Of a stretch of 64,000 bases of DNA, positions 1-64,000 are shown one piece after another. Each line of letters starts with the position of its first letter. Within the stretch, counting starts at the first letter, position 1. Both the position numbers and the translations under genes were made by a program. Origin of the DNA: Bdellovibrio sp. (lineage in GTDB: Bacteria; Bdellovibrionota; Bacteriovoracia; Bacteriovoracales; Bacteriovoracaceae); NCBI GenBank assembly GCA_016187935.1, contig JACPIU010000019.1, positions 1-64,000 of the forward strand. Direction: 5' to 3'. The notes under the pieces were generated by a model, which saw only the letters and a list, made by a program, of their open reading frames with translations, was not told the origin of the DNA and searched no databases.

Positions 1-73
1 AGCGTGTTTTATCTTCAATCCGAAGCTCGCGTAAAAGTTCTTGTTTTTGTATTTCGGTTAAAAAATTTGCCAT
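1..73 (-). CDS. Start of a truncated ORF, possibly IS630-type transposase
   Basis: The first 24 codons of a gene that runs off the left edge are visible, starting MANFLTEIQKQELLRELRIE. The ATG has a weak AGG a few bases upstream. The charged helix with QELLRELR followed by K-T-R resembles the beginning of IS630-family transposases from memory (helical N-terminus before a DRI..ILLL segment), but the diagnostic part lies outside the window. It follows the secretion ATPase gene on the same strand after a 70-base gap. The function is not established; an ordinary small regulator is also possible. Confidence 0.35.
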   Translation of the reverse strand, partial: MANFLTEIQKQELLRELRIEDKTR

Positions 74-143
74 GCCTAAGGATAGCAAAACAAGAATGGG
101 CTGAGAAGGCCTCACTTGAAATTTATTTTGCGTTCAGTATAAC

Positions 144-1787
144 TCAGATGACAATCGTGACAACTTCTTCTATCGAGGTTTTTCCCTGCAAAACTTTTTG
201 CACAGCATTTAAACGAATAGGTAAATATTTTCCGCGCATTAAATTCTCAATTTCCTGCAAGGTAATTCCCGGTCTGATCAGTTCACGTAATTCAGGAGTC
301 ACACGCACCAATTCATAAACAATAATGCGCCCGTAATATCCGGTATTGCGACATTCGCGACAACCTTTGGCGTGATAGACAAAGGCCGGTGTTGGAACGT
401 TATAAGGGCCGATTAAGGCCTTCCAGAGTTCGAGGTTGGGAGGTGCTTTTTCCTTGCAATGAGGACACAACACACGAACTAATCGCTGTGCCATCAGGCC
501 AATCAATGAAGCACTTAACAAATGCGGTTCAACTTTTAAATCAATCAGCCTGGTAATAGAGGCCAGGGCCGAATTGGTGTGCAGAGTGGATAGAACGAGA
601 TGCCCGGTTAATGAGGCCTGAATGGCCATTTCGGCGGTATCTTGGTCACGTATCTCCCCCACCATAATGACATCCGGGTCTTGTCGCAAAAAGGCACGAA
701 TGGCATTGCCAAAGCTCAAATTGATTTCAGAGTTGACTTGCATCTGGGCCAGTTGATCATTTACAATCTCAATCGGATCTTCGATGGTGCAAATATTAAT
801 ATCCGGTGCCGCTATAAAGCTCAGTGAAGTTTGCAACGTCGTTGTTTTTCCAGAGCCGGTGGGACCAGTCACCAAAATGAGACCGAATGAACGGGAAACC
901 AAGTTTTCCCATCCTTTGATGTCCTCGGCAGATAGGCCCAATTCTTCAAAAGTTTTGGTTGTTATATTGGTATCAAAGATACGGATAACCATCTTTTCCC
1001 CATGATGGGTGGGAATGGTCGAAATACGCATCTCCATCAGTTTATCGCCCACTTGACGTTTAATTCGTCCATCTTGCGGACGCCTTTTCTCATCAACTTT
1101 GAGGTCTGCGATAATCTTCAAACGGCTTAAAACAGGAATAAACACTTTGGGATCAAATTTATAAACGACCCGTAAATTGCCATCAATTCTGAAACGCATC
1201 TGGGCCTGCCCCTCGCGCGGTTCAAGGTGAATATCTGTGGCCCGCTCAGTATTGGCAAATTGAAAAACCCAATCAACAATCTTGGCGACATTGCCATCAT
1301 CGGCCTTGAATTCACCTTTATCCACGCCCACCATTTTATCAAGGGCAACCTGATCACCGAAATCATTCCCACTATCCCCAACTTGATTCATGGCCGAGCG
1401 AACTTCAAAAAATTCTTCAATGTAACGCGTGATTTTTTCCGGGTTCCCAAGGACAATCTCAATATCGCGCTTCACAGAAGCGGCAGTATCTAAAAGCCAA
1501 TCACGGTCAAAGGGTTCAGAGGTGGCAAACACCACTTTGGTAGAGGTGACCTGCACCGGAAGAACAGCGATTCGCTTGATAAAGGCCTTAGGAAGGAGTT
1601 TGGTAATCTCGCCGATATCCAGCTTTAAGGGATCAATATCAATGTAGGGGATACCGATTTTTCCTGCGAACCATTGTGTAAGCCATTCAGTGTCTAAGAT
1701 GGTTTTGGCCTCAGTTGGATGTTTAAGGCCCATCTTCCCCACGGACACAAAAGGGTGAAATCGTGCCAACTTAAGCGATTTGACCAT
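144..1787 (-). CDS. PilB/GspE-family type IV pilus or type II secretion ATPase
   Basis: A cytoplasmic hexameric ATPase that powers pilus extension or type II secretion. The 547 residues show an N-terminal domain, then the GspE catalytic core: Walker A GPTGSGKT at about 308-315, the Asp box IEDPIE near 335, Walker B VGEIRD near 376, and the His box STLHTN near 400. Two Cys pairs, CPHC (about 441) and CREC (about 476), form the zinc site typical of GspE/PilB. Length fits the family. The ATG at 1787 is the only standard start before an in-frame stop upstream, although no strong ribosome site precedes it. No other pilus or secretion genes are next to it, so PilB and GspE cannot be separated here. 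It is divergent from the LplT-PlsC gene. Confidence 0.9.
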   Translation of the reverse strand: MVKSLKLARFHPFVSVGKMGLKHPTEAKTILDTEWLTQWFAGKIGIPYIDIDPLKLDIGEITKLLPKAFIKRIAVLPVQVTSTKVVFATSEPFDRDWLLDTAASVKRDIEIVLGNPEKITRYIEEFFEVRSAMNQVGDSGNDFGDQVALDKMVGVDKGEFKADDGNVAKIVDWVFQFANTERATDIHLEPREGQAQMRFRIDGNLRVVYKFDPKVFIPVLSRLKIIADLKVDEKRRPQDGRIKRQVGDKLMEMRISTIPTHHGEKMVIRIFDTNITTKTFEELGLSAEDIKGWENLVSRSFGLILVTGPTGSGKTTTLQTSLSFIAAPDINICTIEDPIEIVNDQLAQMQVNSEINLSFGNAIRAFLRQDPDVIMVGEIRDQDTAEMAIQASLTGHLVLSTLHTNSALASITRLIDLKVEPHLLSASLIGLMAQRLVRVLCPHCKEKAPPNLELWKALIGPYNVPTPAFVYHAKGCRECRNTGYYGRIIVYELVRVTPELRELIRPGITLQEIENLMRGKYLPIRLNAVQKVLQGKTSIEEVVTIVI

Positions 1788-1942
1788 GCGCTCGAAATCT
1801 ATTTGAGAAATCAGCTTATCATTCTTTAACCCCCAGGCTTATCGACAAATTCGAGAAAAAACCAAGGACCGTCGTCCAACTTGTTCACTCAACTACTCGA
1901 CGAGATTTGTCTTTTATTAAAAAGCATGAAATTATTTGGCTT

Positions 1943-3817
1943 ATGTTTAACTTACTGCGCGAAAGGCGCTTTCTTCCATTTTTTGTCACCATGGCCTTTG
2001 GCGCCTTCAACGACAACCTGTTTAAGTCGGCCTTAGTTATCTTGATCGCCTATAACACGCCTAAAAACCAAGCGGATATTTTAGTTCAAGTGGCCGCCGG
2101 ACTCTTCATTCTGCCTTTTTTTATTTTTAGTGGCATCTCGGGACAATTGTGTGATCGCTATGAGAAGTCCAATATCATCAGAGGTGTCAAGATCTTCGAA
2201 GTTTGCATTATGCTTGCCGCTGCCATGGGTTTTTATTTCCATAATCATTCCTTTCTCCTGGCCATGCTCTGCCTCATGGGTGTTCACAGCACCCTCTTCG
2301 GCCCGGTCAAGTATTCGATTCTCCCCCAACATTTAAAATCGAGCGAACTCCTGGCCGGCAATGGTCTCACCAGCATGGGAACCTTTATTGCCATTCTGCT
2401 TGGAACTATCTTTGGAGGCTCACTGGTCACAAAGGAAATTATCAGTCAGTTTTCAATCTTTCCCATCTCGTCGGCCATCATTCTCGCTGCCAGCTTGGGT
2501 CTGTGCATGTCCCTCTTCATTCCTCGCGCCACGCCTTCCGATCCGGGGCTCAAAATTTGCTGGAATCCTCTGACAGAAACTTATCGCGGGATGAAACATG
2601 CCTTCGTAAATAAGCACGTTAAAATGGCCATCTTCAGCATTTCTTGGTTTTGGTTTTTTGGATTTTTTTACATGGCCTCTCTTCCCAGCTATTGCCGCGA
2701 CATTTTAAATGGCAATGAGGCCGTGGCCACTCTTTTGCTCACCATGATTTCCTTGGGAATGGGGCTCGGCTCTATTCTCACCAATCGCCTTTCCGGTGGC
2801 ATCACAAGATTGGGCCTGGTCATCATTGGCGGTTTTGGTCTGTTCTTCTTTAGCTTTGATTTAACTACCTTAAAGTCCCTTGTCGCCGAAGGCCTGCCCA
2901 CTATGGGGCTGCATGAATTTTGGCAAGGTCCCTATGGCCTGCGAAGTGCTCTGGACTTTTTCTTTGTTGGCATCTTTGGAGGAATGTACATCGTCCCCCT
3001 CTATACTTTGATGCAGGAGAAGGCCCCTCTGCAACTCGGTTCCCGTGTGGTGGCGAGCAATAATATCTGGAACGCCGTTTTCATGGTTAGCGCTGCCGTT
3101 TTTGCCATTATCTGCTTCAAGTTCGGACTGATTATCACCCAGATTTTTATGATCGTTTCATTGACAAATTTGGCCATTACTTTATTTCTCTTGTATAAAA
3201 TTCCCGAACATTTTTATCATATCTTCTTCACCTGGCTGGTTAAACTCTGTTATCGCTATAGTGTCAGCGGCCATGAAAATCTTCCCAAGGATGGCCCGGT
3301 CCTCATCGTCAGCAACCATGTCAGTTTCATTGACCCGTTTATCGTTTGCGCAGGCATGAATCGGCCTCCTCGATATATGATGGATAAGGCCTACTTTGAT
3401 ATGAAAATTTTCCAATGGTTTTTCATCACTTCAAAATCCATTCCCGTCACTCCCAGAAAGATTGACCCAAAGTTGATGGAAGAGGCCTTGGATGCTGTGG
3501 TCAAAGGCCTAGAGCAGGGGGATATGATGACCATTTTCCCGGAGGGTTTTTTGACCAACGACGGACAGATGATTCCCTTCAAAGATGGCGTCGAAAGAAT
3601 CGCCAAAAAGACGGATGCATGGGTTGTACCTGTTGCCATACGTGGCATGTGGGGCAGTTGGTTTAGTCGAGTCAAAGGGCGCGCTCTCAAGGGTGTCCCG
3701 CCCAATCGTTTTCGTGCCAAAGTGGAATTAAATATCGGAAGACCAGTGCGCTCAGAACATGTCTCCGCTCAGACACTTTACGAGGAAGTGCAGCGTTTGC
3801 GAGGGAGTTACCTATGA
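1943..3817 (+). CDS. LplT-like MFS transporter fused to PlsC acyltransferase
   Basis: A predicted inner-membrane protein for lysophospholipid import and re-acylation. Residues 1 to about 420 are an MFS transporter resembling LplT, beginning with the family-typical GAFNDNLFK. Residues about 430-624 are a PlsC/LPLAT acyltransferase with the catalytic NHVSFID (H-x4-D, about 458-464) and FPEG (about 532). The acyl-ACP synthetase domain found in larger Aas fusions is missing, so the acyl donor must be supplied by another protein. A TTG at 1907 would extend the frame by 12 residues, but the ATG at 1943 matches where the family begins; neither has a clear ribosome site. The stop overlaps the next start as ATGA, so it is translationally coupled to the diesterase gene. 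Confidence 0.85.
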   Translation: MFNLLRERRFLPFFVTMAFGAFNDNLFKSALVILIAYNTPKNQADILVQVAAGLFILPFFIFSGISGQLCDRYEKSNIIRGVKIFEVCIMLAAAMGFYFHNHSFLLAMLCLMGVHSTLFGPVKYSILPQHLKSSELLAGNGLTSMGTFIAILLGTIFGGSLVTKEIISQFSIFPISSAIILAASLGLCMSLFIPRATPSDPGLKICWNPLTETYRGMKHAFVNKHVKMAIFSISWFWFFGFFYMASLPSYCRDILNGNEAVATLLLTMISLGMGLGSILTNRLSGGITRLGLVIIGGFGLFFFSFDLTTLKSLVAEGLPTMGLHEFWQGPYGLRSALDFFFVGIFGGMYIVPLYTLMQEKAPLQLGSRVVASNNIWNAVFMVSAAVFAIICFKFGLIITQIFMIVSLTNLAITLFLLYKIPEHFYHIFFTWLVKLCYRYSVSGHENLPKDGPVLIVSNHVSFIDPFIVCAGMNRPPRYMMDKAYFDMKIFQWFFITSKSIPVTPRKIDPKLMEEALDAVVKGLEQGDMMTIFPEGFLTNDGQMIPFKDGVERIAKKTDAWVVPVAIRGMWGSWFSRVKGRALKGVPPNRFRAKVELNIGRPVRSEHVSAQTLYEEVQRLRGSYL

Positions 3818-4578
3818 AATGGTTTATCGTTATCTCTTTGTTCATTTTTTCCTGTTATGCTTCTGCCAAAACTTTTTGTATAGCGCATCGAGGTCATCAT
3901 CAAAATTTTACGGAAAATTCTTTGGGGGCCCTCCATTCGGCCCTCAAAATTGGAAGCGATGGTGTTGAATTTGATGTCGCCCATACAAAAGATGGAATGC
4001 CAATCATTATGCATGATCTTAAACTTGGTGAAACCACCACTTCCCGAGCAGGATATAAATGCCCTGAAAAGAAGATTGCCAAGCTCACCTGGAAAGAAAT
4101 CCAAACCAAGTGTCTGCTTAAAAATGGCGAGGAAATTCCCAATCTCATGAACTTTCTCAGTGCACTCGATACTACCTCGGTCTTCGTTTTCATCGAATTT
4201 AAAGATTTACCACACTATCATACATTGCAAATCATTGATCGATATCTGGGGGCCACCGCCGAACGCGTCCGCTTTACTTCTTTTCATGAAAAATTCCTTG
4301 ATCAGGCCTACTCCTATGCGGCAGATTTTCCGAGTCTAAAAAAAATCAAAGGTTTTTATAATTACCGCTTTTTTTTCCGGCCAAAATCCAATTATGGTTT
4401 AAATACGCGCTTCAGCTACGGTCGTACCAGGCGAATGATGAAATCGAAGTATGAACAATTTGAAAGAGGCGTATGGACAGTTGATGATCCCGGCAACATG
4501 ATCTGGTCAGATTTTATGCAGGTCAATTTTCTTACCACTAACCAACCAGAATTATGCCTTAGACTTATTCGACATTAG
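3814..4578 (+). CDS. Exported glycerophosphodiester phosphodiesterase
   Basis: Hydrolyses deacylated phospholipid head groups (glycerophosphodiesters) to glycerol-3-phosphate and alcohol, here probably in the periplasm because residues 1 to about 18 form a Sec signal peptide ending ASA-K. GDPD motifs are present: AHRGHH at the mature N-terminus, TENSLGA, the metal-binding E-F-D in GVEFDV, and MHD with the second catalytic His. At 254 residues it is a normal single-domain GDPD. The ATG overlaps the stop of the LplT-PlsC gene, so the two probably act on the same lipid breakdown and repair route (inference). It ends in a 14-base convergent overlap with the cyclic-nucleotide-binding gene. Confidence 0.88.
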   Translation: MKWFIVISLFIFSCYASAKTFCIAHRGHHQNFTENSLGALHSALKIGSDGVEFDVAHTKDGMPIIMHDLKLGETTTSRAGYKCPEKKIAKLTWKEIQTKCLLKNGEEIPNLMNFLSALDTTSVFVFIEFKDLPHYHTLQIIDRYLGATAERVRFTSFHEKFLDQAYSYAADFPSLKKIKGFYNYRFFFRPKSNYGLNTRFSYGRTRRMMKSKYEQFERGVWTVDDPGNMIWSDFMQVNFLTTNQPELCLRLIRH

Positions 4579-5173
4579 GTTTTAGCTGACTTAAATCTTC
4601 CGCAGAACTTGCGGCCAGCACAGAATCGTCTAATATCTTGCTGAATTCCATCACGATATTCTTATTCCTGATCAGAGTTCCCAAAATACGTACGGCATTT
4701 TTATATATTGTTATGGCGGCCTTCTGATCTTGCTGCATAATTTTACGAAACTGCATTTTGGGAATAAAAAGAACTTTGCTCTCCATCATGGCAATCAAGT
4801 CGGCAGATCTCGGCCAATCATTGAGCACTCCCATCTCGCCCACACACTCTCCCTCATCAACATTGGAAAGAAACAATCCATTGTTCTCAACACGTAAAAC
4901 GCCTTGAAGATTGACATAGGCCGCATCGCTGGCATCGCCGGCATGAAAAACAAATTCGCCTTTGTGAAATGTTTTAACTTCTGTTTTGGCCAATAATGTC
5001 GCCAAGGACTGCTTATTTAAATTCTTAAACAAAGCAACCATCCCGACTTTCTTTATCAAGGAAGCATCGACACGCCCTTTTGACACTGGAATTTTTTTGT
5101 TTCTCTTTTTGTTTCTGTTGGTCTGCATGCCTTTAGAAGATTTTTTTGGGGAAGTTTTTTTCGCCCTTTTCAT
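4565..5173 (-). CDS. Cyclic-nucleotide-binding domain protein with basic N-terminus
   Basis: Residues about 45-165 form a cNMP-binding (CAP_ED) jelly roll. The phosphate-binding cassette reads GECVGEMGVLNDWPRSADL, with the Glu and Arg expected for binding cyclic AMP or GMP. The first 35 residues are strongly Lys/Arg-rich. There is no C-terminal helix-turn-helix, so it is not a CRP-type regulator; it may be a cyclic nucleotide sensor acting through protein contacts (inference). The start has a clear AAGGAG six bases upstream, immediately preceded by a stem-loop. It lies downstream of the large diesterase gene on the same strand. Confidence 0.8.
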   Translation of the reverse strand: MKRAKKTSPKKSSKGMQTNRNKKRNKKIPVSKGRVDASLIKKVGMVALFKNLNKQSLATLLAKTEVKTFHKGEFVFHAGDASDAAYVNLQGVLRVENNGLFLSNVDEGECVGEMGVLNDWPRSADLIAMMESKVLFIPKMQFRKIMQQDQKAAITIYKNAVRILGTLIRNKNIVMEFSKILDDSVLAASSAEDLSQLKPNVE

Positions 5174-5184
5174 CGCTCACTCCT

Positions 5185-5214
5185 TACCGACGTTGGCCTC
5201 CGCTCGCGTCGGTA
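5185..5214 (-). promoter_or_regulatory. Stem-loop abutting the ribosome site of the cNMP-binding gene
   Basis: Arms TACCGACG and CGTCGGTA pair perfectly (8 bp) around a 14-base loop. On the coding strand the 3' arm ends directly at the AGGAG that serves the start at 5173. It could modulate translation or act as a processing signal between the diesterase gene and this one; there is no U-tract, so it is not a standard terminator. Confidence 0.5.
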
Positions 5215-5220
5215 TTCGGA

Positions 5221-7338
5221 TTATTTAATCCTGCTACCTTCAGTATCATACTCAGTTGAATCAAAATTCAACATCTTTATCTTCAATTCTACATCAAAAG
5301 TCCTATCTTGGGCAGTTATCCAACGCCGTTCACCGTGCAAAAAGGGCATAATGACTTCACCAAAAGAACGCGCTCCGGCCGGTTTCCCATCATCTGTTTC
5401 AGTAATCTGCCATTTCAGGTGGGTGGCGGAACGCGGAATGCGTTCATAAATTTGGTAACTACTCTCGGCGGTATAAGAACGCCAGGGAAAATAATTTCTA
5501 CCACCATCAGGGCTATAAGAAAGATGCACAAGATATTCGCAATCATAATTCAGGGCCCCGTCACGACAATTTTTTTGGGCAAAATTAAAAGTCGCGGTCT
5601 TATAATAAGCCCAATGACTTTGCACATTATCATAATGATAAACGCGCAAGTTCACCCGCACTTTAAAGGTATCATCCAAGGCCTGCGCTAACTTTGCTTC
5701 CCCGTCCTTAAAGGCCAAATAGATGGTGCGCTCCGAACGCCGACCAGAGTTAATTTTCCCATCATCAGTTTCAAAAAGTGTCACACGCAAGGCCCTGGTA
5801 TCCACCGGAGCATTAGAGATAAAGGCATCCGAGCTTTCAAAGTTAAAATTAGCATTTTTAATTTGTACGAAACGTCCAACATTATGATCAAAATACTCGA
5901 TGCGCATCTTGTATTCACAATCATAATTTAAAAATCCATCATTGCAGCTCAATTGCTCAAAATCCAAAACAAAGGGAGTTTTATCCACACCAAACTCCTC
6001 TTGGGCCCGGGCCACCAAGACTCCTCGTTTGGCCCTGGGACGCCACCAAATATTCACATTGCCGGAATTATCAATTTCATTTTGAAACTGCATGTCGGCC
6101 TTATCTAGAAATCCACATCCGAAGAGGTCACGGATGAAACCCTCCACTCGCCTCTCTTTACAAACCCAGGCCTCCACCTCCCGCTTTCCGATGGAAAGAA
6201 AAGGGTCCAGTTCTTTACCACTGGTACAGAATTCAAAACGCTCGGAGGCATTATAATTTTGCCAACACATTCCCACATGACGAGCGACACTGGAGTGATC
6301 TTTAAAATGTCGATCAATCACACGGGCAAGGTCGCGGGGACGATTGGTGATGGTCCCATCCACACCAAGTTGCAGCAAGCGATACATTTGAAATTGATCA
6401 TCAATAGTCCATGAGATGATTGGGTAGAGATTCTTTCGTACATGACGATAAGCTATAATTTCTTTTAAATCGTTAAGATAATGCTGCCATGGACGCAAGA
6501 GTGTTTTGCCGGTCAAGAGCCCTGTCGTTTCTCCACTTTTTAAAATCTGTACGCCTCCATCGCTTTCAAAGTCCATCAATACCGGGCCAATTTGCTCAAA
6601 ATAGCGGTCGAGCCTTGGCCCCCGTCGAAAGGCACGAAAAATTTTTGGCCTTGGCGTGGAAAAATAAATATTAAACTGGGCCCCGGCAGATTGCTCGATA
6701 ATCTTCTGGGCCAAGAGAATAGCTTGCTGTTCTTGATGATTTTCCAATTTAACATCAAGAATGATGGCCTTAAGTTCTGACCTGCCCTGCGCCCATTTCA
6801 CAAAATCTTCGTAGGTGGGAATGACGGCGGTTCGATCCAATGTTCCTCGGGCAAAAATATCCAGAATGGGGCCGGCAGATGGAGAATAGCCATAGTACTG
6901 GCGCAACTCGACCAGATTTAATTCATCGACAGGTCTTCGCATGGAATCACCCAAATCCGGGGCATACGGAACATAAGGTAAGTTTTCAACCCCAGTTTGA
7001 CGAATGAGCGCCAAAAATTCATTGGGGTTACTATCATGCATAATGGCGACATGATGATCTTTAGTTAAGGAAACATCCATCTCAATGGCATTGGCCCCGC
7101 GTTTTAAGGCCTCCTCAAAGGATCCCAAAGTATTTTCCGCCACGATGTACGGCGCTCCCCGATGCCCGATGATGAGAAATGGGCATCCTGAGCCTTGAGG
7201 AGTACAGACTGATTCAGTCGTGGCGGGAGTTCGCTCTTTTTTCTCCGGGACAAAATAAAAAAAGAGCAGCGCCCAAAGCGCTACTAACATGGGGACAAAA
7301 CGAACAAAACAATATCTGATAAATGACCAGTCAATCAT
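5221..7338 (-). CDS. Membrane-anchored diesterase (GDPD) with tandem C-terminal modules
   Basis: A 705-residue protein with an N-terminal membrane segment (about 12-30), so the rest is probably periplasmic. Residues about 55-345 are a GDPD domain: HRG at 59-61, the E-x-D pair at 86/88 and His 101. Residues about 350-450 form a Cys-containing linker. The C-terminal part contains a duplicated module of about 125 residues: C-x-DG-x-LNYDCEY occurs at 465-476 and 591-602, and TDDGK at 524-528 and 648-652. I do not recognise the module; its regular Cys and aromatic pattern suggests a beta-rich binding domain. The start overlaps the end of the GH26 gene by 8 bases, so the two are co-transcribed and probably act together outside the inner membrane. 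Confidence 0.85.
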   Translation of the reverse strand: MIDWSFIRYCFVRFVPMLVALWALLFFYFVPEKKERTPATTESVCTPQGSGCPFLIIGHRGAPYIVAENTLGSFEEALKRGANAIEMDVSLTKDHHVAIMHDSNPNEFLALIRQTGVENLPYVPYAPDLGDSMRRPVDELNLVELRQYYGYSPSAGPILDIFARGTLDRTAVIPTYEDFVKWAQGRSELKAIILDVKLENHQEQQAILLAQKIIEQSAGAQFNIYFSTPRPKIFRAFRRGPRLDRYFEQIGPVLMDFESDGGVQILKSGETTGLLTGKTLLRPWQHYLNDLKEIIAYRHVRKNLYPIISWTIDDQFQMYRLLQLGVDGTITNRPRDLARVIDRHFKDHSSVARHVGMCWQNYNASERFEFCTSGKELDPFLSIGKREVEAWVCKERRVEGFIRDLFGCGFLDKADMQFQNEIDNSGNVNIWWRPRAKRGVLVARAQEEFGVDKTPFVLDFEQLSCNDGFLNYDCEYKMRIEYFDHNVGRFVQIKNANFNFESSDAFISNAPVDTRALRVTLFETDDGKINSGRRSERTIYLAFKDGEAKLAQALDDTFKVRVNLRVYHYDNVQSHWAYYKTATFNFAQKNCRDGALNYDCEYLVHLSYSPDGGRNYFPWRSYTAESSYQIYERIPRSATHLKWQITETDDGKPAGARSFGEVIMPFLHGERRWITAQDRTFDVELKIKMLNFDSTEYDTEGSRIK

Positions 7339-8485
7339 GTGTAGGTAAATCCTCTAAGAAAAGAGAATAGGGATCGCGTTCCATTTCACGGAAACTGGGC
7401 ACCGAAGGGTGCCCAGGGAAAGGAGCATAAAAATGCTCCGGCTGGGTACCACTATTTCTCCAAACCATGACATAACTAATCTGGCGGGCCATGGGATCAT
7501 TCTTCAAAGGGGTTAGAAAATCCTCTGTCCAATAAGCTGCATTCAAAATCCCTTCGGAGCCAGTCTCTGTGAGTGCGGCAATCTTGCCTCTTTTATGCGC
7601 CTCTTCAACTATTCTTCGAATGGAAGGTAATAGAGTAGTTACCGAGGCTTCATACCGATCAAACCCCATAACATCGACATAGTCATCACCGGGGTAGCGC
7701 CATAGATAATCTTTCCCTTCACGGTGAAGGCCGGGGGAATAGACCACTAGAATATTATGAACAGCTCGCACACGTCTCAAATAATTGATGGTAAAACGAA
7801 ATAAATGGACGAAATCATCATCGGCCTTGGATAAATAGTAATTTTTAATCATAGGAATGAAACAAAGCATTTTACATTCCCGATCAGTCAGCGACCACCA
7901 AAACCAATCGCCATTGTGCTCATGAAAAGGGCGAAATAAAATGGGAATCGCACGCCCCTGCACATCTTTTAACTCATTTAAAAAACGCGCTAGGGTATCA
8001 AGCCAGGTCAAATAAAGTGCATGTTTATTTCCACCTGGTAAAATGGCCCGCACAGCAGGGGTTTTATCAACGTGATTTCCTAAAGTGACTGGATTATTCA
8101 TATGCCAGGCCAGAGTCACGATTCCTCCCAAGGCATGGTAATGCAGAATCATATCTTTATAAGGGCCCCAAAAGCTTTGAGGCCAATTGATAGGCTCGCG
8201 AAAATCAAGTCCCATCACCGCCGGCCATTTTCCAGAAACTTGTTGCACATCTGACTCAAAAGCAATTTCATCCCGAGTATGTCCGGAACGCATAACATCC
8301 TGGTGTCCAAAGAGCACGCCTCGGCCTTTAAGTTGAATCAGCATATCAAATAACTTTTGAGTCAAAGATGTTAGGTGCTTATCACTCGGACGAGGAGTAA
8401 GCACAGATTTTCCACCTCCGCCCCAAACAGCAAAAGGCAATAACAAAATGAGAAAAAAAAGTATTAAACAACAAGGTTTCACCAC
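7331..8485 (-). CDS. Exported GH26 family glycoside hydrolase (beta-mannanase-like)
   Basis: A predicted secreted glycoside hydrolase of family 26 (endo-beta-1,4-mannanase type). Residues 1 to about 22 form a signal peptide. The catalytic acid/base Glu 189 is seen in FRPFHEHNGDWFWW, a GH26 hallmark, and the nucleophile Glu 307 in ALTETG. GVLFGHQD near 57 and LAWHMNNP near 125 also match the family. The 384-residue length fits a single catalytic domain without a carbohydrate module. The start is GTG (8485, or the adjacent GTG at 8482) after AAGG. The stop overlaps the GDPD start. The substrate is uncertain: mannan, mannosylated envelope polymer or biofilm polysaccharide are all possible. Confidence 0.87.
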   Translation of the reverse strand: MVKPCCLILFFLILLLPFAVWGGGGKSVLTPRPSDKHLTSLTQKLFDMLIQLKGRGVLFGHQDVMRSGHTRDEIAFESDVQQVSGKWPAVMGLDFREPINWPQSFWGPYKDMILHYHALGGIVTLAWHMNNPVTLGNHVDKTPAVRAILPGGNKHALYLTWLDTLARFLNELKDVQGRAIPILFRPFHEHNGDWFWWSLTDRECKMLCFIPMIKNYYLSKADDDFVHLFRFTINYLRRVRAVHNILVVYSPGLHREGKDYLWRYPGDDYVDVMGFDRYEASVTTLLPSIRRIVEEAHKRGKIAALTETGSEGILNAAYWTEDFLTPLKNDPMARQISYVMVWRNSGTQPEHFYAPFPGHPSVPSFREMERDPYSLFLEDLPTHD

Positions 8486-8527
8486 AAAACCTTCTCGGTA
8501 AACGAATAATTAAATCAAATTAGAACA

Positions 8528-8992
8528 CTATTTTTTATACTTGAAATCGGGGGAAAGTTTACTAATTGACGTCTTTGCTCGGGGATCTAACTTCGATTGG
8601 TCCTTTTCTTCTTTTGGGTCATTGTTAAGTGGCGACTGTTTAAGCAATTCTTTGATCTCTGCATCGATCTCGGCCTTTTTGTGAACCCAATCACCACCAT
8701 CACCACTTTTCTTCATTTTTCCCAGCGCCAAAGCACGGGCCAGTACATCGTCAATTTTATCAATATGGTTCTGGTATACATCCAACTTTTTGCGATTTTT
8801 CCACAGGTCGCGCCACTTAAAAGGCAGACGTTTAAACAAAAACATAGTCACAACAAGGAAAAATAAAATGAAACCGGCCAACATTTTCACAGCAATACTG
8901 CCATTAACGATATCATCTAAGGAAGGAGTTTCCGCCAAAGCGTCCACTGCTCGGAATAAAAAAATGGCAACAGTAAAGATCCTCATGATCAT
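8528..8992 (-). CDS. Small exported membrane protein of unknown function
   Basis: I do not recognise a family. From the chosen ATG at 8992 (154 residues) it has a hydrophobic signal-like segment ending ALA-E, then a second transmembrane helix at about residues 36-56, followed by a charged, Lys-rich, probably cytoplasmic helical tail with a low-complexity end. A TTG at 9022 could add ten residues, but the ATG has an AGG seven bases upstream and begins directly at the signal segment. It is upstream of the GH26/GDPD pair on the same strand (43-base gap) and divergent from the HD-GYP gene. Confidence 0.6.
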   Translation of the reverse strand: MIMRIFTVAIFLFRAVDALAETPSLDDIVNGSIAVKMLAGFILFFLVVTMFLFKRLPFKWRDLWKNRKKLDVYQNHIDKIDDVLARALALGKMKKSGDGGDWVHKKAEIDAEIKELLKQSPLNNDPKEEKDQSKLDPRAKTSISKLSPDFKYKK

Positions 8993-9037
8993 AGCATGCC
9001 TGGAGAATTCAAAAAAGGCCAATTGACAAATACTCTG

Positions 9038-9065
9038 TTGAAATTATTACTCTTTCTTTTATAAT
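9038..9065 (+). promoter_or_regulatory. Sigma70-like promoter for the HD-GYP gene
   Basis: TTGAAA (9038-9043) and TATAAT (9060-9065) are separated by 16 bases and lie 34 bases before the TTG start at 9100. This is the clearest housekeeping-type promoter match I found in the window. Confidence 0.55.
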
Positions 9066-9099
9066 TGAATAAAGAATCTCACTTTGACAGGGGAACATT

Positions 9100-10080
9100 T
9101 TGGAAAAAAGTCCCAATACAAAAAATGAAATCGAATATGTTTCTTTTCCTATTTTAAAGATCTTCCCCGAACAAGCGCTGCCAGGTGAGCTATACTTATT
9201 TCTCAACGGGCATTTTGTTAAATATAAGACTAAAGAAGACAGCATCTCTCAACAAAAATTTGAACTTTTTGTCCTGCAAAAAGTTCAATATGTCTTCATA
9301 TCCAAAGAGGACGCCCCGGCCTATAAAGCATGGTCAGAACGATTATCGGGCAAAGTGAAGGAAGAATTAATTTCAGGGGTTGGCCAAGACAATGTTGGCG
9401 TCGTCGAACAACATCTGGAAATCCGCGATGAATACTTAAGCTTTGTATCCAAAGAAGTGACCGAAGAAAGCGTCAAAGAGGTACTCACAAAAACTCGCAA
9501 TTTTATTCAAACTATCAAGGAAAAGCACACTGCAGATAAATTTACCGCAAAACTTTTAAGCTACTCCCAACATGTTGCCGACCATTCAACCAACGTTGCC
9601 AATCTTTCTGTTTTTCTGGCGCTTAATACTGGCTATTCCCAACAGCTTATATTGGAAAACATTTATCTGGGCGGCCTTCTCCATGATTTTGGTAAAACAA
9701 AAATTGATGCAAAAATTCTGGAGGAACCGCCCACTTCAAAAAAATATCAAACCGCGATTCGCAAGCATCCCGAACTCGGTAAAACGTCACTTCTGCTTGA
9801 TAGCGGTTTTTCCGATGAAATTTTACGGATTGTGGGAGAACATCACGAAAGACAAGACGGAACAGGTTATCCAAAGGGTCTCAAAGGCAATAAAATATAC
9901 GATCTGACCAAAATTATCTCGATTGCCAATGTCTTTGATAATCTCGTCATGAGTACCCAAGGGGAAATCAAAGGTCGGCAAATTAAGGCCTTTCGGTTTC
10001 TGGAAAGTGACCAAGGCAAGATGTTTGACCCGAAAATTCTTGGTAAATGTCTTAGAGCACTCGAACGAGTTATCATTTAA
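9100..10080 (+). CDS. HD-GYP domain protein (probable cyclic-di-GMP phosphodiesterase)
   Basis: A probable c-di-GMP-degrading phosphodiesterase. Residues about 15-85 form an N-terminal domain of unknown role, followed by a linker helix and an HD-GYP domain at about 140-320. The metal-binding HD pair is at 195-196 (LLHDFGKT) and the GYP signature lies in HHERQDGTGYP at 248-258. There is no receiver domain or membrane segment, so it is likely cytoplasmic. The start is TTG at 9100, supported by AGGGGA seven bases upstream and a good promoter; no ATG fits better. It stands alone as a transcription unit between a divergent promoter and a terminator. Confidence 0.88.
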   Translation: MEKSPNTKNEIEYVSFPILKIFPEQALPGELYLFLNGHFVKYKTKEDSISQQKFELFVLQKVQYVFISKEDAPAYKAWSERLSGKVKEELISGVGQDNVGVVEQHLEIRDEYLSFVSKEVTEESVKEVLTKTRNFIQTIKEKHTADKFTAKLLSYSQHVADHSTNVANLSVFLALNTGYSQQLILENIYLGGLLHDFGKTKIDAKILEEPPTSKKYQTAIRKHPELGKTSLLLDSGFSDEILRIVGEHHERQDGTGYPKGLKGNKIYDLTKIISIANVFDNLVMSTQGEIKGRQIKAFRFLESDQGKMFDPKILGKCLRALERVII

Positions 10081-10136
10081 TTGTGCATCAATAAAAGAGG
10101 ATATTCCTCTCTTGTTAGCGCACAATTTATTTTTTA
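10081..10136 (+). terminator. Nested stem-loop terminator after the HD-GYP gene
   Basis: TTGTGC (10081) pairs with GCACAA (10120-10125), enclosing a second perfect 6-bp hairpin AGAGGA/TCCTCT at 10096-10110. A T-rich tract follows. It sits directly after the HD-GYP stop. Confidence 0.55.
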
Positions 10137-10181
10137 CATATCGGCCTTGCTAAATTGTAATGCCTAAGCTAAAGCACACGC

Positions 10182-11399
10182 ATGTATCCACTATTTGATC
10201 GAATTCGTTATTTTTGGCAATTTTTCTGCTATAACTGTAGAGTTAACACCCGTGCAAAGCGCTGGGTTGCAGAGTATAAGAATTACTTGGCGGGAAATGA
10301 GGAAAAACCACCTTTGCCCGCGGTGGTCCAGCTAACCGCAACTGAACACTGTAATTTACGCTGTCCGATGTGTAATCAGTGGGGAGAAAATGGTTACTTT
10401 TTAACTGGCAAAAAAGAAGCTTCCCACCTCGACGGCCAAAAGCTGATTCAATTTTTAAATCATTTTAAATCCATTAATCCGGACTTCACCTTGAGCATCC
10501 ACGGGGGGGAACCTTTCGCCTACAAACATATTGCCACACTTCTTGATTGGATCGAGGCAACCAAAGTTGACGTTCTTTTTACCACTAATGGCACCCTTCT
10601 CAAAAACTCAGTTGAGCGTTTGGCAAAAATTAATCGTCATGTTGCCTACTACATTTCCATTGATGGTGGTGAAGAAACCAATGACAAAATTCGCGGTCAA
10701 GGCGCCACCAGGAAAATTATTGAGCAAGTTGATTTGTTACGGCAGGCCTGCGCCAAGGCCAAAACTGGTTTACCAAAAATTATGATTAACTATTGTTTGT
10801 GTGAGCACAATCCGCAGGCCCTGGATGATGTGGAAAGTGTCGCCAGAAGATTGGGCGCATTTCTCATCAATTATAATTTCCGTTGGTATTTATCTCCTGG
10901 CAAGGGTGAAGAATATGATCAGGTTTTAATCAATGAATTCAAAGTTAAACCCACACGGGCCTGGACTGGATGGGTCACCAACAATAAATTTGAGGATATT
11001 GGCCCCGTCATAAAAAAACTCTATCAAAAAATTCACGCTTTTCGCCTCTTTCCCCCTTATGTAAATATGATTCCCAAGGGCCTAAAAGAATCAGATGCCC
11101 TCCTCTATTACCAGGACTATAATGAAATGTTTGGCATCAAGGGGTGCATCATGCCGTCATACTGGGCGCGTATTGATTCTCTTGGAAACCTGCTCTACTG
11201 CCCAGGCCATCCAGATATTCTTCCCGGCAATGTGTTCGAAAATGACTTTCGTGCCTTATATTACGGAACGGTTTCCACGCAATTGCGAAAAAAAGTTGAA
11301 AATGAACTTCTTCCCATTTGTCATCGCTGCTGTGGCCTCTATGTTTCCTACCCTGTGACCAAGAAATTGCGCGGCAACTTTTTTCCTAACCCTTCGTAA
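10182..11399 (+). CDS. Radical SAM protein with SPASM-like C-terminal cysteines
   Basis: A radical S-adenosylmethionine enzyme. The [4Fe-4S] motif C-x3-C-x2-C is at Cys 57, 61 and 64 (CNLRCPMC); HGGEPF near 107 and FTTNG near 133 are the usual SAM-binding elements. Additional Cys at 322, 340, 380, 383 and 384 form a SPASM-type cluster region, as in peptide- and sugar-modifying enzymes. The substrate cannot be inferred from the sequence. The 405-residue length fits. The start codon has no clear ribosome site. The end overlaps the convergent LPG-synthase-type gene by 14 bases. Confidence 0.85.
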   Translation: MYPLFDRIRYFWQFFCYNCRVNTRAKRWVAEYKNYLAGNEEKPPLPAVVQLTATEHCNLRCPMCNQWGENGYFLTGKKEASHLDGQKLIQFLNHFKSINPDFTLSIHGGEPFAYKHIATLLDWIEATKVDVLFTTNGTLLKNSVERLAKINRHVAYYISIDGGEETNDKIRGQGATRKIIEQVDLLRQACAKAKTGLPKIMINYCLCEHNPQALDDVESVARRLGAFLINYNFRWYLSPGKGEEYDQVLINEFKVKPTRAWTGWVTNNKFEDIGPVIKKLYQKIHAFRLFPPYVNMIPKGLKESDALLYYQDYNEMFGIKGCIMPSYWARIDSLGNLLYCPGHPDILPGNVFENDFRALYYGTVSTQLRKKVENELLPICHRCCGLYVSYPVTKKLRGNFFPNPS

Positions 11400-12387
11400 A
11401 ATAATCTTTCAACACAAAAATGGTGTAGAAAAGCCCCACTAGCATTTGGATATAGAAGGTTGAAATGCGATATAAGAGCACACAAACCAGGGCGGCCTTC
11501 AAAGGTAATAGTCCTTCAAAAAAGATATGAATCAGGGCCTCGGCAATTCCCGCTCCATTGGGCGACGGAGAAATATAGGCCAAGGTGGTGTGAAGAAGCG
11601 CAGGAGCAAAAGATTTTCCCACGGGAACAGCACCTAAAGCATGCAATAAATAGACAAGCATGCCGATAAAAATTAGAAAATAAAGAGCATTAAAAAATAA
11701 ATAGGCCGCCAGCCCCTTAAGGCCGATCTGATAGAGAGAGCGGGTTTTCTTGGCGGTGTTCCCCAACGATTGCGAGATCATCATAAGCGTTTTATTAAGA
11801 AACGCCGGGAGGTAGGGAAAATCGCTCTTAAATGTCATCATCTTCAAATGTGCTGTCTCAAAATAAGATAAAGAAACACTCAGTGAAAGGAAGACCACAT
11901 AAAATCCAAGGACCGACAGGAGTGGCGCCATGATGAGCTGATTCCCCCACAAATTCCCCGGAAAAAGAAGCAAAACGACAAAGCTGGATGAAAAGAGAAG
12001 AAAGGCACCAACGATTGATTTTCCGAAAGAAATCAAAACACTATTTTCCACTGGAACTCCCTCTTTTTTGAGCATGAGCATGACACTCGCCGGGCCCAAA
12101 AATGACCAGGGAGAAATCCAGGAAAAATAAAAATTTACAGCAGAAAGTTCCAGCGCTTTTAAAAAGTATATTTTTTGCTTCAGAAAATGCCCCAGAATCA
12201 TATAGCGAAAAGCATCAGAGATATAAATGCCTACGCCAAAGGTCAGAATCATTATGATATGCCAGGGGCCGATCTGGTTTAATATTTGTAAATCATCTAA
12301 CTTAAAACCTGATTTAACGATGGCGTAGTATGACCCAAGAAGAGAAAGAGCAATGCAGACAAAAAACAATGCCAATGATCTTTTCAA
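11386..12387 (-). CDS. LPG-synthase-type transmembrane protein (flippase-like)
   Basis: A 333-residue integral membrane protein with about eight helices of the lysylphosphatidylglycerol synthase TM / YbhN (UPF0104) family; SPSPNGAGIAEA near the C-terminus matches the conserved S-P.P-G..G..E segment. The soluble lysyl-transferase domain of MprF is absent, so a role in lipid translocation or envelope polymer synthesis is more likely than lysyl transfer (inference). The ATG overlaps the folP stop as ATGA, so it is translationally coupled as the last gene of the tilS-ftsH-folP operon. Confidence 0.8.
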   Translation of the reverse strand: MKRSLALFFVCIALSLLGSYYAIVKSGFKLDDLQILNQIGPWHIIMILTFGVGIYISDAFRYMILGHFLKQKIYFLKALELSAVNFYFSWISPWSFLGPASVMLMLKKEGVPVENSVLISFGKSIVGAFLLFSSSFVVLLLFPGNLWGNQLIMAPLLSVLGFYVVFLSLSVSLSYFETAHLKMMTFKSDFPYLPAFLNKTLMMISQSLGNTAKKTRSLYQIGLKGLAAYLFFNALYFLIFIGMLVYLLHALGAVPVGKSFAPALLHTTLAYISPSPNGAGIAEALIHIFFEGLLPLKAALVCVLLYRISTFYIQMLVGLFYTIFVLKDYFTKG

Positions 12388-13256
12388 TTTGATTTCCCTA
12401 AGGCCAAGAGGGCCAGATAAGGGTCATGAACTCTCACCCATAATGGGCCAGGCAGCTCATTGGCCCATTTTTTTATAAATTCATAGTGATAATACTCTGA
12501 TAAACCCATGGTCTCTGTCTCCGGAATCCCCGGAATCATCTCGCGCACTTTCTGTCGCAAAAACGATTTGCGGGAAATACCAAGAAGGAGCGAATACGGG
12601 CAGTGCAGTCGTTCTATATTCTGCATTATGGCCCAATTCTCATGGTAGTTTTTAGCAAATCCCAGACAAGGATCAAAAATAAGTTGCGAAGGAGGAAAGA
12701 TATTCTGCAAAAACTTCCCACCTTCTGCATAAAAATTTTGGACTTCATGAAGAATCGATTCCTTACCACCTTGAATCTGATAATTCATATGAAAAGGGGT
12801 CTCAGCACGAGAAGGAACCCGATTGTGACAAAGAACATAGAAAAATTGCTCGCCTATTGTTTGCAACGTCTCGGCAACACCATCACGATAGCGACCACTC
12901 ACATCATTGAATGCAATGGTCTCTTTATAACCACTGGCACGCAGCCATTTAAAAATTTTAATAAAAGTTGAAGGACGGAAAGTATCAAGACTCAAAAAAT
13001 GCACATCGGACCACAAAGCACTGTCACGGTGGAGGGCGTCTTCAAAAATAGACAAAAAACGCCGAATCTCTTCCTCAGAATCAATAAGACGAGTTCGGTT
13101 AGGAGCAGTACTTTGAGCACCGACATCGAAGGCGCTAAAACCGAGTTTTTTCAGTTTACTCAATCGTTCGGCAAAAGATTTTCCATCCGATAGCATGCCT
13201 CCATCGGAAAAGGATTCATCAGATAAATTGAGAATAATGAGCGCTTGAGCACTCAT
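12384..13256 (-). CDS. folP: Dihydropteroate synthase
   Basis: Condenses p-aminobenzoate with dihydropterin pyrophosphate in folate synthesis. Motifs of the DHPS barrel are seen in order: NLSDESFSDGG (about 10-20), FDVGAQSTAP (about 43-52), FDPCLGFAK (about 194-202), LGISRKSFL (about 222-230) and RVHD near the C-terminus. Some positions differ from the usual forms, for example NLSDESF instead of NxTPDSF and AQST instead of GEST, so it is a divergent member. Length, 290 residues, is normal. It starts 6 bases after the ftsH stop, the order tilS-ftsH-folP being widespread in bacteria. Confidence 0.88.
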   Translation of the reverse strand: MSAQALIILNLSDESFSDGGMLSDGKSFAERLSKLKKLGFSAFDVGAQSTAPNRTRLIDSEEEIRRFLSIFEDALHRDSALWSDVHFLSLDTFRPSTFIKIFKWLRASGYKETIAFNDVSGRYRDGVAETLQTIGEQFFYVLCHNRVPSRAETPFHMNYQIQGGKESILHEVQNFYAEGGKFLQNIFPPSQLIFDPCLGFAKNYHENWAIMQNIERLHCPYSLLLGISRKSFLRQKVREMIPGIPETETMGLSEYYHYEFIKKWANELPGPLWVRVHDPYLALLALGKSN

Positions 13257-13262
13257 TGTCGT

Positions 13263-15188
13263 CTAGGCCATCACCGGTTTTTTGGGGACATGGTTACTCT
13301 GCCCGGTGACGTTCGAAGTGGTAGCATCCTCTTCAGCTTTAGTGCCGTCACCATTGGGGGCCGGCGGCTCCGCCTTAATTGGAACTCCAATGTCTTTCCC
13401 GTTAATCAGACTTTTAACTTGCTCTAAATCCAGCGTCTCCCAGAGAATCAAGGCATTCGCCAAACGATCTAAAATTTCACGTTTGTCTTGCAAAATCCGC
13501 ATGGCCTGGTCGTGGTTTTCACGTACCAATCGCGAAACCTCCTCATCAATAAGAATGGCGGTTCTTTCTGAATAATCAGTCGCACTCTCATTATAACCAA
13601 ACGGCGTGATCCCCGACTTTTTAAAATTAATCGGCCCCAGTCTATCACTCATACCCCAACTGCAAACCATCGCCATGGCCAGTCCTGTGGCACGCTCAAT
13701 ATCATTAGAGGCCCCATTGGTCATCTCTTTGAAAACCAGTTCTTCAGCACAACGTCCGCCCATCAAGAAGGCCAAATAATTATAGGCCTTGTCACGGGTT
13801 AGGTTGAGCATCTCTTCATTCGGCAAGGTTTGTGTTACACCGAGTGCATGACCTCTGGGAATAATGCTTACCTTATGAATGGGATCTGTATGCGGCAAAT
13901 TAAGCCCGACCAAGGTATGTCCAGCTTCATGATAGGCCGTGACTCGTTTCTCACGATCACTAATGACCATGGACTTACGTTCCGGTCCCATGAGAACCTT
14001 ATCCTTGGCCATTTCAAAGTCTTCTAATTCAAGTTTTTTCTTATTTTTCCGGGCAGCGCCAAGCGCCGCTTCATTGACCAAATTGGCCAAGTCAGCACCG
14101 GTAAAGCCGGGGGTACCTTTGGCAATGACTTCCAAATCTACCGCCACTCCCATGGGCGTTTTACGGGTATGCACTTTGAGAATTTCTAAGCGGCCGCGAA
14201 CATCAGGCCGACTAACCGTTACGCGACGATCAAAACGGCCGGGGCGCAAAAGCGCCGGGTCCAACACATCAATGCGGTTGGTGGCGGCAATCAAAATCAC
14301 ACCTTCGTTAGATTCAAACCCATCCATTTCCACCAATAATTGGTTCAAGGTCTGCTCACGCTCATCATGACCGCCCCCGAGTCCAGCGCCGCGATGTCGT
14401 CCGACAGCATCGATTTCATCAATGAAAACAATACAGGGAGCATGCTTCTTGCCCTGCTCAAATAAATCACGCACGCGTGAAGCTCCGACGCCGACAAACA
14501 TCTCCACAAAATCAGAGCCGGAAATGGAGAAAAAAGGCACATCTGCTTCTCCCGCCACGGCACGTGCCAACAAAGTTTTACCCGTCCCTGGAGGGCCCAC
14601 CAAAATGACCCCTTTAGGAATTTTGCCGCCGAGAGCGGTATATTTTTTGGGATCTTTTAAAAAATCCACCACTTCCCGCAATTCTTCTTTGGCCTCTTCC
14701 ACCCCCGCCACATCAGCAAAGACAATTTTTTTATCACTGGGGTTAAGCATTCTCGCCTTGCTCTTGCCAAAGCTCATGGCCTTTCCTCCCCCCACCTGCA
14801 GTTGCCGCAGAAAGAAGTAAAAGATTACCAACAGAAGTAGAAAGGGTCCCCAATTAACCAGAATAGTGGTGAGCAGATCTGCTTTCTCTTCTTCTTCATA
14901 ATTTTCAATGATTCCATGATCGCGTAAAAGTTTGATGGTGGTGTCACCCGTGTTACCGGTGAGTTGAAAGGAACGTCCGTTATCGTAAGAATCCTTAAAG
15001 CGTCCGGCCATTTGATTTTTACCCTTGAAAGTAATCTCGGCCACGCGATCTGCTTCAACATGCCTTACAAAATTACTATAAGTCAGTGTGCGGCTCTGAG
15101 TTTTTCCTTTATTCACTACTCGGGCCACTACCGCGAGCATAAGGATGATAACAATCCATAAAATCAATGTGCGTTGTTGGGGCCTCAT
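13263..15188 (-). CDS. ftsH: ATP-dependent zinc metalloprotease FtsH
   Basis: A membrane-anchored AAA+ protease that degrades misfolded and short-lived membrane proteins; in many Gram-negatives it also controls LpxC levels. Visible: a transmembrane helix at about 8-23, a periplasmic segment, a second helix at about 110-128, Walker A GPPGTGKT (198-205), Walker B FIDEID (255-260), the second-region-of-homology arginines near RPGRFDRR (about 316-323) and the zinc site HEAGH (420-424). The C-terminal 40 residues are a Pro/Thr-rich tail. Length, 641, is typical. The start has AAAGGA six bases upstream. It lies 73 bases after tilS and 6 before folP. Confidence 0.97.
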
Positions 15189-15261
15189 AATTTCCTTTCA
15201 AAATAGTTTATTATATTTTCCTTCACGGCCAATTTCATCCGACGCGGGTCGGTTATTTATT

Positions 15262-16719
15262 TTAAAACTCGTTAGGGGATAATTCAAGGATAGTCGTTGT
15301 AGACAACGCCTGCAACCGAGAATGCAAAACATCTACGGCCTCTCTCGTTAAGACAAAGCTTAAAGAACACAAACCGCTCAGGAGTTGTTGATCATTTTCC
15401 TTAACCTTTCTAATTTTCCATAAGTCCTCACGCAAAACAGCGCAGCTTTGGTGAAACAAAGGATGGACGCCAAATTGGGCGGAGTGCCCCTTTCTCCTCG
15501 ATTTCACGCGCACCGGCAGAGGCAAGAGATGAGCACATGAGAGTGTGGACGGTAATGACAACTGGGAAGGGTCCAAGACCAAAGGAATCCTCTTTTGCGC
15601 CAAAGACGAGGCCAAGAGCTGATCAAAAGCGTGGTACTGAGGTAAATTTTGTTTAAGAACCAGATGAATTAGGCCGGGTAAAAGATAGGCCAAAACCCCT
15701 CCTGAAAAATAAATCGGGCCGATCTTATGATGGCCATAGGCCTCTTTAAGTCGAGAAATCTGATTGCGCAATCGTCCTCGTCCTCGACCCGAAAGCCGTT
15801 CAATTGTTTGTCGTAATACATCTTCAATCCGGTCTGTCTTCCCTTCTTCCTCAACAAAGACTAGCAATTGGCCACCAAATCCATCGTTTAATAATTGACT
15901 CTGCACTACTGTCATCGATTTGGATGTAAGACGGTGCACTTTGAAAAAATGCGCCCATTGATTAGCGCGGGCAACATAGTTGGCAAGGTATTGGGGATAG
16001 CGTTCTTGAATCGATGGAATGATTCTCTGTCGCAAATATCCTCGCTCAAATTTAGCATTTGTATTACTGGCATCCTGCTTATAGGGAAGTCCAATGGCCA
16101 GGGCGAGTCTCAACAATTGCTGTCGAGAGAGGCAGAGAAGAGGGCGGGCGAAGGCACCATTTACTAAAGGAATCCCTAAAGTGGATCGGGGATTTGAACT
16201 TTTCAAACCTTGCAGTAAGGACCACTCGAACGAATCGTCCAACTGATGGGCCAGGTAAAACCAATGTTTCCCCTGATGGCCGTGAAGATAACTCCTAAAA
16301 ATCTTATACCGCTCCTGACGCGCACCCATTTCGAAATTTCCCTGATTCAAAGACAGCGATAATTTATGCGCCTTAAATTTCACTCCCAATTGCAAGGCGG
16401 TGCGCTCCACAAAATCCTGTTCTTCCTGACACTCCCGGCGAGTTCCGTGATTAATATGAATGATGGTTAACGATTGAAAAAATTCAGGCCTTAATTTGCG
16501 AATGGCCCATAACAAACTTAGTAGTGCCATGGAATCAGCGCCACCGGAAACACCAATAAAATAATCTACGGATTTACCATTCTCCTCTACAATCTGCTGC
16601 TTTTGCATGAACTGCAAAAGGTAGGTTGCCATTTTCATAAGAAAAAAGGCCCCATTCTTTTGAAAATGAAAAGGCCATTCTGATAAGGCCTCTAAGTTAT
16701 TGGTTTGCTTGACGAACAT
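15262..16719 (-). CDS. tilS: tRNA(Ile)-lysidine synthase
   Basis: Converts C34 of the CAU-anticodon tRNA-Ile to lysidine so that it reads AUA and accepts isoleucine. The PP-loop GVSGGADS is at 56-63, followed by HINHGTR near 93 and HQLDDSFEW near 158. The 485-residue length includes the extra C-terminal domains of long TilS enzymes. The ATG at 16719 has AAGGA six bases upstream, favouring it over an internal Met at residue 28. It heads the operon with ftsH and folP and is divergent, by about 53 bases, from a CAU-anticodon tRNA gene. Confidence 0.93.
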   Translation of the reverse strand: MFVKQTNNLEALSEWPFHFQKNGAFFLMKMATYLLQFMQKQQIVEENGKSVDYFIGVSGGADSMALLSLLWAIRKLRPEFFQSLTIIHINHGTRRECQEEQDFVERTALQLGVKFKAHKLSLSLNQGNFEMGARQERYKIFRSYLHGHQGKHWFYLAHQLDDSFEWSLLQGLKSSNPRSTLGIPLVNGAFARPLLCLSRQQLLRLALAIGLPYKQDASNTNAKFERGYLRQRIIPSIQERYPQYLANYVARANQWAHFFKVHRLTSKSMTVVQSQLLNDGFGGQLLVFVEEEGKTDRIEDVLRQTIERLSGRGRGRLRNQISRLKEAYGHHKIGPIYFSGGVLAYLLPGLIHLVLKQNLPQYHAFDQLLASSLAQKRIPLVLDPSQLSLPSTLSCAHLLPLPVRVKSRRKGHSAQFGVHPLFHQSCAVLREDLWKIRKVKENDQQLLSGLCSLSFVLTREAVDVLHSRLQALSTTTILELSPNEF

Positions 16720-16772
16720 AATTTCCTTGTTTTAGTATCGCGGCAGTTTCTTTTTTGACTTTACCCCAAAAT

Positions 16773-16849
16773 GGCCTGATAGCTCAGTTGGTTAGAGCGA
16801 GAGATTCATATCCTCTAGGTCGGCAGTTCGATTCTGCCTCAGGCCACCA
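16773..16849 (+). tRNA. tRNA with CAU anticodon (Met, or Ile2 if lysidinylated)
   Basis: A 77-base cloverleaf including an encoded CCA. The acceptor stem GGCCTGA/TCAGGCC is perfect, the D-stem is GCTC/GAGC, the T-stem GGCAG/CTGCC with TTCGATT loop, and the variable loop AGGTC. The anticodon loop is TTCATAT, giving CAU. The anticodon stem has an A-C mismatch at the loop-closing pair (31-39). CAU is read by elongator Met and by tRNA-Ile2. Acceptor pair 4-69 is C-G as in Ile2, but pair 5-68 is U-A, so the identity is left open. Initiator tRNA is unlikely because the first pair is intact. Confidence 0.9.
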
Positions 16850-16961
16850 AAATTTTCCATTTATTCGTGCACTTATCATCTTCTACTTTTTCTAACTTCA
16901 CCTTTTACTGATAACCAATTACACCAATTTTGTTGATGCGGCATGGTGGCCATGCTTTAAA

Positions 16962-17447
16962 TTATTTGGGTAACTTTTTATCACCCAGATTTAAATTTAA
17001 GCGCGCATTTTTATAAACATGCTCAAATAAGGAAGAACGATTATTGATGGCAAAGACCGCCTTCTTGTCATAAGAATCGGCTTCCATTTTTTGTACATCT
17101 CTTTCAATCGCCGACATATCGAGACAACCCATAATTTCATTTTGCAGACTGCTAAATAGCTGCTTTTCGGATTCATGGAATTCACCATCCAGATGCCCCA
17201 AAACATTGACCATGTGGAGTAAAAAGGCCTTGTCAGGCGGGTGGGTAATCTTGGGAATAAGGGACTTGAGCGCTGGAGGGGATTTAAAATCGGCACGTAA
17301 AATATCTTTTTCTTCTCTCGAAATCGGCAGCGAATTAATTTTCTCTTCCGCCCATTTTTGCTCTGCGGGAGTGATTTTCCCGTCGAGATGAAAAATAGTC
17401 ATGCAAGCTCGCCACATAAACAATTTGCTTTCGGTTAATTTTTGCAT
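16962..17447 (-). CDS. TerB-like helical protein
   Basis: A 161-residue cytoplasmic, all-helical protein. Two acidic segments, HLDGKITPAEQKW near residue 20 and GHLDGEFHESEKQ near 85, resemble the metal-binding D-G-x-x-x-x-E repeats of the TerB/DjlA N-terminal fold. TerB-type domains occur in tellurite-resistance and DnaJ-like proteins, but no partner genes are nearby. The ATG at 17447 is chosen because AAGAGG lies nine bases upstream; starts at 17480 would lack a ribosome site. The precise function is unknown. Confidence 0.7.
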   Translation of the reverse strand: MQKLTESKLFMWRACMTIFHLDGKITPAEQKWAEEKINSLPISREEKDILRADFKSPPALKSLIPKITHPPDKAFLLHMVNVLGHLDGEFHESEKQLFSSLQNEIMGCLDMSAIERDVQKMEADSYDKKAVFAINNRSSLFEHVYKNARLNLNLGDKKLPK

Positions 17448-17528
17448 TGAGTTCATCCTCTTATAATTGATTCTCATCATATTAACTTAAGCACGCTTAA
17501 AAAGATATTTTGCTTGAGAAAAGCGTAT

Positions 17529-17573
17529 TATACCCTTCGCACTTTGCTTTTCAAGCAAACCGCTACGGGTATA
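17529..17573. repeat. Nested inverted repeat in a divergent intergenic region
   Basis: Outer arms TATACCC (17529-17535) and GGGTATA (17567-17573) enclose a perfect small hairpin, TTGCTT/AAGCAA with a 3-base loop (17544-17558). It lies next to the copied palindrome at 17580-17624 and may be part of the same mobile palindromic unit. Confidence 0.55.
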
Positions 17574-17579
17574 CCACTC

Positions 17580-17624
17580 TTGCTTTGCATTTTCACTCAC
17601 GTGAAAATCTAATCGTGAGGAGTA
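17580..17624 (+). repeat. Dispersed palindromic repeat, copy A
   Basis: A 45-base unit containing the palindrome ATTTTCAC-TCAC-GTGAAAAT (17589-17608). It is almost identical, in opposite orientation, to 62780-62824: 34 consecutive bases match and 43 of 45 overall. It lies between two divergent genes. Confidence 0.75.
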
Positions 17625-17659
17625 TAAATAGGCCTCCTGAAATGATACAATTTTAGCTT

Positions 17660-18541
17660 ATGCAAATGTGCTATCGTTTTTTGAGGGCCTTACTCCCCCC
17701 CCTTGTGTTCTGGGCCCCCGTAATCCTCTTGGCAGCAGAGATTGATCCTGTCAGGATTGCCTTCATCGATACTGAATTTTGCTTAGAGCATCTTATCGTC
17801 CCCCAAGGCCTGCAGAAAAAAATCGGCCTTAATTCCCATCTGCCATCATCAAGTTTGTGCAAAACACAAAAATGGGGCATGAAAGTCCCCCCTGAGAGAT
17901 GGGCGCACGGCCATCACGTCTTGAAAACTTTCTTGCAAGAGTTATCCAACCACCCCCCCAGTGATTTCGTTATTGAGATCCATGCTTATAATATCTTTGG
18001 GCCGGAAGGCACCTATACTCTTAAGGATTGGGAAGAGATGTTTAAGGTGTTAATGAAAAATCCTCCCGATTTCATCATCATGGCATCCACCTACTACGGC
18101 CCGGAGCACTCCTCGCTGGAACAAAGTGTGAAAAATTTTCAAGGAATTTTTCTGCTGGCGGCAGGAGCGAGGGAGGAGACCATCCAAAATCCGGCCTTTT
18201 TATGGCCACAATCATCTAAAACTGCCCACAAAATCCTCTTCGGTAGCTTTATCGAGTATCAAACGCAGGGACAAAAAGGGGCTTCCCAGGGTCAACTCGA
18301 CACTACTTTATTTGAACAAAACGGCCTTGATTTTGTTGTGAAGGCCCCCAAGAACTCCATTTATCCTACAGGATCAAGTTATGCCGTTGCTCGCGCCGCC
18401 GGTTTTCTTCTGTCCCGTTGTTTAAAAAGGCAAAAGGCCCTTCTCGCTGAGTGTATCGGAGGTTTCAGTCATAAAACGTTACTCAAATCACCACAATGGC
18501 GTACCGGAAAAATTTACAAGGCCATCACTTTTCATAAGTAA
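17660..18541 (+). CDS. Divergent subtilase-like exported protein
   Basis: A 293-residue exported protein (signal peptide 1 to about 26, ending LAA-E) with the order of a subtilisin-type (S8) catalytic triad. Asp 37 is in IAFIDTEF (compare VIDTG), His 83 in AHGHHV (compare HGTHV) and Ser 240 in GSSYAVARAAG (compare GTSMAAPHVAG). The oxyanion Asn expected in AAGN is replaced: AAGA with Ala 170. There is no propeptide. The triad order and contexts make homology to S8 plausible, but the altered oxyanion hole and the shortness suggest a specialised or inactive member. The start follows a repeat-rich intergenic region; no convincing ribosome site was found. Confidence 0.6.
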   Translation: MQMCYRFLRALLPPLVFWAPVILLAAEIDPVRIAFIDTEFCLEHLIVPQGLQKKIGLNSHLPSSSLCKTQKWGMKVPPERWAHGHHVLKTFLQELSNHPPSDFVIEIHAYNIFGPEGTYTLKDWEEMFKVLMKNPPDFIIMASTYYGPEHSSLEQSVKNFQGIFLLAAGAREETIQNPAFLWPQSSKTAHKILFGSFIEYQTQGQKGASQGQLDTTLFEQNGLDFVVKAPKNSIYPTGSSYAVARAAGFLLSRCLKRQKALLAECIGGFSHKTLLKSPQWRTGKIYKAITFHK

Positions 18542-18566
18542 TTATATAAAAAATCATTACAATGCC

Positions 18567-18619
18567 CGCCAATATTGAATCTGGCACAGGGCCTGCAGAT
18601 AGGCGCGCCAGTATTGCAG
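18567..18619 (+). promoter_or_regulatory. Direct repeats and imperfect palindrome before the giant exported protein
   Basis: CGCCAATATTG (18567-18577) recurs as CGCCAGTATTG (18606-18616), 39 bases apart and 10 of 11 identical. The second copy overlaps an imperfect palindrome with arms CTGCA/TGCAG centred on GGCGCGCC (18593-18619). The position, 57-110 bases before the ATG at 18677, suits an operator. Confidence 0.4.
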
Positions 18620-18676
18620 GGACGCCCACGGCCATAGGAATAGGCCCCAACATCTTTTGTGACGAAGGAGTTTCCT

Positions 18677-21600
18677 ATGGCATTTCTGAAGCTGAATCTG
18701 TTGAGTAGAAAATTAATGGGATCACTGTTAAGTGCCACCATTTTAATGTCATTAGCGGTCGACCCAGTTCTGGCCGATACTCCTCGACCACCATGGGCAA
18801 AAGAATTTTATGGGCCGGTTACATTCCGTTTGGTGGATGATCCCGTGTACGCCGAGAAACAAAATATTTTGGGTGCCCTGCTGACTGAACTCAACACAAC
18901 TAAGGCCTTGCACCAAAGCAAAGTACAATCCTTAGAACAAAAGAATAAGGCCAAAACTCAGAAAATCGCTGAGCTAGATCAAACCAAAAAATCTCTTGAA
19001 GAGAAAAATGATAAATTGGAAAAGAACATTGCCGAAATTCAGACCGATACAGCGCTTATTACTTCTTATGATAATGCCATCGCCGCCGCCACTTCAAACA
19101 TTAGAGTTAAGGAAAACGAACTTATTACACTTAATAACACACTCAATCCTCTTAAGGATCAATTCGCGGAGGCCACCGCCGCCAAAAATGAGAAGCAGGC
19201 CGCCTATGATGCCGCCTTGGCCGCCTGCCAGCAAAGTGGTAACACGGCCTGCAGTGATGAATCGACAGTCATTGTGGCCAAACATCACCTTGATCGCGCT
19301 AAAGAACGTTTACAGTATTTAGGGGAGCAAGTGGCCCACTTTGACCAATTGGTACGCGATGCTCAAACCTCGATTGCCAATTCACAATCCACTATTGCCA
19401 CTTCTCGTACAGAAAAAGAACAAAAACAGGCCCGCATTCAAACTCTCACAACCGAAAATACTAAATTGCGCGAAGAAATTCCCGTCCTGATCACTAAAGT
19501 GGGAGACCTTACACGCGACCTAGACAAATTGACCGCCGAAGTGACAACTCTCTCTCAAGATGTCACACGCATCGGAAATATTGTTACCCAACAAGAAGTC
19601 GGATATGCCAATGAGCAAAATCTTTTTAAACGTCTTGAAGACCAGTTAATTGAAGATGTGCTCTCCGCTAACCGTATGGGTTATGCCAAATCCCGCAGTG
19701 ACGGCCAGCGCGACGGGATTGAAGTCGCCCGCGTCGTGGGTGATGAACTGGGCGAACGCAACGGCAAAGCTGAAGGCGAAAGCCGGGGTTCAGTCGACGG
19801 CCGCGCTCGTGAATATGCCCGTGGAAAAGAACAAGGTGAAAAAGAGGGTGCCATTAAAGGACGTGAAGATGGTCTGGCCCAAGGTGAGCAACGCGGTAGA
19901 GAAGAAGGCCATCAATTGGCCGGAGCTAAAGAAGGAGAAGCGGCCGGATTGGCCCGTGCTGAAAGCTCAGATGCCGCTCAAGTTGGTCGCCGCCTCGGCC
20001 TGCAAGAAGGAGTGCAACGTGCCCGCGTGGAAGGTGAACGCCGCGGACGTGGTGCCGGTGAAGCAGAGGCCATTCAACAAATGGAAAATCGCCAGATTAG
20101 AAACGAAGTCATTCGCGGACCATTTGCCGGAACTTTTGCCAATAAATTAAATCTTCCGGCCTTCCCTGGAGCCCGAGGAACATATCGCAATGATGAGTCA
20201 GGACATTCACGTCGCATCATTCGTTTGGCCTATATTGCCGGCTACTCGGTTGGTTATGACCGTGCTGCCGAAGAAGTTTATTACGCCAATATTGAGTCCA
20301 TCTATACTGAATCCTATAATCGCTTCTATCAGACAACTTACCAGGCGGCGGTCAATCGTGCTTACCCCGAGGCCTTCCGCCAAGGAAAAGACGAACAGTT
20401 CCGCAAGGCCTGGCAACGTGAATTTGATATCTACTATCGTCAGACTTTTGAGGCCTCACGCGCCGATGCGCTGGCCCGCCCAGATCGTAATTCTGCCGTC
20501 TTCAAGAATGCCTACAAAGCAAAGGAAACCGCTACTTTTGAAGCACGCTATCTGCAAATTCGTAATTCAAGTTTAGAAGCAGCTGCGCGTGAAACTTTTA
20601 ACCAAAACATTGCCGCGGAAACAGAGAAGGCCCGTCAACGCCGCCTACAAGAGGTAAATGAAATCTATCAACGTTTCGCTGTGGTTAAATTTCAGTCTGC
20701 TAACATCACTGATATCGGTAACGAACTCGTCGGCATCAATGATAACGTCTATATGCCGGGAGAATCCATCGCTCACAATGTGACAATCACTAACTACTCA
20801 GATGTTGCTGCCAAAGGTCTTACCTTGACAAATGCTCAAGGTGAAAAATTTGTGTTGGAGGACGTACCTGCTCGCGCCACCGTAACCGTTTTAGGTGCCG
20901 GAAAATCGGTTCTTGATGCCAATGCCAGACTTGGTAAGGCCTACAATATTACAGCAGGGCTAAAAATGGATCTCACCAGCTCTGAAACTCAGATTCAGGG
21001 CCGTCACTTTGAATCTGCCGCCCAGAATCTTTTAAAGGGACAGATCACAAGTCAGGTAACAGCACAGTTGCCAGTGCAAGTTACCGGACTCACTCTCTCA
21101 AATCCTTTAATCTTAAATCACCCCTCTCAAGTGGTAACTCAACTGCAGAACATTTCTTCTCGCACCATTAGTGGGCCTATTACCATAAACCTTGATTCAT
21201 CTGCCGGGCGTACCATCTTTACTCAGACCTACGCCAATCTGGATACACTGGCCGCCCAAGCCACTTTGAATCAGGCGGAAGTCTTAATTAATCGTCCTGA
21301 AATGATCTTCCAAGAATTGGATTTCAGCTTAGCACTCTACAAAAATGGAGTGTTGCTTGGTCGTATCAGCAATGTCGCTCGGGATTACGTCAAGGCCCCT
21401 TATGTTGAGCGTTCGGGTCGCCCTGTCGTTGTGCTGAATTCTACTGGCCGTTTCTCTCGTGAATTCTTCAAAGATATTGCCGGTGATCTTGGTGGCATCG
21501 ATCAAGTATCCATTCTTGATCTTGCCGGAGGGGCCTTCCACCAGAACATTCTCGAGCGTCAACTTGCCGGTAAAACGGTTTACGTGATCAATGACCGCTC

Positions 21601-22396
21601 AAATTCACTTGTTGCTCTTCTGGATAAGGCCTTGAATACCAAAAACCTCATGTTTGCCTTCGTCTCCAATGAAACCAATCGTGGAGCTTTGGATGAGGCC
21701 CAAGGACGTCTTGAACACTTGGCCAATGCCACCAAAATTCCTTTTGATCTCGACGGACAGGTTGTGCAAATCGTCTCCAGTTCACCCGAAGTTGTGACTG
21801 ACTTAAGCGTGACAACTTCGCTTATTGAAGTTGATATTCAGAATCTTGAGGTCGTTTCCAAGTTGGAAAACTTACTCAAATTGACCAATGATGAACTGTT
21901 AAGCGAAATCGCTCGCAAGGTGACTGCTGATGGTTATTTCAGTGCCAATAGTGAAACTAAAATGCTCTTAAAAGTTGCCGGTCTCCGTAACTTGGAAGAG
22001 GCCGAAACCCTGGCCGATGTCTATGACCGTAGCTTAGGAGCACGCCATTTCCTATTCTTTAAACTACGCGACAAAAGTTACCTCAAACGAGTCAAGGAAG
22101 ATGCGAATCTATTCGTCAATAAGATGAAGGCAAAGCTTGATTCCGCACCTCAAAACGAGAAACTGGCCGTTGCCCTCGCCGCTTATGCAGTTCAAAATGC
22201 AAGTGAAGAGGCACTTAATGGCGAATTTGGCTTCTCCAAGGCCATTCGTAAAATGCGCAAGGCCTACGAAAAATCGTTTGACGGTCTGCTTGATAAGGCC
22301 GAAAAAGTTCTTAAGTCCCAGTTAAAAAATATCAAGAAACCTCATAAAAAGGCAGCGGAACAGGCCAATCTCTTTAGACCTTTTCCTGCACGCTAG
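18677..22396 (+). CDS. Giant exported coiled-coil protein with four-residue periodic repeats
   Basis: 1239 residues; I know no family for it. The signal peptide (about 1-34) ends VLA-D. Residues about 60-320 are a long coiled coil. Residues 343-411 place Gly at every fourth position with only two exceptions, in a charged Glu/Arg/Lys/Gln background resembling the GxxxG helix of FliH but much longer. Residues 519-591 continue the same period with Tyr, Phe or Trp at most fourth positions, resuming at 609-625. From about 665 the sequence becomes beta-rich (Ig-like, with NVTITNYSD), followed by alpha/beta and helical C-terminal parts. The ATG at 18677 has AAGGAG six bases upstream; a GTG at 18659 lacks one. 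A strong terminator follows. The composition suggests a structural envelope or surface filament protein (inference). Confidence 0.8.
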   Translation: MAFLKLNLLSRKLMGSLLSATILMSLAVDPVLADTPRPPWAKEFYGPVTFRLVDDPVYAEKQNILGALLTELNTTKALHQSKVQSLEQKNKAKTQKIAELDQTKKSLEEKNDKLEKNIAEIQTDTALITSYDNAIAAATSNIRVKENELITLNNTLNPLKDQFAEATAAKNEKQAAYDAALAACQQSGNTACSDESTVIVAKHHLDRAKERLQYLGEQVAHFDQLVRDAQTSIANSQSTIATSRTEKEQKQARIQTLTTENTKLREEIPVLITKVGDLTRDLDKLTAEVTTLSQDVTRIGNIVTQQEVGYANEQNLFKRLEDQLIEDVLSANRMGYAKSRSDGQRDGIEVARVVGDELGERNGKAEGESRGSVDGRAREYARGKEQGEKEGAIKGREDGLAQGEQRGREEGHQLAGAKEGEAAGLARAESSDAAQVGRRLGLQEGVQRARVEGERRGRGAGEAEAIQQMENRQIRNEVIRGPFAGTFANKLNLPAFPGARGTYRNDESGHSRRIIRLAYIAGYSVGYDRAAEEVYYANIESIYTESYNRFYQTTYQAAVNRAYPEAFRQGKDEQFRKAWQREFDIYYRQTFEASRADALARPDRNSAVFKNAYKAKETATFEARYLQIRNSSLEAAARETFNQNIAAETEKARQRRLQEVNEIYQRFAVVKFQSANITDIGNELVGINDNVYMPGESIAHNVTITNYSDVAAKGLTLTNAQGEKFVLEDVPARATVTVLGAGKSVLDANARLGKAYNITAGLKMDLTSSETQIQGRHFESAAQNLLKGQITSQVTAQLPVQVTGLTLSNPLILNHPSQVVTQLQNISSRTISGPITINLDSSAGRTIFTQTYANLDTLAAQATLNQAEVLINRPEMIFQELDFSLALYKNGVLLGRISNVARDYVKAPYVERSGRPVVVLNSTGRFSREFFKDIAGDLGGIDQVSILDLAGGAFHQNILERQLAGKTVYVINDRSNSLVALLDKALNTKNLMFAFVSNETNRGALDEAQGRLEHLANATKIPFDLDGQVVQIVSSSPEVVTDLSVTTSLIEVDIQNLEVVSKLENLLKLTNDELLSEIARKVTADGYFSANSETKMLLKVAGLRNLEEAETLADVYDRSLGARHFLFFKLRDKSYLKRVKEDANLFVNKMKAKLDSAPQNEKLAVALAAYAVQNASEEALNGEFGFSKAIRKMRKAYEKSFDGLLDKAEKVLKSQLKNIKKPHKKAAEQANLFRPFPAR

Positions 22397-22441
22397 AAGA
22401 TATTAGTTAACGCAAAGTAAGCAATAGTCTATCATTCTATT

Positions 22442-22468
22442 AAAGGCCTGGGATTTCCCAGGCCTTTT
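22442..22468 (+). terminator. Rho-independent terminator after the giant protein gene
   Basis: A perfect stem AAAGGCCTGGGA / TCCCAGGCCTTT with a 2-base loop and TTTT tail. It ends only 22 bases before the tex start. Confidence 0.88.
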
Positions 22469-22490
22469 CATTATGATAAGGATCAATTTC

Positions 22491-24791
22491 ATGGAATTAT
22501 CTTCTGAAGTCTTGCGTGATGCCTTGCCCGCCATTGCTGCTGAAACATCTGTCTCAATTGCTCAAGTGAAATGTGTTTTACAATTGGCCTTGGTTGAAGA
22601 ATGTACGATTCCGTTTATGACTCGCTATCGAAAGGAAGTTACCGGGAATTTGGATGAAGTATCAATTGCCAAAATCTTAGAATGCTTTGAAGTTTTCCAA
22701 GAAACAACAAAACGACGTGAGTTTATTCTGGAAACCATCAAGAAGATGGAACTACTCACACCAGAACTAGAAAAAAATATCAAAATGGCAAAGACCCTCC
22801 AAGAATTAGAAGACCTATACGCTCCCTATAAATCAAAGAAGAAAAGCAAAGGCCAGGCGGCCATAGAGGCCGGTCTCTCACCTCTGGCTGATCTTGTTCT
22901 TGCGGCAACCTTGCCATGGAGTCAGATCCAAACAGAAGCGACCAAATATCTTAAAAGCGAAAGCAAAATCAATACCGCTGAGGACGCATTAGAAGGGGCC
23001 CGGGCCATTTTGATCGAGAAAGTCACTCATCACGCCGAGGCCAAAGAAAAACTACGCCATCACTATTGGAGTGATGCTCTTTTTGTCACCAGCAAACGCA
23101 AAGATGCCGAGAAAATTGAAGATTGGCAGAAATACAAAGACTATTTTGAATTTTCGCAAAAAATCAGTGAGCTAAAATTGGAAAAAAATGCCCATCGCTT
23201 TATGGCGATTCGTCGTGGCATGTCCGTCAATGTTCTTTCCGGCCAAGCACAATATCCCAAAGACAAGGCCTGCGCGGTTTTAGCACAATTCTTCATTCCG
23301 CGCACATGCCATGCCAGTGTTCGCCCCATTCTGGAGAATATTGTGGAGAAGGCCTTTACTCTCTCTATTGATCCTTCATTGGACCTCGAAGTTAAAACTG
23401 AACTGAAAAAAAACGCTGATGAATTTGCCATTGATATTTTCGGAAAAAATTTAAAAAATCTTCTGCTTCAACCCTATCTCGGCCCGAAGTCTGTCATGGG
23501 GATTGATCCGGGAATCCGCACTGGTTGCAAAGTGGCGGTGGTGGATTTAACCGGGAAATTTCTCTTTGATTATGTTCTTTATCCAGATCGTAATCCTGAT
23601 GAATCGGCCCGAATAATTGAGGCGTTATGTGACAAATTTAAAATTCAGCATATCGCTATCGGAAACGGCACCCATGGTCGGGAAACGCTGCGGTTCTTAG
23701 AAGAAAGCGTTTCTTGCGTGAAAGCAGCAACCGTTCATGCCACTTTGGTAAGTGAAGCTGGCGCCAGTGTTTATTCGGCATCAGAAATTGCGCGGGAAGA
23801 ATTTCCCGACAAGGATGCGACAGTGCGTGGAGCAATTTCCATTGCTCGTCGCTTTCAAGACCCGCTGGCAGAATTGGTGAAGATCGACCCCAAATCTATC
23901 GGCGTCGGCCAATATCAACATGATGTCAATCAAGTCAAACTAAAAAAATCATTACAAACGGTGGTAGAAAGTTGTGTTAACTTTTGTGGTGTTGACCTCA
24001 ATACCGCCTCAGCGCCGCTCTTGAGTTTTATTTCAGGCATCGGACCGAGCATGGCCAAAAACATTGTCAAATATCGGGAAGAAAAAGGCCCTTTTAAGGA
24101 CCGACAAGAATTGCTCAAAATCGGCCGCTTCACTCAAAAAATTTTTCAGCAAGCAGCCGGGTTTTTACGTATTTACAATGGGGAAAATCCCTTGGATGCG
24201 ACCTTCATTCACCCGGAAACGTATCCGGTCTTGGAAGAGTGGGCAAAAACTAACAACATGACCATCAAGACTCTGACAAATGAGCAATCGGTCATTCAAC
24301 AATTTGCTACAGATACGAAGGTGCGCGCGAAGTTAGGCGACTTCACTCACCAGGATATTGTTAAATCAATCCAGGCACCAGTGCAAGACCCACGTTCGAC
24401 CTTTAAGTCTACTGAATTTAGAAAAGATGCCGGTCGAATTGAAGATTTAAAAATTGGCGAATGGTATCCGGGGATTGTGAATAACATCACCCAGTTTGGT
24501 GCCTTTGTGGATATCGGAGTCAAAGAATCAGGTCTCCTACACATTTCGCAAATTGCCAATAAATTCGTCACCAATCCTATGGAAGAACTTAAGGTGGGAG
24601 AAGAAGTGAAGGTAAAAATTTTGGCAATTGATTTTGAGCGCAAACGAATTTCCCTTACAAGAAGAACTGAAACCTCTGCGCCAGAGACACCGCCGGCGCC
24701 ATCGGCAAATCACGGCAAGCATATTCCAAAAAATGAAACTGCGGTCAAAAACAATGCTTTTGCTTCACTTAAAAACTTCAAACTGAGATGA
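22491..24791 (+). CDS. tex: Tex family RNA-binding transcription accessory protein
   Basis: A conserved nucleic-acid-binding protein of the Tex/Spt6 group, thought to act with RNA polymerase. Order of domains: helical N-terminus with TIPFMTRYRKE, a YqgF-like fold beginning MGIDPGIRTGCKVAVVD near 330, the conserved segments SEAGASVYSASE and GVGQYQHDV near 420-475, helix-hairpin-helix repeats (SGIGPSMAKNIVKYRE), and a C-terminal S1 domain (WYPGIVNNITQFGAFVDIGV, near 660). The 766-residue length is typical. The ATG at 22491 has AAGG nine bases upstream; an ATG at 22473 sits at the foot of a terminator with no ribosome site. Confidence 0.95.
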   Translation: MELSSEVLRDALPAIAAETSVSIAQVKCVLQLALVEECTIPFMTRYRKEVTGNLDEVSIAKILECFEVFQETTKRREFILETIKKMELLTPELEKNIKMAKTLQELEDLYAPYKSKKKSKGQAAIEAGLSPLADLVLAATLPWSQIQTEATKYLKSESKINTAEDALEGARAILIEKVTHHAEAKEKLRHHYWSDALFVTSKRKDAEKIEDWQKYKDYFEFSQKISELKLEKNAHRFMAIRRGMSVNVLSGQAQYPKDKACAVLAQFFIPRTCHASVRPILENIVEKAFTLSIDPSLDLEVKTELKKNADEFAIDIFGKNLKNLLLQPYLGPKSVMGIDPGIRTGCKVAVVDLTGKFLFDYVLYPDRNPDESARIIEALCDKFKIQHIAIGNGTHGRETLRFLEESVSCVKAATVHATLVSEAGASVYSASEIAREEFPDKDATVRGAISIARRFQDPLAELVKIDPKSIGVGQYQHDVNQVKLKKSLQTVVESCVNFCGVDLNTASAPLLSFISGIGPSMAKNIVKYREEKGPFKDRQELLKIGRFTQKIFQQAAGFLRIYNGENPLDATFIHPETYPVLEEWAKTNNMTIKTLTNEQSVIQQFATDTKVRAKLGDFTHQDIVKSIQAPVQDPRSTFKSTEFRKDAGRIEDLKIGEWYPGIVNNITQFGAFVDIGVKESGLLHISQIANKFVTNPMEELKVGEEVKVKILAIDFERKRISLTRRTETSAPETPPAPSANHGKHIPKNETAVKNNAFASLKNFKLR

Positions 24792-24795
24792 GCCA

Positions 24796-26043
24796 GTGAA
24801 AATTATCATCCCTCTAATCACCTTTTTACTACAACTCTATGGCGTTCCGGCCTTCGCCATTATTTGGAAAAATATGGACGTCAGCGTGGAAGTCTTTGCT
24901 GACAAAAAAGCATACGTGAAAGAGAAGCACGATTTTATCTTTGAAGAAGGAGATCAACGCGTGATCCTCCCCTTTCATATAGGTGAAAGACAAACCATTC
25001 ATTTCAAAAAAATCGAGTTAATCGACATCATTAAAAATAAAACTGTCCCGATCACACCTTTACCACCTCCTCCCACCAGCAAAGAAGCAAAACCTACTCC
25101 GGTGCCAGACCTCTATTACATATATTCTCCTCAAAACGTGTTAACCCTTGAGCTGCCGATCAGCGCCAGTAAGACCTATAATATCTCTATTGAATATGAA
25201 ATTTCGGAAGCACTCCAGTCCGTCAAACAGGATTTACAACTCAAATATGTCTGGGGACACCCGAGAAGAAACGGGATTATCAAATATTTTTCTTTCAATC
25301 TCACCGTCCCCAAAGACTGGAGCGTGCTTGAAGGGGCCCATCAAAATATTTTTCGCGAGAACTTGGGAGCGAAAGATCAATTTGCCACAGATTTACATCT
25401 CCGCTCGCTTGTTCCCTTGACTACCGGCCCAAAATCTCTTGTCGAGTTAGATGAAATTTATTCCTGCCAATTGGAAAGCAATTTACCCGAACAAATTTTC
25501 CGCGCCTATCTCCCCGATCTCCCTCCTTCGAAAACAGTTTTTCCTACCGTCTATCCTATGTCTTTTCGTCTGAAAGGAACTTATGATGGAACGGTTAATC
25601 TTCAAAGTGTCGGAGTCGAAAACAACATCTCTTTTTCCTTTAGCGAGGAACAACTGGCCAGTCTCGGCCAAAAAAACGTCGCTTATTTCAACGGCCGTTT
25701 TGAAACAGAGAAAGTCCGAATCACGAGTAAACTCAATGCTATTACCCATGCTATCCTCTTTGCTTCAATTAATCTCTATGCCCAAAAAGAATTGGAAACT
25801 GGCAAAACAGTTCACTTCACCAATACAGAGCCCAGTGCACCGGCAAAATTCTTTGATGTAACATCACTGGATGAATCTTTGACCATCATGGCCAATACTT
25901 TAAAAATATCACTGCGCAATCCTGTGATTACGGAAATCGAGGGCCTTAAGATGCTCACAAATGCCCCCGCAGGATTACTATCTGATAGCGATATTAGCAG
26001 TATTGCTTTTACGTTTAATTTAACTTCATGCAAGAAGATCTAG
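24796..26043 (+). CDS. Exported beta-rich protein of unknown function
   Basis: 415 residues with a signal peptide (about 1-21, ending AFA-I). The rest is soluble and predicted beta-rich, with a Pro-rich linker near residue 95 (PLPPPPTSK). The first mature 60 residues, with a strand pattern ending V-K-E-K-H-D-F-x-F, loosely recall the start of DUF2207-type proteins, but the match is weak. The GTG start at 24796 lies 4 bases after the tex stop, preceded by GAGATGAG overlapping it, so it is probably co-transcribed with tex. It converges with the LolC/E-like gene 3 bases away. Confidence 0.65.
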   Translation: MKIIIPLITFLLQLYGVPAFAIIWKNMDVSVEVFADKKAYVKEKHDFIFEEGDQRVILPFHIGERQTIHFKKIELIDIIKNKTVPITPLPPPPTSKEAKPTPVPDLYYIYSPQNVLTLELPISASKTYNISIEYEISEALQSVKQDLQLKYVWGHPRRNGIIKYFSFNLTVPKDWSVLEGAHQNIFRENLGAKDQFATDLHLRSLVPLTTGPKSLVELDEIYSCQLESNLPEQIFRAYLPDLPPSKTVFPTVYPMSFRLKGTYDGTVNLQSVGVENNISFSFSEEQLASLGQKNVAYFNGRFETEKVRITSKLNAITHAILFASINLYAQKELETGKTVHFTNTEPSAPAKFFDVTSLDESLTIMANTLKISLRNPVITEIEGLKMLTNAPAGLLSDSDISSIAFTFNLTSCKKI

Positions 26044-26046
26044 ACA

Positions 26047-27225
26047 CTAGCGTCCGACAGAACGTAAATACTCAAGAAAGTTTAATTTTTTAAACTGAAC
26101 CAGCGACCAACTGACCAGCAACAGATAAATAAGACAGGGTAAGGCCAAGCCTATGATCACGGCCCAAGGTCCGTAATGAATGGGAATTTTTCTTTCCACA
26201 AAGACGGCCGGCATGATCTCCAACGAAGAAGAATCAAGGATTTTAAGAAGGCCCATACCAATCAGGACTCCCAAGATGATAAAAATAGGCCCAAAAATCC
26301 CAAAGAAATTACGATACAATTTCTGAATGGTCTGCTCACTGGCGCCAAGAATCCACAACGCCGTCAAATCAACTTTAATCTTATCAAGATAAATATGCAC
26401 ACCTGCTACAATGCAAAGAGAAATCAAAATGGTCATAGAAGCGAACAAAAAGGCCATCACGGTAGTTTCCAGTCGCAAAGCATAAACTAAAGCACTATTT
26501 TGTTCTTCCCACGAAATATAGCGCAAATTACGCGCGAATTCAGGTGCGGTTTGGGAAAATTTATCCAGATCGAAATCCCTGGATAAAGATAAATCAAACA
26601 AACGTAGGCGATTATATTTTTTCATTTTTATCAAATTCCAGATCGATTCGACCGGAGGCCATACATGAAGTGTATCGACCTCTGGCACATTGCTGGAAAC
26701 CAATCCGGAAATCGAGAGACTAATCATCCGCTGGGTGTCGCCCAAAAGGGAATCCACCACCCCAGGCGCAATCAAATTTATTTGCTCGCCTTCACTTGCC
26801 TTGAGTTTCATCGCCAAATCGAAGGGCACCACTAGTCCGCGACGATGCCCATTTAAAATCTGTGGGAGCATATTTTCCGACCAGCTAATCCCATGGGCCA
26901 CAACAGGAAACAGAGCGTTTCCAGAACGTGCTAAAAGTTCAATCTCATACTCTAATCGCGCCGGCACTTTTTGCTTGGTCAGAAAATCATGCAGTTGGGA
27001 GGTTTGTTCGAGCGTTAAATGATCTATTATAAAGTGGCCGTCACCCAGCACCGCCTTCGAACGCAGAATCAGATTGCGTTGCAATCCACCCATTACTCCC
27101 TGCAAAGTCATAAGCGAAAAAGAAGAAATGGCCAATCCGAAGGCCGCCAGAACGAGCAGCTTCTGCCTTGATCTGGCCTGAAAAATAGAACTCAAGAAAT
27201 GTTTGAATAATTGCTTGGGAAACAT
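26047..27225 (-). CDS. LolC/LolE-like ABC transporter permease
   Basis: A 392-residue inner-membrane permease of the FtsX/MacB superfamily: one helix near the N-terminus (about 23-43), a large periplasmic domain (about 45-260), then three helices near 265-290, 310-335 and 358-380. This is the LolC/E layout, for releasing lipoproteins from the inner membrane toward LolA. No LolD ATPase or second permease is next to it. It lies 27 bases after the fadJ-like gene on the same strand and is probably co-transcribed. Confidence 0.78.
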   Translation of the reverse strand: MFPKQLFKHFLSSIFQARSRQKLLVLAAFGLAISSFSLMTLQGVMGGLQRNLILRSKAVLGDGHFIIDHLTLEQTSQLHDFLTKQKVPARLEYEIELLARSGNALFPVVAHGISWSENMLPQILNGHRRGLVVPFDLAMKLKASEGEQINLIAPGVVDSLLGDTQRMISLSISGLVSSNVPEVDTLHVWPPVESIWNLIKMKKYNRLRLFDLSLSRDFDLDKFSQTAPEFARNLRYISWEEQNSALVYALRLETTVMAFLFASMTILISLCIVAGVHIYLDKIKVDLTALWILGASEQTIQKLYRNFFGIFGPIFIILGVLIGMGLLKILDSSSLEIMPAVFVERKIPIHYGPWAVIIGLALPCLIYLLLVSWSLVQFKKLNFLEYLRSVGR

Positions 27226-27252
27226 TATTGCAAGTACGCGCCAACAGTTTCG

Positions 27253-29376
27253 TTACAAATCATAAAATTTCTTTTTCTCCTCCACCATTTTTTTCAAAAA
27301 GGGTGAGGGACAATATCGATCGGCATCTACAGACTTACTAAAATTTTCGATCGCGTGATAGATGCGTTCAATTCCTTCGCTATCGGCATAGCGTAGCAGT
27401 CCTCCCCTGAACGGCGGGAAACCGATACCGAAAATTAAGGCCAGATCAACATCCGAAGGACGGAGCACTAATCCCTCAGACAGAATATAGGCCGCCTCAT
27501 TCAACATCGGGAGAAAAACGCGCATCTGGATGTCGATCTCATCCATCTTCTTGGGTTTAGGTAATGCAGAAACGACGGCTTCATTCAAACCAATTTCTTT
27601 TTCATTCTCATCATAAAGATAAAAACCTTTCTTGCTCTTTTTACCAAAGAATTTGTTATCCACCAGTTGTTGGCTAGAAGTGCTGGATTTAGCGCGCTCC
27701 CCTAGTTCATGATGCATAATTTTTGCCACTTTCACCGCTACGTCGATCCCGATTTCATCTAAGAGACGGCAGGGGCCCATAGGCATGCCAAAGTTTAAGC
27801 AGGCATCATCGAGATCCTTGATACTGATGCCTTCTTCCAATAGAAAACCGGCCTCATTGAGGTAAGGCATGAGAATTCTATTCACAAGAAAACCTGGTCC
27901 GTCCTTGACAACCACGGGAGTCTTTTTAACTTTCAAAACCCAATTGTACAAAGCTTCAATGGTTGATGGATCGGCCTTATCATGAGTCACAATCTCCACT
28001 AAAGGCATCATATGAACAGGGTTAAAAAAATGCAGACCGGCGAATCGTTCGGGATGCTCCATGGCCTGGGCCATTTGAGTGACACGTAAACTTGAGGTGT
28101 TTGATGCCACCAAGCAGTCTGGACGTATATACTGCTCAAGTTCTCTGAAAACCTTCTGCTTAATTTCCAGATTCTCCACGATGGCCTCAATCACCAAATC
28201 AACATTTCGAAAACCGGTGAAGTCGGTTACCGGCACAATAGAACGTTGCTTGCGTTCAAATTCATCGGGCGTCATCTTGCGACGTTTGAGTGCCCCGGCA
28301 AAATTGCGGGCAGATTGCTTTAGACCTAACTCAAGGGCCTCCTTGTTCAGGTCCTTCATGAGAGGTGCCATGCCATTATCGGCCATCAGCCAGGCGATGC
28401 CTCCTCCCATAGTTCCGGCACCGAGAGCAGCTCCTCTTTTTAACTCTGGTACAGGCCGCTGGCCTTTTGGCCCATTATATTTTTTCGCTCCCTCCATCAG
28501 GAAAAACAAATGGCGCAAATTTCGACTGGTATCACTGACACATAATTCGCCGAAGGTTTGGGCCTCATGGGACAAATAACTGCTTCGCCCTTTGGACATT
28601 CCAGCTTCCATCACATCGAGAATTTTAAGCGGCGCCGGATAAAAACCTTTGGTTTTTTTCAAAACACTCTCTCGTGCTTTTTGAAAAATGATTTTACGGG
28701 TGACAAAATTGTCCGTCGCAAAAGACTCAAGAGTCTGTTTTAAAGACTTTCCCTTGGGCGCTCGCATAAGATAGTTAAGGGCCTGGGACAATAATCTTTC
28801 CTTGGGAAAAACCCCGTCCACCAGATGCATTCTATAAGCGCTCTTCGGTTTGACCATCTTGCCGGTTAAAATAATATCTAAAGCATTAGGCAAGCCGATT
28901 CTTCGAGGCAAACGATAAGTCCCACCAAATCCGGGCAGAATACCTAGTTTAACTTCGGGCAGACCCAAAACGGTTTTGCTGCTATCAGAGCAAATAATAG
29001 ATTTACAGGCCAATACCATCTCAAGACCTCCGCCTAAGCAAGGCCCATCAATAACTCCGATGGTGGGTGTTTTTAAATCCTCAATGCCATTATAAAGCAT
29101 CTGGCCTTTTTCTGCGCCTGAGGCAGCTTCACTTTCGGTTTTCAAAGTCTCGATCATTTTAATATCGGCACCGGCCAAAAAACATCCCGGCTTGACCGAA
29201 TGTAAAATAACGCCTTTGAGTTCCTTTTCCTTGTCCTTAACGTCTTTCACAATTTCTGCCAACTCCAAAAGAGTTTCCTCATCAAGGACTGTCTGCGCCT
29301 TTTCATTATTATGCCCAAAACCAATATAGGCGATTTGTTCTTTTACTTCGTATTTAATGCGATTGTTTCCAACCAT
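27253..29376 (-). CDS. Fatty acid oxidation multifunctional enzyme (enoyl-CoA hydratase / 3-hydroxyacyl-CoA dehydrogenase)
   Basis: The alpha subunit of a beta-oxidation complex, FadB/FadJ type. Residues about 5-200 are a crotonase domain with the oxyanion segments AGADIK and GPCLGGGLE and the catalytic Glu context LGLPEVKLGILPG. Residues about 310-500 are the NAD-binding dehydrogenase domain (GAGTMGGGIAW), followed by two C-terminal dehydrogenase helical domains with HFFNPVHMMPLVE. Length, 707, matches FadJ. It starts 15 bases after the thiolase gene, so the two form an operon covering the last three steps of each beta-oxidation cycle. Confidence 0.93.
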   Translation of the reverse strand: MVGNNRIKYEVKEQIAYIGFGHNNEKAQTVLDEETLLELAEIVKDVKDKEKELKGVILHSVKPGCFLAGADIKMIETLKTESEAASGAEKGQMLYNGIEDLKTPTIGVIDGPCLGGGLEMVLACKSIICSDSSKTVLGLPEVKLGILPGFGGTYRLPRRIGLPNALDIILTGKMVKPKSAYRMHLVDGVFPKERLLSQALNYLMRAPKGKSLKQTLESFATDNFVTRKIIFQKARESVLKKTKGFYPAPLKILDVMEAGMSKGRSSYLSHEAQTFGELCVSDTSRNLRHLFFLMEGAKKYNGPKGQRPVPELKRGAALGAGTMGGGIAWLMADNGMAPLMKDLNKEALELGLKQSARNFAGALKRRKMTPDEFERKQRSIVPVTDFTGFRNVDLVIEAIVENLEIKQKVFRELEQYIRPDCLVASNTSSLRVTQMAQAMEHPERFAGLHFFNPVHMMPLVEIVTHDKADPSTIEALYNWVLKVKKTPVVVKDGPGFLVNRILMPYLNEAGFLLEEGISIKDLDDACLNFGMPMGPCRLLDEIGIDVAVKVAKIMHHELGERAKSSTSSQQLVDNKFFGKKSKKGFYLYDENEKEIGLNEAVVSALPKPKKMDEIDIQMRVFLPMLNEAAYILSEGLVLRPSDVDLALIFGIGFPPFRGGLLRYADSEGIERIYHAIENFSKSVDADRYCPSPFLKKMVEEKKKFYDL

Positions 29377-29391
29377 ATGACACCCCTTATT

Positions 29392-30693
29392 TTACTGAAT
29401 GTTTTCAATCACCACAGCACCACCTTGGCCACCTCCAATACAGAGAGTGGCAAGTCCAAAACGTGCTTTCCTACGTTTAAGTTCGTGCGCCAATGTCACC
29501 ACGATTCGACAACCAGAACTGCCCACAGGATGCCCTAAAGCAATTCCTCCCCCATTGGGATTCAAATTGGCCTCAGGGATCTCACCCCAAGCCTTGGTGA
29601 GACCAAAACGACGGGCCACCTCTAAATCTTTAAGGCCACGTAAAACACCCAGAACTTGAGAGGCAAAAGCTTCGTTAATTTCCACCACATCCATCTCACG
29701 CAGTTCTTTGCCAACCCTTTTGAGCACTCCATCGATGGCCAGCAGAGGGCCCATCCCCATCCGCTCCGGTTCCAGCCCGGCAAAATGGAAATCAGTCATT
29801 TTGGCCATGGGTTTTAAATTATATTTTTTTAAGGCGTCTTCACTGGCCATCAGGAAGACCGACGCTCCATCGGTGATAGGACAAGAATTTCCCACCGTGA
29901 CGGTGCCGGAAACTTTCTCAAAATAAGGCTTCATCTTACCCAATCCCTCCACCGTGCTATTGGCGCGGGGGCCGGTATCCAAGTCTAATAATTTATCCAA
30001 CTTCGAACCGATTAAAATTGGAACAATTTCATCTTTGAATTTGCCTTCACTTTGAGCTTGAACGGCCTTGAGATGGCTGCTATTGGCAAAATTATCTTGC
30101 TCAGCACGTGTGATATTCATTTCTCTTGCCAAGACTTCCGCCGTCTGTCCCATATTGAGTCCGCAGAATGGATCGGTCAGTCCTTGCTCAATGGCCACAA
30201 TGGGAGATAAAAAGGGCGGGCGAAAAGCGCTCAGAGCTTTCAATTTCTCTGGCAACGATTTGGCCTTCATCAGAGCGATGAAAAGGTCGGTCATCTCCTT
30301 GTTATAAATGAGAGGCATTTGTGACATGGATTCGACCCCACCGGCCAGCATGAGATCAGAGCGTCCACTAGCTATTTTTATAAAGGCCTGACTCATGGCC
30401 TCCATACCTGAAGCACAATTGCGATGGACTGTATAGGCCGAGGTATGTTTATCAAGACCGGCCTCAAGAGCAACCACTCTCCCAATGTTGGGATATTTCG
30501 CCGGCGCTCCCACATTTCCGATCACCACCTCTTCCACGCTATCCGATGGCAGATTAAATCTATCCATCAAATGCCGAACCAAATAACTTGCCAGATACGG
30601 TACACCGACATTTTTCAACTCTGTCCCCGCCTTGGCCTGGGGTGAGCGTTTACCCATCACTAAATAGACATCTCGCAGTTTCATCGCACTCAT
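29392..30693 (-). CDS. Acetyl-CoA acyltransferase (3-ketoacyl-CoA thiolase, FadI-like)
   Basis: Cleaves 3-ketoacyl-CoA with CoA in beta-oxidation. The active-site Cys is in HRNCASGMEA near residue 91; the C-terminal motifs NEAFASQ, NPNGGGIALGHPVG and CIGGGQGGA carry the His and second Cys. Thiolase length (433 residues) is normal. The ATG at 30693 has AAGGAGG eight bases upstream, so a possible upstream extension to 30780 is not used. It is the first gene of the thiolase-FadJ operon and is separated from the upstream outer-membrane protein gene by a strong terminator. Confidence 0.94.
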   Translation of the reverse strand: MSAMKLRDVYLVMGKRSPQAKAGTELKNVGVPYLASYLVRHLMDRFNLPSDSVEEVVIGNVGAPAKYPNIGRVVALEAGLDKHTSAYTVHRNCASGMEAMSQAFIKIASGRSDLMLAGGVESMSQMPLIYNKEMTDLFIALMKAKSLPEKLKALSAFRPPFLSPIVAIEQGLTDPFCGLNMGQTAEVLAREMNITRAEQDNFANSSHLKAVQAQSEGKFKDEIVPILIGSKLDKLLDLDTGPRANSTVEGLGKMKPYFEKVSGTVTVGNSCPITDGASVFLMASEDALKKYNLKPMAKMTDFHFAGLEPERMGMGPLLAIDGVLKRVGKELREMDVVEINEAFASQVLGVLRGLKDLEVARRFGLTKAWGEIPEANLNPNGGGIALGHPVGSSGCRIVVTLAHELKRRKARFGLATLCIGGGQGGAVVIENIQ

Positions 30694-30794
30694 AACATGG
30701 GCCTCCTTCAAAGTATTGGCCAATTTCTTGAATTTTAATGATTTGAGAGAAGTGTAAACCAGCACAGACCTTATGGACAAGTGAATGACTCGAT

Positions 30795-30824
30795 AAAAAA
30801 AAAGGCCCTCTATTCAGAGGGCCT
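30795..30824 (-). terminator. Rho-independent terminator after the outer-membrane protein gene
   Basis: On the minus strand AGGCCCTCT pairs with AGAGGGCCT around a 4-base loop, followed by nine T. It ends transcription of the barrel gene before the thiolase operon. Confidence 0.88.
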
Positions 30825-30854
30825 CATTTCAATACCTACATGCCAAAAAAGCAA

Positions 30855-32012
30855 TTAGAACGCTAACAAAATACCACCGCTCAAGGAAAAGCTATTGGTC
30901 TCCTGGATTTCCTTACCGATTTGCTCCAGCTTTATCTGGTCTGGGTTGTAAGCAAAAGTATTACCACTTTGATTGTTGATACCAGTGGTGATGGCACGCG
31001 AATAACGCACATCCATGTTCAAACCAAAATTCTTTGTGAAGTAAACTTCCGTTCCTAAAATGGCCGAGCCGCCAACATAACTGGTTCTGAATTGTTCGTC
31101 TCCAAGAGTAAAACCATTCCATTGATAGTTAGAAGCATTGGGATCGGCTTCAGTATAATTAAGCGTGGCACGATTGTAACTCACACCTAATCCTATGAAA
31201 GGACGAATGCGCCCATCAGCAACAATGAAAAACTTCGAATTCATTTCCATCGACCACTGCTTGTATTCCATCTCTCGACCACTGATGCCATAGGCATTGT
31301 AATAATTTTGATTATAGAAGTTGTTATTAAAACCATAATTGGTTCCATAATAGGGAGCGTAATAGTTGTTAAAATTATTGTAAGAACCGCTGTAGTTGTA
31401 ATTATAGTTGTAAGCAGTGCCGTATGGTGATTGTGAAATGGAATTCATATCAAGGGAGGTATATCCCACGCTGACCCCCACAGACACTCGCCGACTCACC
31501 ATGGCCTCTAGGCCCAACTGGGCATTGACTTTGGATTCAAGATCAATGCTATCTCCGGCAATATTTTTTACCCCATAAGATGGGATAATTTTAAAACTTG
31601 GTTTGTCTTCTTCCACTGGAGCGGGGGCCGGGGCCTGCACTTGGGCCTCAACTTTTTGCGGTGCTGCTGCAGCGGTGGAAACTTCATCTGAAGCAGGAGA
31701 ATTGTTGAAAGCACTTCGCAACTTTGTTCCCAGCCGTTGCTCCTCTTTCATACGGATATCTTCAATCTTCTTTTGCACCATTTCTTCGTGCTGCTTTTCC
31801 ATTCTCTTGCGCATTTCGGCCAGACGATCAGCTTCGCTTTTCTTATTAAGAGTTCCATCCACATCGATCTGAGGAGAAGCAAGGACATCATCGCCTTCAA
31901 GCCCGGTACCATCTAATCCATCTTGTGCGTGACCGATAGTCATCAGCATTTGGGCCGATAACGCCGCCACAATCAAGATACCGACGACCTTTTTTTGCTT
32001 GTACACTTTCAT
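30855..32012 (-). CDS. Outer-membrane beta-barrel protein with coiled-coil head
   Basis: 385 residues. A signal peptide (about 1-29, ending GHA-Q) is followed by a Lys/Glu/Met-rich helix (about 58-98), an Ala/Pro linker (about 110-136), and a barrel of alternating strands from about 138 ending in Phe (GGILLAF). A central loop near residues 195-245 is extremely rich in Tyr and Asn (YNYNYNYSGSYNNFNNYY) and may be surface-exposed. An OmpA-like or PF13505-type barrel is the best guess. The periplasmic helix could reach peptidoglycan (inference). The start has AAGGAG seven bases upstream. An inverted repeat lies 60-133 bases upstream. Confidence 0.8.
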   Translation of the reverse strand: MKVYKQKKVVGILIVAALSAQMLMTIGHAQDGLDGTGLEGDDVLASPQIDVDGTLNKKSEADRLAEMRKRMEKQHEEMVQKKIEDIRMKEEQRLGTKLRSAFNNSPASDEVSTAAAAPQKVEAQVQAPAPAPVEEDKPSFKIIPSYGVKNIAGDSIDLESKVNAQLGLEAMVSRRVSVGVSVGYTSLDMNSISQSPYGTAYNYNYNYSGSYNNFNNYYAPYYGTNYGFNNNFYNQNYYNAYGISGREMEYKQWSMEMNSKFFIVADGRIRPFIGLGVSYNRATLNYTEADPNASNYQWNGFTLGDEQFRTSYVGGSAILGTEVYFTKNFGLNMDVRYSRAITTGINNQSGNTFAYNPDQIKLEQIGKEIQETNSFSLSGGILLAF

Positions 32013-32071
32013 AACTTCACTCCTTGGGGAAGGTCGTTTAGACCTTCAGCGCGCACGTTTTTAGAAAAATC

Positions 32072-32145
32072 GACTTGTCATACCATATTTTTATCGCGCA
32101 GCGCATTCTTTTGTGCGGCGAGTGAAGTTTTTACAATGACAAGTC
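32072..32145 (-). promoter_or_regulatory. Widely spaced 10-bp inverted repeat upstream of the barrel gene
   Basis: GACTTGTCAT (32072-32081) and ATGACAAGTC (32136-32145) are exact reverse complements, centres 64 bases apart, close to six helical turns. The position relative to the start at 32012 suits a two-site operator or a long-range hairpin. Confidence 0.5.
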
Positions 32146-32190
32146 TTGTAATTTTTTTTGCAACTATAACAATTTCAAATAGTTAATCAA

Positions 32191-32415
32191 TTATGGAATT
32201 TTATAATACTTGTAGCCCGGAGTCAGACCCCGTTTAAAAAAGCAAATGACTGATTTATTGGCCTGAGTGCAGGTTCCATCATCATTTAAGAAATGCTCTC
32301 GTATTTTTTTAGTCAAAGGAATAATGATCGCCGCTAAGACCACGATTAAAAGGATGTATTCTACCGAAGTCTGACCACGTTCCTGGCCGAGAACTCTGTT
32401 TAAAAGGCCGCGCAA
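32191..32415 (-). CDS. Flp/Tad-type pilin-like protein
   Basis: A 74-residue protein with a short leader and the prepilin-type segment ERGQTSVEYILLIVVLAAII: Gly, five residues to Glu-Tyr, then a single hydrophobic helix, as in Flp/Fap pilins cleaved by a prepilin peptidase. A short Cys-containing tail follows (C...C near 49 and 57). The start is TTG at 32415 after AAGGAGG with a five-base spacer. No tad secretion genes are in the window, so the assembly system is elsewhere or it is a pseudopilin. Confidence 0.72.
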   Translation of the reverse strand: MRGLLNRVLGQERGQTSVEYILLIVVLAAIIIPLTKKIREHFLNDDGTCTQANKSVICFFKRGLTPGYKYYKIP

Positions 32416-32497
32416 CTTTCCCTCCTTTCTATCATCTCTATAATGATAATGTCGGATAACATCAGAAGACCGTCAATCCCTGAAAAATAAGACTGAT

Positions 32498-33262
32498 TTA
32501 CGAGAGCAGTTGGGCCAAATGCACAAGTAAAGAGAGCTGCCCCAACTCACCTGTCTCAAGAAGAGAGAGACCATGAATACGGCCGCCATAACTGGCCACC
32601 ATGCGGGATAGTTGCGGCATACCTTCCCGCTCAAAGACTTGGGAGATATCCCTTTGAAGCGTTTTGGCCATTCTCTTCCATTCAAAATGACTTCCCAAAG
32701 GGCCTTTGATAGTAGGTGTGGTGGGAATTTGTTGAAAAACTTTTTCCATGGGACCAATCGGCCAACAAGCTTCGGTTAAGTGAAAATCTCCCTTTCGAAT
32801 ACTGGCGACAAAGGGCGCTGAATCCACCGGCCACTTGATCAGAGATTGGACGACTTCCAGTAAGTCTTTTTCTATGAAACTTTCCTTCATACCTAAAGAT
32901 TTGCGAATAGGGATACTCAGAGACATTAATTCTCCTTGAGATCCTGACAACTCCAAAATGGCCAAGGGTGAATCCTGGCCCATACACATTGTATTACCGT
33001 AATAAAAAACCTGGCGCTCTATCGGCCCATCACTAGGACTATCTAAAGGAGGGGGAAACAAGCATGCCTGGATTTTTACAAATTGGCAGATATCCGTCAC
33101 CTGACCGCTAAAAGGATGTTCACTAACTGGTCCACCGGCCATGACCAGATTTCTGGGATGAATGATTCCATCATAGGTATCCAATTCTAATCCCCATACG
33201 TGATCACAATTCTGCCGCATAACCTGCAGCACCTGAGAGGCCCTAATATCTCCCCCTTGCAT
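32498..33262 (-). pseudogene. C-terminal part of an oxidoreductase-like gene split by an in-frame TAA
   Basis: Continues, in the same frame, the ORF at 33281-34021: only a TAA (33281-33283) and six sense codons separate the two. The 254 codons from the first Met (33262) have no good ribosome site upstream. MQGGDIRASQVLQVMR looks like the interior of a FAD-dependent oxidoreductase, where a G-G segment follows a conserved leucine-rich helix, rather than a natural N-terminus. It could be the rear of a pseudogene, be reached by readthrough, or be translated separately by reinitiation. Single-base sequence error is also possible. Confidence 0.6.
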
Positions 33263-33280
33263 TGTGAAATTCTTCGATAA

Positions 33281-34021
33281 TTATTGCTTGAGGGAACGGT
33301 TGTCCAAATAGAATGCCGGCATCAAAAGACCTGCCAAAAGGAAAAAAAGTTCTGCTTCACTCTCGGGGAGGGCCAGTTTTTTGTGGTGAAAGGCATTGGC
33401 CAGGAAATAAAACACCAGTTTCTCCCAGGCCTCAGCGTCGCCATGTGAGGCCTTGGAAATGGCCTCTTGAAAACGCCCAAGAAAAAGTAAGAACAATTTC
33501 TTTAGATAAAAAGGAGATTCTTCAATGACTTGATGGAAAGTGGGAAATTTGCGCGCCCTGATGCTGGTAAACATGGAGGCCATAATCGGGGCCAATTCCA
33601 ACATTTCCTGGTCAAAAATCTCACTCATGGCAATAAGTTCTTGCAAAAGAGCACGGCTTCCCTGGTCTTGTTCGTTGATAAACAAGAAAGGCGCTTTACG
33701 AAAAAGTTCTCGAATATTTTGACAGGGCCGGTGGCCCAACTGAATGAGATGGGTGCCAAAACACACATGATAAGTGGTAGGGATAAGAAAAGAATCCAGT
33801 GTGCTGGCGGAAGCTTGAGATTGCACCAGACCATACCCGTCCAACCACAATTTATAGGCTTCCTTAGGAATCAAAGACAGATAGTTTTCAAAAGCTCCGG
33901 GATACATAAAACGGCGATCATCTAAGATTAGAACATTTTTCTTTTGTCTCAAGAGATGTTGGCCCAAAGTCAACGAAGCCAGATTGTGACCCAAGAGAAC
34001 CCAATCGTAATGCCGATTCAA
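33281..34021 (-). pseudogene. N-terminal part of an oxidoreductase-like gene ending at an in-frame TAA
   Basis: From a TTG start at 34021 (TTGA overlap with the waaA-like stop, GGAGG seven bases upstream) 246 residues are read. The start HYDWVLLGHNLASLTLGQHL, followed by VLILDD, is a Rossmann-type dinucleotide-binding beta-alpha-beta with a degenerate G-x-N-x-A, as in phytoene-desaturase-like FAD proteins. The frame stops at a TAA after FYLDNRSLKQ and continues beyond it without change of frame. Fused, the product would be about 507 residues, the usual length of that superfamily. The enzyme's substrate is unknown; the coupling to the Kdo transferase-like gene suggests an envelope role (inference). 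Confidence 0.6.
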
Positions 34022-35379
34022 CACAATTCCTCCAACGCCGTCATGAAGCCATTCCAATTGTTACGATTCTCAATGATGGCAAGCTGATGAGTTTCTGAAC
34101 CTTGCCCCTCAAAGTTTTCAAGTGCCCCCACAACATCCGCAGCGTTCTTCACTACCACTAATCTCTCCGGGGATCTGGCCTTAATATAATCATATTCAGT
34201 GGAACGATGGATCTTTGGGCCGCACATGACATTGCAACCTGCCATGTAAGGCTCAAGCACGGAGTGAATAGAACGACCGTGGCCGCCACCGATATAGCTT
34301 ACGGAAAAATGGGTAAAGAGTTCGCAAAGGATTCCTTTAAGCGCTACCAAAGTGATGAGAGGACGATCGGTCGGTAACATCTCTTCCATTGCAGAAGTCA
34401 TCATTTTAAAATGCAAGGACTGCTCTAATCCTGCCTGTTTTATTTTATCTTTAATTCCCTGCTCTAAGGCCAGAAGATTCGCACGCTCAAGATGATGAGG
34501 CACGATAGATAAATGCATATTTTTCTGCATCAGCCATTGCCATATTTCGGTTCCAAGCAACAATTCCACATCAATAGGATGGGCCTGGGCAAAGATAATA
34601 TTTTGGGAACGCGCTCGCGAGGCCAAAAAGCGGCAGTAAGGTGCCGGAAGCTTTTCTCTTAAGGTGGGAAGAGCATTACTAAGACGTTCTTCAATTTGCA
34701 ACACACGAAATTCAAGGGTAAATATTTTTGCTTCCGGAACTCCAAGGGCCACAAAACGTTCCTTATCTTGCACAATAGGAACTGCCATAAACTCAAAGGA
34801 GGCCACTAATTCTTTCCAAAAAAAGTAGCGCAAAAAATTTTTTGAAAGTCCCAATGGTTTGTTTTTTAAAGTGCCACTGATAAGAATTAAATGACAATCC
34901 CGGCGCCGCCCAATCGCCAACAATTCGGGAAAGAAATCATAACGACACAGAATGAGATTATGTGCCGACATCCAACGTTTTACATTCTGCCCGATAGGTG
35001 CCCATGCTGGAAAATAGGTCACAAGCGGCATACGTTTGGCGCGAATCAGACCTGGATAACCCTGACAAAAATTCGTCACTTTTTTTTCCACGGAAGGGGA
35101 ACAATAGAGAATCTCTATAAAGAGCCTTTTTGCCAGCAAACTCTTCACAAGGGGAATAATTTGTTCCAGTTCCCCTTCAGAACTGACTTCGAAAGCGACA
35201 TGCGCCCTTCGCCCATCGGCTTTAAACGACTGGGCCAGGGGATCGTGCAAATTTTTTGCTTCAAAATCCCAACGTCGCTTCAAGGGGGGGCAGAACCACC
35301 GCAATCCCCTTATAAAAGGATAGAGAAGCGTACGAAAAAGCGATGATCCAATCGTATATATGGAAAGAATCAGGCCCAC
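34018..35379 (-). CDS. waaA: Kdo transferase-like glycosyltransferase (WaaA family)
   Basis: A divergent 3-deoxy-D-manno-octulosonic acid transferase, which adds Kdo to the lipid A precursor at the inner membrane. It has an N-terminal membrane-associating helix, a GT-B fold with HVAFEVSSEGELEQIIP near residue 60, and the C-terminal nucleotide-sugar site YIGGGHGRSIHSVLEPYMAG (about 379-400), which corresponds to the GGS..GGHNPLEPA motif of WaaA. The loss of the typical second Gly-His arrangement and many substitutions make it a distant relative, so the sugar is not certain. The 453 residues fit. It is coupled to the downstream split oxidoreductase-like gene. Confidence 0.72.
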   Translation of the reverse strand: MGLILSIYTIGSSLFRTLLYPFIRGLRWFCPPLKRRWDFEAKNLHDPLAQSFKADGRRAHVAFEVSSEGELEQIIPLVKSLLAKRLFIEILYCSPSVEKKVTNFCQGYPGLIRAKRMPLVTYFPAWAPIGQNVKRWMSAHNLILCRYDFFPELLAIGRRRDCHLILISGTLKNKPLGLSKNFLRYFFWKELVASFEFMAVPIVQDKERFVALGVPEAKIFTLEFRVLQIEERLSNALPTLREKLPAPYCRFLASRARSQNIIFAQAHPIDVELLLGTEIWQWLMQKNMHLSIVPHHLERANLLALEQGIKDKIKQAGLEQSLHFKMMTSAMEEMLPTDRPLITLVALKGILCELFTHFSVSYIGGGHGRSIHSVLEPYMAGCNVMCGPKIHRSTEYDYIKARSPERLVVVKNAADVVGALENFEGQGSETHQLAIIENRNNWNGFMTALEELC

Positions 35380-35600
35380 TCCAGTGTCAAAATGGCCTCA
35401 TTTGAAATGAAGCTTTTAAATTTATCCAATAAGTCTAGCAAGGCCGCAACGTACTTTCAAAAGCTTAAAGCGGTTTCAGCTATCGGACCCGTAATTGATC
35501 AGATAATCTTTACAAATACCTGACTTGTTTCTTGCGATATTGTCTTAGCTGATGCAAACTTACGTGGTTTTTTTGACCTGAAAAAAAAGGAGAATGACGG

Positions 35601-36446
35601 ATGAAAAAGCAACTATTAGTTTCTGCCTTGGGCCTGGCATTAACAACGACAGTATTGGCCCAAGGAACTACTGGGCAGGCAACCGTAAGTACATCAAGTT
35701 TAGTGAATACTTGGAATGCTTTAAAAGAATCACCCTTATCACTCTTACTTATTATGGATTCAGGTCCAACCATTAATCAAGAAACGGTTAAAGTTGATGG
35801 TGTTACCCAAGAATATGACGCTTTCATCGGCTATAAACTTTCTGATAACGACAGTATTAAGATTCACAATGCTTACCTGTATGAAAAACGGGCCGATACT
35901 GAGGCCTTCAGTGATTTTGAGCGGATTAATGTCGGTTATACCCGCAGCAATATCCTTACAGAAGACAAGCATGGTATGGGATTGAGTGCTACTGTTGACG
36001 CTCGATATCGTCCCACCGGATATAGACGTGATTATACCAATAGTTATGGACAGGGCCGTGTCAGTACAAAGATCTCCAAAAAGATGGGAGCGGCCGGACT
36101 CTCCGTCACTTCTTACTATGCTAGACCACAACGTCTTAACAAAACTGACGATATGACAACAAGTACTTGGGAAAACACCGTGGCCCAAACTTATGATTTT
36201 ACTGATACCTTAAGCCTTTATATGCATCAAGATTTTTACCTGAGAAACAATCCCGCCAATAAGGGCGAAGGCAAAACTCTTGAGGTCCTTGTCGATCTAA
36301 GCAAGAGCATAACACCCGATTTTAGTATCGATGGTTATGTTAAGGGTCTTCCGATTAATAAAAAAGATCATTGGGATGTAGACGCTCACTGGACCAGGGC
36401 CGAAAATTTGACTTATGGTCTTGCTCTGAACTTAACAGTTTTCTAA
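35601..36446 (+). CDS. Exported outer-membrane barrel-like protein
   Basis: 281 residues with a signal peptide (about 1-20, ending VLA-Q). The mature part shows alternating strands (IKIHNAYLYEKR, MGLSATVDARYRP, LSLYMHQDFYLR) and ends in a C-terminal Phe (LNLTVF), features of an outer-membrane beta-barrel of about ten to twelve strands. No close family is recognised. The ATG has AAGGAG upstream with a longer spacer. A strong terminator follows and a 220-base intergenic region precedes it, so it is its own transcription unit. Confidence 0.72.
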   Translation: MKKQLLVSALGLALTTTVLAQGTTGQATVSTSSLVNTWNALKESPLSLLLIMDSGPTINQETVKVDGVTQEYDAFIGYKLSDNDSIKIHNAYLYEKRADTEAFSDFERINVGYTRSNILTEDKHGMGLSATVDARYRPTGYRRDYTNSYGQGRVSTKISKKMGAAGLSVTSYYARPQRLNKTDDMTTSTWENTVAQTYDFTDTLSLYMHQDFYLRNNPANKGEGKTLEVLVDLSKSITPDFSIDGYVKGLPINKKDHWDVDAHWTRAENLTYGLALNLTVF

Positions 36447-36469
36447 TTTCCGTCAGATAAGTCCTTTTC

Positions 36470-36500
36470 AAGGCCCACTTTTGGTGGGCCTTTTTATTTT
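36470..36500 (+). terminator. Rho-independent terminator
   Basis: AAGGCCCAC pairs with GTGGGCCTT around a TTTTG-type loop, followed by TTTTATTTT. It ends the barrel-like gene at 36446. Confidence 0.9.
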
Positions 36501-36616
36501 GAGTGATTTGTTCGGGAATATTCTTCCCTCAACGCTCAGAATAAAGCTATTCTCTCCAACTTTTGCCCAGATACCCGACAAGGCCTACATGGGGTAAAAT
36601 ATAAGAGGGAGAAGTT

Positions 36617-37900
36617 ATGTCCTCAGTGGCCCACAAAATTGATTTTCATGATGATCTCTCGGCCCTGGTATTAACGGAAGAACGTATCTTTGCTGCCAAT
36701 ATCCCTCTTGAGGAGCTTTGCGTCCTTGAACTCCCTGATACCACAAGTTATGGGCCCCTTTGGATTCGTGACCTTAAAAAAGTCCTCGATCGCTTCCCTG
36801 AACTCTACGATCACGGCCGTCTGCGCGTCTTTGGCAGTGAACAGGCCATGGATCTATGGGAACACCCTTCTCTGGGGCGCCGCCGGCCATCCCTAGCTCC
36901 AAGAATTCCTGAAAATCCCTTAGAGGATGCCTTGATTCTCATTCGAAAAAGTTCCACTGAATATGGCCCTTATCAATATACCGAAGTCTTATGCATGGTG
37001 GAAAAAGGTGAATTTGAGCTGACTGATTCCTATAGTATCGATAGCGGTAAAACGTGGGATCGACTCCACAATATCGAAGCGCTCAATCGTCGCACGAAAT
37101 TGAATGCCGATCGACTACCGAAGGCCGTGCCCACTATGGCCCAGGAAACTCCTCTAAAAGTCCAATTTTTCCAGATGAAATCTCTTGAAGTGCCTCCCAG
37201 TAACCTTTTTCGGGGTATGGCCGAATCTGGTTTCTTAAATGCCGCCAAGATTGCCGCCACCAACGTTCTCTTTCCCCTTCCCCGTCTCGTCTTTTCAAAA
37301 GTCAGTGAGCATTTGGCCGGTCCCATTGGTCAGTTGCTGGATACCACAACAAAAAAAATGGTTGCAGGAGTGATTGCGGGCCTGAGCGTGATGGCCATTT
37401 TAACATTTATTTTTGTGCAATTTTTAAGGTCTGATGCCCCAAACACGAGTGAAATGAATGCGATTGAAAATATTTCTGAGAACTCAAATGATACTGGAGT
37501 TCACCGAACTTATGCCAAGCGTTCACCAAGTTCAAAAACAAGTAGAACCGAAACCCATCGCAATAGTCGCCCACCTGTTATTAATACTTCGAACACCTCA
37601 TTTACAAAATCCAAGGCCTACCAAGATTCGCAGCAGAATCAATACAGGGATGGTGAGGATATTGATAACGGAAATGATCCACAAGAAAATCAACCCTATG
37701 ATCAACAAGAAGACCCGGTAGAACAAGATGAAATTCGTCGTAAATTGGCGCGAGAAACAATCGCTCCCGAAGACGCTAGCACAGCTGGCCCGGCGATAGA
37801 CACCGCCGCTAATGCCACTCAACCTCCGGTTGATGAGGAAGGCCGTGATATCATCCAACCGGCCCCACCCGCAGAAACTTTCATCGAAGCTCAAGAATGA
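36617..37900 (+). CDS. Membrane protein with GYF_2-like domain and low-complexity tail
   Basis: 427 residues. Residues about 105-155 resemble a GYF_2-type domain (TEYGPYQYTEVLCMVEKGE, ending in a Trp-containing segment), often a peptide-binding module near membranes in bacteria. One transmembrane helix is at about 246-268 (VAGVIAGLSVMAILTFIF), so the N-terminal half is probably cytoplasmic and the Ser/Asn/Asp/Gln/Pro-rich acidic tail (about 270-427) exported. GGGAG lies a few bases before the ATG. It precedes tmk on the same strand. The role is unknown. Confidence 0.7.
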   Translation: MSSVAHKIDFHDDLSALVLTEERIFAANIPLEELCVLELPDTTSYGPLWIRDLKKVLDRFPELYDHGRLRVFGSEQAMDLWEHPSLGRRRPSLAPRIPENPLEDALILIRKSSTEYGPYQYTEVLCMVEKGEFELTDSYSIDSGKTWDRLHNIEALNRRTKLNADRLPKAVPTMAQETPLKVQFFQMKSLEVPPSNLFRGMAESGFLNAAKIAATNVLFPLPRLVFSKVSEHLAGPIGQLLDTTTKKMVAGVIAGLSVMAILTFIFVQFLRSDAPNTSEMNAIENISENSNDTGVHRTYAKRSPSSKTSRTETHRNSRPPVINTSNTSFTKSKAYQDSQQNQYRDGEDIDNGNDPQENQPYDQQEDPVEQDEIRRKLARETIAPEDASTAGPAIDTAANATQPPVDEEGRDIIQPAPPAETFIEAQE

Positions 37901-37961
37901 TTTTCACTATTAGCGCTTGAAGCTTTACAGACCATGGGATTGTGGGCATTCTTTTTATCCT

Positions 37962-38672
37962 ATGGAACATGTACCACAAGAACTTTTACAATCTTTTCGC
38001 CCACCAGCATTTCATCACTCTTATTTTATCAGTTTTGAAGGCATTGAAGGTTCGGGTAAGACAACTCAAATCAGGCTCACCAAAGAATTTTTGGAAGAAA
38101 GAAATTTTCGCGTCCTAATTTTACGAGAACCAGGCGGCACCACTTTTGGTGAACACTTACGCCAAGCTGTTCTGAGCACCACCACGCAACTTCATCCTCT
38201 GGCCGAAGCTTATCTTTTTGCCGCATCACGCGCTCAACTCCTTCATGAAGTTGTCATGAAGGAACTATCTATCCCCAATACTGTTGTCATTTGTGATCGC
38301 TATCTCGACAGTACTTTGGTCTATCAAGGAAAGGCACGCAATTTAGGTCATCGATTAATCCTTGAAATTCACCAACATTTCCCTCTGAACCTAACCCCCC
38401 ATATCACTTTCTTTTTGGAGATTGGTCTCGACACTTCTCGCGATCGCCAGCGTCAGCGTAATAGTCCGAAGGATTATTTTGAAGGGCAAGGGGAGGCCTT
38501 CTACCGCAAGCTCATTGAAGGATACCAGGAAGTCCGGGAGCTTTTTCCGGATCGTATCTGCACTCTTAATGGTGAACTGGTGCCAGATGAAGTTTTTGCC
38601 CTCATACAAGAACGGTTAAATGCATTATTAAAAAGCGATCCCTCCGTAGAAAAAGATGGCAAGCGCTCTTAA
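37962..38672 (+). CDS. tmk: Thymidylate kinase
   Basis: Phosphorylates dTMP to dTDP. The P-loop GIEGSGKTTQ, the DRY-type segment CDRYLDSTLVYQG and REPGGT (dTMP site) are all present; the C-terminal LID region has the Arg-rich DRQRQRN. A TTG at 37917 would add 15 residues, but the ATG at 37962 is closer to the family's start; even so about 20 residues precede the first beta strand, an N-terminal extension compared with E. coli. No good ribosome site was seen for either. It overlaps holB by 17 bases. Confidence 0.93.
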   Translation: MEHVPQELLQSFRPPAFHHSYFISFEGIEGSGKTTQIRLTKEFLEERNFRVLILREPGGTTFGEHLRQAVLSTTTQLHPLAEAYLFAASRAQLLHEVVMKELSIPNTVVICDRYLDSTLVYQGKARNLGHRLILEIHQHFPLNLTPHITFFLEIGLDTSRDRQRQRNSPKDYFEGQGEAFYRKLIEGYQEVRELFPDRICTLNGELVPDEVFALIQERLNALLKSDPSVEKDGKRS

Positions 38673-39432
38673 AAATCTACAAAATCTTCATGCTCAAAAA
38701 AAACTAGCAAATGTTTATTTGATACTACCTGCTTGTGGCACTCCAAATGGATTTCCAGGGGATGTTAAGGAAAAGGCCATGTCTTATTGGAGACGCCTGC
38801 TGATGGATAACATCCACCTTTGGGAACAAGACATGAATCCTGTCTCAAGCCAACTTGGCCACCCGGATATGCTTTTGATTCGACCATCTGAAGGACGCAT
38901 CAACTATGTGGTGCAAGATTTTGAAGAATATTTTCGTGAAATAAATTATCGCCCCGGACAATGGGCCTTCCGCTACCTGATTATTGAATCGGCCGATCGC
39001 ATTCCTCCGGTAGTCGCCAACAAACTGCTTATGTCTTTGGAATTTTCGCCTCCATGGTGCGTGCATTTTCTCCTATGCGACTCAACCCGCCCCCTGCTGC
39101 CCACCATCGAGAGTCGCGCCATTAATATCAATTTGAATTCCGAAGATTTTGCCGGACTCAAGATGCAAGAGAATGCAACGCCGATCAAACTGCCCAACGA
39201 TCTTCAGGAATTGTTAAAGGAAATTCAAAAAAATGCAGAAGCGGCCGGTCGCTGGGAATCTGATTTACTGAACCTGATCCTCAACCATCCACAATTTGAT
39301 AAGGGAAATAATTCTTGGCAGCTGTGCAAAATTTTGTCACGAAATGTCACTTCACTGGCCTTTAGAAATCCGGCCTATGAACGAATAGTGCCTCTTTGGC
39401 ACCTTTTTAAAAGCTTAGATCAACATAATTAG
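38656..39432 (+). CDS. holB: DNA polymerase III delta' subunit-like protein
   Basis: A clamp-loader subunit. The 258 residues show the core HPDMLLIRP, then YLIIESADRIPPVVANKLLMSLEFSPPWCVHFLLCDSTRPLLPTIESR-like conserved stretches (about 70-155): the sensor-type Asn-Lys-Leu and the T-I-x-S-R motif of DnaX/HolB. The canonical P-loop is missing, as in delta' proteins. It is shorter than the E. coli protein (334) and has no obvious zinc-binding Cys cluster. Position between tmk and ricT is the conserved arrangement. The start is ATG at 38656, inside the tmk end. Confidence 0.87.
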   Translation: MASALKNLQNLHAQKKLANVYLILPACGTPNGFPGDVKEKAMSYWRRLLMDNIHLWEQDMNPVSSQLGHPDMLLIRPSEGRINYVVQDFEEYFREINYRPGQWAFRYLIIESADRIPPVVANKLLMSLEFSPPWCVHFLLCDSTRPLLPTIESRAININLNSEDFAGLKMQENATPIKLPNDLQELLKEIQKNAEAAGRWESDLLNLILNHPQFDKGNNSWQLCKILSRNVTSLAFRNPAYERIVPLWHLFKSLDQHN

Positions 39433-39484
39433 ATAACCCTTGTCTCTTTAGGAGATTTGGTGCCAAATTAATGAAAAGGAATGT

Positions 39485-40993
39485 ATGTCAGACTTTCAAA
39501 ATTCCTCCTCAAACGAAATAAAACCGAATGCCAGCGAAGCAGGGAGTCAAATAGAAACAGAAAACGAACCTATTACCGACGAATCAAGTTGGGAACAAGA
39601 AAAATTACCCGGCCCTGAACCCGAGAATATAAACAATGAAGATGGTCCCGCTTTTGATGAGGAACTCGGGAAAGAAAGTGAGAAGGAAGAAACCCGAGAG
39701 CAAGATTCAAGATTTAAAGATGGCCAGATTTTACGCTTTGTAAAAGTACGTTTCTCAGGAAATGCCAAGGCCTTTCCTTTTTATATTGGGAAACGTCAGT
39801 TTCAGTACGGCCAGACAGTCGTGGCCATGTCTGATCGCGGGATGATGGTTGGCTATATCAATTCATTTCCTTATGAAAAGTCGTTCGATAAATCACTCCT
39901 ACCCGTTCGCAGCATCGCCCGTGTCGCCACGGCGGAAGATATCAAGCAGCAGGAAGATTTTGTTTTTAAAGAAAAGGAATCCGAACGCATCTGTTTGGAG
40001 CTGATAGAAAAATACAAACTCGATATGATATTGACCCATGTTGAATATACACAATTTGGGAAAAAAGCGGTTTTCTTTTTTACTGCACCCGCCAGAGTGG
40101 ATTTTCGCGACCTTGTGAAGGAATTAGTCGGTCGCCTACGCATGCGTATCGAATTACGCCAAATTTCCCTTCGCGATCGTGCTGCCGCAATCGGTGGAAT
40201 TGGGGTTTGTGGTCTGCAAACATGCTGCAGCTCTTTTTTATCGGCCTACGGAAACGTCAGTATAAAAATGGCCAAGAACCAAAACCTGGCGCTTGTACCC
40301 TCTAAATTAAATGGTGTTTGTGGACAAATAAAATGTTGCATTAAATATGAAGAAGAGGTTTATAGCGAAAAACGCACTCGCCTCCCGCGAGAAAACTCAT
40401 ATATTCAAACTAAAAATGGCGATTTTGGAAAAGTTTTGCAGTTATCTATCTTGGAAGAGCAATTCGAAATGCTGACGGACAAAGGTATCATACGAAACTA
40501 TGCCGGGGATATGTTTGATCCCAAACTGCTGGTGGCCCCAGGCAAAAAATTTCCTGAGAGTTTTGAGTTTGTGACGAGAGAGACTGGACCTGTAATGACG
40601 CTCGCCACTTGCCATAATCTGCTAGCGCAATACTTGCCTCAACCAGTTTCTAAGGCCGCCGACGAATCCGAAATGACAACTGAGTTTGATAAAGAGGATG
40701 ACGATATTGCAGGTGAAGATTTTGAAGGATCTCAAGCTCACCCCAATCAAGAGCTTGCACCAGATGATGACTATGACGAAAGCGAAGATGAAGATGAAAG
40801 CGAAGACGAAGAGGAGAATGAAGAGGCCAGTGCGCAAGATATAAAAATGGAAGTACGCCATCAAACAACTCCCCCTTCCGCCCCAATATCAGGGCATGGG
40901 AATGCGAGCACAAAACGAGAAATGGAGCAGGAAAAGAAAAGGCAAAAAGAAAAGGCCCTGCAACGCTTCAAGAAGAGAACAAAAAGGCGCTGA
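39485..40993 (+). CDS. ricT: PSP1/RicT family protein with acidic ends
   Basis: Residues about 80-330 are a PSP1 domain: VKVRFSGNAKAFPFYI, then the RicT Cys signature CGLQTCCSSF and CGQIKCCIKYEEE (about 245-300), which in Bacillus RicT helps bind Fe-S clusters with RicA and RicF. The first 70 residues are Glu-rich and about 100 C-terminal residues are an acidic (Asp/Glu) low-complexity tail ending in a Lys/Arg-rich segment. Both extensions are longer than in RicT of Bacillus. In Bacteria, tmk-holB-ricT is a common order. It follows AAAAGGA and is 52 bases after holB. Confidence 0.88.
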   Translation: MSDFQNSSSNEIKPNASEAGSQIETENEPITDESSWEQEKLPGPEPENINNEDGPAFDEELGKESEKEETREQDSRFKDGQILRFVKVRFSGNAKAFPFYIGKRQFQYGQTVVAMSDRGMMVGYINSFPYEKSFDKSLLPVRSIARVATAEDIKQQEDFVFKEKESERICLELIEKYKLDMILTHVEYTQFGKKAVFFFTAPARVDFRDLVKELVGRLRMRIELRQISLRDRAAAIGGIGVCGLQTCCSSFLSAYGNVSIKMAKNQNLALVPSKLNGVCGQIKCCIKYEEEVYSEKRTRLPRENSYIQTKNGDFGKVLQLSILEEQFEMLTDKGIIRNYAGDMFDPKLLVAPGKKFPESFEFVTRETGPVMTLATCHNLLAQYLPQPVSKAADESEMTTEFDKEDDDIAGEDFEGSQAHPNQELAPDDDYDESEDEDESEDEEENEEASAQDIKMEVRHQTTPPSAPISGHGNASTKREMEQEKKRQKEKALQRFKKRTKRR

Positions 40994-41020
40994 CGAGTCA
41001 TTAATTTCAAAGGGGGAAAA

Positions 41021-42340
41021 GTGCAAACTATCAAAATCCTCCATACTTCAGACTGGCATCTGGGAAAAAAACTTTTCCGATCTTCACGAATGGAAGAGCA
41101 AAAACTATTTCTTAAGTGGTTATTGCACACCATTGTGGAAGATAATGTCGGCATTTTACTTATTTCCGGAGATATCTTCGATTCACCCATTCCCACGGTC
41201 GAAGCACAGGAAGTCTATTTTCAATTTTTAAAAGACACTACGGAACAAACCGCCTGCCGTGTTTTTATTATTTCGGGGAATCATGACAGTGGTCGTTTTC
41301 TCGAAGCTCCTCTGCCTTTTTTACGGCCTTCCCGAATTGAAGTGTTAGGACGTTTTCGTAAGCATCTCAGTGAACATATCTTTTTGCTGCCGGTGGAGAA
41401 TCAAAAAATCGGACTTTTTTTACTGCCTCACTTCAGGGCCAATGATTTACTCCTGCAGGAGCAGACCGCCCAACATGATTCTGATTATGAATGTGATGCT
41501 TTTTTGCACCAACATGTTCTGCTGCGTGCTCTTGAACGAACGGTCAGACAGGCCAAAAATCTGTTGCAGCAACAGGGTGCCAATTTTTCCATTCTCATGG
41601 CCCATCATCTTTTCGGAAACACCCATTATGCCGGATCAGAACTCTTCTTGGGACTCTCCGGCCTTGAAAGCATCCCTACTTCGATTTTTTCCGATACTTT
41701 TGATTACTTGGCCTTAGGCCATCTGCATGGGTTCCAAACTTCCTCCACCAATCCCCTCGCCATCTATCCCGGTTCTCCCATTCCGCTCCATTTCGGTGAA
41801 GACAATTATAAATCCGTTTCCCTATTGGAAATCACGTCAAAGCAAGGACAAATGAAGTCTTCACAAAGTTGCAAGGCCATCCCTCCCTTTCGAATGATTC
41901 TCTCGGTGAGCGGCCAAACCTCCGAACTGGCCGAGAAACTCCGTCATAAGCTGCAAACCCAAGTGGCCACCTTACCACCGTTCATTGAATTGCGAAGCGA
42001 AGGTGGGCCTGTTCTAAGTTCTGATGAAGTCCGTTTTTGTGACCTGGCCAAAGAGTACGATGGCTCAATTTTAAAAATGTCGTATCAAACATCCATAACC
42101 GATCGGGCAGAAATAAATAGCTCCCGCTCACCGATATCCCATGATTTTCCGACTTCTCTCAACTTGCCCCAAATTTTTCAGGCCTTCCATCGTCACAAAT
42201 ACCAAGGTACTGAACCTTCAGAGGCCTTAATGCAAACTTTTTTGAACTCACTGGATGAATGGTCCCATTCGAGCATGTCCCCTTCACAACTTGAGGAGAA
42301 AACGCTGAACGATGAGAATCAAACGACTAACCCTTCATAA
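41021..42340 (+). CDS. sbcD: Exonuclease subunit SbcD
   Basis: The nuclease subunit of the SbcCD (Mre11-Rad50) complex, which processes hairpins and DNA ends. Metallophosphoesterase motifs: LHTSDWHLG (about 5-14), ISGDIFD (about 48-54), SGNHDSGR (about 84-91), LMAHHLFG (about 190) and LGHLHG (about 231). A capping domain follows. The GTG start at 41021 has AGGGGG upstream. Its end overlaps the start of sbcC by 29 bases, the usual coupling. Confidence 0.95.
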   Translation: MQTIKILHTSDWHLGKKLFRSSRMEEQKLFLKWLLHTIVEDNVGILLISGDIFDSPIPTVEAQEVYFQFLKDTTEQTACRVFIISGNHDSGRFLEAPLPFLRPSRIEVLGRFRKHLSEHIFLLPVENQKIGLFLLPHFRANDLLLQEQTAQHDSDYECDAFLHQHVLLRALERTVRQAKNLLQQQGANFSILMAHHLFGNTHYAGSELFLGLSGLESIPTSIFSDTFDYLALGHLHGFQTSSTNPLAIYPGSPIPLHFGEDNYKSVSLLEITSKQGQMKSSQSCKAIPPFRMILSVSGQTSELAEKLRHKLQTQVATLPPFIELRSEGGPVLSSDEVRFCDLAKEYDGSILKMSYQTSITDRAEINSSRSPISHDFPTSLNLPQIFQAFHRHKYQGTEPSEALMQTFLNSLDEWSHSSMSPSQLEEKTLNDENQTTNPS

Positions 42341-44414
42341 CATAGCTTGTTTTAAGGGTGTTCATACGATTGAAATCGAACGAATGCATGGAGACCAGGA
42401 ACTCTTTGCCATTACTGGCGCCACGGGTGCCGGTAAATCCACGCTTCTTGCCTCTCTCTGTCTGGCCCTTTATGGTAAGACTCCCAAGCGGGCCTTAAAC
42501 TCTGCAGATTTTGTTTCCCAAGGCGAAGGGGAAGGAGCAATCCGACTTTCATTTTCCCATGGCCCTGATAATTTTGAGGCCATTTGGTCCTGTCGTCTGC
42601 GCAAGGCCGATGGTACGGTTTTCAAGACCCCCATGGTTAAACGGGATATTTTCAAGGAAGGCATTCCCGTCGAAGGCGGGGCAGAGGAGATTCTCGGACT
42701 CAATTTTGAACAATTCACCAAAACAGTCATCCTTCCCCAAGGTGAGTTTTCTCGCTTTATTCTGGCCAGTGCGACCGAGAGGCGGGATATTCTGGAAACA
42801 CTTTGGCATGGCCCTTCAATGAAAGATTTCAGTTCTCTTTTATGCTCCAAGGCCAATGTGATGCAATCAGAAATCACGCTCCTGAAGGCGAAAGAATCGC
42901 AGTTGCTCGAAATGCATCAACGCGCTCGAGCGACAGAACCTTATCCGAAAGAGACCTTAGAAGCGTCAATCCAAGCAAAAACTATCGCTCTCACCGCCCT
43001 CAATTCTTTTGAGAAAGAGGCCTGCGCTGTTTTGCTCCATTACTCGAAGCTACAACAGTGCTTCCAAGACCAACAAAATCATCAGCGGGCCGCCGATCAG
43101 ACTCAAACTTTTTACCGAAAATACTTTAGAGAACTGGAAGAGATTTCCAGGGAAATTGCCGCTTCCCAATGTGATTTTGAATCCTCTCTGCGTACCTACG
43201 GTAAACATAAACACATCATCGGTGAGGAGTTTGCCCTGCAAAAAGTAATCTCCGATCTGCACTCCCATAATCTTGCTGATTGGCAAAGTAAAATACAAGG
43301 CCTTTTTAAAAATTGGGAAAACCGTCTTACCCTTCTCAAGAAGGCCAGGGCAGAAAATGGTGAAATCTCAATCGCGGGGCCTCTTGCCAAATACAGTGAT
43401 GTATTAAACGGACTCCAGCAAAAGCGAGACCAGCTGCAAAATCAGCTTTTTGAATACAAGCGCAAACGTGACTACTATCTCAATCAATTAGACCTTTGCC
43501 TTGGCCAAATCAAGGAAATTGAGGCAGTCATTCTTGTCACTCTCCAATCTCTTGATATGCTGGCAAAAAAATTAATTCATGATGACTTTAACGACCTGTT
43601 TAAAACCACGATACAGGCCTTAACCTTTATCCCTCAGAAAGAGGAGGTATTTAATCCGCAGCAGTTTTTTTCGGCACTGGATTTATTTATAAAAAACGAA
43701 CTTAAACAACAGAAAGCACAATTGCTCAGTGACATGACTCTGCTGAAAAACCAAATCAGTGAGACTTCACTTGCCGAGCAATTTCAATTGCAAGTCAAAA
43801 CGGAGTTGGCCCAAATACAAAAAGCATTAAGCGATTTAGAAAACCAATATGGGCCGCTTAGTGACTTGCTCAAAGTCTTGGGGCGAGGAGAGTTTCGTGA
43901 CTATATTCTCACTTCTATCGAAAGTTATCTCATCCAACTTGCCAATCATGAACTGTCCTCATTCTGCCAAGGACGTTATCGCTTAGTGGCCTTGACGGTT
44001 TCACATGGGCACGAAATTTTTATCCAAGATACTTTTTTCAACATGAGTGATCGGCTTGAGCGCCCGCGCGATTATACACGCAAGGTGGCCTCATTGTCGG
44101 GGGGGGAAACCTTTTTGGTAGGACTGGCCTTGGCCTTAGGACTATCAGAACTTTTTAAGGGAAATGCCGAAATCGAATCCTTCTTTATTGATGAAGGCCT
44201 GGGCAGCCTCGATGCAGATTCATTGCAAGAAACCTTGGAAGGGCTGCAGCTTTTGGCCAGCAAAGGAAAGCAGGTCGGTATTATTTCCCATATTCCTTCA
44301 TTAAATGACCAACTTCCAACCCATTTTCAAATCACTAAAAATGCCAAAGGAACTTCAACGATAGAAATGCTCCGCTGGGATTGTGCAAATATTGAGAACC
44401 TATTTTCCAAATAA
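42312..44414 (+). CDS. sbcC: Short SbcC-like ATPase lacking a zinc hook
   Basis: The Rad50-like ATPase partner of SbcD. Walker A is GATGAGKS (36-43), the signature LSGGETFLVG lies near 597 and Walker B FFIDEGLGSLD near 634. The central coiled coil (about 180-560) is much shorter than in E. coli (700 versus about 1048 residues) and contains no C-x-x-C zinc hook, so dimerisation through the hook is apparently absent. The Q-loop QGEFSRF near 143 is present. The head domains look complete. The protein is coupled to sbcD, so it is expected to form a DNA-end processing complex. Confidence 0.92.
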   Translation: MRIKRLTLHNIACFKGVHTIEIERMHGDQELFAITGATGAGKSTLLASLCLALYGKTPKRALNSADFVSQGEGEGAIRLSFSHGPDNFEAIWSCRLRKADGTVFKTPMVKRDIFKEGIPVEGGAEEILGLNFEQFTKTVILPQGEFSRFILASATERRDILETLWHGPSMKDFSSLLCSKANVMQSEITLLKAKESQLLEMHQRARATEPYPKETLEASIQAKTIALTALNSFEKEACAVLLHYSKLQQCFQDQQNHQRAADQTQTFYRKYFRELEEISREIAASQCDFESSLRTYGKHKHIIGEEFALQKVISDLHSHNLADWQSKIQGLFKNWENRLTLLKKARAENGEISIAGPLAKYSDVLNGLQQKRDQLQNQLFEYKRKRDYYLNQLDLCLGQIKEIEAVILVTLQSLDMLAKKLIHDDFNDLFKTTIQALTFIPQKEEVFNPQQFFSALDLFIKNELKQQKAQLLSDMTLLKNQISETSLAEQFQLQVKTELAQIQKALSDLENQYGPLSDLLKVLGRGEFRDYILTSIESYLIQLANHELSSFCQGRYRLVALTVSHGHEIFIQDTFFNMSDRLERPRDYTRKVASLSGGETFLVGLALALGLSELFKGNAEIESFFIDEGLGSLDADSLQETLEGLQLLASKGKQVGIISHIPSLNDQLPTHFQITKNAKGTSTIEMLRWDCANIENLFSK

Positions 44415-44444
44415 GTCATTAAATATATTTCACAAGGCACATCT

Positions 44445-46607
44445 TCATCTTCCAAAATTCTGACATCGGGTTTGGGCCTCGGTAAAAGTGGCAGCACTGG
44501 AATGATCTCTTGCTAAAACAGGAGGAATCACATCGATTCCGTCCTTATTGCGATAAGATTGGAAACGAAACTTGTTCCCCTTGGTTTCCCATTTTGTTTT
44601 AAGTGAATTGTAAGCATTCTCAGGATTGGTTGTCGCAAGTGTTCTCAGCTCGGAACAAAACGCTGCCACCGCAGTATCTCGCATAAGATCAGAACCAATA
44701 TCTAGCGTAACTTCAATTTGATCTGTAATTTCTAAATTTCCTGCAGCATTTCTTTTGACTTTAAAAGAACCACCTTGATCCTGATCGCCCATCCCGGTGA
44801 TCGCCACGAGAACTTCATCAGCATCCTCGGCCTTCTCATTGGCCTTAAAAATTAGGCCTGCAATATGAGATTCGAATTTCGCGACACAACCTTTACTCCA
44901 TTCTGCCAGCCTGGTCTCATAGGCCTTCTGCTCTCTCTCAAGTGTTTCGTCACTCTTACCAAAGGCCGCCACCGGTTCATTGGGTTTAGTGGCCATATTG
45001 CAAATATTTTTAAATCGATCAATATTATTGATCTCGGTTAAAACATTGGCACAATGTATATCGACAACTTTTTCTTTATCGCAATCTTTCATGATCCGTT
45101 CATGCAACTCACGGGCCTTGCGAATAGGAGAGAGCACCTCCTCTTTGGAAAATCGGTTGCAAAATGTACTATTCGTTCCAGTCGCATTTTGTGGATTTTG
45201 CGTAACATTTAAGCATTGCTGACAGCCTTCCCGAGTGATTTGGCCTTTTTTCCCGCTACAGAGGGCGGTACAACCATAAACATCATCATTGTAATGAGGA
45301 TGGTTGTGTCCGGGGCCGCCATCATGTCCACAGGTATGCAGGATCTCATGGAAGATCACATCCACTAATGATGATTTTTCATTAAACCCCATTGGAGCAG
45401 AAAGTGGCTTTCGTTGCATACGGGTCACCATCGGATCAAGGCCAGTTAAGAAAAAATCCCCTGGTTTTGCCTCCCAGGCAAAACCATTAGTCGAGTTATA
45501 AAATCGAATTGCTGTCGCCATGCACTCACTTTTCTTGGCCGGGGTCGAGGCATCCCGACAAAATTGTTCGGCATAACGTCGAGGTTGTTCTGATTCTCGT
45601 AGCCCATGATAACACCACTTTTTGGCGTCACCACTATCATTTTGACAGGTGATATCTGCTTCTTGCTGTTCTTGGGGTGTCAACTGTCCCATACCATGCC
45701 CGCAACGAATTCGAGGGCGTTCAGGAATAAGAGAGCGTGTAAGGCAATCATCAACAAAACGGGGATTAATTTGGGCCAAACAAGTAAAACGTTTTTCTGT
45801 TACTTCTCGTAAGGCCTTTTGTAAATTTTCTATTTCTTGGGGATCAGAACAAGAAGCGGTATCGATTCTAAAACCTGAAGGGGTATAAATAGTATCACCT
45901 GTTTTACATGTAAGAAGTGCATAGTTGCGTGCAAAAAGTGCAGCATTTCTAATCATATCCATTTCTACCAAGGATTGGCAGTTGGTTAGGTTACCTCCGT
46001 CACCACTGGGGCGATGGGCAAGACAATCAACATATTCACGCTTGACCAGGGTTCTCATGGCCTGTCTCTCTTGTTCCACTTGCCCTACCGTTTTATATGC
46101 ATCGAGAGATAAACTCTGCTCGCTCTTGACTTCTACCCACTGTCCTTGACGAAGTTCCGATGTGATAATTGTTTTTTCAAGATCACTAAAGACAATTTCA
46201 ATTTTCTTTTTTGCCTCTAGATATTGATGCGTTTCAGATTTGATTCGATCAAATCCATCATAAATAATTGAATGTTTTTCTAGCTGCTTTCCAATTTCTA
46301 ATTCTGGATTATCACTAGTATACAGCAGAGTTTCGCCATTGAAAATTTTAGGCATGTAGCTGTAATGCCATTTTGACATAATGAAAGGTTGTCGCGAATG
46401 AATCAAAATGAGATCTTTGATATTAAAGCCATCAGAATCAAAAGCGCGAATGAGATCAATTTTCCCATCCCCATCGAGATCGATATGGGTGAGCTTCGTG
46501 GTATTTAAGACTTCCATTCCTTCGGAAGTCAAACTGATAGCATGCCCCAACACAGGAGCCATAACGATGACAACAATATAAACGTACAGGATACGTCTCA
46601 ACACCAA
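44445..46607 (-). CDS. Exported Cys-rich protein with HExxH motif (possible metallopeptidase)
   Basis: A 720-residue exported protein of no known family. A signal peptide (about 1-24) precedes an EF-hand-like loop DLDGDGKIDL (43-52). About thirty Cys are scattered from residue 195 on. HEILH at 420-424 (IFHEILHTCGHDG) is the zincin zinc site with Glu 421 as candidate catalyst; GHNHPH at 433-438 could supply a third ligand, though metzincins have the third His at +10 from the first and here that position is Gly. The domain around it (HNHPHYNDD...CTALC, with Cys pairs) looks disulfide-stabilised. It may be a calcium-dependent secreted protease, but cleavage activity is inferred. The start (TTG 46607 or GTG 46604) is uncertain. 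Confidence 0.65.
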   Translation of the reverse strand: MVLRRILYVYIVVIVMAPVLGHAISLTSEGMEVLNTTKLTHIDLDGDGKIDLIRAFDSDGFNIKDLILIHSRQPFIMSKWHYSYMPKIFNGETLLYTSDNPELEIGKQLEKHSIIYDGFDRIKSETHQYLEAKKKIEIVFSDLEKTIITSELRQGQWVEVKSEQSLSLDAYKTVGQVEQERQAMRTLVKREYVDCLAHRPSGDGGNLTNCQSLVEMDMIRNAALFARNYALLTCKTGDTIYTPSGFRIDTASCSDPQEIENLQKALREVTEKRFTCLAQINPRFVDDCLTRSLIPERPRIRCGHGMGQLTPQEQQEADITCQNDSGDAKKWCYHGLRESEQPRRYAEQFCRDASTPAKKSECMATAIRFYNSTNGFAWEAKPGDFFLTGLDPMVTRMQRKPLSAPMGFNEKSSLVDVIFHEILHTCGHDGGPGHNHPHYNDDVYGCTALCSGKKGQITREGCQQCLNVTQNPQNATGTNSTFCNRFSKEEVLSPIRKARELHERIMKDCDKEKVVDIHCANVLTEINNIDRFKNICNMATKPNEPVAAFGKSDETLEREQKAYETRLAEWSKGCVAKFESHIAGLIFKANEKAEDADEVLVAITGMGDQDQGGSFKVKRNAAGNLEITDQIEVTLDIGSDLMRDTAVAAFCSELRTLATTNPENAYNSLKTKWETKGNKFRFQSYRNKDGIDVIPPVLARDHSSAATFTEAQTRCQNFGR

Positions 46608-46737
46608 ACACCCTACTCATTTTTATCGGAATAAAGACCTGTTAACTTCAATTTCATGTAAAAACGAGAGGCTAGATTGTCGAACATCGCGGTGAGATTC
46701 CCCCCCAATGCACTATATCGAGAGCGAATTCATTGGG

Positions 46738-46953
46738 TCACTTATGTTCTCTGTCGCCAATTTCTGGAGGCATTTGGGGTTTGGGGGGCCACTCTGGAGT
46801 GGTTGGTTGGGCCCAAGGGACATCTGCATCAGGACTGGTCGGCTCTTCCTTTGGGACTGCCCAAGGCACATCGGCGTCAATTTCAGTTGGAGCTTCGGCC
46901 GGAGGCAAAGTTGGTTTATCTGAAGAGTGATCTTTTTTTTTATTGTTTTGCAT
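46738..46953 (-). CDS. Small proline-rich protein with a DADVPWA repeat
   Basis: 71 residues, highly charged and Pro-rich, with no membrane segment. DADVPWA occurs twice (residues about 26-32 and 42-48), each followed by a Pro-rich linker. AAAGGA lies seven bases before the ATG, which supports this strand over long frames on the other strand. No function can be assigned; the repeats could be protein-docking motifs. It is upstream of the HExxH gene on the same strand. Confidence 0.55.
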   Translation of the reverse strand: MQNNKKKDHSSDKPTLPPAEAPTEIDADVPWAVPKEEPTSPDADVPWAQPTTPEWPPKPQMPPEIGDREHK

Positions 46954-47052
46954 AGATAAATCCTTTGTCTGACTATTTATGAGTCTACACGGTATTTAAT
47001 CATCTCTAGAATGACTCAAGTCAATGTGATGAATGCTCAATATTTTAAAAAA

Positions 47053-47724
47053 TTAAACAGACCAATTGATGGCGTGAGCACCTTGATCGTTAAGATATTG
47101 ATTTGCCACCTTAAAGTGGCCACAGCCAAAAAAACCACGATAAGCGGATAAGGGAGATGGATGAGGTGCTGTGAGCACAAGGTGTTTTTTTCGATCTACA
47201 TTCTGGGCCTTCTTTTGAGCGTGCGATCCCCATAAAAGAAAAACCAGATTTTGGCGATAGGAATTGAGAACTTCCACCACCCGATCAGTAAATTTTTCCC
47301 ATCCCTTACCGGCGTGTGACATGGCACGATGTTGTTCCACCGTAAGAGTTGTGTTGAGTAAGAGAACTCCCTGCTTTGCCCAATCAATCAAACAACCATG
47401 GTTCGGTACAGGTGTCTGGAATTCATCAGAGATTTCCTTATAGATATTAGCAAGTGAAGGGGGAATAGGAATATCTGGTAAAACCGAGAAGCATAATCCA
47501 TGGGCCTGACCTGGGCCGTGATACGGGTCCTGCCCAATAATGACAACTTTAACTTGGTCAAAAGGAGTGAAATTGAAGGCATTGAAAATATCACGCCCAT
47601 GAGGATAGATAATTTTTTTCTTTGCTAATTCCAAGGCCAAAAAAGATTTGAGTTCGAGCATATAGGGTGCACTTAACTCACTTCCCAGATGCTCTTGCCA
47701 ACTTTCGTGCAATTTTCCTTTCAT
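47053..47724 (-). CDS. ung: Uracil-DNA glycosylase
   Basis: Removes uracil from DNA. The active-site [14 protein letters not shown] contains the catalytic Asp (about 66); [21 protein letters not shown] and the His-containing [17 protein letters not shown] (about 187-203) complete the family 1 signature. Length, 223 residues, is normal for UDG. It is followed after a short gap by a regulator/exported-protein pair on the same strand. Ribosome-site sequence before the start is weak. Confidence 0.96.
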
Positions 47725-47785
47725 TGATGCCCTTTAGGCAGAACTTTAAGCAGAAAAGATAAACTGCACGAATTACTTAGGCCAG

Positions 47786-48193
47786 CTACTTTTTATAAAT
47801 GACCGCTTCAAGTGTCGCAGGGTTCAATCGTCTGCCATTTGCCTCAAGAAACTCCACATCACTCCAGCTCTTGTTAGCAGGCAATCCATCCACCGCCGGT
47901 CGAATCATATTCCCCGAGGCCGGTTTAAACTTGATGCTGTCAATATCGTGAATTTCGTAGGCCTCATCAGGCGCCACGACATACTTTAATTTCGGTATAC
48001 TTACAGATTTACCACCACCGGTAAATTCCCCGTTGGCCACCAAACCATGACCTGTTCGTTCAAGACTTGCCCAAGAGATGGATTGGGCCTCGAGCACTGC
48101 AAGGGCCCTCTTTCCTGCCCCGGTAAACTCGCCCGCTCGCGAATTGGAAAAACAGATTAAAAGCAGAAAAGCTAACAGAATGATGCTCTTCAT
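47786..48193 (-). CDS. Small exported protein with repeated GEFTGxGK motif
   Basis: 135 residues with a signal peptide (about 1-20, ending RAG or SRA). GEFTGAGK begins the mature chain and recurs as GEFTGGGK at about residue 55; a third shorter pattern is not seen. The rest is beta-rich, ending in a conserved-looking NPATLEAVIYKK. No family is recognised. It overlaps the regulator gene as ATGA (48190-48193), so the two are translationally coupled. Confidence 0.65.
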   Translation of the reverse strand: MKSIILLAFLLLICFSNSRAGEFTGAGKRALAVLEAQSISWASLERTGHGLVANGEFTGGGKSVSIPKLKYVVAPDEAYEIHDIDSIKFKPASGNMIRPAVDGLPANKSWSDVEFLEANGRRLNPATLEAVIYKK

Positions 48194-48960
48194 TGGAGTA
48201 CTCCTTGCTCACGTTTCTCGCCTGCACCAAGCACATCGGCAAGTTGCACGGTGAAATATGGAATAGGGCCATCACTTTCAGAGGCATTCATGATCTCATA
48301 AATTTTCTTGGCAGCTTCACGCTGAATCTCTTTTACTTTTTTTATGGCATCTTCGTTTAAAGATTCTGACAGAGTGTAAAAGATATTTAGCCCGCGATCG
48401 AGTTCTTCCGGATGATAAAATTTGACCAGCTCAGGTAGATGTTCTTTGGCAACAGTTAAATCCAGTGAGAAGTTTTTTTCGCTGGCATGATATTGTGCAC
48501 CTTCCAGGCGAAGCAGATTTTCCTTGCGCAATTTTTTTAGACGCTCAACTCCCGGCATCCCGAATAAATCAAAAATTTCATCTTCCCGCACACCACTGCG
48601 ATTAGCGGCAAGTTTATAGATAAAATAGCTTAAACGATCACGCAGCACTTCATTCAGATCTTGATCGAATTTATGAGGAGCATCGACCTCAACATAAGCA
48701 GAGAATGATTCGCGAATCACTTCTCCCATAGGCCCATCAAACATTTGCACCAGTTTGGAAAGACGCCTTTCTTTGGAAATAGCACTGGCAATATTTAACA
48801 CCGTATGGGGAGATGGGTCCCCTTTGATTTCCAGCGACAAAATCCTCCTGAGCGTGGTAGCGCCGACGCTTGAGCGCATCGCCAAACCATTGATCGAAGT
48901 ATTGGGAAACTTCGTGAAGTAATCATTAATAACATCCCTTAACTGTTCAACTAAGGTCAT
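48190..48960 (-). CDS. Helix-turn-helix regulator-like protein
   Basis: 256 residues. Residues about 25-60 (NGLAMRSSVGATTLRRILS) look like an XRE-type helix-turn-helix. The remaining helical part loosely resembles the TIGR02147/DUF4423 regulators found in Bdellovibrio-like and Fibrobacter genomes, ending with an NLIK..EREIQREAAKKIYE-type helix, but I am not sure. The ATG at 48960 follows GAAGGGG directly; longer frames to 49047 have no ribosome site. The exported GEFTGxGK protein is coupled downstream, so regulator and target may be linked. Confidence 0.65.
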   Translation of the reverse strand: MTLVEQLRDVINDYFTKFPNTSINGLAMRSSVGATTLRRILSLEIKGDPSPHTVLNIASAISKERRLSKLVQMFDGPMGEVIRESFSAYVEVDAPHKFDQDLNEVLRDRLSYFIYKLAANRSGVREDEIFDLFGMPGVERLKKLRKENLLRLEGAQYHASEKNFSLDLTVAKEHLPELVKFYHPEELDRGLNIFYTLSESLNEDAIKKVKEIQREAAKKIYEIMNASESDGPIPYFTVQLADVLGAGEKREQGVLQ

Positions 48961-49148
48961 ACCCCTTCCCTTAATAGGTTCATGGACATGGGCACACCTT
49001 ACCAAGCTTTGCAGAGGGGGGAAAAAAATTGTTCCATCAAAAGGCATAAACTCGCCAAATGTAATATTTTTTCAATTTCCAACATCGCCTCAAGCTTGTT
49101 TCGGTGATGTTTTGACACTCAGTAATTCTTTCAATCGTCTTTACAACA

Positions 49149-50006
49149 TTAAAGAACACATCTCCTAAGTCCCGGATTCCACACACCCGCAGGGCAATGT
49201 GGCCCAGACCCACCGACAGAAGGTCCCGGCCCTGGGAATGGACGATTGGGGCCAGGAGTTATCGGGGGGGTAGGCACCCCTCGTCCATTCCCATTGCCGT
49301 TACCACGAACAGACGGTGCCCCACCTGCACAGACCTTTGTGCCAATTTGCATGCGCAAAGAACCGGCCACGTCGGCACTATCAAGACTCAAGACCGCCAG
49401 AGAGTTGGGCTCGGCAGGATTGATACGCGAAAAGATTACGTTTTTTATTACAAATTTAATTTCGCGATCATGTCCGCGAGCACAATGACTACGATCAGTT
49501 AAAATAGTTTTCTCTTGGGACAATTGCCATTCCTCATCAAGCGGATCAGGTCCTCTATTGCGCCATTGCTTTTCACCCACTACGGCACGCCCGGCCGAAC
49601 CAAAGCCACGTGGTCCTGTCCATTCCAAAAATAAGATACGGACTAAGGCCTCGGCCAGAGGGTCTAGCTGAACTGCGCCGCGAATATCGACATTGACTTT
49701 GATGTTTGCGACTTGCTCACCTTCTTTTAAGTTGGCCTTAACGATAATATCGCAAATCTTGTTATTGATGGTGTTATCAACTCTTCTTCCCCCAGGTGAA
49801 GTATTTTCCATTGGGGCCTGGACAGAAAATTGATCGAAGAGTATCGACAGTGCCTGGTTGTTCGGTGAGAGAACAACTTGATATGTTCCCTCGGGGCAAC
49901 CCGTCCCTTGCAAAGAAATATTGGTAAATTCAAACGGTAGCTCCGCACTATAAATGATGGTGCTTACCATCATCACTATTCCAACAACCCAAAACATTTT
50001 TTTCAT
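49149..50006 (-). CDS. Exported DUF4360-like protein with Pro/Gly-rich tail
   Basis: 285 residues, signal peptide (about 1-20). The mature N-terminus carries the DUF4360 start GTGCPEGTYQVVLSPNNQALSI-like stretch and its typical FDQF, NKICDI and PRG segments; Cys positions match the partner gene at 50297. Unlike the partner it continues with a Gly/Asn/Pro-rich tail (about 230-270) ending CPAGVWNPGLRRCVL, a two-Cys pattern. AAAGGAG precedes the ATG with a good spacer. It is divergent from its paralogue across 290 bases containing twin palindromes. The family's function is not known to me. Confidence 0.85.
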   Translation of the reverse strand: MKKMFWVVGIVMMVSTIIYSAELPFEFTNISLQGTGCPEGTYQVVLSPNNQALSILFDQFSVQAPMENTSPGGRRVDNTINNKICDIIVKANLKEGEQVANIKVNVDIRGAVQLDPLAEALVRILFLEWTGPRGFGSAGRAVVGEKQWRNRGPDPLDEEWQLSQEKTILTDRSHCARGHDREIKFVIKNVIFSRINPAEPNSLAVLSLDSADVAGSLRMQIGTKVCAGGAPSVRGNGNGNGRGVPTPPITPGPNRPFPGPGPSVGGSGPHCPAGVWNPGLRRCVL

Positions 50007-50101
50007 TTCTCACTCCTTTTGAAAACCCCTTCCGACAAAAGACAACTACACCTCGGCGCAAAAAAGTGAAATATTTTTTTGCACATGCTATCCACAAAAT
50101 G

Positions 50102-50166
50102 CTCCACGTGGAGTGAGACTATGCGTGCATCCTTATATGCATTTTTTGTCTCACCACCACGTGGTG
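50102..50166. promoter_or_regulatory. Twin CACGTG palindromes between divergent DUF4360 genes
   Basis: CTCCACGTGGAG (50102-50113) and CACCACGTGGTG (50155-50166) are each perfect 12-bp palindromes sharing the core CCACGTGG. Their centres are 53 bp apart, close to five helical turns. Inside them, GTGAGAC (50113-50119) and GTCTCAC (50148-50154) form a further exact inverted repeat. A dimeric repressor or activator binding both sites and controlling both genes is a natural reading. Confidence 0.65.
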
Positions 50167-50296
50167 CAGTTTCTGTTTCATACATGTTTGTTTTGCTTTC
50201 CTTTATTTTTTTTTCTTTCTATTCTGGCCCCATCGAAGAAAAGCAGATTTGGAATTGCGCTTTCTTTGCAACTCAAGAAAAAAGGGAGAAGTTGTT

Positions 50297-50914
50297 ATGA
50301 AGAAATTTTTATTGAAACTTGTGACTCTGGCCTTGATCTCTGCCCCGGTAATGGCGGATGACATACGTCTTGGCAATCCAGGTTATGGTGGAACAGGCTG
50401 TCCTGCCGGTAGTGCTTCCGTAACCTTAAGTCCTGATCAAAAAGCTCTGACTTTAATTTTTGATCAGTTTGCGGCACAAGTTGATCGCTACAAAAAAATT
50501 GATCGTAAATCATGTAATATTGCGATCCCAGTGCATGTTCCGCAAGGTTACTCTATCAGCATTATCACTGCTGACTATCGTGGTTATGTCACTCTTCCAG
50601 TCGGCGCCCAGGCGCGTTTTTCCGCCGAGTATTTCTTTGCCGGCCAAAGAGGACCACGAGCTGATCGCGTTTTTGTGGGATATCAGGATACCGATTATCT
50701 GATTACCAATAATCTCGGCGTTGAGGCCTTGGTATGGTCTCCCTGCGGTGCCGATGTGAATCTTCGAGTTAACTCGGCCATGTCACTCAGAACGACCGGA
50801 CAAGACGCTCTTGCCACAGTTGATACCGCCGACTTCAAGGCAGGAATTGTTTATAAAATTCAGTGGAAGCGTTGCGGTCAACCTTCACCTGACTTTGGAT
50901 ACAGCGACTTTTAA
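50297..50914 (+). CDS. Exported DUF4360 protein
   Basis: 205 residues with a signal peptide (about 1-20, ending VMA-D). The mature chain matches DUF4360: GTGCPAGSASVTLSPD, LTLIFDQFAAQ, KSCNIAIPVHVPQGYSISI, DYRGYVTLPVGAQARF and YFFAGQRGP. Two further Cys (near 170 and 193) would complete disulfides. DUF4360 proteins are small exported beta-rich proteins of unknown function in fungi and some bacteria. Start ATG 50297 is preceded by GGGAGAAG, so a TTG at 50249 is not used. It is divergent from the paralogue and ends at a strong terminator. Confidence 0.88.
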   Translation: MKKFLLKLVTLALISAPVMADDIRLGNPGYGGTGCPAGSASVTLSPDQKALTLIFDQFAAQVDRYKKIDRKSCNIAIPVHVPQGYSISIITADYRGYVTLPVGAQARFSAEYFFAGQRGPRADRVFVGYQDTDYLITNNLGVEALVWSPCGADVNLRVNSAMSLRTTGQDALATVDTADFKAGIVYKIQWKRCGQPSPDFGYSDF

Positions 50915-50933
50915 TTCATCTCCTCGCCGTTAC

Positions 50934-50970
50934 AAAGAAAGGGCCGAGATTTTCTCGGCCCTTTCTTTTT
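50934..50970 (+). terminator. Rho-independent terminator after the DUF4360 gene
   Basis: AAAGGGCCGAGA pairs with TCTCGGCCCTTT around a short T-rich loop, then CTTTTT follows. Confidence 0.9.
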
Positions 50971-50992
50971 AGATAAAAATTTGAAGAAAAAC

Positions 50993-51187
50993 TTATGCCA
51001 CATCACCTTGTTCAAATGGAACATTGGGCAGATCAGGAATGAGTTGAAACAAATCTTGCGCCAGCTTCAAAAAGAATTTGGCCTTGCTTAAATCACCATT
51101 TTTAATCTCTTCTCTGGCAGCGTCTTGAAGTAAAATGGCCTGGTTTAAGGCCTCACTTTGCGTGGTAGCGACTTGAGTTATCTTCAT
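50993..51187 (-). CDS. Small helical protein of unknown function
   Basis: 64 residues, two amphipathic helices (QSEALNQAILLQDAAREEIK and LSKAKFFLKLAQDLFQLI) and no membrane segment, resembling a TPR-like helical pair. AAGGAGG with a three-base spacer before the ATG makes it a real, strongly translated gene despite the length. No family is recognised. It lies downstream of the 399-residue exported protein gene, separated by a hairpin. Confidence 0.65.
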   Translation of the reverse strand: MKITQVATTQSEALNQAILLQDAAREEIKNGDLSKAKFFLKLAQDLFQLIPDLPNVPFEQGDVA

Positions 51188-51298
51188 GGGACCTCCTTAT
51201 CAGAAGTTAACCTCATGACAAGGGTAAACGATGTTAGAATTTTTAAGTGGCCCCTCAGTAATTTTTTCAGATGGCGCAAAAATATCTGGTGCCAAAAT

Positions 51299-51334
51299 AG
51301 ACACCTCTCCAACATTCAAGGGGTTGGAGTGTCT
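51299..51334 (-). terminator. Bulged stem-loop overlapping a stop codon
   Basis: On the minus strand AGACA-CTCCAAC pairs with GTTGGAG-agg-TGTCT (3-base bulge) and is followed by ATTTTGG. It overlaps the stop of the exported protein gene (51333), so it probably acts as its terminator. A second weaker hairpin lies at 51271-51294. Confidence 0.5.
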
Positions 51335-52532
51335 AAAAAAAATGCAGTAGACTTCTTTCGATCTGGTGCTTGATCAAACCATGCAAGTATAGATACTCGG
51401 GCATGAGATTCTGCAATGATTCGTACATTTCAAACATTTTCAGATATTGCTCTTGAAAACGAGAGTAGAGTGTAACCAAGGAAGCTCGGTGATTTTTAAA
51501 TTCGGCCTCAAGATGTTTCCGCTCCAAATCAGTGCAGGACGTAGTGGAAGAAGAGCACAGTCCCCATTGTTTTTGTAAATTAGCGATATATTCACGTTTG
51601 GCCTTGATGCGATCGAAGAGATCACGTGCCTTAATAATTTCGAAATTTTCATCGGCATTTTCAAAAGAAAAGCGTGAACGCAAGATAAAATTAATAAGTA
51701 AATTGGCATTGACAGTACTGCGTTCCTTTCTCAAATGTCTGATAAGCCTTCTTAGATGGCGCGAGGCCTTATTCATGCGTTTTTCGCGGTATAACGTCAC
51801 AATTGATCGCAGCTGATCCTTGAGTGTAGGGGAAATTTGGGCCAAATCCTCTCCCACCACAGAAATCAAAATATAATTGCGATCGGGTACACTTGTTGCC
51901 GTCATTTTTACTTGAGTCAAGACAATATTATTAAAAGAGCGATGGGCCATCACATTTTCATCGCCAAAAAGTGAATTTAAATTTGGCAGTAAACTATTTC
52001 GATATTCAAACATGGAAGTAATAGACTTTTGCAGATCACTGTTTCGTCCCGCCAAGTCTGTCATTTTAAGCAGGGCATAATCAGCAAGATTCGGAGACGA
52101 CGAAGCATGCAGAATTTGAACAATTTTAGCTAAGTCTATTTTAAACTGTACTGACTTCTCTAGTTGCGTCTGCATGCGTGCCAGAAGGCCGGCATCTTGT
52201 TCACTAAAATGGCCGAGCGCAAGTCCCCATTCCTGGCCAAGCACCACCATCCCAGCGATAGTCTCCCTTACCTCTTCAAAAAATGGCCGAAATCCTTGAG
52301 GAAGTGCATCGTTCTTTATGTCTTTTCTCTCGACGATGGGTTGAAACCAATCACGCAAATCAATCAGAGTAAATTTCAAACTATTATAAAATCCCAGCAC
52401 CGAATCTTTATGCGATAAATAGGTCTGCCGCTGTGTTGGATTAACTCCCTCACTGCTCTCGGTGGCCTCAACCATCCCATTCCAAAGGGACAGCACGCAG
52501 ATCATGGCAAACAAAAAATATTTAATCTTCAT
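51333..52532 (-). CDS. Exported helical protein of unknown function
   Basis: 399 residues with a signal peptide (about 1-23, ending VEA-T). The rest is almost entirely predicted alpha-helical with charged surfaces and several Arg-rich stretches (RHLRRLIRHLRKERS near 255), plus one Cys pair (near 327 and 333). I see no conserved domain. No convincing ribosome site precedes the ATG at 52532. It is probably periplasmic. Neighbours are an ABC-2 exporter upstream and a small helical gene downstream; no operon is obvious. Confidence 0.6.
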   Translation of the reverse strand: MKIKYFLFAMICVLSLWNGMVEATESSEGVNPTQRQTYLSHKDSVLGFYNSLKFTLIDLRDWFQPIVERKDIKNDALPQGFRPFFEEVRETIAGMVVLGQEWGLALGHFSEQDAGLLARMQTQLEKSVQFKIDLAKIVQILHASSSPNLADYALLKMTDLAGRNSDLQKSITSMFEYRNSLLPNLNSLFGDENVMAHRSFNNIVLTQVKMTATSVPDRNYILISVVGEDLAQISPTLKDQLRSIVTLYREKRMNKASRHLRRLIRHLRKERSTVNANLLINFILRSRFSFENADENFEIIKARDLFDRIKAKREYIANLQKQWGLCSSSTTSCTDLERKHLEAEFKNHRASLVTLYSRFQEQYLKMFEMYESLQNLMPEYLYLHGLIKHQIERSLLHFF

Positions 52533-52639
52533 TCAATGACACCATTGCCCCCAATTTGCTTCGGAACTGAACATTTGTCCAAGTGTATGTGCTAGTTATG
52601 TAATTATTTCCCTGACAAGAACGAAACTTAGACCACTTT

Positions 52640-53746
52640 CTAATACCACTTAAAAATCTTTAATCCGAAGAGGAAACAAAGCGTCCCAAAAAGGCCCAAA
52701 ATTAAAAGTTCTTTGGCCACCACCACAAGCTCCGGGCCTTCGAGCATAACCCTTCTTAGAGTATCGATCAAAAGCGTAAGGGGAAGATATTTAATGATCG
52801 GTTGTGCCCAATCCGGAAAATTGTGATAACTAAAAAAAACCCCTGAAACCACCATCATAGGAGTGGTGATAGCATTGATAATGCCAGTGCCGATATCAAT
52901 AGAGGTGGTTCTGGAAGCACTCAAGATCGAGAGACCGCTAAAGGCCCAATTGCCGGCCAAATAAACCGTGAGAAGGTCCAAATAACTGCCACTAATTTGT
53001 ATGTGAAAATAATAGAGGGAGAAAGAAATTAAGAGAGAGGCCTCAATCAGCCCCATGATCATCCGGGTAAAAATTTGTGAAAATAAATAATAAGATCGTT
53101 TCATCGGGGTTGCCAAAAGTCTGCGCAGCAGTTTTTTCGATCTTCTTTCAATTAAGCTATAGCTAACACCCCACATGCAGGACATCATGATGCCCATTCC
53201 TACCAGCCCGGGAACAAAGAAATCCACATATCTGGTTCCGGGAACATTGACAGGTTGGACCTTATCTTCTTCCTGACCATGGCCCTTTAAATTATTCTCA
53301 ATCAGGGAACGGGCGATAAAGTACGTAATTTGTGCCTCTTGGTTTCTGGGATCAAATTCATATCTAATGCCATGAGTATCTTCATGGGCCACCAGAATGG
53401 TGATGCCGCGTTTGAGTAATAGGGTGGCGTGCTCTTGAGAAGTAATATAAAAATTGATTTTATTTTTTCCGAAGGCGCGCGTTTCAAAAGTCTTTTCAAA
53501 TTTTCTAATTTGATCTTCTGCCGAAGAGGACTCCTGGGCATGTTTCAGAACATAATTCATGAGAATATGGTTAGAATCGAACTTCTCTACCACAGCAATT
53601 GAGCGAATATTGATTGGTTTTGAAGAAAATGCCTGTCCCAGTCCCCAGGCCATCAGAATAGGAAAACCGATTCCCCACAGAATCACGCCGGGGTCACGGA
53701 TAATTTCCTTCATTTGCACTTCAATAAGTCTGGCCAACTGTCTCAT
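52640..53746 (-). CDS. ABC-2 type transporter permease
   Basis: A 368-residue permease of the ABC2_membrane (YhhJ/DrrB-like) family. One helix near the N-terminus (about 22-40), a large external loop (about 60-180), then five helices from about 190 to 365, with the family-typical RRSKKLLRRLLATPMKRSYYLF. It overlaps the ATPase gene by 26 bases, so the two form an exporter operon. The substrate (drug, lipid, polysaccharide) cannot be inferred. Confidence 0.88.
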   Translation of the reverse strand: MRQLARLIEVQMKEIIRDPGVILWGIGFPILMAWGLGQAFSSKPINIRSIAVVEKFDSNHILMNYVLKHAQESSSAEDQIRKFEKTFETRAFGKNKINFYITSQEHATLLLKRGITILVAHEDTHGIRYEFDPRNQEAQITYFIARSLIENNLKGHGQEEDKVQPVNVPGTRYVDFFVPGLVGMGIMMSCMWGVSYSLIERRSKKLLRRLLATPMKRSYYLFSQIFTRMIMGLIEASLLISFSLYYFHIQISGSYLDLLTVYLAGNWAFSGLSILSASRTTSIDIGTGIINAITTPMMVVSGVFFSYHNFPDWAQPIIKYLPLTLLIDTLRRVMLEGPELVVVAKELLILGLFGTLCFLFGLKIFKWY

Positions 53747-54476
53747 CGCTAAGACCTCTGCCGGTTAAAAATATAAAAAGTTCATCCAAATTTGCTTTAC
53801 CATTTTCTTTTAACAGCTGTTGTGGTGATCCCTCTTTGATTATGATTCCTTTATCCATCATGATAATTCGATCACAAAGAAAGTTAGCTTCTTCCATGTA
53901 ATGCGTGGTGAGAATCAAAGATGTTTTTCCTTTGCTTTTTAAATCGCTCAAGATATTCCAAATCTCCCGTCTGGCAGCAGGGTCAAGGCCGGTGGTGGGC
54001 TCATCGAGGATGAGAACTTCGGGTTCATTGAGGATAGAGATACCAAGGGCAAGCTTCTGCCGTTGGCCACCGGACAAATGAACCGTTCGCGCCTGCGCTT
54101 TATCCCGTAGGTTGACCATATCCAATATTTTCTGAACTCGGTCTTCGCCAAGATCAAAAAAACTGGCGAACAATCTTAAAGTCTCCAGAGTTGTTATTCT
54201 TTCAAAAAATTTAGTCTCCTGTAATGAAAGGCCAATCAATTTATGAATCTCACGGGCGTTCTTTTTCCAGGTAAGACCTTTGATGCGGATTGAGCCTTTA
54301 TCGGGTAATTGGATTCCTTCGATAATTTCCACGAAGGTTGTCTTGCCAGCTCCATTGGGACCCAGGATGGCAACAAATTCGCCTTGGGAGACAAATAGGT
54401 CCACTCCTCTTAAGGCCTTCAGTTCTTTGAAAGATTTATGGATATTTTCTGCGCAAACCAAACAATCAATAAACAT
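53721..54476 (-). CDS. ABC transporter ATP-binding protein
   Basis: 251 residues. Walker A GPNGAGKT (about 39-46), signature LSGGQRQK (about 133), Walker B LILDEPTTGLD (about 154) and His-switch TTHYMEE (about 187) are intact. It resembles CcmA/DrrA-type ATPases that pair with ABC-2 permeases, and overlaps the permease gene downstream. It should energise the exporter. Preceded by a 293-base intergenic region. Confidence 0.92.
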   Translation of the reverse strand: MFIDCLVCAENIHKSFKELKALRGVDLFVSQGEFVAILGPNGAGKTTFVEIIEGIQLPDKGSIRIKGLTWKKNAREIHKLIGLSLQETKFFERITTLETLRLFASFFDLGEDRVQKILDMVNLRDKAQARTVHLSGGQRQKLALGISILNEPEVLILDEPTTGLDPAARREIWNILSDLKSKGKTSLILTTHYMEEANFLCDRIIMMDKGIIIKEGSPQQLLKENGKANLDELFIFLTGRGLSDETVGQTY

Positions 54477-54760
54477 ATCTCAGATATATCATCTGCCATC
54501 GGCATACGCAGTAGCAAAAAACCATAATTAGTCTGAGACATCCTATGAAAACTTGAATTCTTTTTTTTCATTGAGAATCATTTATTCTTCGCTCAAATGT
54601 CATTTTGGGAAATGCTTTTTTATATGTAGGATTGCCAGGTAAAAACAACAAAAGACCAATCAAAACATCCATATCTCCTTAGGCTTAGCGGTAATGCTGG
54701 TAGGAAGAATCTGCTTAAGAAAAATTTTATAATCTTACACGGCTTTGGGACTATTTCGGT

Positions 54761-54766
54761 TATAAT
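54761..54766 (+). promoter_or_regulatory. -10-like TATAAT immediately before a start codon
   Basis: TATAAT at 54761-54766 lies three bases before an ATG at 54770 and nine before the ATG at 54776, with no ribosome site between; transcription beginning near 54773 would leave the 54776 ATG almost at the 5' end. A second TATAAT is at 54728-54733. No convincing -35 is seen for either. Confidence 0.4.
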
Positions 54767-54775
54767 ATTATGCAT

Positions 54776-55186
54776 ATGACGAGTTTATTATTAATTGATG
54801 ATGATGCTGAAATACGAGACTTATACGGCCCGTTTTTGCGAAAGCGTCTCTTTGATCAATCTCTACCACGACGCCAGGGCGATTCACTGACTATTTGTGA
54901 AGATGGCACTCAGGCGCTAGAAGTTTTGCAAGAAAATTATGCTTTCGACATCATTATTTGTGATTACTGTATGCCCGTGAAAAATGGTGGGGATGTTTGG
55001 AATTTCGTCCGCAAATCCTACCCTAATGTTCCTTTTATCCTTTTTACTTCCGAGGAATTTCAAGAACTTCCTGAATTCGACGAATCCTTTCAAGACCCAC
55101 GCCATATCTGCCTCAAAAAGCCCGCCTCCCCGGCCAAACTTCTGCAAGTTATTACCAATGTCCTGAGCGAATCGCAAAAAGAGTAA
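54776..55186 (+). CDS. Stand-alone response regulator receiver protein
   Basis: A CheY-like receiver of 136 residues with no output domain. The acidic pocket (DDD near residues 8-10), the phosphorylatable Asp near 63 (ICDYCMP), the Ser/Thr near 92 (FTSEE) and the conserved Lys near 114 (LKKPAS) are present. An insertion (FDQSLPRRQGDS) between the first helix and second strand makes it slightly long. It would signal by protein contact. The second ATG (54776) is preferred because of the -10 position; the frame begins at 54770. No histidine kinase is adjacent. Confidence 0.85.
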   Translation: MTSLLLIDDDAEIRDLYGPFLRKRLFDQSLPRRQGDSLTICEDGTQALEVLQENYAFDIIICDYCMPVKNGGDVWNFVRKSYPNVPFILFTSEEFQELPEFDESFQDPRHICLKKPASPAKLLQVITNVLSESQKE

Positions 55187-55194
55187 ACCACTGA

Positions 55195-55218
55195 TAGTGC
55201 CCGAAAAATGGGGCACTA
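55195..55218 (+). terminator. Stem-loop after the receiver gene
   Basis: TAGTGCCC pairs with GGGCACTA around an 8-base loop; the following AAAAATCG gives only a weak tail. It probably terminates or processes the receiver transcript. Confidence 0.5.
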
Positions 55219-55331
55219 AAAATCGAAACATGATCATTCTCATGTTCTATCCCGGGCCAAATACAAATTCATGAGTCTCAGGTTCCACCAAAGGCAAGAA
55301 TCACGCTCATGGTAAAATTATCAATAAGGGT

Positions 55332-55403
55332 CCAATAGCTTCGCTATTGGAGGTTGGCATCGCGTGGTCGGGCCGCCATGCAATTACAGAGTGTAATTGG
55401 AGG
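55332..55403 (+). promoter_or_regulatory. Two tandem hairpins, the second abutting a ribosome site
   Basis: CCAATAGC/GCTATTGG (loop TTC, 55332-55350) and CAATTACA/TGTAATTG (loop GAG, 55381-55399) are perfect 8-bp stems. Both are followed at once by GAGG: the first by AGG(TTGG), the second by the GGAGG that serves the lipoprotein start at 55409. Confidence 0.55.
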
Positions 55404-55408
55404 CGTGC

Positions 55409-55684
55409 ATGACAACTTCAAATCATCATTCTTCTGTTTTTTTCTGCCGCTTTTCTGTGATGTGGTTTTTGGCAATGCTCTTGTTCCTCGCTGCCTGCGA
55501 TAGACCTCCCACCTATGAGCATCCTTCCAAGGGCGGTAAAGAATTTACTGTGGACTCGCGCGAGTGTGAACAAGAAGCACAAAGAGTCTACCCGGATACG
55601 GGAGGACTGGTGGGAATAGGCAAAAAAAGCGAGTTTGTAAAGCAATGCCTCTTGGATAAAGGTTGGATCAGTAAACAGGTATAA
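55409..55684 (+). CDS. Small lipoprotein
   Basis: 91 residues with a lipobox LFLAAC ending a hydrophobic signal segment (about 17-34), so it should be lipid-anchored at Cys 34. The mature part has a Cys pair typical of small envelope lipoproteins (SRECEQEAQRVYPDTGG ... KQCLLDKGW). ATG 55409 has GGAGG five bases upstream, better than a TTG at 55397 that lies inside the hairpin. The function is unknown. It sits between a receiver gene and a convergent amidase gene. Confidence 0.7.
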   Translation: MTTSNHHSSVFFCRFSVMWFLAMLLFLAACDRPPTYEHPSKGGKEFTVDSRECEQEAQRVYPDTGGLVGIGKKSEFVKQCLLDKGWISKQV

Positions 55685-55702
55685 GGAAATAAGTTTGGAT
55701 GG

Positions 55703-57217
55703 TCACTGGCCTTGCACAAGGGCCGGAAATTTATCCTTCCAAGGACGTGCCTCCTCCAATTCAAAGGCCAATTGGAAGAGACGATCTTCACGCCCAAACG
55801 GGGCCATAAAGTGGGAGCCCATGGGGATCTGATCAGCACACCAATACAGAGGCACTGACATGGCGGGGATTCCGGTTAAATTGGCCAGCTGAGTGTAGGG
55901 CACCACCTCCAAGGACTGTCGCGCCATTTGATCAATCAGCCCAACCGCCAAAAGAGGTTTACCAGCGCCTAGGAATATGGCTGCATTCAATCCGATAACT
56001 TCGTACCATTTCGGGTCCAGTTCTCCAATTTTGACCGGCCGACGAGCGAGAGTCGGAGTCAAAACCAGATCATAGCGATTGAAAAAATTATGCATTTGCC
56101 GGGTATAGAGATGCCAGCGATTGCGTTCCTCGACATAAGTACAAGCGCTCAGAGAACGGCCCACCAGGTGCAAAGCGCGGGTGATCAATTCCATTTTGGC
56201 GATGCTATTTTTGCCCAATCTTTTTCTTGTTTCCTCCACTTGAGCGGCAACCTGCCCAGCCACCATAGTGATGTATGACCGCGCGATAGCTTCACCGTCA
56301 ACACCGTACTCACTTTCTTCCACATGGTGGCCCAAACTTTTAAGCAGCACCACCGTTTCTTCCACCGCCTTGACGGCATCAGAGTCCACGCGCATTCCCA
56401 ATGGATGCTTGGTGGTGAAAGCGATTTTTAAGCGTGGTCCCTTGTTCGATTGAAGTGCGCTATAGGAGAGACCTGGACGATCGAGCCTAAAAGATGTGGG
56501 TGAAGAAACATGCAGAGAATGGTCGAGGGCCACGGCGCTATCTCGCACCGAACGAGAAAGAACGTGTTGCACGGCCGCTCCATCCCACAACTCTCCAAGA
56601 GATGGCCCATTTGGGGTTCGGCCGCGAGTAGGTTTCAGACCGAAAATCCCGCAACAGCTGGCAGGAATGCGAATAGAACCTCCCCCATCACCTCCGGCCG
56701 CCAATGGCACAATTCCAAGGGCAACCGCCGCCGCTGATCCTCCCGAAGATCCCCCGGTACTGTGATTCAAATTCCAAGGATTTCGAGTCGGCCCAAAGGC
56801 CTTGGGTTCTGTCGTTCCCATAATGCCAAATTCCGGCAGATTGGTTTTGCCAAAAATCACCAGGCCGGCGTTCAAATAATGACTGGTGATTTCACTATGC
56901 TCTTGAGAAACTTCATTCTTGGTTGAGTTTGATCCTTGGGAGAGAGCCGTCCCTTTGAATTCGGCCAACAAATCTTTAAGCAGAAAAGGAACGCCAAAAA
57001 AAGGGATCTCTTGACTCTGATCATAACGCTTTTCCAACTGATTCATAAGCCCACGGGCGTGCTCTTCCAAAAAGGTAATAATGGCATTGATTTTGGGATT
57101 ATATTTATAGGCCGTTTCCAAGGCCATTCTTAAGGCCTCTTGAGGGGAAAATTGGCGTTTCTTAATTAACTCGGCCAGACCGACACCATCAAACTTGCGA
57201 TATTCAGAGATATTCAT
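55703..57217 (-). CDS. Amidase signature family enzyme
   Basis: 504 residues of the amidase signature family. The Ser-cisSer-Lys triad is visible: Lys 81 in GVPFLLKD, cis-Ser 157 in GGSSGGSAA and nucleophile Ser 181 in [13 protein letters not shown]. It resembles stand-alone amidases (NylA-like or AmiS) more than GatA, since gatB/gatC are absent; the substrate is unknown. AAGGAG lies six bases before the ATG at 57217. It begins 10 bases after the upstream lipoprotein gene ends and is probably co-transcribed with it. Confidence 0.9.
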
Positions 57218-57227
57218 AGTTAGCTCC

Positions 57228-58034
57228 TTAAGGTTTGTAAGCGGCCTTAAAGGCCCCTAATTGAAAGGCATAGGCCTGACCTATGGCCTCCTCAACTCGA
57301 TCAAAAATCTGCCGCATCATGGGACGCTCATAAAAGGTCTTCAAAAAAAGTAAATCCTCTTTGGTAAAATCTTGATAAGTGTATTTCATGGCCTCTTTTA
57401 TGAAATACATGGTCTGAAGTTGGATATTTCCCTCTAATTGCTGCAAAGATTGATCGAGGTTTTGAATTTCGGCGGGAGGAGTTCCGGCAATACTCATAGC
57501 GGTAATAAGAATCTGGTGCATATTATGAAATGAGGCCATCAAGGTTCTGCTCACCTTATTCAGCTCATCAAACGAATCAATGATAACCGCCCTCTCATCC
57601 CAATCGGGGAAGGCCTTGCGATTTTTAAGAAAGGCCTGGTAGTTATTGGGATTCAAGTCCAGGCGTTCTTTCATATGGAGATTTTGTGGCCCCCCCTGGG
57701 CCAACTCATCGGCCGCCATGACAAAAAAATCTTTCCCCAACGAGCGCCAATAATAATCTTGCACTTTTTTATAGAGCACCTGACCATTGAAAAACTCAAG
57801 CAGCTTATCAGACAATATCTTTTTGGCCTTGGGAGTAAGACTGGTTTCGGCCAAAAGTGCATTGACCAAATCACCATAGGAATTTTTGCTCTCCACCAAA
57901 GTGTCGCGCACATGTCCTAAGATATAATCGAGTGCAACTTCCGAAGTACTTTGCGTCTTAGTCGTAGCACAAGATATGCACCCAATAACCACCAGGCAAT
58001 ATAAGAGGCGAGAGATAAACTTTGTCATAAACAT
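57228..58034 (-). CDS. Lipoprotein, DUF2059-like C-terminus
   Basis: 268 residues. The lipobox is VIGCISC-type: signal about 1-17, Cys of CISC or the next Cys modified. The chain is helical, with a C-terminal segment YTYQDFTKEDLLFLKTFYERPM that looks like DUF2059, a small helical domain of unknown function in envelope proteins. The start (58034, or internal Met at 58028) lies in a self-complementary region just after the terminator of the preceding gene. It is followed by the amidase gene 10 bases on, probably in the same operon. Confidence 0.68.
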   Translation of the reverse strand: MFMTKFISRLLYCLVVIGCISCATTKTQSTSEVALDYILGHVRDTLVESKNSYGDLVNALLAETSLTPKAKKILSDKLLEFFNGQVLYKKVQDYYWRSLGKDFFVMAADELAQGGPQNLHMKERLDLNPNNYQAFLKNRKAFPDWDERAVIIDSFDELNKVSRTLMASFHNMHQILITAMSIAGTPPAEIQNLDQSLQQLEGNIQLQTMYFIKEAMKYTYQDFTKEDLLFLKTFYERPMMRQIFDRVEEAIGQAYAFQLGAFKAAYKP

Positions 58035-58044
58035 TGATTATGAC

Positions 58045-58072
58045 AAAAAAAATAGGCCCTCGAAAGGGCCTA
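58045..58072 (-). terminator. Rho-independent terminator 10 bases before a start codon
   Basis: On the minus strand TAGGCCCT pairs with AGGGCCTA around a 4-base loop, followed by eight T. It terminates the gene ending at 58095, and its tail nearly touches the lipoprotein start at 58034. Confidence 0.85.
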
Positions 58073-58094
58073 GGAAGAATAAGTATGCTTACGC

Positions 58095-59012
58095 TTAGTT
58101 CTTAATTGTTTTTACTGGTAAATTGTTGTAAGGCGCCGACAAGTTCAGTTGAGGTGAAAAGCGTGCCCGCCTTTGAACTGAACCTGAACCGCTCTGGGTT
58201 TCATTGGTACGACACTGGCCTGAAATAAAATGCTCTTGCGCCAGGAAATTGGAATCAACAATGGTGTCTGAATCACCATCGAGGGCAAGATAGGCCCCAT
58301 TGGAAAATTCAAATTTAATCAACTTGTCTTCCCCACGCACAGCGAGAGTCGTTTGCTGGCCCATTTGAATTTGGCGTGCCCATTGCTGGGAAACCTGATA
58401 GTCATAGCTGTCACTTTCCGCCCAATCAATGAGCTGAAAGTAGCCCTTGCTGTTGGGATAGGCCTCATCATATCCTCGCAAGGTGAAAATGCGCGTCGTG
58501 CTGGCACCAGACGCTCCGTTAGACTGACAAGTGGGAGCGACATGCTGAAAAATCCAGTGACCATTGAGAGAATTAGCAATTGATTTGCCTGTGTCGTTGA
58601 TGATTTCCTGCTCCCGGGCCTCTTCCGATCGAAGGCACTCTCCACCCACCTCCGTCATGTTGATAACTGTCTCTCGCAGAAAGTATTTTCCCCCTATGGA
58701 ATTCTTGACGTTCAGACTCAGGTGACAAGAAGTAAGCGTTGCCCCCAAAGTTCTTTGACAGGACCTGAGCTCATTGAGATCACGCCTGTACTCCTCAATG
58801 GCGAGTTCAACTTCACTGTGATCGATACTGGGCCGATCATCAAACCGATTCTTTAATTGCTGACGGTTTAGATCAAGTGATAGCCTATACTGATTTAGTT
58901 GGGCCAGGTCACAAACAAATCCGACTGGCCTTTGACAATCATGATCGGCCTGAACGATGTTCACGAGACCAAAGCACCATGCCATGGCAATCAAGGCCAA
59001 TATTTCTTTCAT
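58095..59012 (-). CDS. Exported protein of unknown function
   Basis: 305 residues with a signal peptide (about 1-21, ending VQA-D) and about eight Cys in the mature chain, beginning HDCQRPVGFVCDL. A helical first half (about 35-100) is followed by a beta-rich part with a GYDEAYPNSKGYF segment and SIANSLNGHWIFQH near 160. No family is recognised. The ATG at 59012 has GGGAGGGG directly before it, so a longer frame to 59156 is not used. A strong terminator follows. The gene is divergent from the 849-residue membrane protein gene. Confidence 0.68.
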   Translation of the reverse strand: MKEILALIAMAWCFGLVNIVQADHDCQRPVGFVCDLAQLNQYRLSLDLNRQQLKNRFDDRPSIDHSEVELAIEEYRRDLNELRSCQRTLGATLTSCHLSLNVKNSIGGKYFLRETVINMTEVGGECLRSEEAREQEIINDTGKSIANSLNGHWIFQHVAPTCQSNGASGASTTRIFTLRGYDEAYPNSKGYFQLIDWAESDSYDYQVSQQWARQIQMGQQTTLAVRGEDKLIKFEFSNGAYLALDGDSDTIVDSNFLAQEHFISGQCRTNETQSGSGSVQRRARFSPQLNLSAPYNNLPVKTIKN

Positions 59013-59202
59013 AACCCCTCCCAAGAAAAACCCCAACAAGGAGAGTGCAGGTATCAGGCCATGCTTCAGCAAGCAATTTCCATCGCTTCGAGGGCAATCT
59101 GCTGTTTGAAATATAACACTGGCAAAATTTTTGACGGCCGCCCAAGCTTCCATCAAAATTAAAGGAACTTTTATCCCTTGAGCTTTATACCTAGGTGATT
59201 TT

Positions 59203-61752
59203 ATGTGGCATAAAATGTTGATTTGTCTTTTATCGATTTTTTTACCTCTACAAGTTTCAACTTCAAATTTGTTATCATTTAAGTCCGCTTTTGCATCGGG
59301 TGATGAGCACCATGAGGAGAATCAGCAACAAACTTATAACGGGAATTCCCAAGGTGCCGGTACGGCGATTAAAAAGAGTGCTCTTCTCAACGACACTCCC
59401 ATCCTTAAAGATGTACCCGCACCCGTTAAAGACCAATTAGAGAAACTCAACTTCGCCACGCAAGGGAACGTCATTATCACAGAACGCTGGATGTCCTTTG
59501 CGGTTATGCTCATGATTGCGGTGGGCGGTTTTTTTGCCATCAGTAGCTGTCAGGGTTTTTCGATTGATGTGCTACTTTTTGGGGCCGGCGCCCTCATCTA
59601 TCTGGCAGGCGAAGCGATCACGACTTTTATGTATCAAGGTATTAACAATCGCTCTATTGATGTGACTCGGGACCGTCAGGGGAAACTTAAAACAGATCAA
59701 ATGGATTATTTAAAAGATCAAAAAAAATCCTATGAGGATGCAATAAAAGTGATCAGAATCAAAATGATGTTTCAGCTTGCAGCGGCAGCAACATTCTACG
59801 CTGCCGCAATCGTATCAACGATTCAGGCCTTTCAGCAAATAGGTAGTTTCATGGCCTGCCTCGGAAGTGCGGCGAAATCGGTCACGCTGCTTGCCTCAAC
59901 CTGTCCAGGGACTGGTCAGTCAGAATGCCAAACAAAATGTGAATCAGGCCAAGCGGCCAATATTGCCCCCGGAGCGGGAGTCGCGGCCACCGCAGTCTGC
60001 ATTGCCGAATGTACCGCCGCAGTTACCGTCGAATGTGAGAAATGCGCCGCCGTCATTGGAAAATTCATGGGACTTCTTGCCATAAACCAAGGGCAGCTTC
60101 TCCTTGCCAAGACCACGACGGAAAATGTCCCCATTAAAGCGGCCATGAAAGAGGAATTGGATCAGATGGTGGCGGGGTGCCTTGATACTGTCCATCCTGA
60201 ATGTGTCACCATTGCGGCCGCTAAAGCTGCCCAAGCCGCCGCGGCCATAGATACAGCGAAAAATAAGGCCATGGCAGCGACAGAACTGGCGCTATCTAAA
60301 GTTCTTGCAATGTCTCCTATGGCCCCGCCCACTGGCAGCGCTACCACTTCAACCACCTCATCAACAACGAGAGCAGCAGCACCTGCTGCCGCCGAAGGAA
60401 GTAACAAAGGTGCTGGAGCTGCCGGGTCAAGTGCCACGAATTCAGGCGGACATGCACAGGCTTATGCTCTGGATACAAAAACCATCTGTGAGGCGAGTAA
60501 TTTCTTTACTTGGAAAGATTTGTATCAATGCCCCACAGGCATGATCTTTGCGCGAAATAATTTCACGCCGACGCCGAAATATGTCATGCAACAAAATCCC
60601 TGGTTTCGTTTTTTATTGGATGAAGCATGGGCCGAATCGCCCCTCTCAGGATACGACCCAACCAAAATTGGTGATGGCTCAAAAAGCGCTGATAAAACAG
60701 AAAATACCATCGCTCTGGCGCTTGGATTTCCCTTTATCGGGCTAGGGATTGTGGCCGGATTACTGGCAAAATTTCTCTGGCCGAGTTTCTTTAACCAATA
60801 TATGGGTCTGCCTTTTGTCCGGGGCATTGCCTATGGAATTATTGGAAGTGCGTCCATGACCACCGCCGGTCTGAGTTTTGTTACCGAACAAACCCTGCAG
60901 GAAAATATTAGAGTGATTGATTCAATTTTAAACCCAAAAGCCAGTATGGCCGGGAACATTTCAACTCCAGGAGTGACTCGAACTCCTTGGAGTAATATTA
61001 ATCTTATGGCAGAACTTGAAGACACAAACCAGCTTCCCCTAACCCAAAAAAATTCTTTTCCTTGTTTACATGGAGATGGAAAAGGAAACTGTTTGGAGAC
61101 TACGGGACAAATGCAAGCAGGACTGAGTGTTTTGGGATTAGACGCTGAAACGCTTCGGGCCGCAGGCCTGGCCAGCAAGGCCACAGATGGTCTGAGTGGT
61201 CAAAAGAATGCCGATGGTAAAACGCTTGGAACAGTCAATACCCTTGCTTCCGCTGCGCGCGGAATGCGAAAACGCGCGCATGAGTTAAGGGCCCTTCTCA
61301 ATCGCAAATTAGGAGAAGCACGTCAACAACCTATTGATTTTGAAGGTCACGAAAAAAGATTTTCTGATAATCTTCAGCAGGCGATAAAACAAATGGCACC
61401 TAAAGAGAGTGCGCAAATTGCTTCCTTCATGGATCAGATGAAGAACTTGGTACCACCAGAAGAAGTGTTAAAAAAATCTATCAAAAGTACCGAAGCCGCC
61501 TATGGAGAACTTATCAGCAAAACCACACTCCCCGCCGGAGTTAATACCAGTCAACTCGATGATCTTCTTAAAGCAAACTACGAGTACCAAGGCGAAACTC
61601 AAGATCAGGAGCTTGCCAGATTAGCGGCGGAACAGAAATTTGATCTTCCCAAGAATGATATCGTACAAGAAAACTCCGAAAATCTCTTCAAGATGATCAC
61701 TATTCGTTACTTTAAGTCCGCCTATCCTGTGTTTTTTAAAGAAGAAAAGTAA
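59203..61752 (+). CDS. Large membrane protein with Cys-rich loop
   Basis: 849 residues, unknown family. A signal-like N-terminus (about 1-30) is followed by two hydrophobic segments near 98-145, one near 190-215, a Cys-rich Ala-rich loop (about 235-300, CPGTGQSECQTKCESG), an Ala/Thr/Ser low-complexity stretch near 350-420, and hydrophobic segments near 508-560. The C-terminal 300 residues are helical and soluble. AGGTGA lies six bases before the ATG. The topology suggests a complex anchored in the inner membrane; I know no function. It precedes another membrane protein gene on the same strand. Confidence 0.7.
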   Translation: MWHKMLICLLSIFLPLQVSTSNLLSFKSAFASGDEHHEENQQQTYNGNSQGAGTAIKKSALLNDTPILKDVPAPVKDQLEKLNFATQGNVIITERWMSFAVMLMIAVGGFFAISSCQGFSIDVLLFGAGALIYLAGEAITTFMYQGINNRSIDVTRDRQGKLKTDQMDYLKDQKKSYEDAIKVIRIKMMFQLAAAATFYAAAIVSTIQAFQQIGSFMACLGSAAKSVTLLASTCPGTGQSECQTKCESGQAANIAPGAGVAATAVCIAECTAAVTVECEKCAAVIGKFMGLLAINQGQLLLAKTTTENVPIKAAMKEELDQMVAGCLDTVHPECVTIAAAKAAQAAAAIDTAKNKAMAATELALSKVLAMSPMAPPTGSATTSTTSSTTRAAAPAAAEGSNKGAGAAGSSATNSGGHAQAYALDTKTICEASNFFTWKDLYQCPTGMIFARNNFTPTPKYVMQQNPWFRFLLDEAWAESPLSGYDPTKIGDGSKSADKTENTIALALGFPFIGLGIVAGLLAKFLWPSFFNQYMGLPFVRGIAYGIIGSASMTTAGLSFVTEQTLQENIRVIDSILNPKASMAGNISTPGVTRTPWSNINLMAELEDTNQLPLTQKNSFPCLHGDGKGNCLETTGQMQAGLSVLGLDAETLRAAGLASKATDGLSGQKNADGKTLGTVNTLASAARGMRKRAHELRALLNRKLGEARQQPIDFEGHEKRFSDNLQQAIKQMAPKESAQIASFMDQMKNLVPPEEVLKKSIKSTEAAYGELISKTTLPAGVNTSQLDDLLKANYEYQGETQDQELARLAAEQKFDLPKNDIVQENSENLFKMITIRYFKSAYPVFFKEEK

Positions 61753-61845
61753 TGCAAAGGATTTACCCTGTAAAAACAACAAACTTGCACTGAAATGTTC
61801 ATCTTTCAATAAGAGTAGGATATGCAATATCAAAGGAATTAAAAA

Positions 61846-62775
61846 ATGGATCTCGGTGCAGTACTCTTGGCCCTCACAGTCAGCATAGGACTTAAAATCC
61901 CAATTATGCTGATTACCGCCAACCTCATCTACAAGATGTATCGTTCGACACATGCCTCACCCCCCAAAAAATTGTGGGCCGTCATCCCGAAAGAAAACCG
62001 TCAGGAGTTCAAATGGCTGTATTTTTCACTCATCGCCTTTTTTATCTCTGAAACTTTTTGTGGAGTCGAAACCTGGATATTAATGCGTTCGGACGCCACT
62101 ATGCGTGCCATTCATGCCCTTTCGTCAAGTACAGGCATGGGACTCTTTGCGGTGGGATTGTATTTACTCTTCAATAAGAAAATTATTTTTTACGCTGAAA
62201 AAAAATGTGTCCTCAATAAAATGTGCAAGGGTTGTACTCTGCTGGCGGGTGAAACCTGCAAATTCAATTCGACTGTCTTAATTTTTGGTACGTTTATTTT
62301 CTTGGCGGTATTCCCGCCCTTTTTTGTTTCAACCGAGATCATCACGGCCGATCCCACCAAGTTTATTCTGCCCTTTGAAAGCGTCAATCGTTGGTACGAA
62401 TTTACCCTGATCCCTCTTTTGAAATCGTTCGATCCTAACTATAAAACAATCGGCGTGGCATTCTTTTTGCCCAAGAGTACCCAAATTTTAGAAAACAAAA
62501 TTCTCCCCGGCATTGTGGGGATTATCGTTATAGCAGGATTGATGCTGTACTCTTCAAAAAAACTCGCCACCAAACTGATCGGACTCAATACCATTCTCTT
62601 TGGTGCCGGAATGCTGTGCTACACTTATTTTGAGATTATTTTAAATCGTCTGGTTGGTGATCTCTTCTTAGGCGCCATCGGGCATGAAATTGGGGAATTT
62701 GTTTTTCTCTTTCTTCTGACGGAGTTCTTGACTGTCACCTTTAAACCGAATGTGCAAGTTATACCGAACCCATAA
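61846..62775 (+). CDS. Polytopic membrane protein of unknown function
   Basis: 309 residues with about eight transmembrane helices (near 5-25, 58-75, 95-110, 140-162, 215-235, 245-265 and 275-295). A cytoplasmic or periplasmic Cys cluster, KKCVLNKMCKGCTLLAGETC, sits near 118-140 and could bind a metal or form disulfides. HEIGEF near the last helix is not a typical zinc site. No family is recognised. AAGGA precedes the ATG. A terminator was not seen, but a palindromic repeat follows. Confidence 0.68.
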   Translation: MDLGAVLLALTVSIGLKIPIMLITANLIYKMYRSTHASPPKKLWAVIPKENRQEFKWLYFSLIAFFISETFCGVETWILMRSDATMRAIHALSSSTGMGLFAVGLYLLFNKKIIFYAEKKCVLNKMCKGCTLLAGETCKFNSTVLIFGTFIFLAVFPPFFVSTEIITADPTKFILPFESVNRWYEFTLIPLLKSFDPNYKTIGVAFFLPKSTQILENKILPGIVGIIVIAGLMLYSSKKLATKLIGLNTILFGAGMLCYTYFEIILNRLVGDLFLGAIGHEIGEFVFLFLLTEFLTVTFKPNVQVIPNP

Positions 62776-62779
62776 ATTC

Positions 62780-62824
62780 TACTCCTTACAATTAGATTTT
62801 CACGTGAGTGAAAATGCAAAGCAA
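62780..62824 (-). repeat. Dispersed palindromic repeat, copy B
   Basis: The reverse-complement copy of 17580-17624; the 34-base core is 62791-62824. It lies between the stop of a membrane protein gene and the fabI stop, a convergent position, and contains the same ATTTTCAC/GTGAAAAT palindrome. Copy A has about 35 extra bases inserted in the adjoining TTTGCTTT segment. Confidence 0.75.
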
Positions 62825-62846
62825 AGTGCAAATTGTGGGTTCAGTG

Positions 62847-63620
62847 CTATCCACCCATTATGTGCGCCCCACTATCTACAAAATGAATCGAACCTGTCAC
62901 CCTCTTAGAGAGATCGCTGGCCAGATAGGTCGCCAAACCACCCACATCATCAATGGTGATATTCTGCCTTAAGGGCGTCTTTTCTTCGATCAACTTCAGC
63001 GCTTCATTGAAATTTCCAAAGGCCGAGGAGGCCAGAGTCTTTAATGGCCCGGCAGAAATAGCATTAACGCGAATTTTTTCCGGCCCTAAATCATAGGAGA
63101 GATAACGGACACAACTCTCCAACGCCGCCTTGGCCGGTCCCATAATCCCATATCCAGGCAAGACGCGGTCGCCGCCCAAATACGAAAGGGTCATGATGCT
63201 TCCGCCCTGGCCTTGCATAAGAGCACGGGCATAACGGGAAACTTCAATGAGTGAGTAGGCACTAATGGCCATAGTGGAAAGAAAATCATCCTTTGTGGCC
63301 AAAGAAAAACGATTTTCCAAGGCCTGCATGGGAGCAAAAGCGATGGAGTGCACCAAGATATCAAGTACCGGCCAATCCTTGGCAATATCGGCAAAAAGAC
63401 TTTTCACCGAATTTTCATCAGACACATCACAGAGGTGAATCTTGTCAACAATGCGCCCTTCTTCAGTCCGCTCTATTTTTTGCTTAAGTCGCTCTTCCTG
63501 GCATGAAATGCGCACAGTAGCGCCTGCGGTATGAAAAGCACGAGCAATCCCCCACGCAATACTGCGCTGATTGGCCACGCCCAGGATCAGCGCTTTTTTC
63601 CCATCCAATAAACCCACCAT
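62847..63620 (-). CDS. fabI: Enoyl-[acyl-carrier-protein] reductase
   Basis: The NADH-dependent reductase that ends each fatty acid elongation cycle. GVANQRSIAWGIA (about 14-26) binds NAD; HSIAFAP near 91 and SYLGGDRVLPGYGIMGPAK (about 146-164) hold the catalytic Tyr 157 and Lys 164 in the Y-x6-K of FabI, with Tyr 147 upstream. The 257-residue length is typical. ATG at 63620 follows GGGGGG. A protein gene of unknown function lies 6 bases upstream on the same strand. Confidence 0.95.
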   Translation of the reverse strand: MVGLLDGKKALILGVANQRSIAWGIARAFHTAGATVRISCQEERLKQKIERTEEGRIVDKIHLCDVSDENSVKSLFADIAKDWPVLDILVHSIAFAPMQALENRFSLATKDDFLSTMAISAYSLIEVSRYARALMQGQGGSIMTLSYLGGDRVLPGYGIMGPAKAALESCVRYLSYDLGPEKIRVNAISAGPLKTLASSAFGNFNEALKLIEEKTPLRQNITIDDVGGLATYLASDLSKRVTGSIHFVDSGAHIMGG

Positions 63621-63626
63621 GCCCCC

Positions 63627-64000
63627 CTATAAAAACAAATCCATCCATCCACCGAAGAGCGGAAGAGCATTGTCATGCGAGAGAACCTCCATCGCCAACT
63701 TCAAATCTCCCATCGAACGGGCCTTGGGGAAAATCCCCGCCATGGTGTAATCAGGCAAGGAATCGGGAGCATCGCCATAGAGGAAGAGTGGCAAACGGTC
63801 TTTTTTAGAACGTGCCCGTTTAAAATTTTCAGGTCTTGGCATCAGACGCTTTAAATCCCGGATGGAAGCATTGGCGGGATTATACAACTCGGCCAGATTC
63901 AACTCAAAAGACTGAGTGAAAAACGGGTCGTTAAACATTTGAGGTCCGGTCGAGACCAGAAAACGTTGGCGCTTTTCCAAGCTGGCCTTATTGGCCAATG
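63627..64000 (-). CDS. C-terminal part of an unidentified protein (runs off the edge)
   Basis: 124 residues at the right edge, open to the 5' side. The visible start is a TTG-like codon in an open frame rather than a true start. It contains DPFFTQSFELNLAELYNP, PENFKRARSKKDRLPLFLYG and a hydrophobic end GGWMDLFL; I do not recognise a family. It ends six bases before fabI and is probably co-transcribed with it. Confidence 0.6.
   Translation of the reverse strand, partial: LANKASLEKRQRFLVSTGPQMFNDPFFTQSFELNLAELYNPANASIRDLKRLMPRPENFKRARSKKDRLPLFLYGDAPDSLPDYTMAGIFPKARSMGDLKLAMEVLSHDNALPLFGGWMDLFL

Follow-up and report, generated by a model that had tools for sequence, protein, structure and literature searches.

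To our knowledge, Gly and Tyr stripes of period 4 are otherwise known only as short motifs, in FliH, Yae1, and SMN. FliH/YscL proteins carry a soluble helix with an AxxxG(xxxG)m repeat, for which a contact between aromatic residues and Gly has been proposed and whose GX3 helices are thought to dimerize Gly to Gly (PMC2674601). In Yae1-Lto1, a GX3 repeat is needed for protein-protein binding (PMC4523923). The YG zipper of SMN has Tyr and Gly at period 4 in a helix pair, with the rings set against Gly (PMC8287954).

The giant protein described here resembles each of these systems in part. As in FliH/YscL, its Gly repeat of period 4 is soluble and predicted to be helical, but m is 2-10 in FliH and the family of the giant protein reaches 18-29 slots; FliH is also cytoplasmic, short, and devoid of a separate aromatic array, whereas the giant protein is exported and has one. 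The Yae1_N/deca-GX3 domain of Yae1-Lto1 shares the GX3 repeat but has ~40 residues and is eukaryotic and cytosolic. In SMN, a single short helix carries alternating Y and G, whereas here the two lie on separate long predicted helices. The antiparallel coiled-coil hairpin fold is shared with the arms of Smc, MukB, and Rad50, from which the giant protein differs in having neither ATPase nor hinge, in being exported, and in its Cys-paired tip. Finally, the product of the neighboring gene shares the Asp-His-Ser triad of Peptidase_S8 but is small, has mostly lost the oxyanion Asn, and is tied to the giant gene.

The type of motif is known; new are its scale, the distribution of the two arrays over different helices, its occurrence in an exported protein, and the pairing with a second gene. 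The giant protein represents a real, conserved exported family with a linked subtilase-like partner, of which literature searches gave no description. With up to 29 Gly and 22 aromatic repeats in one exported protein, conservation is strong enough to test continuous GxxxG geometry. The fixed subtilase-like link makes this a two-gene system open to knockout and purification, and it is present in the predatory bacterial genus Halobacteriovorax.

Gly and aromatic arrays of the giant protein

The window, i.e., the whole stretch of DNA analyzed (64,000 nucleotides), carries on its forward strand a giant gene with an ATG at 18677 preceded by an AAGGAG ribosome-binding site. Its coding sequence (18677-22393, stop ending at 22396) specifies a product of 1239 residues. 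The parts of the locus are listed below with the evidence for each.

17660-18541, + strand: exported subtilase (S8)-like partner, 293 aa, triad D37/H83/S240 (linkage, alignment, profile)
18677-18778, + strand: Sec-type signal segment, residues 1-34 (read by eye from the sequence)
18842-19234, + strand: predicted outgoing coiled-coil helix, residues 56-186 (AlphaFold2, structure match to 5xg2)
19226-19252, + strand: predicted hairpin tip with the Cys184/Cys192 pair (AlphaFold2, orthologue alignment)
19262-19666, + strand: predicted return coiled-coil helix, residues 196-330 (AlphaFold2)
19679-19909, + strand: Gly array, residues 335-411, on predicted helix 196-428 (period count, orthologue conservation, AlphaFold2, shuffles)
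19922-20059, + strand: second Gly register, residues 416-424 and 437-461, predicted helix 433-470 (period count, orthologues, AlphaFold2)
20087-20212, + strand: linker 471-512, one predicted strand and a Pro-rich stretch with a conserved G-F-G-F motif (orthologue alignment, AlphaFold2)
20231-20449, + strand: aromatic array, residues 519-591, predicted helices 513-559 and 564-600 (period count, orthologues, AlphaFold2, shuffles)
20501-20599, + strand: second aromatic register, residues 609-641, predicted helix 607-666 (orthologue conservation, AlphaFold2)
20684-20968, + strand: predicted Ig-like beta sandwich 1, residues 670-764 (AlphaFold2 C-terminal model, structure match)
21029-21388, + strand: predicted Ig-like beta sandwich 2, residues 785-904 (AlphaFold2 C-terminal model, structure match)
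21425-21835, + strand: predicted alpha/beta domain, residues 917-1053 (AlphaFold2)
21848-22393, + strand: predicted helical C-terminal part with a conserved P-F at its end (orthologue alignments, AlphaFold2)

Both stripes noticed in a previous sequence-only reading of this DNA are borne out by counting. Gly fills 16 of the 18 slots at every fourth residue from 343 to 411, the exceptions being 351 (Ala) and 379 (Glu), and aromatic residues fill 15 of the 19 slots from 519 to 591. In a run-score test, none of 20,000 region shuffles scored as high as the real sequence, for either array. The lag-4 autocorrelation suggested by that reading was 19 versus 5.0 expected for Gly (z 7.7; residues 335-470) and had a z of 5.4 for aromatic residues (residues 500-660); a strict period, distinct from that of heptads, is likewise supported. 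The Gly array begins at 335 and, after a one-residue register slip, resumes at 416-424 and 437-461. The aromatic set said to resume at 609 is present (609-641), but it does not continue the same period: it is offset by two residues from the phase of 519-591 and represents a new register. The residues between the Gly slots are mostly polar or charged; the array is therefore not a membrane zipper. Export of the protein, also claimed earlier, is supported by the N-terminal signal-type segment, recognized by eye, and by paired Cys.

Searches of Pfam, NCBIfam, PHROG, and PDB sequences returned no match that explains the repeat, in line with the view that no known family extends across it. FliH membership was rejected, as the curated NCBIfam models scored 14.5 and 11.1 bits, far under their cut-offs of 192 and 293, and Pfam gave no FliH match. 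Membership in Yae1_N (PF09811) was discarded because residues 326-664 gave no match up to E 0.5, and that in the SMN YG family because Tyr and Gly lie on separate predicted helices instead of being interdigitated on one, and no homology was seen. PDB sequence matches to the array (pyridoxal kinase, an ARID protein, and OCM3) are simple low-complexity GX3 tracts, not homologues, and the same search found no deposited structure of such a Gly/aromatic array. For a head ATPase domain, there was no Pfam or NCBIfam match above cut-off, Smc-type matches being limited to the coiled coil.

Conservation in Bdellovibrionota

The source genome belongs to Bacteriovoracaceae; the named record nearest to it is Bdellovibrionales GWA2_49_15 (89% identity), with Halobacteriovorax, Bacteriovorax, and Bacteriovoracaceae records further off. 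By hand count, 49 of the 129 Bacteriovoracaceae genomes yielded a complete or nearly complete orthologue in a profile search. Gly and aromatic slots are conserved in the 27 orthologues aligned, whose identity goes down to 19% (mostly 19-33%). Fourteen array Gly residues, from position 359 to position 461, are invariant, and most other Gly slots are 85-96% Gly. Slots 523, 527, 535, 543, 547, 583, 609, 613, and 641 are aromatic (Tyr, Phe, Trp, or His) in 27/27 sequences. The strongest slots, when pooled, are 97% Gly and ~95% aromatic; the three residues between them vary and are mostly polar.

Conservation of the period, which the sequence-only reading had left to homologue searches, extends to distant homologues elsewhere in Bdellovibrionota, which are stricter (at best, 28/29 Gly and 20/22 aromatic slots). 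Homologues from other families keep the order of coiled coil, Gly array, linker, and aromatic array, and the better matches among them also keep the Ig-like part. Over 20 proteins, the lengths of the Gly and aromatic arrays co-vary (rho 0.58, p 0.007; related proteins mixed, kinship uncorrected). Many weak matches in the phylum, restricted to the coiled coil, proved to be SMC proteins and were excluded from the counts. No relatives of the giant protein were found in the plasmids and viral contigs searched.

A distant paralogous group (loci L035, L036, L037, L120, L123, and L136) comprises exported proteins of 1000-1300 aa that start with LPDEI.Y after the signal and have a longer coiled coil. 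Their Gly array (13-16 slots) and aromatic array (14-15 slots) are both shorter than in the giant-protein family, and in some cases the genes are arranged in tandem (L136). The loci checked showed no S8-like neighbor.

Predicted architecture

AlphaFold2 modeling of residues 40-1239 with 27 sequences reached a pLDDT of 83 and a pTM of 0.45, which makes the relative placement of the parts uncertain; the C-terminal part alone reached 89 and 0.75, respectively. Helices are predicted at 56-186, 196-428, 433-470, 513-559, 564-600, and 607-666, with both arrays helical at a pLDDT of mostly 80-90. The modeled chain breaks at 429-432, at 471-512 (a strand and a Pro-rich linker), and near the conserved Pro motifs at 560-564 and 601-606. 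The Gly array is therefore predicted to lie on the returning helix of a hairpin, apart from the kinked helices that carry the aromatic array. Given these breaks, a single, very long helix in which Gly packing gives way to aromatic packing is not supported, and that reading was rejected. A coiled coil is indeed predicted where a 260-residue one had been read, but as two helices (56-186 and 196 onward) with a short Cys-flanked loop.

Residues 61-313 (22-274 of the model) match the antiparallel Smc arm 5xg2 in VIA-align (Z 14.9, 237 residues aligned, rmsd 5.7 Å). Cys184 and Cys192, at the predicted tip, are either both present or both absent in each of the 27 orthologues. The best match of the two sandwiches together was to the FXIII barrels (Z 10.3, rmsd 3.8 Å, 191 aligned), and sandwich 2 also matches 7e1y (Z 10.3, 101 aligned, rmsd 2.3 Å). 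A transglutaminase identity was rejected, since the matches cover just the two C-terminal barrels, i.e., generic Ig-like sandwiches. Because the sandwiches filled the match list, no separate fold match was obtained for the alpha/beta domain or for the helical C-terminal part.

The subtilase-like partner

Of 27 loci, 26 have an S8-like gene (~290 aa) adjoining the giant gene, and the last is cut by a contig end; the neighborhood otherwise changes around the two genes. It usually lies downstream, mostly overlapping the giant gene or within 31 bases of it, and is upstream in the source genus, with a gap of 135 bases in the window. By hand counts uncorrected for kinship, 47 of the 49 giant-gene genomes of the family also have the S8-like gene, and one genome has the S8-like gene only. 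S8-like genes also adjoin distant homologues in four other families: f6 (L105), f8 (L107 and L114), f14 (L104), and f24 (L106, where the match does not reach the Pfam cut-off).

The partner profile matches subtilisin DY at 1.1e-4. PF00082 does not match the partner in the window; on the partners of the homologues it scores 73.8, 61.2, 36.6, and 23.6 bits against a cut-off of 21.8, with one at 14.9. The oxyanion-hole Asn is kept in 1 and replaced in 24 of the 25 aligned partners (alignment read by eye), and the partner may therefore not cut at all. It is possible, if somewhat doubtful, that the neighbor is a dead subtilase fold acting as a chaperone or binding subunit of the giant protein, which would be compatible with either zipper model discussed below. 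Along with the Asn replacement, its tight linkage to and co-occurrence with the giant gene argue for such a role, as does the apparent absence, judged by eye, of the usual His-Gly motif from the compact f14 and f24 partners. Against it speak the invariance of Asp37, His83, and Ser240 in 25/25 aligned partners and the 61-74 bits that partners beside f8 homologues score as S8.

The partner and its orthologues often end in Thr-Phe or Thr-Tyr and have invariant Cys 41, 254, and 265. In genome G190, the gene beside the homologue encodes not a subtilase but a 248-aa Gln_deamidase_2 (glutaminase) protein (L116:9202-9945). An exported-looking 415-aa protein with no Pfam match (window 24796-26043) is conserved beside the giant gene only within the genus.

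A possible Gly-to-aromatic zipper

With 3.6 residues per alpha-helical turn, a period of 4.0 is calculated to form a right-handed stripe with ~36-39 residues per supercoil turn. Two such helices at 6.0-6.5 Å would cross at ~41-44 degrees, versus ~20 degrees, left-handed, for heptads. A right-handed, close crossing at ~40 degrees is the usual geometry of GxxxG helix pairs such as that of glycophorin A; the array therefore looks like a GxxxG contact continued over 70-110 residues. At 8.5-10 Å, the ring-to-ring contact distance, the calculated crossing is 54-70 degrees, so that aromatic-on-Gly contacts are favored and aromatic-aromatic contacts disfavored, in keeping with the arrangement in SMN (PMC8287954) and the one proposed for FliH (PMC2674601).

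We tentatively propose, as a plausible reading still short of an even chance, that this exported and mostly fibrous Bdellovibrionota family works by Gly-to-aromatic zippering and acts with its linked subtilase-like exported protein. The N-terminal half would form an antiparallel coiled-coil hairpin ~200 Å long, its tip closed by the Cys pair and its return helix running on into the Gly array. Given a pitch that equals that of a continuous GxxxG-type contact, the Gly stripe should take a second helix very close to it in a right-handed zipper. We infer that its natural ligand may be the aromatic stripe, either from the same chain or from an adjacent copy, whose rings would pack against the bare backbone of the Gly residues in the manner of the SMN YG zipper. 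Contact within the chain would set the fold; contact between chains would join copies into a fiber. The Ig-like, alpha/beta, and helical C-terminal parts might form the end that binds or anchors the protein; the S8-like partner might process, release, or hold the C-terminal part of the giant protein. Alternatively, the residues in the aromatic slots might contact one another or a different protein. With regard to location, a filament or scaffold in the envelope, as previously suggested, is a reasonable guess. The most extended form of the proposal, which we consider unlikely, is a hitherto undescribed mode of fiber construction: the Gly helix of one copy would take the aromatic helix of the next in a long right-handed zipper, with the subtilase-like partner controlling assembly or release of an envelope filament throughout Bdellovibrionota.

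Homotypic zippers, i.e., a parallel dimer in which Gly pairs with Gly between copies as in FliH or glycophorin and the aromatics pack among themselves, without Gly-aromatic contact, appear rather unlikely. The computed geometry fits a Gly-Gly pair very well, and the dimerization thought to occur in FliH (PMC2674601) is a precedent for it. However, the crossing angle implied by ring-ring contact would be hard to hold over 70 residues, and the co-variation of array lengths also counts against this reading.

Carbohydrate-binding surfaces often display regularly spaced rings. The aromatic stripe might thus be a docking rail for a glycan, peptidoglycan, or a partner protein, the Gly stripe just allowing close helices inside the hairpin; the Ig-like domains that come after the arrays and the exported look of the orthologues would suit such a role. 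We nevertheless hold it improbable, since the aromatic slots are conserved as tightly as buried residues, many at 100 percent, and no carbohydrate-binding family was matched. That the arrays reflect low-complexity drift and serve no structural purpose is scarcely credible: simple GX3 tracts do occur in eukaryote proteins, but invariant slots separated by freely varying residues in orthologues down to 19 percent identity already contradict it.

Other sequences noted in the source genome

The source genome contains a partial second copy of the 3' end of the giant gene (G000:C6:72404-72894; L039:8408-8890), located behind an unrelated reading frame and with 81-88% DNA identity to window positions 21869-22388. 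It also encodes two tandem predicted lipoproteins (L122:7393-8835 and 8851-10335, on G000:C8) that consist largely of G-Y-x-x repeats, with Gly in 35/39 and 29/30 and in 31/34 and 26/30 slots. Tyr lies beside Gly in them much as in the SMN YG box, and Pfam Yae1_N scores 51 bits. A similar pair is present in genome G002 (L038).
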